This document shows positions 1 to 64,000 of a stretch of 64,000 nt of DNA, in pieces. The notes below the pieces were generated by a model that made no database searches, had not been told where the DNA came from, and saw only the letters and a list, made by a program, of their open reading frames with translations. Positions within the stretch are counted from its first letter, which is position 1. Every line of letters starts with the position of its first letter. Source of the DNA: Pseudomonadota bacterium (GTDB lineage Bacteria; Pseudomonadota; Gammaproteobacteria; Steroidobacterales; Steroidobacteraceae); NCBI GenBank assembly GCA_021851405.1, contig JAJZDW010000017.1, positions 1 through 64,000 of the forward strand. The letters are read 5' to 3'. The translations under genes were made by a program, and so were the position numbers.

Positions 1-681
1 GCGGCGCAGCGCGGCGCACGGCGCACGCTGGCGGAAGTCCTCGAGGCGCTGCAGCGCGCCCTGCACCCGATCATGCCGTTCATCACCGAGGAGATCTGGC
101 AGCGCGCCGCACCGCTCGCCGGCTGCCCGGGCGAGACGGTCATGAACTCGTCCTACCCGCTACCGGAGCAGTTCCCGACGGATGAGGCGAGCGAGCGCGA
201 GATCGGGTGGATTCAGGCCTTCGTCCTCGCGGTCCGGCAGATTCGTGGCGAGATGAACATCGCGCCCTCGCGCCGCATCCCGGTGCTGCTGAAGGGCGCG
301 TGCGAACAGGATCGGGCCTACCTCGAACGCCATCGTCCCTACCTCGAGCGCCTGGCGGGCATCGACTCGGCGCGGGTCCTCGCCGGCGATGAACCGGCGC
401 CACAATCGGCGACTGCGCTGGTCGGGGAGCTGACGCTGCTCGTGCCGATGGAGGGGCTGATCGACGCCGCCGCCGAAGCCGAACGGCTCGAGAAGCTCCT
501 CGCTCGCGCGGAGAACGATCTCGGCAAGGTACGCGCGCGGCTCGGCAACGAGAGCTTCGTCAGCAATGCGCCCCCCGCCGTAGTGAGTGCCGAGCGCGAC
601 CGCATCCTCGAGCTCGAACGCACGGTGGCCGGACTCGCCGCGCAGCTCGAGCGGGTGCGCTCGATGCTGCACACCGGCTAG
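1..681 (+). CDS. valS: Valyl-tRNA synthetase, C-terminal part (5' end outside window)
   Basis: This is the last 226 codons of an open frame that is already open at base 1. It carries the class Ia anticodon-binding region, with the characteristic LHPIMPFITEEIWQ block at residues 20-33 of the fragment. It ends in a long charged heptad-rich stretch (about residues 155-225), the ValRS C-terminal coiled coil that contacts tRNA-Val. The enzyme charges tRNA-Val and edits Thr in the cytoplasm; the catalytic and editing domains lie upstream of the window. The frame closes at TAG 679-681. I see no clear intrinsic terminator in the 216 bases before the convergent AbiE-type pair. The assignment is firm; only the 5' part is missing. 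Confidence 0.95.
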   Translation, partial: AAQRGARRTLAEVLEALQRALHPIMPFITEEIWQRAAPLAGCPGETVMNSSYPLPEQFPTDEASEREIGWIQAFVLAVRQIRGEMNIAPSRRIPVLLKGACEQDRAYLERHRPYLERLAGIDSARVLAGDEPAPQSATALVGELTLLVPMEGLIDAAAEAERLEKLLARAENDLGKVRARLGNESFVSNAPPAVVSAERDRILELERTVAGLAAQLERVRSMLHTG

Positions 682-896
682 TTGGCGTCCCGGCCCGAAA
701 GGTCGACGTCGTCCTCGTGACCGAGCGTACATGCTGAGGCCGCTCGATGCTCGATCTCTTAACAGCCGTCGGATGCCCTGATGCGCATCTTGATACGGCG
801 TCAACTCCGACGTCATATCAGAACGCTGCGCAAAGGGCGTGAACCGACGGGGTCGCGCGCATCCGAGCTCGCTTCGCGGCCCCCCGGAAATCTCGA

Positions 897-1766
897 TCAG
901 GTGCGGACGATTCGATCGACAAATGCCTGCACACGGGCCATTCCGGAGTACGCGTCGGCGATAGGAAGATGAAGTTCCTGAGCCAATCGCGTGACCGGCT
1001 CAACCCAGTGTGCCGGCAGGTCTAGCAGCGGTGGCCACGAATGACTCCCGCGAGTCCGGAACACCGCCTCGCATGCCTCACGAAGCCCCTCGTAGTCAGT
1101 CACCAATGTTTCCATGAGCAGAAGATCAATCAGATCGCGAAAACGATCGTTGCGCTTCCCGGGTCGGGGTGGCAACGTCATGCCATGGAGTTTCTGCGCA
1201 ATGTGGAGACGGAGAGGCAGGCACGGGAGCGCGATGGGACCTGTGACCCCGAATGCCTCCGTGAGGGGAATCGCCTGCAGCCATTCGACCTCGGACTCGC
1301 CCGGTTCGGCTCGCGCGATATCGATGGTGATGCTTGCCCAGGTTCCACCGCGATAACTCACGGCGAATTCCATGTTCACGACGCCATTGTCCAGGACCAG
1401 CGGGTCTCGCTTGCGTCGAAAGGAGAACCCCTGATAGGGGTCGCCCGTCATGGCACGCTCTAAGGTTCGCGCGAGGTCGGCGTCCTGATCGTGTGACACG
1501 ACATCGATGTCCTTCGTTGCTCGAGCCCGATCGCGTAGCCGCAGTTCGAGTGCTACGCCTCCCTTGATGATGAACTGCGGATTGCCGTCGCCAGTAGCTC
1601 GTTCGAAGACGCCGGCTGTAATCATGTATGAGATCCAGGTGCGAACGCGCCCTTCGCTGACACCGCTTGCGCGCGCGTACGCTTGGGCATATTTCGCCAG
1701 TACGCCCGCGGACGGCGGCGGACGGTTCGGCGGCTTTCGTGGGGGAATCACTCGGATGCCCGGCAT
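897..1766 (-). CDS. AbiEii/AbiGii-family nucleotidyltransferase toxin
   Basis: A 289-residue protein of the AbiEii (DUF1814) nucleotidyltransferase family, the toxin half of AbiE systems. The core motif is visible as K68-G-G-V-A followed by D86-I-D88, the GG(x)n-DxD arrangement of minimal nucleotidyltransferases. A second conserved block, KLHG then RFRDLIDLLL (about 190-215), matches the family's K...RD(L)xD region. In characterised relatives these enzymes inactivate tRNA or bind GTP and give abortive phage resistance; the substrate here is unknown. Its start overlaps the end of the upstream antitoxin gene by 19 bases, so the two are translationally coupled. The long basic/proline N-terminus could mean that a later start is used, but the overlap supports ATG 1766. 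Confidence 0.85.
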   Translation of the reverse strand: MPGIRVIPPRKPPNRPPPSAGVLAKYAQAYARASGVSEGRVRTWISYMITAGVFERATGDGNPQFIIKGGVALELRLRDRARATKDIDVVSHDQDADLARTLERAMTGDPYQGFSFRRKRDPLVLDNGVVNMEFAVSYRGGTWASITIDIARAEPGESEVEWLQAIPLTEAFGVTGPIALPCLPLRLHIAQKLHGMTLPPRPGKRNDRFRDLIDLLLMETLVTDYEGLREACEAVFRTRGSHSWPPLLDLPAHWVEPVTRLAQELHLPIADAYSGMARVQAFVDRIVRT

Positions 1767-2368
1767 CGTTTTCGGGGACGCACTTTTCGAGATTGCAGCG
1801 GCCCGCCTAGGAGTTCTTCTTCGAGCCGATCGGCTTCATCGAAAGTCAGGTGGCCAGTCTTGCGTCCGTCCGTGATTGCTTGGCGGACGAGCGCAGGCCC
1901 GATGTGGGCAGCATGCACGTCGCGGATGGTGCGCGCGGCGGTGGTAACGGGTACGCCTTCGATTTGCTTGATATCTCGCGGTTCGAGATCCGCGTAGTGA
2001 AGAACTAGGTATCGGGGTAAAGCGCGACGAATGCGAAGCGCATGTGGAAAGGTGATGTGCACTTTCGCAGGACTGACGTCCGACAATCCGTAAATCGCCA
2101 GGGCGGATTCGTGAGAAACGGTAGCTTGTGCGCCGGGGCGGCGGACTTGCGGCCACAGAGCCGCTTCCATGTACTGGCCGAGTGGCGAGACGGGGTATCG
2201 CGTCAGTCGATAGACACCGCGCGATACGCGCTGGATGTCACCCTGTCGATGAAGCTGAACTAGCCGCACCGGATGCAGACCGGCCTCGCGCGCTTGCGCC
2301 GTGGTGAAATAGCCCAGTTGCCCTTCGGCAATGTCGTACAGGAGGGTATCCCAGCGGCGCGGCTTCAT
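1748..2368 (-). CDS. AbiEi-family antitoxin / transcriptional regulator
   Basis: A 206-residue protein that begins with an AbiEi-type winged helix (about residues 15-55: YFTTAQAREAGL, then RVSRGVYRL). A longer C-terminal domain follows with the family's SHESALAIYGL and VPVTTAARTIRDV blocks. AbiEi antitoxins neutralise AbiEii toxins without stable binding (type IV) and repress their own operon. Antitoxin-first order and the 19-base overlap with the toxin gene are typical. ATG 2368 is preceded by AAGAGG (2374-2379) at 5 bases. The promoter upstream overlaps a large inverted repeat, which fits autoregulation. The segment looks less GC-rich than its flanks, consistent with acquisition. Confidence 0.85.
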   Translation of the reverse strand: MKPRRWDTLLYDIAEGQLGYFTTAQAREAGLHPVRLVQLHRQGDIQRVSRGVYRLTRYPVSPLGQYMEAALWPQVRRPGAQATVSHESALAIYGLSDVSPAKVHITFPHALRIRRALPRYLVLHYADLEPRDIKQIEGVPVTTAARTIRDVHAAHIGPALVRQAITDGRKTGHLTFDEADRLEEELLGGPLQSRKVRPRKRCRASE

Positions 2369-2381
2369 TCGAACCTCTTGG

Positions 2382-2414
2382 CAATAATATAACGTACGTG
2401 CATATTATTGACAA
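2382..2414 (-). promoter_or_regulatory. Promoter and palindromic operator of the AbiE-type pair
   Basis: On the minus strand TTGTCA (2409-2414) and TATATT (2386-2391) are separated by exactly 17 bases, a near-consensus sigma-70 promoter. A perfect 9-base inverted repeat (arms 2382-2390 and 2402-2410) overlaps both boxes, and its spacer contains ACGTACGT (2392-2399). The predicted start, near 2379, lies about 11 bases before ATG 2368. AbiEi proteins bind inverted repeats in their own promoters, so this is the likely autoregulatory operator; binding itself is inferred. Confidence 0.65.
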
Positions 2415-2439
2415 GCGAAGAAGAGCTGGCGCACCCGTC

Positions 2440-2634
2440 ACCGATCGCGGAATCTCCCCAGCCACCCTGATGGGTGCGATCAACGAGCGGCGATACCGAC
2501 CCACGAGTCAGGCCGGTCGAGGCAGCGAGCCGACCAGGAGATGTTCCGCCGGGATCGAAGATCTTGCTGAGAATCACCCGGTCAGCGACCGTGGCGCCGC
2601 TGCCCGCGAGCTTGCGCACACCGCTGTGCGACAC
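2440..2634 (-). pseudogene. Decayed MarR-type winged-helix remnant
   Basis: On the minus strand one frame reads VADRVILSKIF, then SPGRLAASTGLTRG and SPLVDRTHQGGW. This follows the helix-turn-helix core of MarR regulators (LAxxTGLTRGxVSxLVDR). The similarity breaks off at both ends: no start or dimerisation helices can be recognised upstream, and the wing region loses the family pattern after about 2450. I therefore treat it as a relic rather than a gene. It abuts the promoter of the AbiE-type pair. Similarity was judged by eye only and the boundaries are approximate. Confidence 0.35.
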
Positions 2635-3163
2635 GGGCTCGACACGAGCCTCAGCCAGTATGGCTCTAAAGAGCGCTCATGCCGCCAGCCGTTCGGGTTG
2701 CCATCGCGGTGATGACCGGAGTATTTGCAATAGTGGCCACGGAAACTACTTTCAACCATTCGAATGCGGAGCGCTCGTCGTCCGAACCAGTGACGACTAC
2801 CGGAATGGATTGACACGTGCACGCTTCAACCTGTCGCAATGTTAAGAACTACGGATCAGCCGTCTGCAGATCGTAGCCCTCGACGTATGGTCTTCAATCC
2901 ACGACTTTCAGAACATAACCCATCGGGTATCTGATCATCCGTCATGTCGGAGCCGTTCACGCGCGCAACCCCGCGCAAGCGGCCGCAGCGGCATCTGGCG
3001 CTCTGCTCATCGCCCTGGTGTCCGCCCGTCACTTCGGACGATTTCACGGCGGCAATGCCCCGAGTTCGGCGGACGTACCGGGTACTGGGTGACGCCGCGG
3101 CGCGCGGCGACGGCGACCCCGTAGCACCGGCGCAGGCCCGCGCCGGCACGCAGATACCCGGCG
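2635..3163. other. Intergenic stretch without a recognisable gene
   Basis: About 530 bases between the MarR-like remnant and prfC. The short open frames on either strand have no family resemblance, no convincing ribosome binding site and an amino-acid composition typical of chance frames. Base composition is more mixed than in the flanking core genes, as expected for decayed, formerly mobile DNA. I see no tRNA, repeat array or terminator here. Confidence 0.4.
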
Positions 3164-4750
3164 CTAGAGCGCGTGCTCGCGGGTTTCGCGAAACACGATG
3201 TCGGGCCAGCGCTCTCGGGTCAGCTCGAGGTTGACTCGGCCCGGCGCCAGATACACCGGCGCGTCGCTGTGATCGACCGCCAGGTTCTCGTAGGCGCGCG
3301 AGCGAAACTCCTCGAGCTTGCGCGCGTCGTCGCAGACGATCCAGCGGGCCGTGTAGACGTTGACCGGCTCGAACACGCAGCTGACGCCGTACTCGTCCTG
3401 CAGGCGAAAGGCGACCACTTCGAACTGCAGCGGCCCGACTGCCCCGAGGATCAGATCATTGTTGCGCAGCGGCTTGAACAACTGCGTTGCGCCCTCCTCG
3501 CACAGCTGTGCGAGTCCCTTCTGCAGCGCCTTCATCTTCAACGGATCCTTCAGCACCGCGCGGCGGAAGAGCTCCGGGGCGAAGTTCGGCACGCCGGTGA
3601 ACACCAGCCGCTCGCCCTCGGTGAAGGTATCACCGATGTTGATCGTGCCGTGATTGTGCAATCCGATGATGTCCCCGGCAAAGGCCTCCTCGGCATGCTC
3701 GCGCTCGGCGGCCATGAACGTGAGCGCATCGGAGATGCGCACCTCTTTGCCGAGCCGCACGTGATACAGGCGCATCCCGCGAGTGTAGCGACCCGAGCAC
3801 AGGCGCATGAACGCGATGCGGTCGCGATGACCCGGATCCATGTTGGCCTGGATCTTGAACACGAAACCGGTGAGCACCGGCTCGTTCGGATCGACCGGCC
3901 GCTCGCGCGCCGCGCGCGGCAGCGGCCCCGGCGCATGGCGGGTGAAGGACGCCAGCAGCTCCTCGACGCCGAAGTTGTTGATCGCGGAGCCGAAGAACAC
4001 CGGCGTCTGCCGCCCGGTGCGATACGCCTCGGGATCGAACGGCTCGGTCGCCCCGCGCACCAGTTCGATCTCCTCGCGCGCCGCGGCGGCCTCGGCACCG
4101 AGAAACTCCTCGGCCGCTGCGCTCGAGAGTCCCTCGATCACCTGGTTCTCCCCCATACGGCCGCGCTCGGCGGCGTTGTAGACGTACAGCCGGTCCTCGA
4201 GCAGGTGATAGATGCCGCGCAGCGCGCGCCCCATGCCGATCGGCCAGGTCACCGGCGCGGTGCGGATGGCGAGCACGCGCTCGATTTCATCGAGCAGTTC
4301 GATCGGCGCGCGCCCTTCGCGATCGAGTTTATTGATGAACGTCATGATCGGCGTGTCGCGCATGCGGCACACCTCCATCAGCTTGATGGTGCGCTGCTCG
4401 ACGCCCTTGGCGCAGTCGATCACCATCAACGCCGAGTCGACCGCGGTCAGCGTACGGTAGGTGTCCTCGGAAAAGTCCTCGTGGCCCGGCGTATCGAGCA
4501 GGTTGACGATGCACTGCCCGTACGGGAACTGCATCACCGAGGAGGTCACCGAGATGCCGCGCTGCTGCTCGAGGCGCATCCAGTCCGAGGTGGCATGGCG
4601 GTCGGCCTTGCGGCCCTTGACGGTACCGGCCATCTGGATCGCCCCGCCGAACAGCAGCAGCTTCTCCGTCAGCGTCGTCTTGCCCGCATCGGGATGCGAG
4701 ATGATGGCAAAGGTCCGCCGTCTGCGGACTTCGGCAGCAAGGTCAGTCAT
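3164..4750 (-). CDS. prfC: Peptide chain release factor 3
   Basis: A 528-residue translational GTPase, almost exactly the length of E. coli RF3. It recycles RF1/RF2 from the ribosome after peptide release. The G domain shows G1 SHPDAGKTT near the N-terminus, the RGISVTSS switch I segment, G3 DTPGHED and G4 NKLD. The domain II-III region follows, with the RF3-type [17 protein letters not shown] block that distinguishes it from EF-G. ATG 4750 is 12 bases after the rimI stop, so this is the last gene of the minus-strand run pssA-UDG-rimI-prfC. Nothing about the protein looks unusual. Confidence 0.97.
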
Positions 4751-4762
4751 GGATGTTGGGAT

Positions 4763-5263
4763 TCAGGTGTGGTCAGCGCGGCTTGCGCGCAGGGTCAGTT
4801 TCAATACGCAGGCGTCTTCGCGGCCGTTGAGCGCCTGGTAGTAGCCACGGCGCATCCCGATCTGCACGAAACCGAGCGAGCGGTACAGCGCGAGCGCGGC
4901 ACAATTCGAAGGGCGCACTTCGAGGAACGCATCGAGCATGCCGGCGGCCGCGCCATGTTCGAGCAAGTGCTCGAGCATGCGTCGGCCGAAGCCGCGGCCA
5001 CGATGCTCCTCGGCGATGCACAGGTTGAGCACGTGCATCTCGCCGGCCCCGAGGCTCATCACGCCGTAGCCGGCGACCCGCTCGGCGAGCATCATCACGC
5101 GGCAGACGTAGCCCACGCGCAGACAATCGCGGAAGATGCCCGCGGTCCAGGGAAAGGTGTAGGCGGCCCGCTCGATGGCGAAAACCTCCGCGACGTCCCC
5201 GCCGCACATCGGGCGGATCGAGGCCGGCGGCAGCGATTTCAGCAGTTCAGGAGCGGTGGCCAT
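4763..5263 (-). CDS. rimI: Ribosomal protein S18 alanine N-acetyltransferase
   Basis: A 166-residue GNAT acetyltransferase. Motif A, which binds the acetyl-CoA pyrophosphate, is visible as EEHRGRGFGRRML (about 85-98). It is followed by the RimI-type FLEVRPSNCAALALYRSLGF segment ending in a G(M)RRGYY turn, typical of the enzyme that acetylates the N-terminal Ala of ribosomal protein S18. It is slightly longer than E. coli RimI because of an N-terminal extension. ATG 5263 lies 17 bases inside the upstream UDG gene, indicating coupled translation. Other GNAT functions cannot be excluded from sequence alone, but RimI is by far the best fit. Confidence 0.88.
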   Translation of the reverse strand: MATAPELLKSLPPASIRPMCGGDVAEVFAIERAAYTFPWTAGIFRDCLRVGYVCRVMMLAERVAGYGVMSLGAGEMHVLNLCIAEEHRGRGFGRRMLEHLLEHGAAAGMLDAFLEVRPSNCAALALYRSLGFVQIGMRRGYYQALNGREDACVLKLTLRASRADHT

Positions 5264-6017
5264 CGTTCGGTTCTGGGTTGCGGATCTGCGCGAACAGGTT
5301 GCGCGCGAACTGCAGATCTTCCCACGCCTTGCGCTTCTCGCCAGGCGAGCGCAGCAGATAGGCCGGATGATACGTCACGACGAGCGGCACGTTGTGTTCG
5401 CCGAACGCGTGCGCCCGCCCGCGCAGCCGCCCGAGCGGCGCGTCGGTCCCGAGCAGGGTCTGCGCCGCGATGCGCCCGACGGCGAGCAGCAGCTTCGGGC
5501 GCACCAGCGCGATCTGCCGGTGCAGGTACGGCAGACAGGCGGCCACTTCCTCGGGCCGCGGATCGCGGTTGCCGGGCGGGCGGCTCTTGAGGATATTGGC
5601 GATGTACACGTTCGTCTCACGGCTCAGACCAATCGCCCGCAGCATCGCATCGAGCAGCTGCCCGGCGTGGCCGACGAACGGCTCCCCACGCCGGTCCTCC
5701 TCGGCCCCCGGCGCCTCACCGATCACCATCCACTCGGCGCGGCGATTGCCCACGCCGAACACCGCCTGAGTCCGGGTCTCGTGCAGCGCGCAGGCGGTGC
5801 ACGCGCGCACCTGCGCACGCAGCTGCTCCCACGCCTCGGGCACCCCCGCCTCGCCGGCAGGCTGGGGCGGGGCGCTCACCACCGGGCCCGTCGGTTCGAC
5901 GGGGCCTGGCTCGGGCGCGACCGGAACCGTTGCGGCGCAGGGGTGCGCCGACCGCAGCACCCAGTCGTCGATGCCGAGCGCCTCGAGGTACTCGGCGCGG
6001 CGCACCGCCTCGCTCAT
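5247..6017 (-). CDS. Family 4 (UdgA-type) uracil-DNA glycosylase with an altered Fe-S ligand
   Basis: A 256-residue type 4 uracil-DNA glycosylase for base excision repair of deaminated cytosine. Motifs are GEAPGAEED (100-108), the FVGHAGQLL loop and the C-terminal HPAYLL segment. Family 4 enzymes hold a [4Fe-4S] cluster with four Cys. Here C73, C76 and C161 are present, but the expected Cys of the KCRPP motif is Ser145 (KSRPPGNR), encoded by AGC. ATG 6017 was chosen because it overlaps the pssA stop as ATGA and begins a typical N-terminus; an in-frame ATG at 6077 would lie inside pssA and add only an Ala/Pro-rich tail. Residues about 25-60 form a low-complexity proline-rich linker. Confidence 0.9.
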
Positions 6018-6832
6018 GAGGGCGGCCGCTCCCGCTGCGGCAGCCGGTGACGGCGGCGCAGCCGGCGCCACAGCCACTGCAGGGGCGCTGAGACCGCGTA
6101 GCCGCCGAACATCATGAGCAGGATCAGCGGCGGATCGCTCGCGATCAGCACGAACGCGAGCGGCACGAACAGCAGGAAGATGAAGCGGATCGGCCCATCG
6201 AAATCGACGGTCTTGAAGCTGTAGAAGCTAAACCGGCTGACCATGAGCGCACCGGCAAGCGCCGTCACCGTGAAGGCGACGATCAAGCCGGTCAGGCCCG
6301 GCTCGCGCCACTGGCTCGAGACCCACACGAAGCCGGCCACCGTGGCCGCGGCCGACGGACTCGGCAGCCCCTCGAAAAAACGCTTATCGACGCTGGCGGT
6401 GCGCACGTTGAAGCGGGCCAGGCGCAGCGCGGCCGCCGCGGCGTAGAAAAAACACGCCAGCCAGCCGAACCGTCCCCAGGCGCGCCCGTACTCCGCGATG
6501 CGCACCACGCCCCACTGGTAGGCGACAATGGCCGGCGCGACGCCGAACGAGACCATGTCAGAGAGGCTGTCATATTCCTTGCCGAACGCGCTCTCGGTGC
6601 GCGTCAGGCGCGCCATGCGCCCGTCGAGCGAGTCGAACACCATCGCGATGAACACGGCCATGCCGGCCTGCGCGAAGTGCTTGTCGATGGCCGCGACGAT
6701 GGCATAGAAGCCAGAAAACAGGCTCGCGGTGGTCAGCAGGTTCGGCAGCAGGTAAAAGCCCCGCCGCGGCCGACGCAGCGCGTGCGCCTCGGGCGCGGGG
6801 TCATCGCTGTCGGGACTGGGGTTCTCGTACAT
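6014..6832 (-). CDS. pssA: CDP-diacylglycerol-serine O-phosphatidyltransferase
   Basis: A 272-residue integral membrane enzyme that makes phosphatidylserine from CDP-diacylglycerol and serine, the step toward phosphatidylethanolamine. The CDP-alcohol phosphotransferase signature is intact: D67..D70-G-R-x-A-R and FGxExDSLxD with D88 and D92. Several hydrophobic segments follow (about 95-230), and the C-terminus is very basic. This is the membrane-embedded (subclass II) type, not the soluble E. coli type. It heads the minus-strand operon with UDG (ATGA overlap), rimI and prfC. It is divergent from proS across 108 bases. Confidence 0.93.
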
Positions 6833-6881
6833 GGCGCGGGCGGACTCGGTCGGGCCTCTCGGGGGAGCTCACCGGCACATC

Positions 6882-6909
6882 TTATCAGCTTGGGCCCAGC
6901 TGTTATGAT
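6882..6909 (+). promoter_or_regulatory. Candidate sigma-70 promoter for proS
   Basis: TTATCA (6882-6887) and TATGAT (6904-6909) are separated by 16 bases in the proS-pssA divergent region. They match the consensus hexamers at 4/6 and 5/6 positions. The predicted start, near 6916, would leave a leader of about 25 bases before ATG 6941. This is a match by eye only. Confidence 0.4.
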
Positions 6910-6940
6910 GCGGGCTCACCCCGAGGCCAAGATCCGTGTC

Positions 6941-8659
6941 ATGAGACTCTCGCAATATCCGATCCAGACCACCAAAGAAACCCCCGCCGAAGCCGAGATC
7001 GTCAGCCACCAGCTGATGCTGCGCGCCGGGCTCATCCGCCGCCTCGCCGCGGGCCTGTACAGCTGGCTGCCGATGGGCCTGCGCACGCTGCGCAAGGCCG
7101 AGGCCATCATCCGCGAGGAGATGAACCGCGCCGGGGCACTCGAGGTGCTGATGCCGGTGGTGCAACCGGCCGAGCTGTGGCAGGAGTCGGGCCGCTGGGG
7201 AAAATACGGTCCGGAGCTGCTGCGCCTGAAGGACCGGCACCAGCGGGATTTCGTGGCCGGACCGACCCACGAGGAAGTGATCACGGACATCGCGCGCCGG
7301 GAACTGAAGAGCTACCGGCAGCTGCCGGTGAACTTCTACCAGGTGCAGACCAAGTTCCGCGACGAGATCCGCCCGCGGTTCGGGGTGATGCGGGCCCGCG
7401 AATTCATCATGAAGGACGCCTACTCCTTCCATGCCGATGAGCCGTCCCTGCAGGCCGGCTACCGGCTCATGCACGAGACCTACACGCGCATCTTCACGCG
7501 CATGGGGCTGAATTTCCGCGCCGTGCGCGCCGACTCTGGTCCGATTGGCGGGGATGTCTCACAGGAATTTCACGTGCTGGCCTCCTCCGGCGAGGACGCC
7601 ATCGTGTTCTCGGATACCGACGGCTATGCCGCCAACATCGAGGCGGCCGAAGCGCGGGCGCCCGAGGGCGAGCGCCCCGCCCCCAGCGCACCTCTGCAAA
7701 AGGTGCCGACCCCCGGGACCAAGACCATCGAGGCCATCGTCAAGCTGCTCGGCGTGCCACCGCAGCGCTGTCTGAAGACGCTGCTGGTGGAAGGCGACGG
7801 CGAAGGCGATGCGGCGGTCGTGGCGCTCGTGATCCGCGGTGATCACGAGCTGAACGCCACCAAGGCACAGCACCTGCCGGGGGTCGCCTCGCCGCTGCGC
7901 ATGGCCGGCGCTGAGCGCATCCACGAGGCGACGGGCGCGGAAGCCGGGTTCATCGGACCGGTGGACCTCAAGTGCCGCATCTACGCCGATCACAGCGCGC
8001 TCGCCGCGGCGGATTTCATCTGCGGCGCGAACGAAAAGGACATGCACCTGACCGGGGTGAACTGGGACCGTGACGTCCGGAGTTACGTCGCCGCCGATCT
8101 GCGTAACGTGGTCGAGGGCGATCCGAGCCCGAGCGGCCAAGGGCGCCTGAAGCTCGCCCGCGGCATCGAGGTCGGACACATTTTCCAGCTCGGCCGCAAG
8201 TACAGCGATGCGCTCAAGGCCCTGGTGCTCGATGAGTCCGGCCGGGAAGTGACTCTGCTGATGGGCTGCTATGGCATCGGCGTGACGCGCGTCGTGGCGG
8301 CGGCGATCGAACAGAATCACGATGAGCGCGGCATCATCTGGCCGGAGCCACTCGCCCCGTTCCAGGTGGTCCTGGTGAGCCTCGGGGCGCAGAAGACCCC
8401 GCAGGTGCGCGTGGCGGCCGATCGGCTCTACGGGGAGCTCACGGCCGCGGGCATCGAGGTTCTCTATGACGACCGCGACGCGCGCCCCGGGGTGAAATTC
8501 GCCGATGCGGAACTGCTCGGGATTCCGCACCGGCTGGTGGTGGCCGAACGGGGCCTTGCGGCCGGCCGCCTGGAGTACCGGCATCGACGTGAGAGCGAGA
8601 GTGTGGATTTCCCGGCCGACGAGGCCCTCAACTTCCTGCGTGCGCGAATCGGCTGCTAA
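6941..8659 (+). CDS. proS: Prolyl-tRNA synthetase
   Basis: A 572-residue bacterial-type (type I) ProRS, the normal length for the E. coli-like class. Class II motif 1 lies in the [16 protein letters not shown] region, motif 2 includes the [16 protein letters not shown] segment, and motif 3 appears as [12 protein letters not shown]. The YbaK-like editing insertion, which hydrolyses Ala-tRNA-Pro, sits between motifs 2 and 3 (about 220-400). The C-terminal anticodon-binding domain follows. ATG 6941 starts the canonical MRLSQY N-terminus; further upstream in-frame codons lie in pssA antisense and are not coding. The 3' end overlaps the transglycosylase start by 20 bases. Confidence 0.97.
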
Positions 8660-9278
8660 GGTCGCCGCCGCGCTGCTCGCCGTCCTCGCGCTGGCACTCG
8701 TCCCGCGGGCCGAGGCGGGCGGGCAGCGCGACCCGGCGCTGCGCCCGATCGTGCAACACGCGATCCATCGGGCGCAGTGCTTCCTGAACCGCTACGACGC
8801 GGCGGTGTGGTACACGCTGATGGAGCCGCGCATGGCGCGCTTCGTCCACAATCCGGCCGAGCGGCTGCGCATCCTGAAACAGGTGTACTGCGTCACGCAC
8901 CAGTCCGGGGCGGCCAAGGTGCCCCCAGGACTGGTTCTGGCCGTGATGCAGGTCGAGAGCGACTTCAACCGCTGGGCCGTCTCCGGCAGCGGTGCGGTTG
9001 GCCTGATGCAGGTGATGCCCTACTGGCCCGAGCGGCTCGGCATGAAGGGTTATGAGTTGGTACACGTCGCCGCCAACATCCGCATGGGCTGCGCCATTCT
9101 GCGCTACTACCTGTCGATCACCCACGACGATGTGCGCCTCGCGCTCGAGGAATACAACGGCAGCGTCGGGCGGCACTTCTATCCCGACCGCGTGCTGAAC
9201 GCGTGGGAAAACTGGAACGGCGCAGATGATCTGGGCTTTCCGGTGCGGGCCGCACCCGCGGTTGCGCCACGCCGGTAG
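8640..9278 (+). CDS. Secreted lytic transglycosylase (SLT domain)
   Basis: A 212-residue periplasmic peptidoglycan-cleaving enzyme. GTG 8640 gives a signal peptide with a hydrophobic core [12 protein letters not shown] and a plausible cleavage after AEA (about residue 26). The SLT fold follows: the catalytic Glu is E106 in the MQVESDFN motif, then [10 protein letters not shown], then [12 protein letters not shown], and EEYNGS in place of the usual AYNAGP. Earlier in-frame codons lie inside proS and encode no signal sequence. The 20-base overlap suggests co-expression with proS. It is small, with no LysM or other binding domain visible. Specific class (MltE-, Slt70- or EmtA-like) cannot be assigned. 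Confidence 0.85.
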
Positions 9279-9407
9279 CGGCCGCGGCGGAAAATCCGCG
9301 GTTGCCACCCCCCGCCAAGTCGCTCAAGTGGCGGTTCACCGGGATCCCGATCCGCGCGGCCGGAGCGCGCCACGGCGCGCACCGGCGATGCCCGGACCGG
9401 CGTCCTC

Positions 9408-9590
9408 ACCATCAACACGATCAAGCGCTTCTCCTCGCACGCTCTGCTCGCCGGCATGATCGGCAACGTCCTCGCGTGGTACGACTTCGGCCTGTACGGC
9501 TATCCGGCGCCCGCGATCGGCCCACCTTGTGATGTTGAACGCGCGGCTGTCGATCGGTGCACTGGCGCAGGTGCCGGTTCGCAGCCTTGA
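9408..9590 (+). pseudogene. Truncated MFS (MHS-family) transporter remnant
   Basis: The frame starting at 9408 reads INTIKRFSSHALLAGMIGN, then VLAWYDFGLYGYPAPAIG, before losing similarity near 9525 and stopping at TGA 9588-9590. This closely follows the first transmembrane helix of metabolite:proton symporters (GNxLEWYDFxLYGYxAPxIG). Everything after helix 1 is missing and the next sequence belongs to the acylphosphatase gene. No intact start or Shine-Dalgarno is evident. It is best read as the 5' scar of a deleted transporter gene. The rest of the region 9279-9623 contains nothing else I recognise. Confidence 0.6.
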
Positions 9591-9623
9591 GCCGTTGCGC
9601 TGAGCCGGCCGGCGGGCGTGGCC

Positions 9624-10551
<928 letters not shown>

Positions 10552-10567
10552 GGCCCCGAGGCGACCC

Positions 10568-11269
10568 TCAGGAGCGCCCGGGGCGCGCGAGGACTTCGCG
10601 GATGAAGGGCACCGTCAGACGCCGCTGGGCCGCGAGCGCCGCCTCATCGAGCGTATCGAGCAATGCGTACAGCTGGCCCATATCGCGCGGGAAGCGCCGC
10701 TGCAGCCAGCGCGAGGTGTCCTCCGGCAGCTCCAGGCCGCGCAGTCGTGCGCGCAGCCTGAGCGCCTCCTGCTGTTCGGCCTCCTCGAGCGCACGCAGCT
10801 GAAGGACCGCCGCGGCCGTGCAGCGCGAGCCGAGATCCGCCAGCGCCCAGCGCAGCAGCGCCGGCGGCCGGTCGGCGGCGAGCACCAGCGTGGCGCCGGA
10901 TTCGCTCACCTCGCGCACCAGCGTAAAGAGCGCCCGCTCCCACTCGATGTGCCCGAGCACCGCATCGAGATCATCGATGGCCAGGCAATCGAGCTGCGGC
11001 AGCCCGGCGAGCACCTCCACCCCGAGCTGCGCCAATTCGCCGAGCGGCACGTAGGCGGTGCGCCGGACGCTGCCCGCGGCGGCGCAGATCGCCTGCAGCA
11101 GATGCGTCTTGCCCGCCCCCGCGGGGCCGCAGAACCAGCTGACCCCGGGCTCCCCGAGTGCCGCGCGGCGCGCATGCTCGAGCGCCTCGGCGTTGCGCGC
11201 CGGCAGGAAGCTCTCGAACACGGCGCGATCGGCCAGGCGTACTCCGAGCGGCAGCTGCTGCATCGTCAT
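10568..11269 (-). CDS. hda: DnaA regulatory inactivator Hda
   Basis: A 233-residue AAA+ protein related to DnaA domain III. With the DNA-loaded sliding clamp it stimulates ATP hydrolysis by DnaA and so prevents re-initiation of replication. A clamp-binding QLPL motif sits at the extreme N-terminus. Walker A is GPAGAGKTHL (about 48-57), Walker B is CLAIDDLDAV, and an arginine-rich sensor region lies near the C-terminus. It is the third gene of the minus-strand operon DUF2066 - CDP-alcohol transferase - hda, with only 3 bases between genes. Hda narrows the taxonomy to proteobacteria. Confidence 0.92.
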   Translation of the reverse strand: MTMQQLPLGVRLADRAVFESFLPARNAEALEHARRAALGEPGVSWFCGPAGAGKTHLLQAICAAAGSVRRTAYVPLGELAQLGVEVLAGLPQLDCLAIDDLDAVLGHIEWERALFTLVREVSESGATLVLAADRPPALLRWALADLGSRCTAAAVLQLRALEEAEQQEALRLRARLRGLELPEDTSRWLQRRFPRDMGQLYALLDTLDEAALAAQRRLTVPFIREVLARPGRS

Positions 11270-11272
11270 GGT

Positions 11273-11824
11273 TCAGGCCGCCCGCTGCGCAGCGTTCCAC
11301 GCACGGCGCGTGAAGGTCGCCCCATAGTCAAAGCCCGACAGTGCCGTGGTGAAGAACACAATGAGCGCAAACGCACGCAGCTCGCCGGCAATCGGCAGAC
11401 GCGAGGCGGCCACTAGCATCACACTGGCGAGGTACAGCAGCTGCGCGGCGGTGTTGATCTTGCTGATCACCGTCGGGCGGCCGCGCAGCGGGCCGAACCA
11501 GACCCGATAGATGAGCGCCCCGAGGGCGATCATCACGTCGCGGGCCACGGCGGCGGCGGTCACCCACCACGGGACGAGGCCGAGCCAGGCCGACTCGACG
11601 AAGACCACGACCAACAGCAGCTTGTCGGCCGCCGGATCGAGTACCTTGCCGAGTTCCGAGACCCAGTTGAAGCGCTTGGCGAGAAACCCGTCGAGACCGT
11701 CGGAGACCGCCGCGACCACGAACAGTGCCAGGGCCAGTTCGTACCGATGCGCGTGCAACGCACCGGCCACCGGCCAGATCAACGCCAGCCGGATCAGACA
11801 GATCAGGTTGGGTATGTGGCGCAC
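11273..11824 (-). CDS. CDP-alcohol phosphatidyltransferase (PgsA-like)
   Basis: A 183-residue membrane enzyme of the CDP-alcohol phosphotransferase family. The metal-binding signature is intact (SDGLDGFLAKR with D42 and D45, then GKVLDPAADK with D63 and D67). Hydrophobic helices cover residues about 8-25, 30-45, 70-105 and 120-175. The GKxLDPxADK form is typical of PgsA, which makes phosphatidylglycerol phosphate. Related family members make cardiolipin or other lipids, so the exact alcohol acceptor is not certain. The gene lies 3 bases after the DUF2066 gene and 3 bases before hda. Confidence 0.88.
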   Translation of the reverse strand: MRHIPNLICLIRLALIWPVAGALHAHRYELALALFVVAAVSDGLDGFLAKRFNWVSELGKVLDPAADKLLLVVVFVESAWLGLVPWWVTAAAVARDVMIALGALIYRVWFGPLRGRPTVISKINTAAQLLYLASVMLVAASRLPIAGELRAFALIVFFTTALSGFDYGATFTRRAWNAAQRAA

Positions 11825-11827
11825 GGC

Positions 11828-12925
11828 TCAGGGCGAAGGCGCCGCCGGAGAGTAAGGGGCAGGAGGCGCTGCCCCGCTCGGCGCCGCCGCGCCGAGCGGG
11901 GTCGGGCTCGAGGGGGTCGGGGCAGGAGGCGCGGGCGGCGGCGGCACGTACCGGTAGGTCAGCACCCGGTCCGAAGCCTGCGGCTTCAAGCGCGGCGACA
12001 ACGAGAGCCTCTGGCGCAGGCTCGCCGCACCACCGCGCGCCCAGAGTTCGAATTCCACGGTGCTGCCGTCGATCTCCCGGACGGTGCTCTGGTGGACCCC
12101 CGGCACCGCCGCCAGCATGGTCTCCGCCCGCGCATAGTCGGCGAGGGTCCGCAGTCCCACGATGCGAACCGGCGTCTTGGCAATCCCGCCCCCCGGGGCG
12201 GCCTGCAGCGGCGGCGCCAGCCATTCGACGGTCTGATCGATGCCCGCGGTGACCGAGCCGGTGAACTGGCGAGTGGCGAACGGGGTGACGAGTGTCCAAT
12301 GCCACGTCTCGGGCACCGGGACCGCAGCGGACGCCGAGCCCGACGAAGCCACCGCGGCCGCGGTGATGTCCCGGCCGATGAGCAGCTGCTCGGCACCGAA
12401 GTTGCGCGCCATCGCCAGCAGTGCCGTGGAGGGCAGCAGTGGCCCGTCCGCCGTGCGCACCGTCAACGGCACGATACTGATCGGCAGCCCGCGCCGCTCG
12501 GCCGCCTGCTGCACCAAGGCGCCGTCCGCGGCCTGCTCGAGCGCCGCCGGCGGGGGACTCAGTACGACGAGGGTGAAGGGACGATCGGCGTTCCAGAGAT
12601 TGCGGCCGGCGGCGCGGATCGCCTGCTTGAGCGGGCCGGCCTGGAAGGTCACCTGCAGCGTGCCCGTCGGCCCCTGCTGATAGCCTTGCACGTACTGCGC
12701 CGCATGGGTCGTCAGCGCGGCGAGCGGCGGATCCTCGGCCGCGGCGGTATGACCCGTGGCCCGCACCAGCACGGCCTGCAGCGCCTGGGCCAGTGCGGCG
12801 GGCGTCTGCGCCGCCGTATCCACGGTGAACACCGGCACCTCGCGGCTCGCCAGGCACACCGCCGGAAGTGCTGCACAGGTCAGCAGCGTCAACAGGCGCC
12901 CTACGCGCCGCAATGCGGTGGTCAT
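11828..12925 (-). CDS. DUF2066-family exported protein
   Basis: A 365-residue protein of the uncharacterised DUF2066 family, with an N-terminal signal sequence (hydrophobic [16 protein letters not shown], about residues 10-26) indicating export. The family regularly sits between purM and the CDP-alcohol transferase/hda pair in gammaproteobacteria, the order seen here. The N-terminal half keeps the VLVRATGH and YVQGYQ blocks of the family. The last 50 or so residues are very rich in Pro and Ala and look disordered. No catalytic motif is recognisable. It is divergent from purM over about 116 bases. Confidence 0.85.
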
Positions 12926-13041
12926 GCGAACAAGCCTTCAATCCTGGTGTTTGTACCGCGCCACGGCGCCGGACGGAATGTACAATACCATATGCGAACC
13001 GGCCGCAAGGCGGCAGCCCCCAGCCTCGGAAAGACCACTGC

Positions 13042-14079
13042 ATGACTGATCCGAAAGTCTCGCGCGGCATGACGTACCGCGACGCTGGCGTCGACATCGA
13101 CGCCGGAGACGAGCTCGTCGAACGCATCAAACCGCATGTTGCGCGCACACGCCGGCCGGAGGTGCTGGCCGGGGTCGGCGGGTTCGGAGCGCAGGTGGAG
13201 ATCCCGGCCGGTTATCGTCGGCCGGTGCTCGTCTCGGGCACCGACGGGGTCGGCACCAAGCTGCGCCTGGCCATCGACACCGGCCGGCACGACACCATCG
13301 GCATCGATCTGGTCGCCATGTGCGTCAATGACGTGCTGGTGCAGGGTGCCGAGCCGCTGTTCTTCCTCGATTACTACGCCACCGGAAAATTACGGGTCGA
13401 GGTCGCCGAGGCGGTCGTGCGCGGCATCGCCGAGGGCTGCGCGCAGGCCGGCTGCGCCCTGGTCGGCGGCGAGACCGCCGAAATGCCGGGCATGTACCAC
13501 GGTGAAGATTACGACCTGGCTGGGTTCTGCGTCGGCGTGGTGGAGAAGGACGCCATCATCGACGGCCGCCACACCCGCCCGGGCGATGTGGTCATCGGCC
13601 TCACCGCCTCCGGGCCGCACTCGAACGGCTACTCGCTGATCCGTAAGCTCCTCGCCACGAGCGGCGCCGATGCACACACCATGCTCGAGGACCGACCGCT
13701 CCTCGAGCGGCTGCTCGCCCCGACGCGCATCTATGTCAAACCGCTGCTCGCGCTGGCGCGCGCGGTGCCGCTGCGCGCCATGGCCCACATCACCGGCGGC
13801 GGACTGACGGACAACATCCCGCGCGTGTTGCCCGAGGGACTGGAAGCGGTGCTCAAGCGGCGCAACTGGCCGCACGACCCGGTGTTCGACTGGCTGCAGC
13901 GCACCGGCCGGATCGAGGCGGCCGAGATGTACCGCACCTTCAACTGCGGCATCGGCATGGTGGTGGTCGTGCCGGCCGGGCACGAGACCGCCGCGCTCGA
14001 GTTCCTCGCCGCACACGGCGAGCAGGCGCAGCTGATCGGGGAGATCCGCTCCGGTACGCGTGGCGTCGTCATCGAGTGA
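13042..14079 (+). CDS. purM: Phosphoribosylformylglycinamidine cyclo-ligase
   Basis: A 345-residue AIR synthetase, the normal length, catalysing the fifth step of purine biosynthesis. Conserved blocks are [16 protein letters not shown] at the N-terminus, the GVGGFGA loop, [10 protein letters not shown] and the [11 protein letters not shown] motif of the PurM/SelD ATP-binding superfamily. ATG 13042 starts the standard N-terminus; the longer in-frame extension overlaps the divergent DUF2066 gene. A TACAAT hexamer at 12981-12986 could be the -10 element. The gene ends with a GTGA overlap into purN, so the two are co-translated. Confidence 0.97.
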
Positions 14080-14735
14080 GCGCGCGCGGTGCACTGCGGC
14101 TCGGGATCCTGATCTCCGGCCGCGGCTCGAACATGGCGGCGATCGCGCAGGACTGCCGCAGCGGGCGCCTCGGCGCCGAAGTTGCGCTCGTCCTGTCCGA
14201 GCAGCCCGCAGCCGCGGGCCTGGAGACGGCCCGCGGGCTCGGGCTGGCGACGCGCGCGATCCCGTGGCCCGGTGCGGCGCAGCGCTGCGAGTTTGAACAG
14301 GAAGCGGCTGCGGCACTCGATGCAGCCGGCATCGAACTCATCGTGCTCGCCGGGTTCATGCGCATCTTGTCGGCCGAGTTCGTGACGGCCCGCGCCGGCC
14401 GCATCCTCAACATCCATCCGTCGCTGCTGCCGAAGTTTCCCGGGCTGCATACCCACCGGCGCGTGCTCGAGGCGGGTGAACGCTCCCACGGGGCCACCGT
14501 GCATTACGTCACACCCGAACTCGATGGCGGCCCGCGCGTGCTGCAGGCGAGGATCGCCGTGCGCAGCGCCGACAGCGAGGAGAGTCTCTCAGCGCGGGTT
14601 CAGGCGACCGAGCACATCATCTACCCGAAGGCGATCGGCTGGTGCGCCGAAGGACGGCTCCAGTGGCGCGAGGAGCGCCCGTGGCTCGATGGCGCGCCGT
14701 TGCTCACCCCGGTGCTCGAGGAGTTCGATGCGTAA
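14076..14735 (+). CDS. purN: Phosphoribosylglycinamide formyltransferase
   Basis: A 219-residue GAR transformylase using 10-formyltetrahydrofolate in purine synthesis. The phosphate-binding ISGRGSNM loop is near the N-terminus and the catalytic Asn and His sit in [12 protein letters not shown] (about 113-124). The Asp of [11 protein letters not shown] completes the triad. The start is GTG 14076, whose last two bases form part of the purM stop (GTGA). The stop overlaps the start of the next gene by 8 bases. Purine genes in this class are often controlled by PurR; no operator is apparent here. Confidence 0.95.
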
Positions 14736-15471
14736 GAGAGTCTCGATGCGCCTGCAGATCCTGCCGGCGGCGCTCGCGCTGCTCGCAGTCCTGACGCTGG
14801 CGCGCGCGAGCAGTCCGCCGCCGGCGCCGGCCGCCGTGAAGCCGCCGACCTTCCTCGCCACCTACTCGGTGGCCTGGCATGGCATCACCGCCGGGCGCTC
14901 GACGCTGACTCTCGCGCAGACCGGCCCCGACGAATACCGCTACAGCTCGGTCGATCGGGCGGGCGGACTGTTCCATCTCTTCCTGCCCCACGACATCACC
15001 CAGGAGAGCCGCTTCCGGCTGGTGAACGGCGCGGTGCAGCCGCTGAGCTTCCGTTCCCAGGGCGGCGGTCCGCCCGAGGACGTGCATTTCGACTGGACGA
15101 GCGGTCGGGTGACGGGCACCGCCAAACACAAGCAGATCGACCTGAAACTCGAGTCCGCCACTCAGGATCCGGGCTCGGTGCAGATCGCCCTGATGCTCGG
15201 ATTCCTCGCCGGCAAGCCGCCGGCGAGCTTCTGGATGCTCAACACGGACGTGATCAACCGGTTCGAGTTCGTCCGGCGCGGCGCAGCAACGCTGCACACT
15301 CCGCTCGGTGAACTGCACACCCTGCTCTACACCAGCCATCATCAGGGCGCGCGGCGCACAACCTACATGTGGCTCGCCCCGTCGCTCGATTACCTGCCGG
15401 CGCGCCTCGAGCAGCGCCGCGGTGAGGAAGTGATCTTCTCGCTCAACATCCGCGCCTTCAAGAAACAATAA
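14728..15471 (+). CDS. DUF3108-family exported protein
   Basis: A 247-residue protein of the uncharacterised DUF3108 family, with a signal peptide at residues about 5-27 (LQILPAALALLAVLTLARA). Family features are the TYSVAWHGITAG opening strand, repeated beta-strand spacing and the SLNIRAFKKQ ending. Members are predicted periplasmic beta-rich proteins and commonly follow purN, as here. ATG 14728 overlaps the purN stop by 8 bases; a second ATG at 14746 is possible. Earlier in-frame codons fall inside purN in another frame and encode no conserved residues. Function is unknown. Confidence 0.85.
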   Translation: MRKRVSMRLQILPAALALLAVLTLARASSPPPAPAAVKPPTFLATYSVAWHGITAGRSTLTLAQTGPDEYRYSSVDRAGGLFHLFLPHDITQESRFRLVNGAVQPLSFRSQGGGPPEDVHFDWTSGRVTGTAKHKQIDLKLESATQDPGSVQIALMLGFLAGKPPASFWMLNTDVINRFEFVRRGAATLHTPLGELHTLLYTSHHQGARRTTYMWLAPSLDYLPARLEQRRGEEVIFSLNIRAFKKQ

Positions 15472-15761
15472 CGACCCATTGGCGGGATCGGCGAGGAGAG
15501 GCACGACGGTGCACGCGGTCGGAATCCTGGCTGATCGGCCCCCAGACTTGACCCTGCCCATCACCGTTCCTCGCAGCGCGCGCACGGCGGGCCCGTTCCT
15601 TCAGAGTGTTCTGTAGGCGCGCGGCAATTGAAGCACAGCGAAGACAGATGTCGTCGCGATCTGCAAGCCGCGACGCGCGCCGGCACCCGCATTGACCGCT
15701 TCTGAGCGCACCACTTCAGTAGCACACCCCGAACCCCGTCGGGGCAGGTCCGCTCCGTGCG

Positions 15762-17168
15762 TCAGGTCTTGGGCAACGTCACGCCCTTCTGCCCCTGGTA
15801 CTTGCCACCCCGGTCCTTGTAGGACGTCGCGCACACCTCGTCCGACTCGAAAAACAACATCTGGGCGACGCCTTCGTTAGCGTAGATCTTGGCAGGCAGC
15901 GGCGTGGTATTGGAAAACTCCAGCGTGACGTGCCCTTCCCACTCCGGCTCCAAGGGCGTTACGTTCACGATGATGCCGCAATTATGGACGAAGACTCCGG
16001 CGTCCAGGGCAAAGTTGCCCGCTTCGGGGACCGTCAGACAGTAAACATCGTGATCGCCGGACATCTCGCGGATCGCAGCGACTTTGTGATTGCGATACAC
16101 GGGGGAAGCATGAAGGCGCTCAAGCACATCCGGGAATCGACCGAAGACCGAACGATCGTATTGCCGCGATGCCGCCGCACCCCGGTTGAAACCTGTCTCA
16201 TCGTGTGCAGCGCGTACGCGATCGGCCGGGATCTCACCTCGCCGGTTGCTCCGCCTCGCCCCATCCGCCTGCGGGCGTCGACGGGAGTCATCCTCGGCAG
16301 TCCAACCGGTGTGCCGCCGCATGGGATCCGCTGCGGCCATCCCGATCGGGTTTGTCGGCCGATGGTTCCGGGGATTGAAATCCACGGGGGAGTGATCGGT
16401 ATCCACGGCTTGCGCGCAGATGCCGTGTCGGAGGAGCCACTCATCGGCCAGACGATGCGTGGCAGACATCTGCCCGTCGATCGGTTGATACACGCACTCC
16501 TCGCCGCGCACGACATCACGGTACAGCGGCATGAGCGCATCGCCCGGACGCAGTGTCTGCGCCGCAGCCATCCGGCCATCGCGCCGCATAAACTGATGAT
16601 CCGCCGTCGCATGGATGAACCGCCCGTCATCCAGCTCGATCTCGATGAGCGAGTCGCGCCCGATGAATCGGGGTGCATCGAGCAAAGACACGATCAGCCG
16701 GCCGTTCGGTCCGATGCTGTACCCCCAGAAGGACTCGCCGCAATCATGCCGCCGCGCCATCTCCTCGAGCGTCGCAGCGGTGCCGTCGACAAGGGCCACG
16801 CGGGTATCACCCCGGAAGCAGCGCGCGTAGGTCGATTTCCCAAGACACACCGTGAGCACGCTGCGCGGAATGCGGAAGTACTCGACCGTGCGCGCCAGCG
16901 CAAAGGAATTCGGCGGGATCACGCACACATCGGCCTTCAGGTCGACGAAACTCTTCTCGTCGAAGGCTTTCGGATCGACGATGGTCGAGTTGATGTTGGT
17001 GAAAATCTTGAACTCATCCGCACAGCGAACGTCGTAGCCGTAGCTCGACGTGCCGTAGGAGACGATCTTGTGGCCATCGACGTAGCGCACCTGCTCGGCC
17101 GCAAACGGCTCGATCATGCTCTGCTCGCGCGCCATGCGCCGGATCCAATGGTCGGACTTGATGCTCAT
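15762..17168 (-). CDS. dcd: dCTP deaminase precursor interrupted by an intein
   Basis: A 468-residue open frame encoding dCTP deaminase (dCTP to dUTP, feeding dTMP synthesis) split by a 280-residue intein. The N-extein is residues 1-116 and ends GKSTYAR; the C-extein is 397-468 and begins [16 protein letters not shown]. Joined, they give 188 residues, the usual length of this Dcd subtype. The insertion falls directly after the Arg of the (S)xxAR active-site motif (E. coli Ser111/Arg115). The catalytic Glu of TLEFSN lies in the C-extein at residue 417, so the N-terminal piece alone cannot be active. The gene is 73 bases after apbC on the same strand. The reading frame is intact throughout. Confidence 0.95.
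15981..16820 (-). mobile_element. Intein inserted in dcd, with an HNH-like insertion
   Basis: This 280-codon segment has the four splicing blocks of a class 1 intein. Block A begins at C1 with [13 protein letters not shown]. Block B carries T72xxH75 in ATADHQF, followed by LRPGDAL. Block F is [12 protein letters not shown] and block G is VFVHN, ending H279-N280 before the +1 Cys of the C-extein. All residues required for splicing are present. Between the splicing halves (about 105-255) a region with [16 protein letters not shown] and a later MRRH resembles an HNH homing endonuclease. It lacks the usual His-His pair, so it may be degenerate. Boundaries are exact because both exteins are highly conserved. 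Confidence 0.92.
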
Positions 17169-17241
17169 CGGCTGACACTACCTTGAATGATGGCCCGTAA
17201 CGGCCGTCGGCTCGGGCCGGTTGCGCGCGCGTATCCGCGCT

Positions 17242-18339
17242 TCAGCCCTTTTCCACCACGATCTTCGGAAATACCCCGCTGCGATCGAGCGGCCGCAGGG
17301 AGAGCGCCGCGGCGGTGCGCCGCGCCATCTGCAGGTAGGCGTCGGCACGCGCCGATTCCGGCTCGGCCGCCACGGTCGGGCGGCCGCCGTCCGCTTCCTC
17401 GCGCACGCGCGCATCGAGTGGCAACTCCCCGAGCAGACGCACGCCGTACTGCTCGGCCATGCGCGCCCCGCCGCCGATCCCGAAGATGTGCTCGACGTGG
17501 CCGCAGTTGGTGCACACGTACAGGCTCATGTTCTCGACGATCCCGAGCACCGGCACGGAGACCTTCTCGAACATCTTCAGCCCCTTGCGGGCGTCGGCGA
17601 GCGCAATGTCCTGAGGAGTCGTGACGATCACGGCGCCGGCGACCGGCACCTTCTGCGCCAGCGTGAGCTGGATGTCCCCGGTGCCCGGCGGCAGATCCAC
17701 CACCAGGTAATCGAGTTCGCCCCATTGCGTCTGCGAGAGCAGCTGCTGCAGCGCCTGAGTCACCATCGGGCCGCGCCAGACCATGGGCTGCTCGGAGTCG
17801 ACCATGAACCCGATCGACATCGCCGCCACGCCGTGGTTGCGCAGCGGCAGGATGTGCTTACCGTCCGGGGACGTCGGCTGCTCGCCGGCGAGTCCGAGCA
17901 TCAGCGGCTGGCTCGGGCCGTAGATGTCCGCATCGAGCACCCCGACGCTCGCTCCCTGGGCGGCCCAGGCGAGCGCAAGATTCGCCGCGACGGTGGACTT
18001 GCCCACTCCGCCCTTGCCCGAGGCGACCGCCACGACGTTCTTGATGCCCGCGAGCGGCTGCAGCGGCCGCTGCACGCCGTGCGGGCGGATCTGCGCCTCG
18101 ATGCGAAAGTGCACCGAGGCGGAAACGCCTGCGGCCGCGACGTGCGCAGCGAGTGCGGCGGCGAGGCGCTCCTGGTACCCCCCGACCGGGAAGCCGAGGA
18201 CGATGTGCGCCGCGTAGCCGTCCGGGACCGCGCTCAGCTCGCGCAGCGCCCCCGCCTCGCGCAGCGTCTGGTGCAGGAAGGGCTCGACGTAGCTCTCGAT
18301 CGCCGCACGCAGGGCATCGAGGGTGGAATCATCGGACAT
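17242..18339 (-). CDS. apbC: Iron-sulfur cluster carrier ATPase Mrp/ApbC
   Basis: A 365-residue P-loop ATPase that carries and transfers [4Fe-4S] clusters to apo-proteins. Residues 1-95 form a MIP18/DUF59-like domain. The deviant Walker A SGKGGVGKST starts near residue 107, followed by DADIYGPSQP and DLPPGTGD. The CTNC motif (in YVCTNCG) provides the cluster-binding Cys pair. ATG 18339 starts the standard MSDDSTLDALR; the in-frame extension to 18402 is unconserved. It precedes dcd by 73 bases on the same strand and is divergent from the HEAT-kinase gene. Confidence 0.93.
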   Translation of the reverse strand: MSDDSTLDALRAAIESYVEPFLHQTLREAGALRELSAVPDGYAAHIVLGFPVGGYQERLAAALAAHVAAAGVSASVHFRIEAQIRPHGVQRPLQPLAGIKNVVAVASGKGGVGKSTVAANLALAWAAQGASVGVLDADIYGPSQPLMLGLAGEQPTSPDGKHILPLRNHGVAAMSIGFMVDSEQPMVWRGPMVTQALQQLLSQTQWGELDYLVVDLPPGTGDIQLTLAQKVPVAGAVIVTTPQDIALADARKGLKMFEKVSVPVLGIVENMSLYVCTNCGHVEHIFGIGGGARMAEQYGVRLLGELPLDARVREEADGGRPTVAAEPESARADAYLQMARRTAAALSLRPLDRSGVFPKIVVEKG

Positions 18340-18573
18340 GGGAGCTTTGCAGGTCGCGCGGTAAGGGGGGGCAATTGTAGAGGCAAGCGCCGCGGCGCGC
18401 ATCGGCCTGTCCCGGCCCCGGCTATGGCATACTTTGAGCGCTTCCGGGAACGGCCCATGCCCAGCCGCACCCGGTGCTGCGGGATGCGGCCGAACCTACG
18501 GACGGCGGCACCGGAAGGCGAGGAAGCTAAGGTATGCAAGCGGGCCACCGACAGGCCCCGGCGGATCGGCTGA

Positions 18574-20955
18574 ATGACCTTTTTGACCAATTTGCGCGCC
18601 GACCGGTTGATCACAGCGATCCGGTCGGCGACGGACCCGAGCAGCCAGGAGACCCAGAAGGCCGTCGCACGGCTGAAGGATCTGGGCGCGGGCGCCATTT
18701 CCCCGGTGCTCGCCTCGCTGCCGGAGGCGGACAAGAACGCCACGGTTGCCTTCGTCGAGGTGCTCTCGGCGCTGGTCGGCCCCAAGACCTTCCCGCTGTT
18801 CATCGAGGGCCTGGTCCAGGGCAGCCCACGGGTCATCGCCGGCATCGCCTGGGCGCTCACCAGCAGCCGCAACTACCCGGCCCACCTGCTGCTCGATGCA
18901 CTCTCCACCCCCGGGATCGCCCGGCCGGCGCTGCTTGAGGTGATCGCGGCGCACAAGGCGCGCTTCACGATGCGCGAGCTGCTCGCCGCGGCGTACAACC
19001 AGGAGCCGAACGAGAAAGCGGCGCTGTTTCGCATCGTAGGCGAGCTGGTCACCCCGGCGACGCTGCCGGAGCTGCTGCAACGCCTGCAGGGCAAGGACCC
19101 GATCGCCCGGGTGCACATCATCAACGTGCTCTCGCGCTTCAACCTCCCGGAGGTGATGACCGCGCTGCAGGGACTGTTGAAGGACCCGAACAAGCTCATT
19201 CGCGGAGCCGCGCTCTCGGCGCTGCAGCGCATGGAGGGGCAGATCGATGTCGAGCGGGTCTGCGAGCTGCTGAAGGACCCGGAGATCGACGTACAGAACC
19301 GCGCCATCGACGTGGTCATCAAGGCCAACCACCCCGAGACCATCCGCTACCTGATCGGGGTGCTGAAGGACGAGAACGAGAACGCCCGGCGCGCGGCGGT
19401 CGAGGTCCTCAACGAGGTCGGCGACGCGAAGTCCGTCAAGCACCTGCTCGAGGCGCTGAAGGACAGCGACTGGTGGGTGCGCTCGCGCGCAGCCGATGCG
19501 CTCGGACGGATCGGTGGGCCGCGCGTCATCGACGCGGTACTGCAGCTGGTGCGCGACCAGGATGAGGACATCCGCCGCGCGGCCATCGAGATCCTCAACC
19601 AGACCAAGGACCCGCGCGCCGTCGACTCGCTCGTGCAGGCGACCCGCGACTCGGACTGGTGGGTGAGCGAGCGTGCGGTCGACGCGCTGGCTGAAATCGG
19701 CAGCAAACGGGCCGTACCGCGGCTCGTCGAGATGCTGCGTGGCGGCAACGCCAAGGTGCTCCCGGTCGTGGTGCGCGCCCTCGGCAAGCTCGGCGACGGG
19801 CAGGTCGTCGGCGTGCTCACGCCGCTGCTGGAGCGCCCCGAGCGCGAAGTGCGCATCGAGGTCATGCAGGCGCTCGCCACGATCGCCGACCCGGCGAGCG
19901 CCGAGACGCTGCGCACGCAGTTGAAGGTGCAGAGCAGCGCCCCGGATCAGACCATCGCGCGCGCCGCGGAGTCCGCGCTGGCGGACCTGGAGCGGCGCCT
20001 CTCGGGCGCCACTCTGACGGGCGGGGCGCTCGGGGCGACCCAACCGCAGCCACCGCACGAAGCGGCGCCGGAGGCCCCGGCCCCGAGCGTCGCGGCACGC
20101 GCTGCGGCTATCGATCGTCTCGACATCCAGACGCTGCGTTCCGGGGACGTCATCGAGGGGCGCTACAAGTACCTCGAGCGCATCGGCCGCGGCGCCTTCG
20201 GCACCGTGCTGCTGATGGAAGACACGGTGGTCGATGAGCGGCTGATCCTGAAGTTCCTCAACCCGAACGTGGCGACGGACGAGGAAGTCATGAAGCGCTT
20301 CGTCCACGAGCTGCGCTACTCGCGCAAGATCACGCATCACAACGTGATCCGCATCTACGACTTCCTCTACATCCAGGGCAACTACGCCATCTCGATGGAG
20401 TACTTCCCCTCGCACACGCTCTCGAGCGAGGTGAACGGGGAGAAGCCGCTTGAGCTGAAGCGCGCGCTGCAATTCGGCATCGACATCTGCACCGGCATGA
20501 CGGTGGCGCACCAGGCCGGCATCGTGCACCGCGACCTGAAGCCCGCCAACGTACTGATCAACCACGAGGCGCTGCTGAAGATCGTCGACTTCGGTGTCGC
20601 CGCGGCGCAGCGCGAGAGCGAGACGCAGCTGACGCGTACCGGCTACGTGATCGGCTCGCCGAAGTACATGGCCCCGGAGCAGATCCTTGGCAAGCGCGTC
20701 GATGAGCGCGCCGACATCTATGCCCTCGGGGTGATTCTCTACGAGATGGTGACCGGCTCCCCGCCGTACTCGCGCGGGGACCACATGTCGGTGATGTACC
20801 AGCACGTGCAGGGCAAGGCGCGCGCGCCGATCGAACTGAACCCGGCGCTGCCGCCGCCGCTCTCCGAACTCATCGTGCGCGCCATGGCGGTCGACAAGAC
20901 CAAGCGCTTCCAGACCATGGAAGAAGTGCGCGCGGCGCTGGAGAAATTTCTCTGA
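18574..20955 (+). CDS. HEAT-repeat protein with C-terminal Ser/Thr protein kinase domain
   Basis: A 793-residue two-part protein. Residues about 1-490 are a run of HEAT/PBS-type repeats; two near-identical copies carry the DSDWWV motif. An Ala/Pro linker (about 490-515) leads to a Hanks-type kinase (about 525-793). The glycine loop is IGRGAFGTV (537-545), the ATP lysine K560, the catalytic loop HRDLKPANV (D654), DFG at 672-674 and APE at 700-702, so the kinase looks active. No membrane segment or signal peptide is visible, so it should be cytoplasmic. It is followed by two PilT-family ATPases on the same strand, suggesting a role in controlling type IV pilus retraction; that link is inferred from context only. 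Confidence 0.88.
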   Translation: MTFLTNLRADRLITAIRSATDPSSQETQKAVARLKDLGAGAISPVLASLPEADKNATVAFVEVLSALVGPKTFPLFIEGLVQGSPRVIAGIAWALTSSRNYPAHLLLDALSTPGIARPALLEVIAAHKARFTMRELLAAAYNQEPNEKAALFRIVGELVTPATLPELLQRLQGKDPIARVHIINVLSRFNLPEVMTALQGLLKDPNKLIRGAALSALQRMEGQIDVERVCELLKDPEIDVQNRAIDVVIKANHPETIRYLIGVLKDENENARRAAVEVLNEVGDAKSVKHLLEALKDSDWWVRSRAADALGRIGGPRVIDAVLQLVRDQDEDIRRAAIEILNQTKDPRAVDSLVQATRDSDWWVSERAVDALAEIGSKRAVPRLVEMLRGGNAKVLPVVVRALGKLGDGQVVGVLTPLLERPEREVRIEVMQALATIADPASAETLRTQLKVQSSAPDQTIARAAESALADLERRLSGATLTGGALGATQPQPPHEAAPEAPAPSVAARAAAIDRLDIQTLRSGDVIEGRYKYLERIGRGAFGTVLLMEDTVVDERLILKFLNPNVATDEEVMKRFVHELRYSRKITHHNVIRIYDFLYIQGNYAISMEYFPSHTLSSEVNGEKPLELKRALQFGIDICTGMTVAHQAGIVHRDLKPANVLINHEALLKIVDFGVAAAQRESETQLTRTGYVIGSPKYMAPEQILGKRVDERADIYALGVILYEMVTGSPPYSRGDHMSVMYQHVQGKARAPIELNPALPPPLSELIVRAMAVDKTKRFQTMEEVRAALEKFL

Positions 20956-21075
20956 GGGAGTGCGCCGGGCATTGGCCGGTAACGTGCCGTAGCTCAAGGT
21001 TTCCCACGCAGGCGGTTGATTATCTGCGGGAAATGGCGCGAAAGTAAGCCCCGGCCCTGGCCCAGGAGTGCGCTT

Positions 21076-22170
21076 TTGGCCCGTATCGATGCCTTCTTGA
21101 AGCTCGGCGTGCAGCAAGGCTGCTCGGATGTGCACCTGGCCGTGGGGGTCCCGCCCATGCTGCGCGTGCACGGGGAGCTGCTGCCGATCAAATTCCGTGA
21201 CCTGCGCGGCGCGGAGCTCGACGGCTATGTCACCGAGATCCTCACCCCCTCGCAGGCCGAGCGCTTCAACGACGGTCATGACGTGGATTTTTCGTACGTC
21301 TCGGCCGAGGGCGGGCGCTTCCGGGTCAACGTGTTCCGCAAGGACACCGGCATCGGGGCGACCTTCCGGACCATCCCGACCACCGTGCCGTCGCTCGCCA
21401 CCATGGGCCTGCCGCCGGTGATCGCCAAACTCTGCGACTACCATCAGGGCATGATCCTGGTCACCGGGGCCACGGGCACGGGCAAGTCGACCACGCTCGC
21501 CGCGATGATCGATCACCTCAACCAGACCCGTAACCTCAACATCATCACGCTCGAGGACCCGATCGAGGTGGTGCACCGCAGCAAGGCGAGCCAGGTCATC
21601 CAGCGCGAGCTCGGCACCCACATCCCGAGCTTCGCCGAGGGCGTGCGCGCCGCGATGCGCGAGGACCCGGACGTGATCCTGGTCGGTGAGATGCGCGATG
21701 CGGAGACGATCTCCATGGCGATGACCGCTGCGGAGACCGGGCACCTGGTGCTCGGCACGCTGCACACCACCAGCGCGGTGAAGACCGTCGATCGCATCGT
21801 CGATGCACTGCCGATCGAGCAGCGCGAGCAGACCAAGAGCTTCCTCTCCCAGAGCCTGCTCGCGGTCGTCACGCAGATCCTGGTGAAGACCCCGGACGGA
21901 CGCGGCCGGCGGGCGGTGTGCGAGATCATGATGATGACCCGGGCGATCGCCAAGCTGATCCAGACCGAACAGACCTTCCAGATCCCGAGCCTCGTGCAGA
22001 CCGGCCGCGACCTCGGCATGCAGTTGCTCGATCAGGCACTGCTCGCGGCGATCACCGCCCGGGAGATCGATCCGGACGAGGCGTATCTCTACGCCAGCGA
22101 CAAGCGCGCATTCCAGAAGTTCGTCAGCGACGGCTCGCTGCTGCCGAAGAGCGAACTGGCCGCAACCTAG
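21076..22170 (+). CDS. pilT: PilT-family type IV pilus retraction ATPase (first copy)
   Basis: A 364-residue secretion-superfamily hexameric ATPase. The N-terminal PAS-like domain starts with the family's GCSDVHLAVGVPPMLRV. Walker A is GATGTGKSTT, the Asp box IITLEDPIE, Walker B ILVGEMRDAET and the His box TAAETGHLVLGTLHTT. The AIRNLIRE-like retraction motif is replaced by AIAKLIQTE. The TTG start at 21076 is chosen because AGGAG (21064-21068) sits 7 bases upstream; another in-frame TTG at 21016 has no such site. Copy 1 and copy 2 are clearly paralogous but distinct. Neither is an obvious PilU; the symbol is by family. Confidence 0.88.
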   Translation: MARIDAFLKLGVQQGCSDVHLAVGVPPMLRVHGELLPIKFRDLRGAELDGYVTEILTPSQAERFNDGHDVDFSYVSAEGGRFRVNVFRKDTGIGATFRTIPTTVPSLATMGLPPVIAKLCDYHQGMILVTGATGTGKSTTLAAMIDHLNQTRNLNIITLEDPIEVVHRSKASQVIQRELGTHIPSFAEGVRAAMREDPDVILVGEMRDAETISMAMTAAETGHLVLGTLHTTSAVKTVDRIVDALPIEQREQTKSFLSQSLLAVVTQILVKTPDGRGRRAVCEIMMMTRAIAKLIQTEQTFQIPSLVQTGRDLGMQLLDQALLAAITAREIDPDEAYLYASDKRAFQKFVSDGSLLPKSELAAT

Positions 22171-22181
22171 GGAGCCGCGCC

Positions 22182-23243
22182 ATGGCGAAGATCGATCCTC
22201 TGCTGCTCGAGATCCTGCACAAGCGCGGTTCGGACCTGCACTTCATCGCCGGGGAGCCCCCGCGCATCCGTCTCTACGGAGACCTCACGCCGCTGCAGAG
22301 CGAGCCGCTCAGCGCGGAGTTCGTCAAAGAGACGCTCTACGAAATCATGCCGAAGCTCGCCGCCGAGCGCTTCGAGAGCCGCGACGGGGCCGACTTCGCC
22401 TACATGTTGCCCGAACACGGCCGCTTCCGGGTCAATGTGCTCAGGCAGCTGAACGGCATGGGTGCGGTATTTCGTGCCATCCCCTCGCGGGCGCTCACGC
22501 TCGAGGAACTCGCCATGCCGCCGGCCGTCACGCAGCTGTGCCGGGCGAACAACGGCCTGGTCCTGGTCACCGGCAAGACCGGCTCGGGCAAATCCACGAC
22601 GCTCGCGGCGATGATCGACGACATCAACACGCGCGAGAAGGGCCACATTCTCACCATCGAGGACCCGATCGAGTTCATGCACCAGCGCAAGAACTGCCTG
22701 ATCAGCCAGCGCGAGATCGGCGTGCACAGCACGAGCTTTGCCGCGGCCTTGCACTCCGCGCTGCGCGAGGACCCCGATGTGATCCTGGTCGGGGAATTGC
22801 GCGACCTGGAGACCATGAGCATCGCGGTGACCGCCGCAGAGACCGGCATCCTGGTCATGGGCACGCTGCACACCAACGGGGCCTCCCAGACCGTCGACCG
22901 CATGGTCAACGTCTTCCCGGCCGACAAGCAGTCGCACGTGCGCGCCATGCTCTCGACCTCGCTGCGCGGGGTGATCTCCCAGCAGCTGCTGCAGCGCGCC
23001 GACCGGCAGGGCCGGGTGGCGGCCCTCGAGATTCTGATCAATACCCCGGCGGCGGCGAGTCTGATCCGCCAGGGCAAGCTCGACCAGCTGGAGAACGCCA
23101 TGCAGTCCGGTGCGCAGTTCGGCATGCGCACCATGGACTCGGCCATTCAACAGCTGCTCGATGAGCGGCAAGTCGCGCCGCGCGAGGCCTACAATAAGGC
23201 GATCAACAAATCCCGCTTCGAGGGCCTGAAAGAGGCCGGCTGA
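22182..23243 (+). CDS. PilT-family type IV pilus ATPase (second copy)
   Basis: A 353-residue paralogue of the preceding ATPase, starting at ATG 22182, 11 bases after its stop. Key motifs are [16 protein letters not shown] at the N-terminus, Walker [11 protein letters not shown], the Asp box LTIEDPIEF, Walker [12 protein letters not shown] and [16 protein letters not shown], where the usual His of AETGH is Ile. That change in the His box is unusual for PilT enzymes. In organisms with two retraction ATPases the second is often called PilU, but this sequence is closer to PilT than to E. coli/Pseudomonas-type PilU, so no symbol is given. Likely acts with the first copy in twitching motility. Confidence 0.85.
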
Positions 23244-23290
23244 GCGCCCCGGACTGTCTCGGGCGCGGCGCTCCCGGTACACTCCCGCGG

Positions 23291-25375
23291 ATGAGCGAGA
23301 CATTCTTCGTCACCACCGCGCTGCCCTACGCCAACGGCCCGTTCCACATCGGGCACATCATGGAGTACATCCAGGCCGATATCTGGGTGCGTTTCGAGCG
23401 CATGCAGGGCCACCGGGTGCACTTCGTGGGCGCCGACGACGCGCACGGGGCGCCGATCATGCTCAAAGCCGAAGCCGAGGGCATCACCCCGGAGCAGCTG
23501 GTCGCGCGCATCGCCGCCGGGCGACCGCGCTACCTCGAGGGCTTCCACATTGCCTTCGACCACTGGCACTCGACCCACTCGGGGGAGAATTTCGAGCTCT
23601 CGCAGGACATCTACCGGCGCCTCAAGGCGGCCGATCTGATCTACTCCAAGCCCATCGAGCAGTTCTTCGACCCGCTCAAGGGGATGTTCCTCGCCGACCG
23701 CTACATCAAGGGCGAGTGCCCCAAGTGCCACGCCAAGGACCAGTACGGGGACGCCTGCGAGGTGTGCGGCAGCGTGTACGCACCGAGCGAGCTGATCGAG
23801 CCGTACTCGGCGCTGACCGGCGCCAAGCCGGTGCTGAGGCACTCGGAGCACTTCTTCTTCCGGCTCTCCGATCCGCGCTGCGTGGCGTTCCTGCGCCAGT
23901 GGCTCGAGAGCGCCGGGCACGTGCAGCCCCAGGTGGCGAACAAGGCGCGCGAGTGGCTCGATGGGGCGGGCGAACAGGCCCTCGGGGACTGGGACATCTC
24001 GCGCGATGCGCCCTACTTCGGCATCCCCATTCCCGATGCGCCGGGGAAATACTTCTACGTCTGGCTCGATGCGCCCATCGGCTACCTCGCGGCACTGAAG
24101 AGCTACTTCGAGAGCGGCAAGGCGCGCGCGCACGGTGAGACGCGCTCGTTCGAGCAGTTCCTCGCCGCCCCCGATACGCGCCAGGTGCACTTCATCGGCA
24201 AGGACATCATCTACTTCCACACCCTGTTCTGGCCGGCGATGCTGCACTTTGCCGGCGCGCCCTACCGTGCCCCCGACAATGTGCACGTGCACGGCTTCAT
24301 CACGGTCTCGGGCGAGAAGATGTCCAAGTCGCGCGGCACGGGCATCAGCCCGCTGCGCTACCTCGAGCTCGGGATGAACCCGGAGTGGCTGCGCTATTAC
24401 ATCGCCGCGAAGTTGAACGGCAACGTCGAGGATCTGGACTTCAATCCCGATGACTTCCTCGCCCGGGTCAACAGCGATCTGATCGGCAAGTACGTGAACA
24501 TCGCGAGCCGCGCGGCGAGCTTCATCAGCCGTCATTTCGACGGGGCGATCGCCTATCCGAGCGGCACCGAGGCCCTCAGCACCCGCGCCAGCGGCCTGCT
24601 CGAGCAGGTGCGCGCCAGCTACGCTGCGCGCGAATACGGCCGCGCGATGCGCGAGATCATGGCATTTGCCGATGCACTGAACCAACAGTTCGACGCGCGC
24701 CAACCCTGGGTGCTCGCCAAGAACCCGGCCGAGCGCGCGGCGCTGCAGGACAGCTGCGCGCAGGCGCTCTACGGCTTCAAGATCCTCACCTGCCTGCTCG
24801 CCCCGGTGCTGCCAGCCGTCGCCGAGCGCGTCGCGCGCGAGCTGTTCGGGCTCGAGCGACCGCTCACCTTCGCCGATGCGCTCGAGCCACCGCAGCACAT
24901 CCGTCCGTATCAGCACCTGATGACCCGCGTCGATCCGAAGCAACTCGATGCGCTGTTCGAGCCGCCGGCGGCACCCGCACCAGCCCCGGCCCCAGCTCCG
25001 GCGGCGGCTCGGGCGCCCGCGGTGGCGGCGACCGAGGGCGCCGCCACCGCGACGATCTCCATCGACACCTTCAAACAGGTCGATCTGCGCGTTGCGCGGA
25101 TCGCAGCGGCCGAGGCCGTCAGCGGTGCCGAGAAGCTGCTGCGCCTGACGCTCGATCTCGGCACTGAACAGCGCACCGTGTTCGCCGGCATCAAGGCGGC
25201 GTACGACCCGGCCACGCTGGTGGGACGATTGACGGTGATGGTGGCCAACCTGGCGCCGCGCAAGATGAAGTTTGGTCTGTCCGAGGGGATGGTGCTCGCC
25301 GCGAGCGGCCCGCAAGGCGGACCGTTCCTGCTCGCCCCGGACTCAGGCGCCCTGCCCGGCATGCGCATCAGCTAA
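23291..25375 (+). CDS. metG: Methionyl-tRNA synthetase
   Basis: A 694-residue MetRS with the E. coli-like architecture. The HIGH signature is in [16 protein letters not shown], the zinc knuckle region has CPKC and CEVC pairs (about 145-165), and the KMSKS loop is EKMSKSRGT (about 340). A Pro/Ala linker (about 558-580) joins the C-terminal EMAP-like tRNA-binding domain (VDLRVARI, about 597-694), which dimerises and binds tRNA non-specifically. ATG 23291 starts the canonical N-terminus. The genes that follow (RnfB-like, nth, DUF1841) are spaced by 5-19 bases, suggesting one transcript. Confidence 0.97.
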
Positions 25376-25394
25376 GATCGGTGCGGAGGCCCTC

Positions 25395-25940
25395 TTGAAC
25401 CGCGTCGAGGCCATCGAGGCGCTGCTGCCGCAGACCCAGTGCACCCGCTGTGGATACCCGGGCTGCCACCCGTACGCCGAGGCCCTGGCGCAGGGCCGCG
25501 CCGAGATCAACCAATGCCCGCCGGGCGGGGCGGCGCTGATCGGTCGGCTCGCAGCACTGCTCGGGCGCGCGCCGCTGGCGCTCGACCCGGCCCGCGGCCA
25601 CGAGAGCCCGCCGCGGCTGGCACAGATCGACGCAAGGGCCTGCATCGGCTGCGCCAAGTGTCTGCCGCCCTGCCCGGTCGATGCCATCATCGGTGCGCGC
25701 AAGCAGCTGCACACGGTGGTGACCGAACTGTGCACGGGATGTGAGTTGTGCATCGCACCGTGTCCGGTCGACTGCATCACCCTGGTGCCCCGACCGGCGG
25801 TGCCACCGCCACCGGCGCCGGCCGTCAACCGCCTGCGCTACGCGGCGCACACTGCGCGGCTCGAGCGCCGTGCGCGCGAGCGCAGCACGCTGCTCGCGGC
25901 ACGCAAACGCCTCGCGAGTCCCGACCCCTCAGGAGCCTGA
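25395..25940 (+). CDS. RnfB/RsxB-like iron-sulfur protein without membrane anchor
   Basis: A 181-residue protein with the RnfB-type 4Fe-4S domain (C16, C19, C24, C41 in [11 protein letters not shown]) followed by two ferredoxin [4Fe-4S] motifs, [12 protein letters not shown] and [12 protein letters not shown]. The N-terminal transmembrane helix of true RnfB is missing, and no rnfACDGE genes are adjacent. TTG 25395 is chosen because GGAGG (25385-25389) is 5 bases upstream and the frame before it lies inside metG. Downstream nth is itself a [4Fe-4S] enzyme; orphan RnfB-like genes beside nth occur in related gammaproteobacteria. A role as soluble electron or cluster donor is plausible but unproven. 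Confidence 0.85.
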
Positions 25941-25945
25941 TCCGC

Positions 25946-26632
25946 GTGCGCCCCGCCACCCGCCATGCTCTGTACCGCCGCCTGCGCGATGCCACTCCGC
26001 ACCCGCGCAGCGAGCTCGAGTACAGCAGCCCGTTCGAACTGCTCGTGGCGGTGATGCTCTCGGCGCACACCACCGACAAGAGCGTCAACGCCGCGACGCG
26101 CAAGCTCTTCCCCGTGGCGAACACGCCGCAGGCCCTGGTCGAGCTCGGCGTGGAGGGGGTCAAGCCCTACCTGCGCACCGTGGGCCTGTACAACGCCAAA
26201 TCGAACCACCTGATCGGCCTGAGCAGCCAGATCCTCCAGCGGCACGGCGGGCAGGTGCCGCGCGAGCGCGCCGACCTCCAGGCGCTGCCCGGGGTCGGGC
26301 GCAAGACCGCGAACATCATCCTGAACATCGTGTTCGGCGAAGCCGAGATCGCCGTGGACACGCACATCTTCCGGGTCGCCAACCGCACCGGGCTCGCCCC
26401 GGGGCGCACGCCACTGGCCGTCGAGCACGCCCTGCGGCGCAATACCCCTGAGGCGTTCAAGCACGATGCGCACCACTGGCTGCTGCTGCACGGTCGCTAC
26501 GTCTGCACCGCGCGCGCCCCGCACTGCGGCACCTGCCTCCTGGCCGATCTGTGCGAGTATCCGCACCCGAGCACCGCAGCGCCGGCGGCCCGGCGCGCGG
26601 GCGCGCGGACTGCGCGGCGGCGCACCGCCTGA
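25946..26632 (+). CDS. nth: Endonuclease III
   Basis: A 228-residue DNA glycosylase/AP lyase for oxidised pyrimidines. The helix-hairpin-helix motif LPGVGRKTANII carries the catalytic Lys, and the Asp of VDTHIFRVANR is present. The C-terminal cluster loop has the exact C-x6-C-x2-C-x5-C spacing (CTARAPHCGTCLLADLC). A short basic Ala/Arg tail follows. The start is GTG 25946 with AGGAG (25931-25935) 10 bases upstream, just after the RnfB-like stop. The in-frame extension further upstream has no conservation. Confidence 0.93.
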   Translation: MRPATRHALYRRLRDATPHPRSELEYSSPFELLVAVMLSAHTTDKSVNAATRKLFPVANTPQALVELGVEGVKPYLRTVGLYNAKSNHLIGLSSQILQRHGGQVPRERADLQALPGVGRKTANIILNIVFGEAEIAVDTHIFRVANRTGLAPGRTPLAVEHALRRNTPEAFKHDAHHWLLLHGRYVCTARAPHCGTCLLADLCEYPHPSTAAPAARRAGARTARRRTA

Positions 26633-26637
26633 CCGCC

Positions 26638-27066
26638 ATGCCCGTCTTCGCCCAACAGAGCCGCGAACAGCTGCGCCAGATGTATCTGTCGGCGTGGCGC
26701 AAGTACCGCGCCCAGCAACCGCTCGAGCCCCTCGAGGCGCAGATCGCCGCGCTCATCGCCGAACACCTCGAATACGTGCCGCTGCTGGAGTCCCCTGAGG
26801 CGCTGGCCGCGGAGTTCACCCCAGAGGGCGGCCGCGAGAATCCCTTCCTGCACCTCGGCCTGCACCTGGCGGTGCGCGAGCAGGTCGCGACCGATCGGCC
26901 GGCCGGGATCGCCGCGGTCCACCGCGACCTCACCGCCCGGTTCGGCGCGGCCCATGCCGCCGAACACGCCATGCTCGAACCGCTCGCTGAGACGCTCTGG
27001 GACGCGCAGCGCGCCGGGCGCATGCCCGATGAGCAGCGCTACCTCGAGCGGCTGCGCCGGCTCTAG
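26638..27066 (+). CDS. DUF1841-family protein
   Basis: A 142-residue protein of the uncharacterised DUF1841 family. Typical features are the opening [16 protein letters not shown] helix, the [18 protein letters not shown] block and the [18 protein letters not shown]-terminal helix. It is soluble, mostly helical, with no signal sequence or metal motif. Members are usually found immediately after nth, as here (5 bases). ATG 26638 is the start consistent with family length; the upstream in-frame ATG at 26551 lies within nth. Function is unknown. It converges on aqpZ with a 4-base overlap. Confidence 0.85.
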
Positions 27067-27767
27067 CGGCTCGCGCCGCGCTCCTCGAGCAGCAGCCGGT
27101 AGATCAGGCCTCCGGCGGCGCCCCCGAGCAGCGGCATCACCCAGAACAGCCACAGCTGATGGACGGCCCAACCGCCCTGGAACAGCGCCACGCCGGTGCT
27201 GCGGGCCGGATTGACCGAAGTGTTGTCCACCGGGATGCTGATCAGGTGGATCAGGGTGAGCGTCAGCCCGATGGCCAGCCCCGCGAAGCCCGCCGGCGCC
27301 CGCCGGTCGGTGGCGCCCTGGATGACGAACACGAACATCGCCGTCAGCACGAACTCCGAGACCATCACCGCGTGCATCGAGTACCCGCCCGGGGAGTGCG
27401 CGCCGTAGCCGTTGGAGGCGAAGCCGCTGGCGGCGGCATCGAATCCCGGCTTACCCGTGGCGATGGCATAGAGCACCGCGGCCGCCACAATGGAGCCGAG
27501 CACCTGCACGATGACGTAGGGGACGACGTCCTTGGCCGCGAAGCGCCCGCCGACGAACAACCCGACGGTGACCGCCGGATTGAAGTGGCCGCCGGAAATC
27601 CAGCCGACGGCATACACCATGGTGAGCACGGTCAGGCCGAAGGCGAGTGCCACGCCCACGAACCCGATGCCCAGATGAGGATAGGCCGCTGAGATCACGG
27701 CACTGCCGCAGCCGCCGAGGACCAACCAGAAGGTCCCGAAGAATTCCGCTGCTAATCGCTTGCTCAT
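27063..27767 (-). CDS. aqpZ: Aquaporin Z
   Basis: A 234-residue six-helix water channel of the inner membrane. Both pore half-helix motifs are intact: NPA in [12 protein letters not shown] (first half) and VNPARSTG (second half). The N-terminus [23 protein letters not shown] is typical of AqpZ. The selectivity-filter region RSTG retains the conserved Arg after the second NPA, and the overall length matches E. coli AqpZ (231). It is transcribed alone from a start 187 bases away from the divergent ligase gene. A glycerol facilitator is less likely because GlpF proteins carry an NPARD second motif and are longer. Confidence 0.93.
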
Positions 27768-27954
27768 CGGTCGCTCCAGTGAGTCAGAACGCCTGTGACG
27801 ATTTTTTGGGGCCGAACCCTGCCCCCCGCCCCTCCCAGTGGCGCGGATGGTACCACGGCAGAGCGCCCCACCCCGACCCGGGCGCGCTTCGCGACCGCTC
27901 CATTACTGCTACGCTGCTGCTACACTGAGGGCGGTCGCGCACAGAGGACCTTCC

Positions 27955-29274
27955 ATGGGTTTGATCGGCGCGGAGAGCCCGTCGGACGAGAAATCGCCCG
28001 AACGGCTGAGTCTCGATGAGCTCCGACAGGTGCAGCTCGAGCGACTGCGCCGATCCATTCGGCATGCCTGCGAGAACGTGCTGCACTACCAGCGGCGCTT
28101 CGCCGAACACGGGGTGAGCCCGCAGGACCTGCACACTCTGGAGGATCTGGCGCGTTTCCCGTTCCTGACCAAACAGGATTTCCGCGCCAACTACCCCTTC
28201 GGCCTGTTCGCCGTGCCGCGCGACAAGATCGTGCGCATCCATACCTCGAGCGGCACGAGCGGCAAACCCACCGTGGTCGGCTACTCGGCCGAGGACCTGC
28301 AGATCTGGGCGAGACTGGTCGGTCGGTGCATCCGCGCCGCCGGGGCGCGCACCGGGGACATCGTGCACATCGCCTACGACTATGGCCTGTTTACCGGCGG
28401 GCTTGGCTCGCACGCCGGAGCGGAGCACCTCGGCTGCACCGTGATCCCGGTCTCGAGCGGGCGCAGCGCCTGGCAGATCGAGCTGATGGAGGATTTCCGG
28501 CCCGACATCCTCATGGCCACGCCCTCCTACGCATTGAATCTCGCCGATGCCTTCGAGGCGCGCGGACTCGATCCGCACGAGAGCTCACTGCGCATCGGCA
28601 TCTTCGGGGCGGAGCCCTGGAGTGAGGCGACCCGCGCGGCGCTGCAGCTGCGGCTCGGGCTCGAGGCCTTCGACCTGTACGGGCTCGCCGAAGTGATGGG
28701 GCCCGGCGTGGCGTGCGAGACCGCCGGCGGAGCGCCCGGACTGACGCTGTGGGAAGATCACGTGTACCCGGAAGTGATCGACCCGAGCACCGGCCGGGTC
28801 CTGCCCGACGGGGAGGAAGGCGAGCTCGTGCTCACCTCGCTCACCAAAGAGGCGCTGCCGGTGATCCGCTACCGTACGCACGATCTGACCCGGTTGCTGC
28901 CTGCGCAGCACGGCCCGATGCGGCGCATCGCCCGGGTGAGCGGCCGCACCGATGACATGCTGGTGATTCACGGGGTCAACGTGTTCCCCTCGCAGATCGA
29001 TGCGCTGCTCGCGCGCTCAGGGGGTTTCTCGCCGCACTACAAGCTCGAGATTTCCCGCAGCGGGCCGCTCGATGACCTCACGGTGCACGCCGAGACGCTC
29101 TCGCGCCAGTACCAGAGCGACGCGCAGCTGCGCGCGGCCGCTGAGGATCTGATGCAGCAGATCAAGACGTTCATCGGCGTGAGCGTCACCGTGGTGGTGC
29201 ACCGAGCGGGCACCATTGAGCGAGCCCCGGGCAAGGCGACCCGGCTGATCGAGCCGCGAGCCGCGGCGCGCTGA
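27955..29274 (+). CDS. paaK: Phenylacetate-CoA ligase family protein
   Basis: A 439-residue acyl-adenylate-forming ligase with the size and motifs of PaaK, which activates phenylacetate to phenylacetyl-CoA. The phosphate loop is HTSSGTSGKPT, followed by YDYGLFTGGLGSHAGAE, the YGLAEVMGPG substrate/AMP motif and the GRTDDMLVIHGVNVFPSQ hinge. ATG 27955 is preceded by AGAGGAC; the in-frame ATG at 27838 is upstream of plausible promoter sequence and unconserved. No other paa genes are nearby, so it may act in aromatic-acid activation in another context, and the exact acid is not established. Confidence 0.88.
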   Translation: MGLIGAESPSDEKSPERLSLDELRQVQLERLRRSIRHACENVLHYQRRFAEHGVSPQDLHTLEDLARFPFLTKQDFRANYPFGLFAVPRDKIVRIHTSSGTSGKPTVVGYSAEDLQIWARLVGRCIRAAGARTGDIVHIAYDYGLFTGGLGSHAGAEHLGCTVIPVSSGRSAWQIELMEDFRPDILMATPSYALNLADAFEARGLDPHESSLRIGIFGAEPWSEATRAALQLRLGLEAFDLYGLAEVMGPGVACETAGGAPGLTLWEDHVYPEVIDPSTGRVLPDGEEGELVLTSLTKEALPVIRYRTHDLTRLLPAQHGPMRRIARVSGRTDDMLVIHGVNVFPSQIDALLARSGGFSPHYKLEISRSGPLDDLTVHAETLSRQYQSDAQLRAAAEDLMQQIKTFIGVSVTVVVHRAGTIERAPGKATRLIEPRAAAR

Positions 29275-29301
29275 GCGCGTGCGGCTCGCTCCCCGACTCG
29301 C

Positions 29302-31047
29302 TCAGCCCTTCTTCGGCAGGTACAGGTCGGTCAGCGTGCCTTCGAAGGCCTCGGCCGCCGCACCCACCGTCTCTGAGAGCGTCGGGTGCGGATGGATGGT
29401 GAGCCCGACATCGGCCGCATCGCAACCCATCTCGATCGCGAGCGCCACCTCGCTGATCAGCTCCCCGGCGTTGGTGCCGACGATGCCGCCGCCGAGCACC
29501 CGACGGGTGTGCGGATCGAACAGCAGTTTGGTGAACCCCTCGTCGCGCCCGATCGACAGTGAGCGGCCGCTCGCGGCCCACGGGAACACCGCCTTCTCGA
29601 CCTTCACGCCGCTCGCCTTGGCCTCAAGTTCGCTGAGCCCCACCCAGGCAATTTCCGGATCGGTGTAGGCCACCGAGGGGATGACGCGGGCATCAAACGC
29701 GCTCTTGTGGCCGGCGGCGACTTCGGCCGCGACCTTCGCCTCATGCACCGCCTTGTGCGCGAGCATGGGCTGACCGACGATATCCCCGATGGCGAAGATG
29801 TGCGGCACGTTGGTGCGCATCTGCGGGTCGACCGCAATGAAACCGCGATCCGAGACGGCGACACCAGCGGCCTCGGCGCCGATGCGCTTGCCGTTCGCAG
29901 AACGTCCGACCGCCACGAGGACCCGATCGTAGAGCGACGGCGCGGGAGCCTTCTCGCCCTCGAATGACACGCGCAACCCCTCTTTGAGCGCCTCGACGCG
30001 CGTCACCTTGGTGCCGAGCAGAATCTGCTCGTAGCGGGTGCGGATGCGTTTCTCGAGCGGCCGCACCAGATCCGGATCGCAGCCCGGGATCAACTGCGAG
30101 GTCAGTTCGACGACGCTCACGCGGTTGCCGAGCGCCTGATAGACGCAGGACATCTCCAACCCGATGATGCCCCCGCCGATCACCAGCAGCGGCCCGGCGA
30201 ACGGCTCGATCTCGAGCGCACCGGTGGAGTCGATCAGACGTGGATCCTCGGGCAGGCCCGGCAGCCGGACAGACTCGGAGCCGGCCGCGATGATGCATTG
30301 CTCGAAGCGGATCCGCTCGGTGCCGTGCTCGCCGCGCACCTCGATGACGTTCGGCCCGAGGAATGTGCCGACGCCCTGCACCACCTCGACCTTGCGTTGC
30401 TTGGCCAGGACCGTCAGTCCCCCGGTGAGCTTCTTCACGACGGAGTTCTTCCACTCCCGAAGCCTCGTGCGGTCGATCGTCGGCGCACCGAATGAGATGC
30501 CGTGTGCGGCCATCTCGGCGCTCTCCTCGATCACCTTGGCCGCATGCAGCAGCGCCTTGGACGGAATGCAGCCGACATTCAGGCAGACTCCGCCGAGCGT
30601 ATTCCAGCGCTCGACCAGCACCACCTTCAAACCCAGATCGGCCGCACGGAACGCGGCCGAATAGCCGCCCGGGCCGGCTCCGAGCACCAGCAACGGGACC
30701 GAGCGGTCAAACCCGCTCTCGGCGGCACTCGCCTTCACCCCCGAACTGACCGGGGTCGCGGCTGCCGGTGCCGGTGCAGAGCTGGGCGCCGGTCCACCGG
30801 CGGCCGATTCCTCGGCCGTCAGGCGCAGAATCGGCGTGCCCTTGGCGACCTTGTCGCCTGCCTTGACCAACACTTCGAGCACCACGCCCGCCGCCGTGGA
30901 CGGCACGTCCATCGAGGCCTTGTCCGTCTCGAGCGTCAAGAGCGGCGTGTCGACTTCGATGCGCTCGCCGGCCTTGACCAACACCTCGACGACCGCCACC
31001 TCGGTGAAACTACCGAGATCCGGGACGGTGAGCTCCACCGAGCTCAC
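29302..31047 (-). CDS. lpdA: Dihydrolipoyl dehydrogenase (E3) with N-terminal lipoyl domain
   Basis: A 581-residue E3 subunit of pyruvate dehydrogenase. Residues 1-80 are a lipoyl domain with its modifiable Lys in the ETDKASMDVP motif. After an Ala/Pro linker (about 85-115) the FAD domain begins with GAGPGGYSAAFRAA. The redox-active disulfide is in GGVCLNVGCIPSK and the C-terminal His-Glu motif in IHPHPTLSE. Start is GTG 31047, overlapping the aceF stop as GTGA; codons further upstream are aceF in another frame. A lipoyl-bearing E3 is known in some beta- and gammaproteobacteria, so this fusion is natural. Confidence 0.94.
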   Translation of the reverse strand: MSSVELTVPDLGSFTEVAVVEVLVKAGERIEVDTPLLTLETDKASMDVPSTAAGVVLEVLVKAGDKVAKGTPILRLTAEESAAGGPAPSSAPAPAAATPVSSGVKASAAESGFDRSVPLLVLGAGPGGYSAAFRAADLGLKVVLVERWNTLGGVCLNVGCIPSKALLHAAKVIEESAEMAAHGISFGAPTIDRTRLREWKNSVVKKLTGGLTVLAKQRKVEVVQGVGTFLGPNVIEVRGEHGTERIRFEQCIIAAGSESVRLPGLPEDPRLIDSTGALEIEPFAGPLLVIGGGIIGLEMSCVYQALGNRVSVVELTSQLIPGCDPDLVRPLEKRIRTRYEQILLGTKVTRVEALKEGLRVSFEGEKAPAPSLYDRVLVAVGRSANGKRIGAEAAGVAVSDRGFIAVDPQMRTNVPHIFAIGDIVGQPMLAHKAVHEAKVAAEVAAGHKSAFDARVIPSVAYTDPEIAWVGLSELEAKASGVKVEKAVFPWAASGRSLSIGRDEGFTKLLFDPHTRRVLGGGIVGTNAGELISEVALAIEMGCDAADVGLTIHPHPTLSETVGAAAEAFEGTLTDLYLPKKG

Positions 31048-32342
31048 GGCACGGCCTCGATGAGCGCGTGCGGGTGGGCCAGGGTCTCGGCCAGGAAGCT
31101 CGTGAAGCGCGCCGCAGCCGCCCCGTCGATGACCCGGTGATCGTAGGACAGCGACAGCGGCAGCATCAGCCGCGGCACGAACGCGCCATCGCGGTAGACC
31201 GGCTTGTGGGCCGAGCGCGACACGCCGAGGATGGCCACCTCGGGGGCGTTGATGATCGGGGTGAAGGCGGTGCCGCCGATGCCACCGAGACTGGAAATCG
31301 TGAAGCAACCGCCCTGCATCTGCTGCGCCGAGAGCTTGCCGGCACGCGCCGCCGCGGAGAGCTCCCCGAGCTGACGGGCCACCTCGTAGATGTCCTTGTC
31401 GCCTGCCTCATGCAGCACCGGGACCATCAGTCCGTTCGGCGTGTCGGCGGCGAAGCCGATGTTCACGTACTTCTTCAGCACCAGATTCGCGCCGGAGGCA
31501 TCCAACGAGGCGTTGAAGGTCGGGAACGCCTGCAGCGCCTTGACGCATGCGCGCACGATGAACGCGAGTGGCGTGAGCTTGATACCCCGCTCCGCCGCAC
31601 CGTCCTTGAGCGTCGTGCGCAGCGCCTCGAGCTCGGTGATGTCCGCCTCGTCGAACTGCGTCACGTGCGGCACGTTGACCCAGCTGGCATGCAGACGCGG
31701 CCCGGAGATGCGCTGAATGCGCGAGAGCGGCTGGGTCTCAACGGGGCCAAAGGCCGCGAAATCCACCGTCGGCACGGCCGGCAGCGCGCCACCGCCTGCG
31801 CCGGATCCCGTCAACGCACCCTTGACGAACGCTTTGACGTCTTCGTGGGTGATGCGTCCCTTGGCGCCGCTGCCCTTGACGCGTGTCAGGTCGACGCCGA
31901 GCTCACGAGCGAACTTACGCACGCTCGGTCCCGCGTAGGCCCGCGAGAACCCCGGCTCATTGATGGGCGGCGGGTCCGCCCGTCCGGGCGGCGCCGCCGC
32001 CGGTACCGGCACCGGCGCGGGGGCCACCGCTGCGGTCGGCGCCGGTACCGGCGCGGGGGCCGCAGCGGGTGCGGGCGCCGCGGCGGCCCCCCCGGTGGTG
32101 CGTACCGTCGCCAGCACATCACCGGCCGAGACGGTCCCGCCCTTGGCGACGTGCAGCTTCTCGATCACGCCCCCGACAATCGAGGGCACGTCCATCGTGG
32201 CCTTCTCGGTTTCGAGCGTGACCAGCGGGGTCTCCGCCTCGATGCGCTCGCCCGGCTTGACCAGGACGTCGATGACGGCGACGTCTTTGAAATTGCCCAT
32301 GTCGGGCACGCGCACTTCAACGAGGCTCTCTGCCGCGCTCAT
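31044..32342 (-). CDS. aceF: Pyruvate dehydrogenase E2, dihydrolipoyl acetyltransferase
   Basis: A 432-residue E2 core protein. A single lipoyl domain (about 1-80, Lys in ETEKATMDVP) is followed by a long flexible Ala/Pro swivel that contains imperfect DNA repeats near 31997-32060. The peripheral-subunit-binding domain follows (VRKFARELGVDLTRVKGSG, about 140-175), then the catalytic acetyltransferase domain with the active-site DHRVIDGAAAARF. E. coli AceF has three lipoyl domains; this one has one, with a second lipoyl domain carried by E3. It is the middle gene of aceE-aceF-lpdA. Confidence 0.95.
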   Translation of the reverse strand: MSAAESLVEVRVPDMGNFKDVAVIDVLVKPGERIEAETPLVTLETEKATMDVPSIVGGVIEKLHVAKGGTVSAGDVLATVRTTGGAAAAPAPAAAPAPVPAPTAAVAPAPVPVPAAAPPGRADPPPINEPGFSRAYAGPSVRKFARELGVDLTRVKGSGAKGRITHEDVKAFVKGALTGSGAGGGALPAVPTVDFAAFGPVETQPLSRIQRISGPRLHASWVNVPHVTQFDEADITELEALRTTLKDGAAERGIKLTPLAFIVRACVKALQAFPTFNASLDASGANLVLKKYVNIGFAADTPNGLMVPVLHEAGDKDIYEVARQLGELSAAARAGKLSAQQMQGGCFTISSLGGIGGTAFTPIINAPEVAILGVSRSAHKPVYRDGAFVPRLMLPLSLSYDHRVIDGAAAARFTSFLAETLAHPHALIEAVP

Positions 32343-32362
32343 CGCGATGTTGCCTTCAATTT

Positions 32363-35035
<2,673 letters not shown>

Positions 35036-35222
35036 GCAGTCTCACACTCGGCCACACGACGCCGAAGCGCGTGCAGCCCAAGGGGTAGAATTCCTAGACA
35101 TTCGCCGCGCGGTCCGGTGGCGCCCCCTCGGACCTACGGCGCATACACCCGATGCGAAGGGCCTCGACCGAATGGAGTAGGATGCGCCGCCAGCATCCCC
35201 TGCGAGCGAAAGTCGCCTGTCA

Positions 35223-36797
35223 ATGAGCCGCGCAATAATCCGGGTTTCATCCGCGATGGTCAAGCAAGGCGGCCCTCGGCGCGGCGCGGCGCGCGGCCCT
35301 GTTGCGCTGCTGCCGGCTGCGATCGGCCCGAAAATCGTGCGCTCGCGCACACTCGGGGATCTCGACACCCTACTTGTGGTGATGTGCTCATCTGCCGGAA
35401 GAGAGAGTCTCGCCGCACTGCCCGACGCCGAGCGCTGGCAGGGGCTGCTCGGGCCTGAAGCACCCCAGGCGCTCAGCGTGCGCGCCACGACGCTCACGAA
35501 CCGACGCCAGACGCAGGCGGTGCTCGGTTTTCTCCCCGACGGGGCGAGCACGTTCGAGCAACTGCAGCTCGCCGGCCGCATGCTCAAGAGCACCGCGGCG
35601 CGCGCGCCGCGCTCGGTGGGACTCGTGGCGCTCGGGGCGAACCCGCCGCGCGCCGCACGGCTCGAGGCACTGCTCGCCGCGACCCTCGCCGAATACTTCG
35701 CGCTGCCGAGCTTCAAGAGCGACGCCGGCAGCGCACCGGCCCTCGAGCGCATCGTGTTGCCCGCCGAGCCGCCGCTCGATACGCGCTACGCCAAGATCTG
35801 CGCCGAGGGGACCAACCTCGCGCGGTGGCTGACCGCCTTGCCGCCCAACATGCTCGATGCGCGCGGCTACCGCCGCGTGCTCGAAGAGCTCGCCCGCCGG
35901 CACGGTCTCGGCCTACGCTGGCTCGGGCCGAGCGAACTGCGCCGCCGGGGCGCGAACGCATTCCTCGCCGTGGCACGGGGCAACGGCCACCGCGACGCCG
36001 GCATCGCTCAGCTGACCTACCGCCCGGCGCGCCGGCGCGCCTCGGCACCGGACGTGGCGCTGATCGGCAAGGGCATCCTGTTCGACACCGGCGGGGTGAA
36101 CCTCAAATCCCACCGCAGCATGCTCGAGATGCACACCGACATGAGCGGCAGCGCCGTGGCGCTCGCCACGCTCATCGCACTGGCCGAGCTGCGCGCCCCG
36201 ATCGCCGCCGATGCGTGGCTCGCGATCACCGAGAACTCGATCGGCCCACAGGCCTACCGCCCGCAGGAAGTGGTGCGCGCAGCCAACGGGATCAGCATCC
36301 AGATCATTCATACCGACGCCGAGGGGCGCCTGGCGCTCGCCGACACCCTGGCGCTCGCCGCGCGCACTCGTCCACGCCTGATGCTCGACTACGGCACGCT
36401 GACCGGGGCGTGCGTGCACGCGCTCACCGAGCGCTTCAGCGGCGTATTCACCAACCGCGAGGCCCTCCTCGAGCGGCTGGTCGCGACCGGTCGCGCCAGC
36501 GGCGAGCGGGTCTGGCCCTTCCCCTTCGACGCGGACTTCGACGCCGACCTGGAAAGCAAGGTCGCCGACATCCTGCAGTGTGCCGTCGAGGGCAAGGGCG
36601 ATCACATTCTCGCGGCGCGTTTTCTCAACCGCTTCGTGCCACCTGAGATACCCTGGGTGCACCTGGACCTCTCGGCCGCGACCCGTGCCGGCGGTCTCGG
36701 CCACATCAATACCGACATCACCGGTTTCGGGGTGCGGTTTACGCTGGAGTTGCTGGTGCGAGAGAACCTGCTGCAGGCCCTGCGAGAGCGGCCATGA
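35223..36797 (+). CDS. M17-family leucyl aminopeptidase
   Basis: A 524-residue cytosolic metallo-aminopeptidase of the PepA/M17 family. The C-terminal catalytic domain carries GKGILFDTGGVNLK (metal-binding Lys and Asp), MHTDMSGSA, and the HTDAEGRLALAD signature, where the usual Asn of NTDAEGR is His. The DYGTLTGA block and GGLGHINTDITG C-terminus are as expected. The N-terminal domain is divergent. ATG 35223 is used; a second ATG at 35256 is possible. It overlaps pyrC as ATGA, giving the co-translated trio M17 - pyrC - rnt. Confidence 0.9.
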   Translation: MSRAIIRVSSAMVKQGGPRRGAARGPVALLPAAIGPKIVRSRTLGDLDTLLVVMCSSAGRESLAALPDAERWQGLLGPEAPQALSVRATTLTNRRQTQAVLGFLPDGASTFEQLQLAGRMLKSTAARAPRSVGLVALGANPPRAARLEALLAATLAEYFALPSFKSDAGSAPALERIVLPAEPPLDTRYAKICAEGTNLARWLTALPPNMLDARGYRRVLEELARRHGLGLRWLGPSELRRRGANAFLAVARGNGHRDAGIAQLTYRPARRRASAPDVALIGKGILFDTGGVNLKSHRSMLEMHTDMSGSAVALATLIALAELRAPIAADAWLAITENSIGPQAYRPQEVVRAANGISIQIIHTDAEGRLALADTLALAARTRPRLMLDYGTLTGACVHALTERFSGVFTNREALLERLVATGRASGERVWPFPFDADFDADLESKVADILQCAVEGKGDHILAARFLNRFVPPEIPWVHLDLSAATRAGGLGHINTDITGFGVRFTLELLVRENLLQALRERP

Positions 36798-37849
36798 CGG
36801 CGAGCGAGGTGCTCACGCTGCGCCGTCCGGATGACTTTCACCTGCACGTGCGCGATGGGCAGGCGCTGGCGGCAGTGGTCCCGTTCACCGCGGCGCGCTT
36901 CGCGCGCGCGCTCATCATGCCGAATCTGCGCCCGCCGGTGCGCACCGTGGCCGAGGCGAGCGCCTATCGCGAGCGCATCCGCGCCGCGCGGCCCGCGGAC
37001 AGCCGCTTCGAGCCGCTGATGAGCCTGTATCTGACCCACCACACGGCGCCCGAGGAGATCGAGCTCGCCCGCCGGCACGGTGGCATTCTCGGCTGCAAAC
37101 TGTATCCGGCCGGCGCCACCACCCATTCGGATGCCGGCGTGACCGACATCCGCGCGCTGGACGCGGTGCTCGAGCGAATGCAGGAGACGGGCCTGACGCT
37201 GCAGGTGCACGGTGAGGTGACCGATCCGCAGGTCGACGTTTTCGACCGCGAGGCCCGGTTCATCGACCAGGTGCTGGCACCGCTCACCGAGCGCTTCGCG
37301 CATCTGCGCATCGTGTTCGAACACATCACCACGCGCGCCGCCGTGCAATTCGTGCTCGGCGCGCGCGCCGGCGTCGCCGCGACGGTCACGCCTCAGCATC
37401 TGCTCATGAACCGCAACGCGCTGTTCACCGGTGGCATCCGACCGCATCACTACTGTCTGCCGGTGCTGAAATCCGAGGTCGACCGCGAAGCGCTGTGCGC
37501 GGCGGTTGCGAGCGGCACCCCCCGGCTCTTCTTGGGCACCGACAGCGCCCCGCACGCCCGCACCGCCAAGGAGAGTGCCTGCGGCTGCGCTGGAATCTTC
37601 TCGGCGCACGCGGCGCTCGAGCTGTACGCGGAGGCGTTCGAGGCGCTCGGCGCGCTCGCGCACCTCGAGGCGTTCGCGGCGCACCACGGCGCGGACTTCT
37701 ACGGGCTGGCGCGCAACGAGGGTCACATCCGCCTGGTGAAATCGCACTGGACGGTCCCGGAGCGGTATCCGTTCGGGACCGAGGAACTGGTGCCGCTGCG
37801 CGCCGGGGAGCGCATCGGCTGGCGTCTCGAGACGGTGGCGCACGCATGA
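36794..37849 (+). CDS. pyrC: Dihydroorotase
   Basis: A 351-residue PyrC-type dihydroorotase for pyrimidine synthesis, near the E. coli length (348). The metal-binding HLHVRDG is at residues 16-22, the carbamylated Lys in [15 protein letters not shown], and metal/substrate His residues follow in VHGEV and FEHITT. The C-terminal catalytic Asp is in [11 protein letters not shown] 36794 overlaps the peptidase stop as ATGA and the 3' end overlaps rnt in the same way. Everything expected of the family is intact. Confidence 0.95.
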
Positions 37850-38535
37850 GCGAGTCGAATCCCCCCGTGCGCGGCCCGATGGCCAATCGCTTCCGCGGCT
37901 TCCTGCCCGTCGTGGTCGACGTCGAAACCGGTGGTTTCAACGCGACCACCGATGCGCTGCTCGAGATCGCGGCCGTGATGATCGACATGGATGCCGAGGG
38001 CGTACTGCACCGCGGCGCCACGCATTGCTACCACGTCAAACCATTCGAAGGCGGCCGGCTCGAGCCGGCGGCGCTGCAGGTGACGGGCATCGACCCGTTT
38101 CATCCCCTGCGCCCGGCGTTGCCCGAGCACGATGCGCTGCAGAGAATCTTCCGCGAAATCCGCCACGCGATCCGCGACTACGGCTGTCGGCGGGCGATCC
38201 TGGTCGGTCACAACGCGGCGTTCGACCTGGGGTTTCTCAACGCCACGGTCAAACGCGCCGACCTGAAGCGCAATCCCTTCCACCCCTTTTCATGCTTCGA
38301 CACCGCGACGCTGGCGGGCGCAGCCCTCGGCCAGACGGTGCTCGCCAAGGCGGCGATGGTGGCCGGACTGGAGTGGGACCCGGCGAGCGCGCACTCGGCC
38401 AGCTACGACGCGCAGCGCACGGCGGATCTGTTCTGCCTGGTGTGCAACCGGCTGCACGAGAGCTTCCGCGAGGCGCAGACGCGCACCCTCTCCCTCGGCT
38501 GGCAGAGCCAGCCGAGGGAGAGCGAGGAGTCCTGA
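37846..38535 (+). CDS. rnt: Ribonuclease T
   Basis: A 229-residue DEDDh 3'-5' exonuclease that trims tRNA and other stable RNA 3' ends. The first acidic pair is VDVETGGFN (DxE), the second Asp region [11 protein letters not shown], and the final [14 protein letters not shown] carries the catalytic His and Asp. The [15 protein letters not shown] opening is characteristic of RNase T. ATG 37846 overlaps the pyrC stop (ATGA). RNase T is largely limited to gammaproteobacteria, which supports the taxonomic reading. Only 7 bases separate its stop from the convergent grxD stop. Confidence 0.94.
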
Positions 38536-38542
38536 GGGACCT

Positions 38543-38875
38543 CTACGCCTGCACGCCGAGCGCACCGGCGCCGGAGAGCACTTTCTCGAGCTCCCCGCTC
38601 TGGTACATCTCGAGCGCGATGTCGCAACCGCCGAGCAGCTCACCGTTGACGTATAGCTGCGGATAGGTCGGCCAGTTCGAGTAGCGCTTGAGCCCCTCGC
38701 GCAGCTCCGGATCGTCGAAAATATTGACCGCCTTGAACTGCGCGCCGAGCGAGCGCAGCGCCGCAACCGTCTGCGCCGAGAACCCGCATTGCGGAAAATC
38801 CGGCGTGCCCTTCATGAACAGCACCACCGGTGCGGCGCCAATCTCGGCCTTGATCTTCTCCACCACGTCCATCAC
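38543..38875 (-). CDS. grxD: Monothiol glutaredoxin (CGFS type)
   Basis: A 110-residue monothiol glutaredoxin of the Grx4 family. The active site is PQCGFS, with TYPQLYVNGELLGGCDI carrying the cis-Pro and glutathione-binding GG. These proteins coordinate a glutathione-ligated [2Fe-2S] cluster as dimers or with BolA partners and act in iron-sulfur trafficking. The start may be either of the two adjacent ATGs at 38875 and 38872. It lies one base after the DUF1289 gene stop, so the two form a small operon. Confidence 0.94.
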   Translation of the reverse strand: MMDVVEKIKAEIGAAPVVLFMKGTPDFPQCGFSAQTVAALRSLGAQFKAVNIFDDPELREGLKRYSNWPTYPQLYVNGELLGGCDIALEMYQSGELEKVLSGAGALGVQA

Positions 38876-38876
38876 T

Positions 38877-39080
38877 TCACCTCTTCAGGGACATTTTGCG
38901 CCGCTCGATTGCGGCGATCACTTGCCATTGATCCGCGGCGCTGAGCGCGCTCCAGCGGGCGATCTCCGCCACGGTCCGCAGGCAGCCGACACAATATCCC
39001 CGCTCATCCAGCGAGCAGATCTTGACGCAGGGAGAGGGGGGAGGAGTGGACGTCAGCGCGGGAACCTCGGGCATGCGCAT
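38877..39080 (-). CDS. DUF1289-family small Cys-rich protein
   Basis: A 67-residue protein of the DUF1289 family. The conserved pattern SPCVKICSLDERGYCVGC then RTVAEIARW is complete, with four Cys in the arrangement C-x3-C-x8-C-x2-C that could bind zinc or an Fe-S cluster. The function is unknown; members often neighbour genes for redox or metal handling, and here the partner is grxD one base downstream. The protein is soluble with no signal peptide. Confidence 0.85.
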   Translation of the reverse strand: MRMPEVPALTSTPPPSPCVKICSLDERGYCVGCLRTVAEIARWSALSAADQWQVIAAIERRKMSLKR

Positions 39081-39139
39081 GCCATTATGAGGCCGCCCGG
39101 CACAGGTTCAATCCCCATCGCGCATGGTAGCCTCGGCGC

Positions 39140-40018
39140 ATGAGCGAACTGATCCCGGCGCCCCCCGCCCTCCTCCCCCCGGCCGACCTCGATGCCCAGG
39201 TCCGCACTGCGCTGCACGAGGACGTCGGCCGCGGCGACGTCACTGCCGCATTGGTCCCGTCCGAGCAGCGGGTGCGCGGCCGGATCGTGAGTCGCGAGGC
39301 GGCGATCCTCTGCGGGCAGCCCTGGGTCGAGGCCTGCTTCGGCCAGCTCGATCCAGAGATCCAGCTCACCTGGCACGTGGCCGAAGGCGCCCCGCTCGTG
39401 CCCGGTGCGCTGGTGTGCACGGTGCAAGGCGCGGCGCGCGCCGTGCTCACCGGGGAGCGCACGGCGCTGAACTTCCTGCAGCTGCTCTCGGGGACCGCCA
39501 CCGCCGCGCACCGCTTTGCCGAGGCCGTCGCCGGCACGGGCTGCACCGTGCTCGATACCCGCAAAACCCTGCCCGGGCTGCGCACCGCGCAGAAATACGC
39601 GGTGCGCTGCGGCGGCGGCGCCAATCACCGCATGGGGCTCTACGACATGGTGCTCATCAAAGAGAACCACATTCTCGCCGCCGGTTCGATCGGCGCGGCG
39701 GTGGAGGCGGCACGCCGCCTGGCCGGCGGCGTGCGCATCGAGGTCGAGGTCGAGTCCCTGGAGGAACTCGAGCAGGCCTTCGCGGCCGGCCCGGACATCG
39801 TCATGCTCGATGAGTTCTCGCTCGCGGACATGCGTGAGGCGGTCGGCCGCAATCGCGCCCGCGGCCGCCCCGTGCAGCTGGAGGCCTCCGGCAGCGTCAG
39901 CCTGGAGAGCATCGGTCAGATCGCCGCCACCGGGGTCGACTTCATCTCCGTCGGTGCGCTCACCAAGCACGTGCGCGCGGTCGATCTGTCCCTGCGCCTG
40001 GAATTCCAGGCGCCCTGA
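39140..40018 (+). CDS. nadC: Nicotinate-nucleotide diphosphorylase (carboxylating)
   Basis: A 292-residue quinolinate phosphoribosyltransferase for de novo NAD synthesis. Conserved pieces are the HEDVGRGDVT opening, GERTALNFLQLLSG, the DTRKTLPGLRTAQKYAVRCGGG active-site stretch (with Arg/Lys/His contacts to quinolinate and PRPP), and IKENHI. The C-terminal SVGALTKHVRAVDLSL matches the family end. The gene is transcribed alone; it is divergent from DUF1289-grxD and its 3' end converges on the acyl-AMP ligase gene with an 8-base gap. Confidence 0.95.
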   Translation: MSELIPAPPALLPPADLDAQVRTALHEDVGRGDVTAALVPSEQRVRGRIVSREAAILCGQPWVEACFGQLDPEIQLTWHVAEGAPLVPGALVCTVQGAARAVLTGERTALNFLQLLSGTATAAHRFAEAVAGTGCTVLDTRKTLPGLRTAQKYAVRCGGGANHRMGLYDMVLIKENHILAAGSIGAAVEAARRLAGGVRIEVEVESLEELEQAFAAGPDIVMLDEFSLADMREAVGRNRARGRPVQLEASGSVSLESIGQIAATGVDFISVGALTKHVRAVDLSLRLEFQAP

Positions 40019-40026
40019 TCGGCCGC

Positions 40027-41985
40027 TCAGCCGGCGAGCTTGCCCTCCAGATGGACGGCAAGCTCCCCGATGGTCGGGAAGTCGAACAGCTCGGTCAGGT
40101 CGATCTTGCCGGGGTACTCGCGGTCGATGTGCTCGTGGATCTCGATCAGCTTCAGCGAGCTCGCCCCCAGTTCGAACAGGTTGTCGGTGGCATCGACGCG
40201 CCGCCCGCCGAGCGCCGCCTCGCAGATGCCCCTGAGCTTCTCCTCGATGGCACTGCGCGCCACGGCGCCACCCCCGCCGCGCGCCTCGCGCAGCGCGGCG
40301 AGCGCCTTCAAGTCCGCATCGAACTCCCCGTTGGCGTACGCCTCCTCGAGCAGGTGACGCTGGATCTTGCCGCTGGTGGTCTTCGGGATGCGCTTGACCG
40401 GCACGACATCGGCCACTTCGAGGCCGGTCTGCTCATTGAGCCGACGCGCCGCCGCGCTACCGAGCGCCACGAAGTCCTCCAGAGCGCCGCGGTGCAGCAC
40501 GAACAGCGCCAGCTGCTCGCTCTCATCGTCCGCAGCCGGCACGCCCGCCGCCACGACTTTGCCGAGTTCCAGGCCCTCGATCGACTGCAGGATCGCCTCC
40601 AGGTCGTGCGGGTAGTAGTTCTGCCCGTTGACGAAGATGATTTCCTTCGCCCGCCCGGTGACGTAGAGGTCGCCCTCGTACACGACGGCGAGATCCCCAG
40701 TGCGCAGCCACCCATCGGCGGTGAACGCCGCGGCGTTGGCTTCCGGGTTCTCGAAATAGCCGTGCGTGACGTTCTCACCGCGCATGTGCAGGTGGCCGAC
40801 CCGCCCCTCGGGCAGCGGTCGGTCCTCCTCGTCGGCGATGCGCACGGCGCAGTACGGAATGGCCTTGCCTTCCGAGACCAGCTCGATACCCTCGCGCTGT
40901 CCCGCGGGCACCGGTTGCACCTCGTGGCCGACGGTGAGTCCGTGGCGATTGACCACCAGGGTGCGCAGCGGCGCCCCCGGCGGCGGGAAGCTCACCGCGA
41001 GAGAGGCCTCGGCGAGCCCGTACACCGGGTACATCGCGTTGCCATTGAGCCGCGCCGGCGCCATGCGCGCCAGGAACTGCCGGCACAGCGCCACCGAGAT
41101 CGGCTCCGCGCCATTGAAGATGAGCCGCACGTGCTGCAGGTCCAGATCCTCGAGCGGACGGTCACCCAACACCTTCAGGTAGTGCTTGTAGCCGAAATTC
41201 GGCGAACACAGGATGGTGGCGCGGATGCGGCTCGCCAGCTGCAGCCACAGCAGCGGCCGGCGCACGAACAGCTCGGTGGGCATCAGGTGCGTGTGCACCC
41301 GGTTGAAGAACATGACCAGGTGAAAGCCGATCAGCCCCATGTCGTGAGTGAGCGGCATCCACGAGAGACTGACGTCCTCGGCGTTGAATCCGGCCACCTC
41401 GGTCGAACCGCGTGCATTGGCGAGGATGTTGCCGTGCGTGAGCACGACGCCCTTCGGCTCGCTGGTCGAGCCGGAGGAGAACTGAATGAAGGCGACGTCC
41501 TCGGCGCGGGCGGTGTGCACCTTGCCGGCGCGCGAGATGTCATCGAGGTCATCGACCAGGAACGCCCGACGGCGCAGCGCCTCGAACGCGTCAGTCTGAC
41601 CCGTCTCGGCGGCGAACGTGCCGATGCGCTCGAGCGAGCGCCGCTCGGTGTAGATCAACGGCTCACCGAGCCGCCGCGCAATGCGCAGCAGCTTGTGCCG
41701 GTGCTCATCGCTGATGCCGAGCGCGACCGGCACCGGCACGATGCCGCCGAGCACCGCCGCCCAGAATGCGTCGATGAACTGCTCGTTGTTGCCGAGGAAC
41801 AGGATGAGCTTATCGCCCGGGCGCGCCCCGAGCTTCTGCAGGTGATAGAGGATGCCGAGTGCGCGCTCATGCAGTTCGGCGAAGGCGACCGTGCGGGCCT
41901 CCTTCTCGCCCTCGAGGTAGGTGATGGCGCGCGGGAACTGGCGGTTCGCCTCGAGCAGCTCGGTCAGGGTCGTGACATTTAGCAT
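40027..41985 (-). CDS. Fatty acyl-AMP ligase-like enzyme fused to an acyl carrier domain
   Basis: A 652-residue adenylating enzyme with a C-terminal carrier domain. The P-loop FSSGSTSEPKGV, the LSWMPLTHDMGLIG block typical of FAAL/AMP ligases, the YGLAEAS motif, the TGDL hinge and the KTTSGKIQR catalytic Lys are all present. The last 85 residues form an ACP with the phosphopantetheine Ser in LFELGASSLKL. It should activate an acid with ATP and load it onto its own carrier. ATG 41985 overlaps the P450 stop (ATGA). No phosphopantetheinyl transferase is in the window. The acyl substrate is unknown. Confidence 0.87.
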   Translation of the reverse strand: MLNVTTLTELLEANRQFPRAITYLEGEKEARTVAFAELHERALGILYHLQKLGARPGDKLILFLGNNEQFIDAFWAAVLGGIVPVPVALGISDEHRHKLLRIARRLGEPLIYTERRSLERIGTFAAETGQTDAFEALRRRAFLVDDLDDISRAGKVHTARAEDVAFIQFSSGSTSEPKGVVLTHGNILANARGSTEVAGFNAEDVSLSWMPLTHDMGLIGFHLVMFFNRVHTHLMPTELFVRRPLLWLQLASRIRATILCSPNFGYKHYLKVLGDRPLEDLDLQHVRLIFNGAEPISVALCRQFLARMAPARLNGNAMYPVYGLAEASLAVSFPPPGAPLRTLVVNRHGLTVGHEVQPVPAGQREGIELVSEGKAIPYCAVRIADEEDRPLPEGRVGHLHMRGENVTHGYFENPEANAAAFTADGWLRTGDLAVVYEGDLYVTGRAKEIIFVNGQNYYPHDLEAILQSIEGLELGKVVAAGVPAADDESEQLALFVLHRGALEDFVALGSAAARRLNEQTGLEVADVVPVKRIPKTTSGKIQRHLLEEAYANGEFDADLKALAALREARGGGGAVARSAIEEKLRGICEAALGGRRVDATDNLFELGASSLKLIEIHEHIDREYPGKIDLTELFDFPTIGELAVHLEGKLAG

Positions 41986-43301
41986 CAGCGACGTTCCAAT
42001 TTCATGTAAACGGGATGACGGGTGCGCAGATTGATCTGCGCCTCGAGCGCGAACGGTTCGCGCGGCACGTGGATGAGGCGGAACTCGCGCGCCACGCGCT
42101 GCACGTGCATCAGCATCTCGTAGAGCGCGAACGTCTCCCCGATGCAATGGCGCGGCCCGGCGGCGAATGGCATGTACGCGAACCGCGGCCGCTCGGCCTC
42201 GTGTGCGCGGTCGAATCGCTCGGGCATGAAAACATCCGGATCATGCCAGTAGCGCGGGTGCCGGTGCAGCAGATACAGCGGCAGCAGCAGGTTGCTGCCG
42301 GCGGGAATCTCGTAGCCGCAGAGCACATCCGGCTCGATCGTGCGCCGCGAGAGCAACCAGCCCGGCGGATACAGCCGCAGCGCCTCGTCGATCACCTGAC
42401 GGGTGTAGATGAGTTGCTCGACCTCGGTGAGACTCGGGGCGCGCACGGCGGTCACCGGCGAGGCGTCAAGCTCGGCATGCAACCGGGCCTCCGCCTCGGG
42501 GTGCTGCGCGAGCAGGTACCAGGTCCAGTTCAGGCCGCTCGCGGTGGTCTCGTGCCCGGCGACCACCAGCGTCATGATCTCGTCGATCAGCTCCCGGTCG
42601 CTCATCGGCGCGCCGGTATCCTTGTCGCGGGCATTCATGAGCATCGCGATGTAGTCGAAATGCTCCTCCTCACGTTCGCGCCGGCGCGCGAGCAGACCGG
42701 CCACCAGGCGAGTCAGGGAGCGGAACTTGTAGGCGAACTGCAGGTTGCGCGCCTGCTCCTTGGTGACCACCTCGAACGGGTTGCCGCCGAGCTCGGCGCT
42801 CATGCGCTCAAGATCGCGTCCGAAAATCGCCCGCAGCACGATGTTCAAGGTGAGTTCGCTCATCTCGTCGGTGAGATTGATCGGCTCCCCGGCGCGCGCC
42901 GCGTCCGCCCAGCGCGTGAGCCGCTCATCGTTGGCCGCGGCGATGACCTCGGCGAATTCCGTGATGACCCGGCGGTGGAACAGCGGTTGCAGCATCATGC
43001 GCTGGCGGCGCCAGAACTCGCCCTCGCTGGTCATGATCCCGTTGCCGAGCAGGATCTTCACCCGGTCAAGACCGATACCCTTGGTGTAGTTGCGGTGGTT
43101 CGAGACCAGGATACGCTTGACGTCCTCCGGGTGGTGCACCACGTAGGTGTAGGACTTGCGCGCCGGAACGTACACTCGATAGAGGTCACCGTGCACGGCG
43201 AACAGCTTGATCATGTACTCCAGGGAGTCGTCCGTGGAGCCGATGTCGAAGGCCTCGTCCGCCACCGGCGGACCCTGCTGGGTTGTCTCGGTCGTGCTCA
43301 T
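41985..43301 (-). CDS. Cytochrome P450
   Basis: A 438-residue soluble P450 monooxygenase. The I-helix oxygen-activation motif is AGHETTAS, the K-helix ExxR is EALR, the PERF segment is FMPERFD, and the heme Cys loop is FAAGPRHCIGETFALYE. No N-terminal membrane anchor is visible, so it depends on separate ferredoxin/reductase partners not seen here. It is followed with an ATGA overlap by the acyl-AMP ligase-ACP gene, suggesting that it oxidises an acyl chain or carrier-bound product. ATG 43301 is chosen; TATAAT on the minus strand (43313-43318) lies only 11 bases before it, so the leader would be very short. Confidence 0.9.
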   Translation of the reverse strand: MSTTETTQQGPPVADEAFDIGSTDDSLEYMIKLFAVHGDLYRVYVPARKSYTYVVHHPEDVKRILVSNHRNYTKGIGLDRVKILLGNGIMTSEGEFWRRQRMMLQPLFHRRVITEFAEVIAAANDERLTRWADAARAGEPINLTDEMSELTLNIVLRAIFGRDLERMSAELGGNPFEVVTKEQARNLQFAYKFRSLTRLVAGLLARRREREEEHFDYIAMLMNARDKDTGAPMSDRELIDEIMTLVVAGHETTASGLNWTWYLLAQHPEAEARLHAELDASPVTAVRAPSLTEVEQLIYTRQVIDEALRLYPPGWLLSRRTIEPDVLCGYEIPAGSNLLLPLYLLHRHPRYWHDPDVFMPERFDRAHEAERPRFAYMPFAAGPRHCIGETFALYEMLMHVQRVAREFRLIHVPREPFALEAQINLRTRHPVYMKLERR

Positions 43302-43359
43302 GTAAGCTCTCAATTATACCCGTCGGCGCCCCTGCCGATCCCATCGGAGTCTGCCCCGC

Positions 43360-44091
43360 ATGACCGAGCCCGGCCTGCGCAATTCGCTCTACCGCACGCT
43401 CACCCGTTCGGACCGTCGCATGACGCCGTTGCGCCGCGCACTGTACCGACTCGCCATCCCGATGGGCCTCGGGGTGATCCGCGCCTGGTGGGGCATGTGC
43501 CGAGTGGTTCGCATCGAGGGCGAGGAGCACCTGCTCGCGGCGCTCGCCGAGGCGCCCTCGGTGCTGCCGTGCTACTGGCACCAGCATCAGCTGTTCTGCG
43601 GCAAGTACCTACTCGAGCAGCGCGCCCGCGGATTGAAGGCCGGCTGGCTGATCAGTCCATCGGTCGATGGCGAATTGGGCGCGCTGCTGGTGCAGCGCCT
43701 CGGAGCGTACGCGATCCGAGGCTCCTCGACCCACACCGGCGCGCGCGCCCTGCGTGATTATTATCAGGCGCTGGTCAAGGAGAATATCTCCCCGGCGATC
43801 AACCCGGACGGTCCGCGCGGGCCGCGCTACCAGTTCAAGCCCGGCGCGATCCTGCTCGCGCAGATGTCCGGCCGGCCGATCGTCCCCATGGCGTATGCGG
43901 CCTCGCGCGCCTGGCGCATCAAGTGGGATCGGTTCGTGATCCCCAAGCCCTTTGCGCGCATCGCGATCGCCATCGGCGCGCCGCGGCACGTGCCGCGCAA
44001 GCTCGATGCGGCCGGGCTCGCCGCCCTGCAGGCGGAGATGGCGGCGGAACTGCAGCGCACGTTCGAGTCGGCGCGCCGGGCCCTCGGCTGA
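43360..44091 (+). CDS. DUF374-family lysophospholipid acyltransferase-like protein
   Basis: A 243-residue protein of the DUF374/LPLAT superfamily. The acyltransferase His-Asp motif is replaced by the family form (SPSVDGELGALLVQRLG), and the second block is NPDGPRGPRYQFKPGAI, a classic DUF374 signature. A hydrophobic N-terminal segment (about 25-48) may anchor it to the inner membrane. In related proteins the activity transfers acyl chains to a lipid or glycan acceptor. It is divergent from the P450-ligase pair across about 58 bases, which hints at a shared lipid pathway, but this is not certain. Confidence 0.85.
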   Translation: MTEPGLRNSLYRTLTRSDRRMTPLRRALYRLAIPMGLGVIRAWWGMCRVVRIEGEEHLLAALAEAPSVLPCYWHQHQLFCGKYLLEQRARGLKAGWLISPSVDGELGALLVQRLGAYAIRGSSTHTGARALRDYYQALVKENISPAINPDGPRGPRYQFKPGAILLAQMSGRPIVPMAYAASRAWRIKWDRFVIPKPFARIAIAIGAPRHVPRKLDAAGLAALQAEMAAELQRTFESARRALG

Positions 44092-44334
44092 ACGCGACGG
44101 GCGAAAAACGTGCGCCGGTTCTCACCCCGGAGCGGCCCGGACCGGATTCTGTCAAGTTCCCAACCCTTGACCGAACAGTACGTTAGCTTGTGTTCTTGAA
44201 CAGGTGTGCGAAAATCCGCTGCCATGCGTTAGAAGACCAAAGGTCCGAGCGCCCCGCGAGACCAGACGGCAGTTCACATGTCCCGGAACACCCCGGGTGT
44301 AGGCTGCAGGTTCGGGCTTAGAGGTTACCGGTTC

Positions 44335-47004
44335 ATGTCGAGTCACCCGTCGGACAGGCCAGCGGATTTCATTTCCACGGACATCCTGGCGTCCGACGCG
44401 TGGAAGGACCGAACGTCGAAACTCGGAATCGACGTCACCTGCACCCAAATCGCGGTCGAATTGCAGAACATGCGCAAGGGCACGCTGAATGCCTGCGTGC
44501 AGCGCAACCTCGGGCTGCTGCGCGAAGTGACCGGCGTGGACTGCGCGTTCGTGGCACTGCTGCGCCCCGAGCACGCGGTGATCCAGGAAGTGCAGTTCGA
44601 GCGCACGGCCCTCACCCAGTGCCGCCCCGAGGGCCTGGAGGAAACCCCGCTCGACACCCTGCCCTGGCTGAACGGGCGCCTCGAGCACTTGCGTCTCTCC
44701 CAGCTGCCGGACACCACCAAGCCGTCGCGTGAGCAGACGGCAGAGGCGCAGCGCTTCGCGAGCCTGTACATCGGCTCAGTGCTGCTCGTCGCCTTACGGG
44801 TACAGGGTAAACCGGCGGGGTTCCTCGGACTGGCCAATACCCTGCCGCGCAGCTGGGACGTCAGCCAGCAGCTGCTGATGAAACTCGCCGGCACCAGCCT
44901 CGCCACCGGACTTGAGCGAGTCCGCATGGAGGCGCGCCTCACGAAGCTCGAGGAGCGCAACGCCCTCGCCCAGGCGGCCGCCAACGACGGGCTGTGGGAC
45001 TTCGACGTCGAGAACAATGAGGTGTACTTCTCGCCGCGCTGGAAGGCCATGCTCGGCTACCGCGACGAGGATCTGCGCGGCTCGCCGGATTGGAGCAATC
45101 TGGTCCACCCGGACGACCTGCCGCGGGTGCAGGCGGCCATCCGCGAGCACATCGACGGCAAGACGCCGATTTTCGAGAGCACCCATCGCATGCGCCACCG
45201 CACCGGCGAGTGGCGCTGGGTAATGAGCCGGGCCACCGCCCGGGTCGATGAGCACGGCCGGCTGCTGCGCCTGGTGGGAGTCGAGCTCGACATCACCGAG
45301 CGCAAACTCTACGAGGAGGCGCTGTTTCGCGAGAAGGAGAGCGCGCAGATCACCCTGCAGTCGATCGGCGATGGGGTGATCACCACCGATGCCGAATCCG
45401 TCATCGACTACATCAATCCGGTCGCTGAAGCGCTGACCGGCTGGCGGCTCGAGAACGCGATGGGACGACCCGTGGAGGAGATCTTCCGCGCCTTCCACGA
45501 GGAGACCTGCGAGCCGCTGGAGAACCCGCTCACCATGGCGGTGCGGCGCGTACGGCCGATCAAGTCGGTCCGGCCCATGCTGCTGATCCGCCGCGACGGC
45601 AACGAACTGTACGTCGAGAGCACTGCCGCGCCGATCCGCGACGGGGCGGGCAAGGTCACCGGCGGGGTGCTGGTGTTCCATGACGTGAGCGAGGCGCGCG
45701 AGCTGAACCGGCGACTGTCCTACCACGCCAGTCACGATCTGCTCACCGGCTTGGTGAACCGACGGGAGTTCGAGAGCCGGCTCGAGCGGGCGCTGAAGAG
45801 CGCCAAGGCGCACGAGTCCTCCTACGCGCTGTGCTACCTGGACATCGACCAGTTCAAGATCGTCAACGACACCTGCGGGCACAGTGCCGGGGATACTCTG
45901 CTCGGGCAGGTCGGGGCGCTGCTGAAGTCGAAGATCCGCTGGCGCGACACGCTCTCGCGTCTCGGCGGGGATGAGTTCGCCATCCTGCTCGAGAGCTGCT
46001 CGATCGACGAGGCGATGCGCACCGCCGAAGTGCTGCGCGAGAGCGTGCGCAATTTCCGCTTCACGTGGGAGGACCGCGTGTTTCGCCTCGGCGCGAGCGT
46101 CGGGGTGGTGCCGATCACGGCCGACAACGAGGACGTGGCCTCGATCCTCTCCGCCGCCGACAGCGCCTGCGCGGCGGCCAAGGAGGCCGGGCGCAATCGG
46201 GTGCACAGCTTCGCCGAGAACGACATGGAGCTGATGCGCCGCCGGCGCGAGATGCAGTGGGCCGCGCGCATCAACACCGCGCTCGAGGAAGGCCGATTCG
46301 AACTGCACCGCATGGCCATCCTGCCGCTGCAGCACGCCGATCCGGGCGCGCACTACGAGCTGCTGCTGCGCCTGAAGGACGAGTCGGGCCGCATCGTCAC
46401 GCCGAATGACTTCATCGCCGCAGCCGAGCGCTACGGCATCACCCCGGCAATCGACCGCTGGGTGATCGAGAACGCCTTCCGCTGGCTGGTCTCGGAGGCC
46501 GACGAGCGCGAGAAGCTCGCCATGTGCTCCATCAACCTCTCGGGGCAGAGCCTCGGGGACGACAAGTTCCTGCCGTTCGTGATCGACCAGTTCCACCGCA
46601 GCGGGCTCGACGGCTCGAAGATCTGCTTCGAGATCACCGAGACGGCGGCGGTGCAGAGCTTCTCCCAGGCGAACCGGTTCATCCAGGCGCTGAAGGAGCT
46701 CGGCTGCAAGTTCGCGCTCGATGACTTCGGCACCGGGCTGTCCTCGTTCAGGTACCTGAAGCAGTTCCCGGTGGATTTCCTCAAGATCGACGGCAGCTTC
46801 GTGCGCGAGATCCTGCGCAGCCCGATCGACCGGGAGATGGTCCGCTCGATCAACGAAATCGGCCATCTCACGGGCAAGAAGACCATTGCCGAGTTCGCCG
46901 AGAATGCCGAGATCATCCAGATGCTCACCAGCCTCGGGGTGGACTTCGCGCAGGGCTACGGCGTGGCGCAGCCGCAGCGGGTGCTCAAGGCCGCGGTGGC
47001 CTGA
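44335..47004 (+). CDS. GAF-PAS-PAS-GGDEF-EAL cyclic-di-GMP signalling protein
   Basis: An 889-residue sensor with an N-terminal GAF-like domain (about 20-190), two PAS domains (about 205-330 and 340-455), GGDEF (about 470-630) and EAL (about 645-880). GGDEF is intact at 544-548 and an RxxD inhibitory site sits 5 residues upstream. In EAL the motif is E675-L-L and the downstream DDFGTG (D796, D797), EITETA and KIDGSF motifs are kept, so phosphodiesterase activity is plausible. ATG 44335 has GAGG about 10 bases upstream; an in-frame ATG at 44278 is less likely. No membrane segment is seen; the ligand is unknown. Confidence 0.9.
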   Translation: MSSHPSDRPADFISTDILASDAWKDRTSKLGIDVTCTQIAVELQNMRKGTLNACVQRNLGLLREVTGVDCAFVALLRPEHAVIQEVQFERTALTQCRPEGLEETPLDTLPWLNGRLEHLRLSQLPDTTKPSREQTAEAQRFASLYIGSVLLVALRVQGKPAGFLGLANTLPRSWDVSQQLLMKLAGTSLATGLERVRMEARLTKLEERNALAQAAANDGLWDFDVENNEVYFSPRWKAMLGYRDEDLRGSPDWSNLVHPDDLPRVQAAIREHIDGKTPIFESTHRMRHRTGEWRWVMSRATARVDEHGRLLRLVGVELDITERKLYEEALFREKESAQITLQSIGDGVITTDAESVIDYINPVAEALTGWRLENAMGRPVEEIFRAFHEETCEPLENPLTMAVRRVRPIKSVRPMLLIRRDGNELYVESTAAPIRDGAGKVTGGVLVFHDVSEARELNRRLSYHASHDLLTGLVNRREFESRLERALKSAKAHESSYALCYLDIDQFKIVNDTCGHSAGDTLLGQVGALLKSKIRWRDTLSRLGGDEFAILLESCSIDEAMRTAEVLRESVRNFRFTWEDRVFRLGASVGVVPITADNEDVASILSAADSACAAAKEAGRNRVHSFAENDMELMRRRREMQWAARINTALEEGRFELHRMAILPLQHADPGAHYELLLRLKDESGRIVTPNDFIAAAERYGITPAIDRWVIENAFRWLVSEADEREKLAMCSINLSGQSLGDDKFLPFVIDQFHRSGLDGSKICFEITETAAVQSFSQANRFIQALKELGCKFALDDFGTGLSSFRYLKQFPVDFLKIDGSFVREILRSPIDREMVRSINEIGHLTGKKTIAEFAENAEIIQMLTSLGVDFAQGYGVAQPQRVLKAAVA

Positions 47005-47045
47005 TTTCGCGCAATCGTCGGCGATTTGCCGCTATACTGACTCAT

Positions 47046-47477
47046 ATGAGCGTCAGTGCGTCTTCCGAAACCGTCGCCACGCGCTGCCAGCAGCGCATGG
47101 CCGACTGCGGGATTCGACCGACCGCGCAGCGCGTGCGCATCGCCTCGCTGCTGCTGTGCGAGCCGCAACATCTCTCCGCCGAGCAGATCCTGGCGAGCTT
47201 GCGCGAGAGCGGCGCACGGGTCTCCAAGGCCACGGTATACAACACGCTGAACCTGTTCGCCTCGCATGGCCTGATCCGTCAGCTCTCGGTCGATGGCACC
47301 CGGGCCTGGTTCGACTCCAATGTCGTTGCGCACTACCACTTCCACGACCTCGCCAGCGGCGCGCTGATCGACGTGCCGGTGCCGGATGTGGAGTTCAGCC
47401 GCCTGCCGCCGCCGCCTCCGGGTACCGAGGTGGACGGCATCGATCTGGTAATCCGCCTGCGGAAGAAGGCGTCCTGA
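47046..47477 (+). CDS. Fur-family metalloregulator, Irr-like
   Basis: A 143-residue Fur-superfamily repressor. The DNA-binding wing region reads RPTAQRVRIASLLL then KATVYNTLNLFASHGLIRQL. The metal region has HYHFHDLASGALIDVP, a short His cluster, and the C-terminal Cys pairs that bind structural zinc in Fur are absent. This pattern is closer to Irr-type sensors than to Fur, Zur or PerR; what it senses is unknown. A TATACT hexamer (47033-47038) ends 7 bases before ATG 47046 and no Shine-Dalgarno is evident, so transcription may start at or near the ATG (leaderless). Confidence 0.8.
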   Translation: MSVSASSETVATRCQQRMADCGIRPTAQRVRIASLLLCEPQHLSAEQILASLRESGARVSKATVYNTLNLFASHGLIRQLSVDGTRAWFDSNVVAHYHFHDLASGALIDVPVPDVEFSRLPPPPPGTEVDGIDLVIRLRKKAS

Positions 47478-47512
47478 GGGGCGCACATTCTCCGCGCTGA
47501 AGGAGGCCGAGC

Positions 47513-47773
47513 GTGCTGATGATGAATCACGGCTTCTACCCGGGCTGGTTCGGGTTCTGGGGATTCGGCTGGCCGCTCATGGCGGCGATCGCCGTCATCC
47601 CGTTCTGGCGGATCTGCACGCGGGTCGGGCACTCGCCCTGGCTCAGCCTGCTGATCCTCATCCCGCTCGTGAACCTGATCTTCCTGTACATCCTGGCCTT
47701 CGGGGAATGGCCCGCGCAGCGTGGCATGGGCGTCCCGCCTGCCGGCCCGAATTCCTCGACGCCGGGCCGCTGA
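47513..47773 (+). CDS. Small membrane protein, unknown function
   Basis: An 86-residue protein with two hydrophobic segments (about 13-30 and 44-62) separated by a short WRICTRVGHSPW loop, and a polar Gly/Pro tail. Small proteins with an fWrIc.k.G..pW pattern are widespread in bacteria without a known job. The GTG start at 47513 is well supported by a consensus AGGAGG (47501-47506) 6 bases upstream. It lies 35 bases after the Fur-family stop and may be in the same transcript. A strong hairpin terminator follows at 47859. Confidence 0.65.
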   Translation: MLMMNHGFYPGWFGFWGFGWPLMAAIAVIPFWRICTRVGHSPWLSLLILIPLVNLIFLYILAFGEWPAQRGMGVPPAGPNSSTPGR

Positions 47774-47858
47774 TCCGGCCTCCGCGCGGGCGGGGCCCGT
47801 CCGGGTCCCTCACTCCCGTGCGCAGGCCCCTCCCTGCACCGAGTCGGCCGGCAAAAAC

Positions 47859-47886
47859 AAAACGGCCCCGCTCAGGGGGCCGTTTT
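47859..47886. terminator. Bidirectional intrinsic terminator
   Basis: An inverted repeat AAAACGGCCCC then GGGGGCCGTTTT, separated by a short loop, with A-tracts and T-tracts flanking both arms. It can terminate transcripts from either strand and lies between the small membrane protein (plus) and the PEP-CTERM protein (minus), which converge on it. Confidence 0.8.
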
Positions 47887-47923
47887 GCGCGGCCCTGGGA
47901 GGGCCGTCCACACAGATCGCAGA

Positions 47924-48625
47924 TCAGCTCGAGCGCGACATCCGCCGGCGGCGGCCGATGAACAGCGCGCAACCGAGCAGGCCGGCGCCAAACAGGGCGA
48001 GCGCGCCCGGCTCCGGAGCCTCGGTCACGTTCTGGAACGAAAGTTCCGAGGGGGCACCGTTGGCCTCGACGTAGTACAGGTTATACGTGCCGGCACTCAG
48101 GTTGAACGCGGTCCCGATGGCCGTCGTCGGACCGGCGCTGTTGACGAGCTCCGACGTATTGTTCGCGTTCCAAATGCTGATGCCGTCATCGTGCACGATC
48201 GTCCCCATCGTGTCGTTGTTGGCGAGCGTGAAGGTCATCTGCAGCAGCGTCGCGGACCCGAAACTGCTCGTGCTGAGGACCGTGTTGAACGACGCGCCAT
48301 TGTGGAAGTTGAAGGCATTGGTCGTGCCATTGCCCGCTCCGTTCCCGCCAACGAAATTGCCGAACGTGTTCGCCGTACTGCCGCTAACGTACCAATTCGG
48401 CAGACCGACCGCCGTTCCCGTCACGAACAGGTTGCTCAACATCCTGATCGGGTTGCCGGCAACCGCCTGCTGATTCGGACTGTTGATGTTGCTGCCGGGC
48501 GTGACGGCGTTCCACCCGGTCACATTGAAGGTGATGCTGCTGAGAGGACCGGCTTGCGCCAGTGGACTGAAGGCCAGGACAGCCGCCGCGAGGCCGCCGG
48601 CCACTGCAAATGTCTTCTTAAACAT
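47924..48625 (-). CDS. PEP-CTERM sorting-signal exported protein
   Basis: A 233-residue secreted protein. It begins with a signal peptide (about 1-25, KTFAVAGGLAAAVLAF, cleavage after AQA). The mature part is low in charge and rich in Asn, Gly, Ser and Thr. It ends in the complete PEP-CTERM tripartite signal: APEPGALALFGAGLLG (VPEP-like motif and transmembrane stretch) then RRRRMSRSS. The C-terminal signal is recognised by the EpsH exosortase in exopolysaccharide-producing Gram-negatives. The body resembles cell-surface or biofilm matrix PEP-CTERM proteins; the specific function is unknown. No exosortase gene is in the window. A sigma-54-type promoter lies upstream. Confidence 0.9.
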   Translation of the reverse strand: MFKKTFAVAGGLAAAVLAFSPLAQAGPLSSITFNVTGWNAVTPGSNINSPNQQAVAGNPIRMLSNLFVTGTAVGLPNWYVSGSTANTFGNFVGGNGAGNGTTNAFNFHNGASFNTVLSTSSFGSATLLQMTFTLANNDTMGTIVHDDGISIWNANNTSELVNSAGPTTAIGTAFNLSAGTYNLYYVEANGAPSELSFQNVTEAPEPGALALFGAGLLGCALFIGRRRRMSRSS

Positions 48626-48702
48626 GTCGCACTCCGCTGAATTGGGTCATTCACTCGCCCCAGGGGTCGGTGCCCTCACCGACCACTCACTGGGCAGTCC
48701 CG

Positions 48703-48718
48703 TGCATAACGCATGCCA
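48703..48718 (-). promoter_or_regulatory. Sigma-54 (-24/-12) promoter candidate for the PEP-CTERM gene
   Basis: Read on the minus strand, 48718 to 48703 gives TGGCATGCGTTATGCA. This fits the sigma-54 consensus TGGCAYG-N4-TTGCW with the invariant GG and GC at the correct spacing; one base differs (A for T in the -12 element). The start would be near 48693, leaving a leader of about 68 bases before ATG 48625. PEP-CTERM genes are known to be driven by RpoN with PrsK/PrsR in some bacteria, which supports the match. The rest of 48626-48944 contains no gene I recognise. Confidence 0.55.
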
Positions 48719-48902
48719 TCTATATGATTCAATGAGTTACGGAGTTCCCACTGGGAAATCGTAAAAACGGCCGACAGCGTCGCCTCGTTCGGAGCCATTC
48801 GCTCGGTCTGGCCTTCCGGTGCCCAGAGGGCCGCCGTTCACGGCCCTCTCGACCGGCATTCCCACGGAGCCGGTGACGAGGGCAGCCCCTCTGCATCGGA
48901 AG

Positions 48903-48931
48903 GTGACGGCGGCGGTGAGTGCCTATAGAAT
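48903..48931 (+). promoter_or_regulatory. Candidate promoter of tRNA-Thr
   Basis: GTGACG (48903-48908) and TAGAAT (48926-48931) are 17 bases apart, matching the consensus hexamers at 4/6 and 5/6 positions. The sequence between the -10 and the tRNA is G+C-rich, as in stringently controlled stable-RNA promoters. The predicted start, near 48938, lies about 7 bases before the mature tRNA 5' end. Confidence 0.4.
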
Positions 48932-48944
48932 GCGCGGCCCTGGC

Positions 48945-49020
48945 GCCGGGATAGCTCAGCTGGTAGAGCAGCGCATTCGTAATGCGCGGGTCGTAGGTTC
49001 GAATCCTATTCCCGGCACCA
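48945..49020 (+). tRNA. tRNA-Thr (anticodon CGT)
   Basis: A 76-base cloverleaf with paired acceptor arms (GCCGGGA/TCCCGGC), D-arm AGCTCAGCTGG, anticodon stem-loop GCGCA-TTCGTAA-TGCGC giving anticodon CGT, T-arm with GGTTCGAATCC and an encoded CCA end. It closely resembles E. coli thrW, a well-known integration site for prophages and islands. Genes to its left are mainly core; to its right the content is accessory, so this tRNA is the likely island boundary. No integrase gene directly follows it in this window. Confidence 0.95.
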
Positions 49021-49194
49021 TAAATTCCAGGCTTTTCGCCTCACCCCTTCAGAGTCAAAGACCGCCGCAAGTGCACAGCAAGTGCAACCGGCGAACCCTC
49101 TCTCGACTTCATTGCTCGGCGCTGCCAAGGCGCCGCCCCGCCGTGTTCATGCACGGCGGGGCGGCCGACCACAAGCGACCCCAGGAGGTCCGTC

Positions 49195-49545
49195 ATGGCT
49201 GCCAGCGAGCATACCGATTCTTTGCCCCGTCCCGTCCGTCACCGCGTGCGTCGCGTTCCTGCGCCGGCGCTGTACATCTACCTGGCCGCGAGCGGCGAGA
49301 TGGCGGGCCAGATCCTCGAAGCTGCTGGGCGACCCATCGCCGGCATCGGGGGGTGTGAGGACCGCAACGCGGTGATCGATGCAGCCACTGAGGCGGGCTA
49401 CCACGATTTGCGGATCACAGACGTGCCGTGCCTCGAGGACGTGCCGGGCTTCGGCCCCGGACGTTCGCGCAACGACAATCTGCCGCCACACCAGCGTCGA
49501 ACGACGAGTTGTCCGGAAGGCTCGGCTATGGAAGCGACGACATGA
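49195..49545 (+). CDS. Hypothetical protein upstream of an AAA ATPase
   Basis: A 116-residue protein that I do not recognise. The middle (about 25-75) could fold as alternating strands and helices (LYIYLAASGEMAGQILEAA, then GYHDLRITDVP), while the last 30 residues look disordered. There is no signal peptide or membrane segment. Its stop overlaps the start of the ATPase gene as ATGA, so the two are translated together and the small protein may be a partner or adaptor. It is the first gene after tRNA-Thr. ATG 49195 follows a GGAGG (49181-49185) at a distance of 9 bases. Confidence 0.55.
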   Translation: MAASEHTDSLPRPVRHRVRRVPAPALYIYLAASGEMAGQILEAAGRPIAGIGGCEDRNAVIDAATEAGYHDLRITDVPCLEDVPGFGPGRSRNDNLPPHQRRTTSCPEGSAMEATT

Positions 49546-50768
49546 CCGACACCTACCTCTTCCGCCGCGACCGTAACGAACCGAGCGGCTATCGCCTCGA
49601 CCGTGACGCCGGACTGCTCGTGCCGCTCGACTTGGATCGGCGCGACGACGACGAAGAAACTGCGGGAGAGGTGCTGCACACCGCAATTGCCAGTCGGAGT
49701 CAGGGACCGGCTGCAGAGCCGTGGCCGGACACCGCAGAGACGATCGATGCGCTCGCCCCGGCGGATACCGACGGCATGTTGCGGGCGTTCTCGCCCGCCG
49801 CCGTGTTGGAGTCCCGCGAAACAGTCCTCGCACAGCGGCCCGAGACCCGTAACCGCCTCCTGCCGGTACTGCGCCAGGCGACCCGCATGGGTGGGTGGCG
49901 CTCGCTGCCCTGGACGCCTGCGCCCGTCGCAGACGGATCCGGGGGCACAGGTCCTGCGGACTGCGCTCCCCCTACGCCCTTCACGGGCTTCGGGCCGGAA
50001 GCCGAGAATTTCCGCGAAGTGATTGAGCACTTGCAGTGCCAATGGACGCTGGCCTGCCACGCAGTGCGGCCAGCGGATGCGCGCATCGACCCAATCTTGC
50101 TCGTGGGCGATCCCGGCGTCGGCAAGACGCTCTTCGCGCGCCGCTTCGCCGCAGCGATGGGCACCCGCTGTGAGGTCTACTCAGCCGCCGCGGCGGAAGA
50201 AGCATTCCAGCTCGTAGGCACCGATACCGGATGGAGCAACACTGGGCCGGGACTGATCTACACCATGCTGGCTCGACACGACAGTGCGGCCCCCATCCTC
50301 GTGATCGACGAGGTGGACAAGGTGCGCTCCAGCGGCTACCGGAACTCTCCGGTCAACGCGCTGCTGGATTTGCTTGAACCGGAGTCGGCGTGCCGCTGGA
50401 AGGATACGGGCATGCAACTGAGATGCGATGCCTCACGGGTCATCGTGCTCGCCACGGCCAACGACGCAAGGTGTGTCTCCGCTCCACTGCTGTCGCGCTG
50501 CACGGTATTCGACGTTCCGCCGCCGACGCCAGCGCAACGGCGGCTGATCGTGGAGCAGCATTTCGAGGACCTGCGGCGCACCCACCACTGTCCGGAGGAT
50601 CTCCGCCTCGATGAGGCAGGGCTGCGGGCGGCCGCAGAGCACGAGGATATCCGCGAGGCGCTGCGCGAGGTCCGGCAGGGTTTCGCCCGCACGCTGCGCT
50701 ACGGCTCGACCGTTGTCACATTGACCGTGCGACGTAGGCCAGGGCGCTCGAAAATCGGCTTTGTGTAA
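49542..50768 (+). CDS. AAA+ ATPase, Lon-like ATPase core
   Basis: A 408-residue protein with a poorly conserved N-terminal half (about 1-150) and an AAA+ ATPase domain. Walker A is GDPGVGKTLF (about 190), Walker B ILVIDEVDK (about 253), sensor 1 LATAND and a box VII-like LLSRC arginine. The motor resembles the ATPase part of Lon, but no Ser-Lys protease domain follows, so it may be an unfoldase or remodeller. ATG 49542 overlaps the preceding gene as ATGA and begins MTDTYLF; an earlier in-frame ATG at 49428 lies within that gene. A tRNA-like sequence lies 14 bases downstream. Confidence 0.78.
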   Translation: MTDTYLFRRDRNEPSGYRLDRDAGLLVPLDLDRRDDDEETAGEVLHTAIASRSQGPAAEPWPDTAETIDALAPADTDGMLRAFSPAAVLESRETVLAQRPETRNRLLPVLRQATRMGGWRSLPWTPAPVADGSGGTGPADCAPPTPFTGFGPEAENFREVIEHLQCQWTLACHAVRPADARIDPILLVGDPGVGKTLFARRFAAAMGTRCEVYSAAAAEEAFQLVGTDTGWSNTGPGLIYTMLARHDSAAPILVIDEVDKVRSSGYRNSPVNALLDLLEPESACRWKDTGMQLRCDASRVIVLATANDARCVSAPLLSRCTVFDVPPPTPAQRRLIVEQHFEDLRRTHHCPEDLRLDEAGLRAAAEHEDIREALREVRQGFARTLRYGSTVVTLTVRRRPGRSKIGFV

Positions 50769-50782
50769 GTGCTGTCGGATTG

Positions 50783-50872
50783 GAGTGGTAGCCGAGTGGT
50801 CGACGGCACCGGTCTCGAGTACCAGCAGCCCCGCACGGAGATCGAGAGTTCGAATCTATCCCACTCCACCAT
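50783..50872 (+). tRNA. tRNA-Ser(CGA)-like gene, probably degenerate
   Basis: A 90-base sequence with the acceptor pairing GGAGTGG/CCACTCC, a perfect D stem (GCCG/CGGC), a long 18-base variable region and an encoded CCA end, all of serine type. The loop CTCGAGT gives anticodon CGA. Two pairs are broken: one C-A in the anticodon stem and one G-A in the T stem (GAGAG/CTATC). The variable arm has no convincing stem. It could be a decayed or element-borne tRNA-Ser rather than a normal one. It sits between an AAA ATPase and a metallophosphoesterase gene in the island. Confidence 0.6.
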
Positions 50873-50885
50873 ATATGGGTGACTC

Positions 50886-51611
50886 ATGGATACACTATTC
50901 TGCAACACTTCACGGCCAGGAGGCGGGCGGGTCTTTGTGGCCGGGGACTGCCACGGCCGCTTTGACCATGTGATCGAGGTCGCGCAAGTGTGTCTGCCGG
51001 CCGCTGTCGTGTTCCTGGGCGACATGGAGGTCCCCGCGCCCTTGCACGAGGTCCTGGCCCCGATCACGGCGATCACCTCGATCTGGTGGATTCCCGGCAA
51101 CCACGACACCGATAGCGAGGCGAGCCACGATCACCTCCAGGGCTCGGCCCTGGCCGGCCACAACTTGCACGGCCGGGTGGTTGAGATCGCCGGAGTACGG
51201 ATCGCCGGACTCGGCGGGGTGTTTCGCGAGAAGGTCTGGGCGCCGCCCGGAGATCCTATCTACCAGTCCGCCGAGGACTTCATCCACCGTTGCGGGCGCG
51301 GTAACCGCTGGCGCGGAGGGCTACCACTCAAGCATCGCAGCACCATCTTTCCCGACGTGTACCTTCGCCTGTTGAAGCAGCGAGCCGACGTGCTCGTGAC
51401 TCATGAAGCGCCGAGCTATTGGCCTGGCGATTACGGCCAGGTTGCGATTGACGAGCTTGCCCGGGGACTCCACGCAACCAGGACTTTCCACGGCCATCTG
51501 CATGCCGACCGGCAGTATGGGTCGTCCCTCGGTTTCGACGGCTATGGCGTGGGCCTCCGGGGGATCATGGACCTCGATGGCCAGGCGGTGGTACCGGGAG
51601 AGAGTGAATGA
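50886..51611 (+). CDS. Metallophosphoesterase (first of an overlapping pair)
   Basis: A 241-residue calcineurin-like phosphoesterase. The five metal-binding blocks can be read as GDCHG, LGDME, PGNHDTD, THEAPSYW and GHLHADRQ. No signal peptide is present, so it is cytoplasmic. Family members act on phosphoproteins, nucleotides, DNA ends or 5' caps, and the substrate cannot be decided here. The stop overlaps the start of a second metallophosphoesterase as ATGA, so the two are translated together. The gene begins 14 bases after the tRNA-like sequence. Confidence 0.82.
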   Translation: MDTLFCNTSRPGGGRVFVAGDCHGRFDHVIEVAQVCLPAAVVFLGDMEVPAPLHEVLAPITAITSIWWIPGNHDTDSEASHDHLQGSALAGHNLHGRVVEIAGVRIAGLGGVFREKVWAPPGDPIYQSAEDFIHRCGRGNRWRGGLPLKHRSTIFPDVYLRLLKQRADVLVTHEAPSYWPGDYGQVAIDELARGLHATRTFHGHLHADRQYGSSLGFDGYGVGLRGIMDLDGQAVVPGESE

Positions 51612-52363
51612 AAATCCGCGTTCTCTCCGACCTGCACCTCGAATTCGCCGACTGGACGCCTCCGAGGGGGGATGAGGACGTCGTCGTGCTGGCCGGCGAT
51701 ATCCACACTGGCGTGAAGGGCATTGCGTGGGCGCGGAAGCATTTCCGCCTCACGCCCGTCATCTACGTTCCCGGCAATCACGAGTACTACGGCGAGGACC
51801 TGCTCGAGCACCTCGAAGCCCTGCGTCGCGAGGCCCGCAAGCGCGGCGTCGACGTGCTCGACGGTGACGCGCTTGTGCTGGCCGGTGCGCGCTTCCTCGG
51901 GGCGACGCTCTGGACCGATTACGCGCTCTACGGCGACGGTCCGGCCGTCATCCGAGCGGTCTATGCGGCGTGCCGGGGCATGGAAGACTTCCAGGTGATC
52001 TTGAAGGGCGGCCGCTCATTCCACCCGAACGACGCGCCCGCCATCCATGGTGAGCGCGTCAATTGGTTGCAGCGAATGCTGGCGACCGACTTTGCCGGGC
52101 CGACGGTCATCGTGACTCACCACGCTCCCTGTGAGCGCAGCGTCCTACCTCAATTTGGGCGCTCGATCCTCAACCCGAGCTTTGCCAGCGATCTCACGCG
52201 CCTGATGGGACCGCCGATTCGGCTCTGGATTCACGGCCATATGCACAATTCGTTCGATTACGACGAGCGCGGTACGCGCGTGGTCTGCAATCCGCGCGGG
52301 TATTTCCCCTACGAGCCAAATCCGGACTTCACCCCCTCTCTGACCGTCGAGGTGACCGAATGA
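51608..52363 (+). CDS. Metallophosphoesterase (second of an overlapping pair)
   Basis: A 251-residue calcineurin-like phosphoesterase with blocks LSDLHLEF, LAGDIHTG, VPGNHEYY, THHAPCERS and IHGHMHNSFDY. It is of the compact DxH...GDxx...GNHE type and only distantly related to the preceding gene product. ATG 51608 overlaps the upstream stop (ATGA). A pair of different phosphoesterases translated as a unit is uncommon; they may form a heteromer or act in sequence. No helicase or RNA-modifying gene is adjacent. Base composition here is a little lower in G+C than in the core genes to the left. Confidence 0.85.
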   Translation: MKIRVLSDLHLEFADWTPPRGDEDVVVLAGDIHTGVKGIAWARKHFRLTPVIYVPGNHEYYGEDLLEHLEALRREARKRGVDVLDGDALVLAGARFLGATLWTDYALYGDGPAVIRAVYAACRGMEDFQVILKGGRSFHPNDAPAIHGERVNWLQRMLATDFAGPTVIVTHHAPCERSVLPQFGRSILNPSFASDLTRLMGPPIRLWIHGHMHNSFDYDERGTRVVCNPRGYFPYEPNPDFTPSLTVEVTE

Positions 52364-52468
52364 CCGGCTACTCAGCGACGTGCGTCACAGTCCCATTGAA
52401 GCGGGCCACCGCCAAGCTTATGATGCGTTGAGCAGCTAGCGCGTATCACAAATTTACGATACAGTACA

Positions 52469-52813
52469 ATGCCGAGGGAAATCCACTGGCGTGGGACGTC
52501 ACGGGAAGACTTGGCTCGTATGCCTGATGGGGTTCGAAGGCAGTTCGATACGAAGCTGCGCTATTTGGCCAATGGCGTCCTAGTTAGCGGCATCAGCCCC
52601 TTCCGCGGCATTGGACCGGGCGGGAAAGAACTCAAGTCCGGTGGCTATCGGCTGGTGCTGACGACGGAATTTACTGATGCCATACACCCGCTCCATGCGT
52701 TTAAGAAGGACAGCAGCCGCGGTCGCAAGACGCGTGGCAGGCACGTCGATACTATAAAAGCCCGCTATGAGGAGCTGTGCCAAGAGTATTCGGCGCGCTC
52801 CCGAAAGCAGTAA
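52469..52813 (+). CDS. RelE/HigB-type toxin (Gp49-like)
   Basis: A 114-residue protein of the phage-derived HigB/Gp49-like family of type II toxins, usually ribosome-dependent mRNA interferases. Typical pieces are the opening WRGTSREDLARMPDGVRRQF, the G-x-G-x-K-E-L strand (GPGGKELKSGGYRLV), and the LHAFKKDSSRGRKTRG basic segment near the C-terminus. It is followed 9 bases later by a small HTH protein, giving the toxin-first order of the HigBA type. The start ATG 52469 lies in a short AT-rich stretch after the phosphoesterase genes. The active residues cannot be fixed by eye. Confidence 0.82.
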   Translation: MPREIHWRGTSREDLARMPDGVRRQFDTKLRYLANGVLVSGISPFRGIGPGGKELKSGGYRLVLTTEFTDAIHPLHAFKKDSSRGRKTRGRHVDTIKARYEELCQEYSARSRKQ

Positions 52814-52822
52814 GAGACAGGT

Positions 52823-53251
52823 GTGATAGTGAGTCAAAACGTATTTCTCGATACCGGATTCAGCGAGGAGGACGCGACGGTCTACGCGCTGGAAGCGGAC
52901 AGTGCGGCCGCGATCGCTGGGTTCATTCGCGCGCGCTTCACCGGAAACCAGACGGCCGCCGCCAAGCAGCTGGGCCTCCATCAGAGCGAGGTCAGCGCGC
53001 TCCTCGCTGGAAATCTTGCGCGATTCTCGCTCTCCAAGCTCATACGCGTCGCGCGCCGAGCAGGCATTCGGCTGTACCTTGACATGGGCGACAACGCACA
53101 CGGCGCGTCCGCGACCACGCTACGACCGACCATCGTCGACGTCCCAGTCAACGAAGTCGTCGCGGAGCTGAGTGTCGAACTGGCGCCGGGCCGAGTCGAG
53201 GCGAAGCCCGCCGGAAAAGTCGCGACTAAGACGGCCGAGGTGAGGCACTGA
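52823..53251 (+). CDS. XRE/HTH antitoxin partner
   Basis: A 142-residue protein with a helix-turn-helix in residues about 30-75 (NQTAAAKQLGLHQSEVSALL), resembling the HTH of antitoxins paired with HigB-like toxins. The C-terminal half is loosely structured. As usual for such antitoxins it probably binds its own promoter and neutralises the toxin. The start is GTG 52823 within a run of GTGs (52821-52831); no strong Shine-Dalgarno is visible, which suggests translational coupling to the toxin gene 9 bases upstream. Confidence 0.8.
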   Translation: MIVSQNVFLDTGFSEEDATVYALEADSAAAIAGFIRARFTGNQTAAAKQLGLHQSEVSALLAGNLARFSLSKLIRVARRAGIRLYLDMGDNAHGASATTLRPTIVDVPVNEVVAELSVELAPGRVEAKPAGKVATKTAEVRH

Positions 53252-53256
53252 CAACT

Positions 53257-53730
53257 ATGGCCAGGCTCATGTTTGCATTGGTAGCCGAACGAGTCTCGGT
53301 AGACCAGTTCAGCAATATTCTCGACGTCCACAATGTCATAGAGAAGCTTCAGGTACCCGAACCTCCCCCAGAAGTGCTTGCGAAGGCTCGTGAGGCAAAG
53401 AAGCCGCCGGGCATGCCTCTCCGATTCGCGTTGCTGTTACATTGGAGACGCTCAAATCCATCGAAGCCCGAAGGGATGGTACGACAGCGGGTGCAGCTTT
53501 TTAGTCCCGACGGTGCAGTTTTGTCCTCCGCGGAGATGGACTTCCACCTTCGACAGTGGCCGTACACGCGGAACCTAATCTGGTTCAACGCGCTGCCGAT
53601 TTCCGGGGAAGGTACCTATACGTTTCGCGTTGCCCTAAAGGCCGGGCGGCAGTGGCGCCGGGCTGGCGAGACGTCGTACGAGCTGTCGTACCAAAAGTCC
53701 GAGACCGGACGGAAGGTACGGCTGCAGTAG
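53257..53730 (+). CDS. Hypothetical protein, possible DUF6941 family
   Basis: A 157-residue soluble protein. The N-terminus (ALVAERVSVDQFSNILDVHNVIEKL) looks like that of DUF6941 proteins, small beta-rich proteins of unknown function that I recall from memory. The C-terminal two-thirds have beta-strand-like alternation and end with basic residues. It begins 5 bases after the antitoxin stop and ends 66 bases before the large ATPase gene, so it could belong to either transcription unit. No active-site motif is visible. Confidence 0.55.
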   Translation: MARLMFALVAERVSVDQFSNILDVHNVIEKLQVPEPPPEVLAKAREAKKPPGMPLRFALLLHWRRSNPSKPEGMVRQRVQLFSPDGAVLSSAEMDFHLRQWPYTRNLIWFNALPISGEGTYTFRVALKAGRQWRRAGETSYELSYQKSETGRKVRLQ

Positions 53731-53796
53731 TTTCCGAGGCGGTTAGTTGAACGATGCGAAGTGGGCGCTGATCAACACTCCGTGTAGTAGACGGTT

Positions 53797-56700
53797 GTGA
53801 GTAACGAAGAACCATCGGATAGCGGCACAATTAGTCTCACCCCAATCAACCTCGTGGATTGCGGTCTCGAAGACTTGGCGTTCGCGCTCGTGGCCGGACA
53901 GCCGGTCGCTACGCCGACAGGCGGCGAGCCGTTTGTCCTGAGGAACGACGACACTCGCCGAATTCTCTCCCACTACGTCCGACACCGCGATCTCTGGCCA
54001 CGCGCCAAAGCGGTGCAAGCACGCGAGATCGAAGACATCCTGAAAGCTCTTGCTGGGGAAGCCCCGGCCCCCAAAGTCACAAAGAGCCCCGCAACCACGC
54101 CAAAACGATTGTGGAGACTGATACGTCTTGAAGCGCACCGGTTTGCCGGATTGCATAGGCACTGCGGCGCAAAGGGTGAAGACCCCGAGGATTTCGCGCT
54201 CGACTTTGAGTGCGACATAACCTTGATCAGCGGCTTCAACGGTGCCGGTAAAACCGCCCTGCAGAATGTGATCATCTGGTGCCTCACGGGCAAAGCGCTG
54301 CGCTCGCAGCATATGCCTGACGATGTCCACGAACCGATGGAGGTGTACCGCACGGCCGCCGACGGTGAAGAGGAATCCCATGGCGAAAGCCCGGGCTTTG
54401 CGCTTCCGCCGATCGTGCCAATCCCATCGGACGCCGAACTGGAAGCGCTGCGTGAGCAACCGAGAATCGACACCTGGGCGCAACTGACATTTCAATCTGA
54501 TGGATCGAACGATATATGCGTCGTGCGGCGGACGCTGAGCATGAGCGGACGCGGCAGAATCGGCATGTCTGTGACCGGGCTTGAGAACCTAGGCATTTCT
54601 GATGTCGCGATTGAGGCGGGCACGCTGATGCCTGGAATCGCGGCGCATATGCGGTTTGATGAAAAGACGACATTTACGCAGGCGGTAGCGCAGTTGACGG
54701 GTCTGAAGCCGCTGGAAGACCTGGGCCGCAGGTCCAAGAGAGTGGTCAAGCGGCTCAGAACCGAAGAACGAAAGAAATCCGAAGCCGAGGCCGCGCAGAA
54801 ACTGGCAGAGGTTAAAAGCAAGCGACAGACCATTACTGATGGATGGTCCACCCAACCGGATCTCGGCGACCCAGCTAACGTAGTCGCTCCAGATGAAGAG
54901 GTGCGCGAGGACCAGAGCAAGAACTCGATCGCCGAAGCGCGAAAGTGGCTTGAGGAAAAGAAGAAACGCCTTGAAAGCGCGACCGAGACGATCCTTGGGC
55001 AAGCACTGCAATTGGTATCGCGACAGGATGTTGAAAACACGCTGCAACAGTTAGGTGCCGCCGCTGATCTGCTCAAGCCAGCCGCGCTGGGGGCGCTGCC
55101 GTCGGTCGCTGTCATCAAGAGTCTGCGTGTAGTTGACGACGGCGATATTTGTGCGGCGACGTCGCTCATAGAGGAGATGGTTTCGCGCGCTGCAGCCGTC
55201 GCTGAGCGACGGCGGAACAAGCGGGAGGCCGCGCGCTGGCAGCTTTATGCAAAGATCGCCGCGTGGCATCGCGAACATCATGACGGTGCTGACCTGGAGA
55301 ACTGCCCTGTCTGCGGCACGGACCTGGAGAAGGTCCCGCCGGATGCGCTGGTGGACAAGAGCGTAAAGGAAGCGCTACGGCTATGCGCCGAGGCCGATGC
55401 GGACGCAGCGAAGGGTGCCGAGCAGTGGGAACAGGATGCAGCCCGTGAATTTCTGGAGCGGCTGCCGGAAAGGCTCCGCGCGTTTGCAGACAAGGCTTCC
55501 CCTGCCAGCCTTCTGCAAATTTATCGCAAGGCATATCTGGAAGAACTGCTGGCTGACCCGACGTTCGGAGGGCGGCTTCAGACATTGAAGCGCAATGCCG
55601 CAACGCTCTGGGTAGAATCAGTTGCAGCCGTCGCGGTGCCCGCCATGCCTCCGGTAACTGCGGTGAAGTGGCCGGACGAATTCAAGGACGGGACGCTTGT
55701 TAGACGAGTCGCGAACGTCGCTCAGGCTATCCGTCTTTCGATGCATCGGTCCGCGACCGCGGACGTCCTCAAGAAGCTCGTCGAGCGCTATATCGGGGCG
55801 CAACGCCAGCCGGAAACCAGAGGCTCCGGTTCGAGCGGCACAGGGCAAACTCAGCCGGACAAGCTGCCACTGCGCGATCAAATTGAGACTCTGCGGCTGT
55901 TCGTCGACAACACGGCACCGATCGTGTCCCTGCTACGGCAGCTCGCTGAGCTGGAAGCGACCCGCGCACAATACGCCACCCTCATGGCGAAGCTGGGTCT
56001 TATTGATCGCGCGGCAAACGCGATGCAGGGTTTCGAGGGATTTGAAGACCTGGTGTTTCAGCAGGTGGCCGGTCTGATTCAGATTCTCGACCGGGGAACG
56101 AAAGAGTGGCTGGACAGGATCTACAAGCCGCATTTTCGCGGCGGCCCGAGCTACAGCGGGTTCGACGCCACGGAGGAAAAGGGCATCGGGCTTCGCGCTG
56201 GGATCGGCGACATGCAGGTGCCGGCACACAAAGTCATGAACTCATCCCTGTTGCGGGCGTGTGTGTGGGCATTCGTCTTCAGCCTGTGGGAACGAGTTCG
56301 ATCGAACATCGGTGGTATCGACTGCATGCTGCTTGATGATCCCCAGACCCACTTTGATCCCATAAACGCGGAAAACCTGGCGGCAGCAATCCCTCAGATG
56401 CCGGTGCATGGCATGCGGCCGGTGATCACCTCCAATGACTACCGGTTTCTCGCGGCCATAAAGGACAAGCTACCCCGGCAATCCGCAGGCGTACCCTCTT
56501 CGCACACCCTGGCGATAAACCCGATTTCCAGTTCGCGTTTAACAGCAGCTGTCAGTCCGGCGGCTGAGAAGATTTTCGAACTGCAGAGGGACTGGCAAGC
56601 CGACGACAATAATCCAGACAAAGCGCAGCAATTTGTGCGCACGGTCAGGCTCTACGTTGAAAACCGGCTTTGGGACCTGCTGGCGACTGACCCCATGGTC

Positions 56701-57822
56701 ATGCACAAGCCGACGCTGGCCGATCTGGTCAATGCACTCCGCTCGGCGCGGAACAACGGCGAGCGCCCGTTTGAGGAGGCGCCCTTCGAGGCATTACTTT
56801 CGCACATCGCGTTACGCGACACGGCGCCCTTTTATACCATCATCAACAAGGCGCATCATCGGCTGCATGAAATCACGCCTTTCGATGCGGCACAGGTCTC
56901 GGAGGTCTTCGACCAGATTGACCGACTGTTGCGAAGCTGCGCCGCAGCATATGCGCGTTTCATGGGACGACTCACCCGTGAGGACAGGGACCTTTTCCTC
57001 GTTGACACGCCGCCCGCCCCTGCGCCGGTGATGCTTGCTAAAAATCCAATGCCTTTGCTTGGTGAAGTGAGCGCGCGGAGCAGCGCGAATGTGCTGGCCC
57101 TGGCGAACCAGGGCGAGACTTACGACCTGAGCGATCTTGGTGTGGTGGCGCTGTATGGGGTCAGGTCGCCGGGGTTGGGTTCCTTCGCCCTTCAGGGACA
57201 GGTGGTCATCGTATCGCTCGAACGGGAGGCCGGCGATGGCGATCCAGTGGTTGCGCTAAGCGGTGGAAAAATTTACATCCGCCGACTGTTAGGGGATCGG
57301 CGCGATCCCTCTCGTGTTGTTCTTGCCTGCGACCGGACGGGAACTGAGAGAGTCCCGCCGACTGTGATGCTACCAAGGGCAAGGACGCGGCTGCTGCCAA
57401 TCGTTGGTGTTCTGTATGATCAGGAAAGCTTCGGCGGGAAAGAAGAAGCCTGCCCTATCGACGCAAGCAAGATCCTGAATAGGCACCTTGTGGTGGCCCG
57501 CGTCACAGATGATAGCGGCTATCCGATCATCCGGAGCGGCGACATCGTACTGCTCGAAGCCGTAAAGAGTCTGGCCGCCGATGAAGTCGCACGCCTTGAG
57601 GATAGAATTGTTGTGAGCACGGTCGGCGGGCCAGGCGACAGCTTCGCCTACCTTAAGCGCCTAGGAGGAGAGATCGCTCCTAGCATACGTATTCTGGAAA
57701 ATGTGGGGATTAAGGGAAGTGCGTTGGCGGTCGCAATGAATGCAGACGCGGCCCGTGGGAGTATTCAGGTCCTGCAAATGCTCTGGCGAGTGCACGGTAC
57801 ACTACGTCAACAGAAAAAGTAG
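53797..57822 (+). CDS. Rad50/SMC-like ATPase with C-terminal LexA/S24-like domain
   Basis: A 1341-residue protein. Residues about 100-320 begin an ABC-type ATPase head with Walker A G146-FNGAGKT. A helical region (about 320-780) has one CPVCG motif (503-507) like half of a zinc hook. The other head half has Walker B CMLLDDPQTHFD (843-854) and a VITSND switch. Residues about 1105-1310 contain two tandem LexA/S24-like units. The second keeps a Ser (S1240, DSGYPIIRSGD) and Lys (K1287, YLKRL) at the catalytic positions; the first has Arg instead of Lys. It starts at GTG 53797. Base composition is less GC-rich than in neighbours. It is upstream of a BREX locus but in its own unit. No named system is recognised; motif assignments are by eye. 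Confidence 0.75.
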   Translation: MSNEEPSDSGTISLTPINLVDCGLEDLAFALVAGQPVATPTGGEPFVLRNDDTRRILSHYVRHRDLWPRAKAVQAREIEDILKALAGEAPAPKVTKSPATTPKRLWRLIRLEAHRFAGLHRHCGAKGEDPEDFALDFECDITLISGFNGAGKTALQNVIIWCLTGKALRSQHMPDDVHEPMEVYRTAADGEEESHGESPGFALPPIVPIPSDAELEALREQPRIDTWAQLTFQSDGSNDICVVRRTLSMSGRGRIGMSVTGLENLGISDVAIEAGTLMPGIAAHMRFDEKTTFTQAVAQLTGLKPLEDLGRRSKRVVKRLRTEERKKSEAEAAQKLAEVKSKRQTITDGWSTQPDLGDPANVVAPDEEVREDQSKNSIAEARKWLEEKKKRLESATETILGQALQLVSRQDVENTLQQLGAAADLLKPAALGALPSVAVIKSLRVVDDGDICAATSLIEEMVSRAAAVAERRRNKREAARWQLYAKIAAWHREHHDGADLENCPVCGTDLEKVPPDALVDKSVKEALRLCAEADADAAKGAEQWEQDAAREFLERLPERLRAFADKASPASLLQIYRKAYLEELLADPTFGGRLQTLKRNAATLWVESVAAVAVPAMPPVTAVKWPDEFKDGTLVRRVANVAQAIRLSMHRSATADVLKKLVERYIGAQRQPETRGSGSSGTGQTQPDKLPLRDQIETLRLFVDNTAPIVSLLRQLAELEATRAQYATLMAKLGLIDRAANAMQGFEGFEDLVFQQVAGLIQILDRGTKEWLDRIYKPHFRGGPSYSGFDATEEKGIGLRAGIGDMQVPAHKVMNSSLLRACVWAFVFSLWERVRSNIGGIDCMLLDDPQTHFDPINAENLAAAIPQMPVHGMRPVITSNDYRFLAAIKDKLPRQSAGVPSSHTLAINPISSSRLTAAVSPAAEKIFELQRDWQADDNNPDKAQQFVRTVRLYVENRLWDLLATDPMVMHKPTLADLVNALRSARNNGERPFEEAPFEALLSHIALRDTAPFYTIINKAHHRLHEITPFDAAQVSEVFDQIDRLLRSCAAAYARFMGRLTREDRDLFLVDTPPAPAPVMLAKNPMPLLGEVSARSSANVLALANQGETYDLSDLGVVALYGVRSPGLGSFALQGQVVIVSLEREAGDGDPVVALSGGKIYIRRLLGDRRDPSRVVLACDRTGTERVPPTVMLPRARTRLLPIVGVLYDQESFGGKEEACPIDASKILNRHLVVARVTDDSGYPIIRSGDIVLLEAVKSLAADEVARLEDRIVVSTVGGPGDSFAYLKRLGGEIAPSIRILENVGIKGSALAVAMNADAARGSIQVLQMLWRVHGTLRQQKK

Positions 57823-58175
57823 CCATCTTAGCGTTCGCGCTCGACCCCCGATACCGCTGTGATGGACGAAGCCTGCTTGGCCGGCAGCGGCCGTCACGGC
57901 TGGGGACTCACTGCCTCTCCCAGAGCGTGGCCGCGGTAATAGCGGCGCAATCCGGCCGCAGGTCGGGCGCGCCCAGCATTCGGAATAGCGTCTGTCGTGC
58001 CGCCGATGTCGAAGCCACAGTCGGGCCGGGTCGCACTCTCGCCCACGTGCTCGGCACGAACCCGCGATGATAGGCGATAACCGATTTTATCCGACTCTTG
58101 CCAGATCCTCCCCGCCAGAATACCCTTGCTCATTCCGTATTGGCGTAGGCTGCGCAATTGGGGGAAGACATTCCA
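57823..58175. other. Intergenic region before the BREX locus
   Basis: About 350 bases between the large ATPase and the HTH-brxE operon. It probably holds the BREX promoter; GATAA and TTATC (58076-58080 and 58087-58091) form a small inverted repeat that could be an operator, but this is weak. No convincing terminator or gene was found; open frames here, including a long minus-strand frame across brxE's upstream regulator, lack any family signal. Confidence 0.4.
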
Positions 58176-58379
58176 TTGGCTGAGCCATGGGCCTCGGTCG
58201 AAGAGGTCGCCAAGCACCTCGGGGTCGCCAAGGATTCCGTATATCGCTGGATCGACCACCGCGGTCTTCCGGCCCATAAGATTGGCCGCCTCTGGAAATT
58301 CAAGCTCTCGGAGGTAGATCACTGGGTCCGGGCCGGTGGCGCGGATGCTCAGGATGGTGGAAAGGACACCGCGCAATGA
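58176..58379 (+). CDS. Excisionase-like helix-turn-helix regulator of the BREX operon
   Basis: A 67-residue MerR/excisionase-type DNA-binding protein (WASVEEVAKHLGVAKDSVYRW, then GLPAHKIGRLWKFKLSEVDHWV), nearly the whole protein being the wing-HTH. It probably regulates or nucleates control of the downstream operon. TTG 58176 is chosen because a GGGGGA lies about 10 bases upstream and the protein then opens AEPWASVEEV; an alternative TTG at 58158 would add 6 residues. The stop overlaps brxE as ATGA. This differs from the WYL-type BrxR regulators of type 1 BREX systems. Confidence 0.8.
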   Translation: MAEPWASVEEVAKHLGVAKDSVYRWIDHRGLPAHKIGRLWKFKLSEVDHWVRAGGADAQDGGKDTAQ

Positions 58380-58939
58380 GTCCCCCAATTGACCTCGATC
58401 GTCTGCTCAAGCTCCGCCTCGTGATTGGCCGCTTCGGCGAAATGGACCTCGCTGGCTGGTGGAATACGAGGGAACAGCTCGGCGCTCTCGGCGCCGACGT
58501 CCTCTCCCGCGGCTTCCCTCGCACACATCATTTCGCGCAGGCGCGCAGCGTCTTCGCCGTCGCAGCTCACCGCTGCGCGGAGGTCTTCGATCCGCTTCAG
58601 TGCGTGACGCTCTGGCGCCTCCCGGAAGAGATCGAGGAACAGTTCGACACGCAATGGGAGCACTGGCTGGATTATGCGGCCGACTGGCACCCTTTCTTCA
58701 AGCAGCTCGAATCTCTACCGGGAACCGATCTCGCCGCGATCCTCAAGTCCTTGGAACTGGTCGACGGCCGGGACCTCGAATCCTTCGCACGCCTGCGCCG
58801 TTCGGCCGAGGGGCGCGCCGTGCCATTGCCCGGGGTATTCGCCTCGACGGACGCGGACGTGACGCTGCTCGCCCTCGGTTTTGCACGCGCCGAGAAAGGC
58901 GCGCTGGCGGTTCCCTATGCGCGCAAGGGGGGAGCATGA
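58376..58939 (+). CDS. brxE: BrxE, BREX type 6 component
   Basis: A 187-residue protein that I assign to BrxE by its opening LLKLRLVIGRFGEMDLAGWW and by its position just upstream of brxA and brxB. BrxE is the hallmark of type 6 BREX; its function is not known. No catalytic motif is visible; the protein is mostly helical. It overlaps the HTH gene (ATGA) and brxA (ATGA), so the first four genes are translated as one coupled unit. Confidence 0.82.
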   Translation: MSPPIDLDRLLKLRLVIGRFGEMDLAGWWNTREQLGALGADVLSRGFPRTHHFAQARSVFAVAAHRCAEVFDPLQCVTLWRLPEEIEEQFDTQWEHWLDYAADWHPFFKQLESLPGTDLAAILKSLELVDGRDLESFARLRRSAEGRAVPLPGVFASTDADVTLLALGFARAEKGALAVPYARKGGA

Positions 58940-59721
58940 AATCCCCTTCCCGCGCGCGCGTTGCTTCGTCCTTCACGATCGTCAAAGGCGCACTGATCAA
59001 TGAAACCTATGCGGTCCTCGCCGCGTGGGATTTGACCCGATCGAAGCGCGAGAACCTCGATCGGCTTCGCCGGGAAAATTTCGTCGGTGCACGCACGGCT
59101 ACCTGGCTTCGGGATCTCGCCAAGGTGCTCAACCGACGCTTGGAGCCCGAGGGGCGCGACCGGGCTCTGGTGATGCTCGCCCAGAGAGGCTGCGATTTGC
59201 TCGAGTGGAAGCCCATCCTCCTCTGGCACATCACCCGCGATGAATTCCTGTTGCGCGACTTCCTGCAGAACTGGCTGTTTCCCGCCTACGATTCGGGCGT
59301 CTCGCGCGTAAACCCGGCCGAGGTCCGAGAGTACCTCCGCGGCACGGCCAAGCGCGGCGGGGTAACTGAGCACGCCTGGTCGGAGACGACCCTGGAGCGG
59401 GTCGCGGCGGGACTGTTGAAGATGGCTGTCGAGTTCGGCCTGCTGCGCGGCAAGGCCGTCAAGACGTTCAATGCCTATTCTCTGCCGGAGCGCAGCTTCC
59501 TTTATTTGCTACACGTGCTGCGCGAGACACACCCCAACCCTCGCCAGATCATCGAAGCGCCCGAGTGGCGCATGTACCTCATGCGCCCCGGCGACGTCGA
59601 GCATGAGATTCTGCGCCTGCATCAGTTCCATAAACTCGACTACCAGGTGGCAGGGAGCCTCGCGCAGATGAAGCTTCCCTGCGCCACCTCGGCCCAGTAC
59701 GCGGAGCGCATGGTGGCATGA
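58936..59721 (+). CDS. brxA: BrxA, BREX phage-resistance protein (DUF1819)
   Basis: A 261-residue protein of the DUF1819/BrxA family, a winged-helix-rich, NusB-like DNA-binding protein in BREX systems. Recognisable blocks are FTIVKGALINETY at the N-terminus, the RENFVGARTATW segment, and LLWHITRDEFLLRDFLQNWLFPAYDSG. The upstream in-frame extension lies in brxE. Overlaps with brxE and brxB are 4 bases each (ATGA). Its role in BREX exclusion is established for relatives, not shown here. Confidence 0.92.
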   Translation: MKSPSRARVASSFTIVKGALINETYAVLAAWDLTRSKRENLDRLRRENFVGARTATWLRDLAKVLNRRLEPEGRDRALVMLAQRGCDLLEWKPILLWHITRDEFLLRDFLQNWLFPAYDSGVSRVNPAEVREYLRGTAKRGGVTEHAWSETTLERVAAGLLKMAVEFGLLRGKAVKTFNAYSLPERSFLYLLHVLRETHPNPRQIIEAPEWRMYLMRPGDVEHEILRLHQFHKLDYQVAGSLAQMKLPCATSAQYAERMVA

Positions 59722-60293
59722 GCGACTTCGAGCAGCGCCTCAAAGAACGTCTCGAGCCCGATCTCTCGATCGACGACCCGAGGGAACGCATCAGCACCTA
59801 TCACGACATGCCTTATGCGCTCTTCCGCTACGACCCGAGCGAGGAGTTCGAGCTGCGGCGACAGGTCACGATGCTCGAGACCCGCCTCACCGGCAAGGGC
59901 AAGCGGATTACGCGCATCTCGCTCGCAGAATGCCTCGATGAGGCCATGCGCTCGCAACGGCCGCTCGAGGAGTGGTACGCGGCCGAACGCGAACAGGGTG
60001 CGGCCACGATCATCCAGACGCTGCACGCTGTGTTATCCGAATACTCCCCGCTCGTTGACCTCGTGGCAGCGCGCATGCCGAGCGATCCCGATCCTCGGCG
60101 TGACATCGTATTCATCCTGAGAGCGGGCGTGCTCTTTCTAGCCTACCGCACGTTCTCCCTGCCGGAGCAGCTCCAGGGAAGGGTCTCCGTGCCCACGATT
60201 CTCTTCTATCCCGGGGATCTCGAAGGCGCCGCGGGCCTGCGCTTCATGGGTGAGCTGCAGGCCGAGCATAACTATCGCGCGAAGATCTACTGA
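59718..60293 (+). CDS. brxB: BrxB, BREX protein (DUF1788)
   Basis: A 191-residue member of the DUF1788/BrxB family. Family blocks are visible: MPYALFRYDP near the N-terminus, RITRISLAECLDEAM, then RRDIVFILRAGVLFLAYRTFSL and VPTILFYPGDLEGAAGLRFMG. It is required for BREX in characterised systems but its biochemical role is unclear. It overlaps brxA by 4 bases and is separated from brxC by 28 bases. Confidence 0.92.
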   Translation: MSDFEQRLKERLEPDLSIDDPRERISTYHDMPYALFRYDPSEEFELRRQVTMLETRLTGKGKRITRISLAECLDEAMRSQRPLEEWYAAEREQGAATIIQTLHAVLSEYSPLVDLVAARMPSDPDPRRDIVFILRAGVLFLAYRTFSLPEQLQGRVSVPTILFYPGDLEGAAGLRFMGELQAEHNYRAKIY

Positions 60294-60321
60294 TGAGCCG
60301 TACTGCAAGAGCGTGGCACCG

Positions 60322-63300
60322 ATGACAGCCTCAAAGCGGATCGAAACCCTCTTTGCCCACAATATTCGGCGGCGCATCGAGGAGGTCATCAAAGTCGATC
60401 AAAACGACGAGGACGTGATCCGCGCCGAGATCGATGAGTACGTGGTGACGGAGTCGATTCGAAAGTTCTATACGGAGGTCCTGGAGTCCTACAGTGAGAC
60501 GCCGAACAAGCCCCACGAAGGCATCGCCGTCTGGGTGTCCGGGTTCTTCGGCTCCGGCAAGTCGAGCTTCGCGAAGATGCTGGGGCTCGCGGTCGAGAAT
60601 CGCACCATCGCCGGTGAGCCCGCGGCGGAGCGGTTCGCGGCTCAGGCGCGCGATCAGAAGTTGTCGGTGCTGCTCAAGACCATCAACGAGAAGATCCCGA
60701 CCCATGCCGTGATCTTCGATGTCTCCACCGATCGCGGCATCCGCAGCGGCAATCAGACGCTCACCGAGATCATGTACGGGCTTTTCCTGCGCAGCCTCGG
60801 CTATGCAAAGGACCTCGACCTTTCCGAGCTCGAGATCAGCCTCGAGGAGCGCGGCGAACTCGCGCGGTTCGAGGACGAGTACCGCAAGCTCTTCCAGAAG
60901 GACTGGTCGCGGGAGAAGGACAAGGTCGCCTTTGCGCTGAGTGAAGCCAGCCGCGTCATGCACGAGCTCGACCCCGCCACCTACACGCAGGCAGACTCCT
61001 GGGTGCAGGCGGTCAAGAACAAGGCCGACATCACCCCGCGGAAGCTCGCGGAACGCGCCGGCGAGCTCATGAAGCGGCGCAAGCCGGGACATTCGCTGAT
61101 GTTCGTCGTCGATGAGGTCGGGCAGTTCGTCGCGCGTGACGTGCAGAAGATGCTCGATCTGCAGGCCATTGTGCAGAACCTGGGCGTCCGGGGCCGCGGC
61201 AAATACTGGGTAGTCGTCACCTCGCAGGAAAAACTCAACGAGATCGTGAGCGCGCTCGACGATCGCAAGATCGAGCTGCAGCGCCTGATGGACCGATTCC
61301 CACTGCAGGTGCACCTCGAGCCATCCGACATCTCGGAAGTCACGAGCCGCCGGGTGCTCACCAAGAAGGCCGAGGCGGAGGAGCGACTCGGGGCGCTGTT
61401 CGATGAGCACAGCGGGAGCATTAGGACCCACACGCGACTGACCGCCGCCATCAAGATGCCCGAGCTTACCCGCCAGGGTTTCATCGATCTCTATCCGCTG
61501 CTTCCGTACCAGATCGATCTCATCATCCAGATCGTCTCGGGGATGCGCACGCAGGGGGGCGCCAGCCGGCACGTCGGTGGTGCCAATCGCACGATCATCA
61601 AGCTGGCCCAGCAGCTGCTCGTGAACCAGGCAGTGGATCTTGCCGCCTCTCCGGTCGGGGCCTTGGCGCGCCTCGATCAGGTCTACGACCTCATCGACAG
61701 CAACATCGGCTCAGAGATCCGCGCGAAAATCGGCGCAATTTCGAAACAGCTCCGTCATCCCGTCACACCGGCCGTGGCGAAGGTAATCTGCCTGCTGCAA
61801 TACGTGAAGAGCGTGCATTGCACGGCCGAGAACATCGCCGCCGCGCTCTATCCGAGCGTGGGAGCCGAGTCGCAGCTCGCCGCAGTCAAGGAGGCATTGA
61901 GGGAGCTCGAAGCGGCCCACCAAGTCCGCCAGAGCGAAGGTACCTATCGAATCCCGACACCCGCGGAGGACGACTGGGAGCGCCAGCGCAACGGCATGAG
62001 TCCCAAGCCCGCCGACTCGCATCGCCTCTACTCGGAGGTGCTCGCGAGCTTCTGGCAGCCACAGCCTGCCTGCACGTTGTTCGAGGCGAAGACGTTCAAG
62101 GCGGGACTGGCGATCCATGGTCGCGATGCCGTGAGCGGCGATATCCCGTTTCAGTTCTACCTGGCCGACAGCAGCCAGGAATTCGAGAGCCTGGCGGCGG
62201 AGCTGCGCAAGCGCAGCCAGGAGGAGCGGCGGCAGGTCTTCTGGGCCGTGGCACTGACCGATACGATCGACCGGGAGGCAGTGGAACTCTACCGCTCCAA
62301 GGAGATCCTCGCCCGTAAGGAGCGGGAGGCCAAAGGTGAGCAGACCTTGGCGCTCATCACGGACGAGCGGGCCCGCCAGAGGCGCCATCACGAAGAGCTG
62401 CGCCGCCTGCTGCGGCAGGCTTGCCTGACCGGTCGTGCGTATTTCCGGGGCAATGACCGTAGCCCTGCCGACAGTGCGGTCGATGTGAGCAAGACAGCGG
62501 CGGAGATCCTGGGGCTGGCGCTGCCGGAAGTGTTCGATCGCTTCAAGGAAGCGGCCGCCAAGGGACCTGAGGTCAAGAAGGGCCTCGATGCCCTCTACAC
62601 CGCGGAGAGCCTCCAGGGCCTCCCGTCCGTCTTTACGGACCTCAGACTGCTGCGCGACGAGCGAGGCAAGCCCGTCTTCTCTATCGAGAGCGGACCGCTG
62701 AAGGAAGTCCTCGATCGCATCGAGGCGCGCGCCAATTACGGCGAAACGGCGAGTGGGCGGCACATCGCGGACGAGCTTGGGAGAGAACCGTTCGGCTGGG
62801 ACTTCGACGTAGTGCGCCTTCTCATCCTTTCACTCCTGAGAGCCGGGCGAATCGAGGCGATCAGCAAGGGTCAGACGCTCGACACCGCGACTGGTCTCGA
62901 GGCGCGCGAGACGTTCTCGAACAACAACCTCTTTCGCCAAGCGTCCTTCCGCCCAAAGCGCGGCATCGAGTTCGCGGAACTCGCCCGCGCCCGGCAGTCA
63001 TTTAAGGAAACCTTCGGGAACGAGGTCCGAGAGATCACCGCGAGCACCATCGCCGCACAGCTGCGCGAAGAGATCGCGCGCCGAGAGGATGCGATGTCGA
63101 CAGTGCTCTCGATACTCACCACCCACCGCCTTCCTGGCCTTACCGGGATTGAGGCCGCGCTCGGGCAGATGAAAGCGATTCTGCGCGGCTCGGACGAGAG
63201 CGCGATCTCCACATTCAACACCTCCCACCGCACGATCCAGGAAGCGGTTCAGCGGGCTGCGGAACTCGAGCAGGCGCTCACGGAACCGCGATTGCACGAC

Positions 63301-63867
63301 ATCGATCGTGCGCGACAGGCGATCGAGATCGCCTGGCCGTTCCTCAAGGAAGAGCCGGGGATGCCGCCCGCGTTCGCCTCACGGGCCGAGCAGCTCGAAG
63401 AGCTGCTGCGCCGGGAAACGTTCTACCGGGACATCCCGGCCATCGAGCAGCATGCGAGGGCGCTCGAGATCGAATACACGCGCCGATTCGATGATGCCCA
63501 GCAAGCGCGGATCAACGCGTACAAGACAGCCTACGACCAACTGGCCCAGGTCCCAGGCTGGGCTGAGATTCCGGACGAGACGCGCAGGGAGATCGCGGCA
63601 CCACTGCTCGCAGGCAAGGAGCCACTGCCACACGCAGCGCCGATCGCCCTGCTCCGCTCGGAGCGTGATGCCTGTGAAGCCCGACTGAAGAACGCGGTGC
63701 GGCGAGTTCAGGAGATCATCGAGGGAGAGCGGCTCGTAACGGTGCAGGTCCAGTCGTATTTCGGCTCCGGAATTGAAACGGTCGAGCAACTCGATGCCGC
63801 ATTGACCGGTGTGCGCGACGAGTGCACACGGCTGATTGGCGCCGGCAAGAAGGTCGTGCTCTCGTGA
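60322..63867 (+). CDS. brxC: BrxC, BREX P-loop ATPase
   Basis: A 1181-residue AAA-type ATPase of the BrxC/PglY (DUF499-like) family. It opens with IETLFAHNIRRRIEEVIKVD, and Walker A is G74-FFGSGKSS with Lys80. Walker B is FVVDEVGQF with D264/E265, and the sensor region VVVTSQEKL follows. The remaining two-thirds are helical and typical of the family, with long regions around 420-1100. ATG 60322 starts the canonical N-terminus; the earlier in-frame ATG at 60250 overlaps brxB. It overlaps the next gene as GTGA. It should act as the motor protein in BREX modification and phage exclusion. Confidence 0.95.
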   Translation: MTASKRIETLFAHNIRRRIEEVIKVDQNDEDVIRAEIDEYVVTESIRKFYTEVLESYSETPNKPHEGIAVWVSGFFGSGKSSFAKMLGLAVENRTIAGEPAAERFAAQARDQKLSVLLKTINEKIPTHAVIFDVSTDRGIRSGNQTLTEIMYGLFLRSLGYAKDLDLSELEISLEERGELARFEDEYRKLFQKDWSREKDKVAFALSEASRVMHELDPATYTQADSWVQAVKNKADITPRKLAERAGELMKRRKPGHSLMFVVDEVGQFVARDVQKMLDLQAIVQNLGVRGRGKYWVVVTSQEKLNEIVSALDDRKIELQRLMDRFPLQVHLEPSDISEVTSRRVLTKKAEAEERLGALFDEHSGSIRTHTRLTAAIKMPELTRQGFIDLYPLLPYQIDLIIQIVSGMRTQGGASRHVGGANRTIIKLAQQLLVNQAVDLAASPVGALARLDQVYDLIDSNIGSEIRAKIGAISKQLRHPVTPAVAKVICLLQYVKSVHCTAENIAAALYPSVGAESQLAAVKEALRELEAAHQVRQSEGTYRIPTPAEDDWERQRNGMSPKPADSHRLYSEVLASFWQPQPACTLFEAKTFKAGLAIHGRDAVSGDIPFQFYLADSSQEFESLAAELRKRSQEERRQVFWAVALTDTIDREAVELYRSKEILARKEREAKGEQTLALITDERARQRRHHEELRRLLRQACLTGRAYFRGNDRSPADSAVDVSKTAAEILGLALPEVFDRFKEAAAKGPEVKKGLDALYTAESLQGLPSVFTDLRLLRDERGKPVFSIESGPLKEVLDRIEARANYGETASGRHIADELGREPFGWDFDVVRLLILSLLRAGRIEAISKGQTLDTATGLEARETFSNNNLFRQASFRPKRGIEFAELARARQSFKETFGNEVREITASTIAAQLREEIARREDAMSTVLSILTTHRLPGLTGIEAALGQMKAILRGSDESAISTFNTSHRTIQEAVQRAAELEQALTEPRLHDIDRARQAIEIAWPFLKEEPGMPPAFASRAEQLEELLRRETFYRDIPAIEQHARALEIEYTRRFDDAQQARINAYKTAYDQLAQVPGWAEIPDETRREIAAPLLAGKEPLPHAAPIALLRSERDACEARLKNAVRRVQEIIEGERLVTVQVQSYFGSGIETVEQLDAALTGVRDECTRLIGAGKKVVLS

Positions 63868-64000
63868 GTGCTCGAATCGATCTCGAAGAGCTCGCAAAGC
63901 GCGAGAGCGAGCAGACGGAGTGGAAGGAGAGCGTCGCCGACGTCAACGACGTCGTCGCGACGCTGAGCGCCTTCGCGAACGATCTGCAGAACCTGGGCGG
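63864..64000 (+). CDS. AlbA_2-domain (Schlafen-like ATP-binding) gene, 3' end outside window
   Basis: Only the first 45 codons are in the window. They read RIDLEELAKRESEQTEWKE, then VVATLSAFANDLQNLGG, the opening of AlbA_2/Schlafen-type proteins, in which an ExxExK-like acidic patch (here ESEQTEWKE) precedes the catalytic/ATP-binding core. The GTG start overlaps the brxC stop (GTGA), so it is an in-operon BREX gene between brxC and presumably pglX. Many AlbA_2 proteins are accessory regulators or defence nucleases; the specific role here is unknown. Confidence 0.75.
   Translation, partial: MSARIDLEELAKRESEQTEWKESVADVNDVVATLSAFANDLQNLG

Follow-up and report, generated by a model that had tools for sequence, protein, structure and literature searches.

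The question raised by this locus is why the gene of dCTP deaminase (Dcd) in the window, which is the whole stretch of 64,000 nucleotides that was analysed, encodes 468 residues in one uninterrupted open frame (positions 15762-17168, minus strand) when relatives have a Dcd of 188 residues, and what the additional residues are doing in the middle of the enzyme.

The frame consists of three parts, all of which are read on the minus strand. The N-extein of Dcd (16821..17168) has 116 residues, matches TIGR02274 and PF22769, and ends in STYAR, the SxxAR motif, whose codons are located at 16821..16835. The insert of 280 residues (15981..16820; precursor residues 117-396; 31.3 kDa) follows directly after the Arg of this motif, at the bond STYAR/CG (the slash denotes the insertion point). 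The C-extein (15762..15980) has 72 residues and the stop codon, starts at the +1 Cys, is identified by its domain match, and contains the invariant E417. The exteins (precursor residues 1-116 and 397-468) would give 188 residues when joined (116 + 72). They match TIGR02274 at 140.9 bits (cut-off 92.8) and the Pfam DCD domain at 100.8 bits, and the insert matches Intein_splicing at 53.5 bits (cut-off 35.8). The NCBIfam models dCTP_deam, intein_Nterm, and intein_Cterm each match the whole protein over their cut-offs. The uninterrupted Dcd of a relative (G054) matches the solved Dcd structure 4dhk with an E value of 8.6e-113.

The insert exhibits Cys1, T72-A-D74-H75 (the TxxH of block B), His279-Asn280, and the +1 Cys, with the end VHN/C. 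Five residues (Cys1, T72, D74, H75, Asn280) are invariant in an alignment of 17 rows, and the first four remain so in the 22 site-b inteins of family genomes, where site b denotes insertion after the Arg of STYAR and site a denotes insertion directly before its Ser. The block-F Cys is likewise invariant in 22 of the 22, and the penultimate residue varies (H in 15, R in 3, K in 2, S in 1, and G in 1). The predicted fold of the insert is the HINT splicing fold, which it shares with the Ssp DnaB and DnaE inteins (1mi8 and 1zde), although those inteins interrupt other host genes and have only about 21% identity to the window intein over the aligned residues. The agreement of the splicing motifs and of the frame is far beyond chance, and the insert is an in-frame intein of the class 1 type at the established Dcd insertion site b. 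A sequence-only reading of this DNA had proposed a complete intein of 280 residues and about 31 kDa, with Cys1 in block A, TxxH in block B, the end VHN, and the +1 Cys, inserted directly after the Arg of SxxAR between exteins that sum to 188 residues. Its coordinates are exact to the base, and it was confirmed in every detail that could be checked.

The taxonomic distribution of the intein was determined in 150 sampled family genomes, where a dcd match was found in 139 and 127 loci were fetched; the other 12 matched genomes, including G120 and G129, are outside the counts. The 127 loci consist of 96 that are empty at both sites (three of these cut by a contig end), 19 with an intein at b alone, nine at a alone, and three at both. 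Two loci with STFAR were labelled empty and two further loci b alone by eye. A profile of the b intein had no match in the 12 unfetched genomes and the 11 family genomes that lack a dcd match, and it matched three known carriers. A profile of the a intein matched seven of those 23 genomes, with the best E values in G007 (1.2e-45), G026 (1.1e-33), and G043 (6.6e-25), and these are far weaker than the matches of the known a carriers G014 (2.0e-225) and G097 (8.2e-230); with the seven weaker matches outside it, the count of site-a loci in the family is a lower bound. Within the genus, four of the 13 genomes with a fetched dcd, the window's own included, have an uninterrupted 188-residue Dcd. The sequence-only reading had named the presence of these 280 residues as a fixed Dcd domain in close relatives as an outcome that would speak against it, and the uninterrupted alleles refute such a fixed domain. 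It is hardly credible that the insert is such an accessory domain or an artefact of assembly, since there are empty alleles within the same genus, a homologous intein occupies the same bond in the sister species (G111) and in 80 named loci, and the set of splicing motifs is complete.

The sequence-only reading had left open whether this insertion site in Dcd had been reported before. An intein in the Dcd of the cyanophage vB_AphaS-CL131 (ORF069, MG209611) was published in 2018 and its excision was shown in Escherichia coli, where the spliced enzyme had a predicted mass of 23.8 kDa and the purified product was about 25 kDa (PMC6293099). Our alignment places the CL131 intein at the same bond, STYAR/C. 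The insertion site of the window intein is thus already known and not new. Both inteins belong to the same family over the splicing parts and the HNH region, with 39% identity between the aligned precursors. However, the CL131 intein has 351 residues, an HNH_3 region that looks intact, and a phage host, whereas the window intein has 280 residues, a ruined HNH core, and a place in a bacterial chromosome. The same report also mentions that Dcd inteins were earlier known from two bacteria, one under Proteobacteria and one under Chloroflexi (PMC6293099), and these share the host protein and the bacterial origin with the window intein as far as that mention goes. The window intein extends the published insertion site.

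Intein-containing Dcd genes are also widespread outside the family, and inteins occupy the same site in many phyla. The protein search gave at least 5005 matches for the whole precursor (scored over the 7999 candidates with the most shared words) and 1485 for the intein alone, with the best 120 listed for each. The search of genome contigs with an alignment of the family site-b inteins gave 139 confirmed loci, and the best 80 of them are all Dcd genes interrupted at the same bond, including two that have one side missing where a contig end cuts them. The carriers among these 80 include the isolates Thiofilum flexile, Ectothiorhodospira magna, Spirulina, Fischerella muscicola, and Herpetosiphon, as well as metagenome bins named Planctomycetes, Gemmatimonadetes, NC10, Elusimicrobia, and others, where the bin names may be wrong. 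Viral contigs gave seven loci for the b intein, one of which (L217, an IMG/VR contig) is an intein of 317 residues at Dcd site b; for the family of the a intein, the best 80 of 109 viral loci have 23-34% identity. Identity to the window declines from 98% to 46% in the exteins and stays between 88% and 65% in the splicing core, as compared over five to six family genomes and 51 of the 80 named loci, which were picked by hand to thin repeats. The full-size site-b inteins of Thiofilum, Ectothiorhodospira, Spirulina, and Herpetosiphon, which occupy the same bond, have 66-72% identity to the window in this core. This suggests horizontal spread of the site-b intein as the natural reading, because an element that evolves with its host gene would not be expected to keep so level an identity; an old split of inteins that were sorted among lineages is also compatible with the identities taken alone.

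Inside the family, neither purely vertical nor purely horizontal descent fits. The intein and extein distances are correlated (Mantel r 0.46, p 0.001) and the two share nine of 19 splits. A quick extein tree of 124 rows, built from the 127 loci after three truncated loci had been dropped, implies no fewer than 11 changes for b and nine for a; on well-supported branches alone there are eight changes for the b-only label and three for the a-only label. The intein labels are more clustered on this tree than shuffled labels.

The enzyme appears to depend on the removal of the window intein. The N-extein contains the Ser and Arg of SxxAR and the C-extein contains the Glu in VTLEFSN; all three residues presumably have the catalytic roles known from the E. 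coli enzyme. A second Dcd was not found in the assembly, which is 97.4% complete; a weak third DCD match resembles a dUTPase by eye. Active Dcd should need splicing, because the halves of the active site flank the intein and no second Dcd was found, and the dependence of Dcd activity on splicing can be soundly expected from the sequence. In the proposed mechanism, the HINT domain would fold in the precursor after translation, and the intein would excise itself via Cys1, Asn280, and the +1 Cys, ligating the two deaminase halves to give a Dcd of the normal 188 residues. We infer that the window's own precursor splices.

The intein itself is divided into three segments, whose borders were our own choice for the dN/dS and pN/pS comparisons and whose content was assigned by alignment. 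The N-terminal splicing part (intein residues 1-105; 16506..16820) contains Cys1 and TxxH. The middle segment (residues 106-236; 16113..16505) is what remains of an HNH homing endonuclease and contains the ruined HNH core without its His-His pair (residues 141-170; 16311..16400). The C-terminal splicing part (residues 237-280; 15981..16112) contains block F with the invariant Cys and the His-Asn end. The sequence-only reading had noticed HNH-like residues without the usual His-His pair and had suggested a decaying homing endonuclease, and both observations held. Full-size relatives typically have THRHHxDFxRRNNRPTN..HIRLHN, and the window copy has TDHS in place of THRHH in the alignment; the strict HNH pattern fails in the window genome. 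The window intein also has about 96 residues fewer than the full-size relatives (about 376 residues, mostly 374-386), which keep the full HNH region. The HNH label rests on this alignment because Pfam finds no domain in the endonuclease region of the window copy, which is too divergent, and HNH_3 is found under the cut-off in five of the eight relatives scanned, with no match in the remaining three.

The substitution rates point in the same direction. Between the window and the sister species, a single close pair on which this contrast is based, dN/dS is 1.03 (0.60-1.95) over 114 aligned codons of the endonuclease region and 1.01 when only the part up to the first indel is used, compared with 0.17 (0.07-0.36) in the splicing parts and 0.06 (0.01-0.14) in the exteins. 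The contrast is weaker in four more distant relatives, where pN/pS is 0.42-0.72 in the endonuclease region, with a gappy alignment there, and 0.12-0.29 in the two splicing parts. Loss of the HNH core is common in the family sample, since only four of the 19 b-alone genomes have an intein of full size, five of the 19 keep the strict HNH pattern, and one of the three doubles keeps it.

These results bear on whether the intein is still mobile, with the altered HNH region acting as a working endonuclease and the element homing today. Most of the full-size relatives have retained the HNH core (the strict pattern occurs in 100 of the 105 full-size single-b proteins among the matches listed) and the intein family appears to have spread horizontally, both of which favour such mobility. 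However, the window copy is without the core histidines, about 96 residues are gone, and dN/dS is about 1 in the endonuclease region, so that present-day homing is very improbable, and we infer that the endonuclease of the window intein is dead. The intein at Dcd site b with splicing retained for Dcd and a decayed HNH endonuclease is almost certainly the explanation of the insert. In this explanation the element would have arrived as a mobile intein carrying an HNH homing endonuclease, the endonuclease in the window lineage, which is now without its core histidines and about 96 residues, would be drifting about neutrally, and purifying selection would maintain the splicing parts, given the cell's need for Dcd.

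Splicing may instead have been kept as a switch, with Dcd kept inactive by the intein until some signal permits splicing, such as a redox state sensed through the intein's cysteines. In favour of this, the active site is divided by the insert, the splicing parts have stayed conserved during the decay of the endonuclease, the block-F Cys is invariant as described above, and conditional splicing has reportedly been published for other inteins. However, the need of the cell for Dcd is by itself enough to explain the conserved splicing parts despite the decay of the endonuclease, and many relatives manage without an intein, as in the 96 intein-free loci among the 127 fetched, which makes a switch unlikely, if less so than present-day homing. 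Retained splicing with a decayed endonuclease is therefore preferred, and the window intein is a clean natural example of an endonuclease that decays about neutrally while selection on the host enzyme holds the splicing part.

Some members of the family have a further intein of 371-411 residues at site a, between GK and STYAR (GK/S). Four of the 12 were scanned, and LAGLIDADG_3 matches them at 55.8, 70.3, 45.2, and 49.7 bits (cut-off 22.5). Further relatives of the site-a intein are found in G097 (C3:144225-145487, E 3.6e-41) and G007 (C331:2078-3340, E 1.2e-45), with frames of 885 and 848 residues. Three loci (L036, L037, and L038) exhibit both inteins in a single frame, in the order of a LAGLIDADG-type intein, STYAR, and a site-b intein of 196, 191, and 263 residues. 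STYAR alone separates the two inteins in all three genome doubles, as read by eye, and in all 98 proteins or fragments that were classed as double. Because the protein patterns required [ST][ST][YF]AR at this place, a five-residue spacing is partly built in, but the spelling STYAR is not; 13 of the 231 proteins of the first two lists fitted no pattern. The search with a double as query listed 120 proteins, of which 95 are double and the other 25 are a alone. An exact junction pattern, which variants can escape, was run over 396 genomes of the order and matched the three known doubles and no others. In the model of a 795-residue double, both splicing domains are folded with fair confidence (most block means are 72-95), and the exteins are modelled poorly.

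Two relations between the sites were considered and rejected. Mutual exclusion of the sites is not supported: among 127 loci, 12 hold a, 22 hold b, and three hold both, where 2.1 are expected (Fisher p 0.44), so that no depletion of doubles is seen. Decay of b caused by a was also set aside; the strict HNH pattern occurs in 26 of 98 doubles compared with 158 of 215 single-b proteins, and this difference was not counted as evidence because the lists differ in the query that ranked them, and the one for doubles had a short b intein.

We lean slightly towards a wider reading in which STYAR would be bracketed by two independent mobile inteins, LAGLIDADG at GK/S and HNH at R/C. The doubles would then have a five-residue middle extein that is the splice partner of both inteins, and the window would be the b-only state, with a dead endonuclease, among alleles that cycle between empty, a, b, and a plus b. 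The a endonuclease could home into alleles already occupied by b, since STYAR (15 bp) and the TG after it follow site a regardless of b. The nearest published parallel that we found is the MCM-a and MCM-d inteins of haloarchaea (PMC10643990), where two inteins also occupy one catalytic region of one protein. Both are of the LAGLIDADG type in another host protein, whereas the Dcd doubles combine LAGLIDADG (a) and HNH (b) only five residues apart, and neighbouring endonucleases hinder the homing of each other (PMC10643990). A literature search that covered few subscription papers found no report of an a plus b pair of Dcd inteins, and the doubles may represent the shortest recorded distance between two natural inteins. 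The wider Dcd locus matters more than the window's own intein. All four allele types (empty, a-only, b-only, and double) occur in one bacterial family and the sites are 15 bp apart, which makes Dcd a compact system for studying the competition or coexistence of adjacent inteins and the minimum length of middle extein that still permits splicing.

Two other features were observed in the same genome. The window also encodes a 793-residue protein (18574-20955, plus strand) in which HEAT repeats are joined to a protein kinase domain. A second intein is located in a UvrD/PcrA-like helicase on contig C64 (C64:68709-68990; L005 7-3249), with the junctions GDDDQ/C and HN/S.
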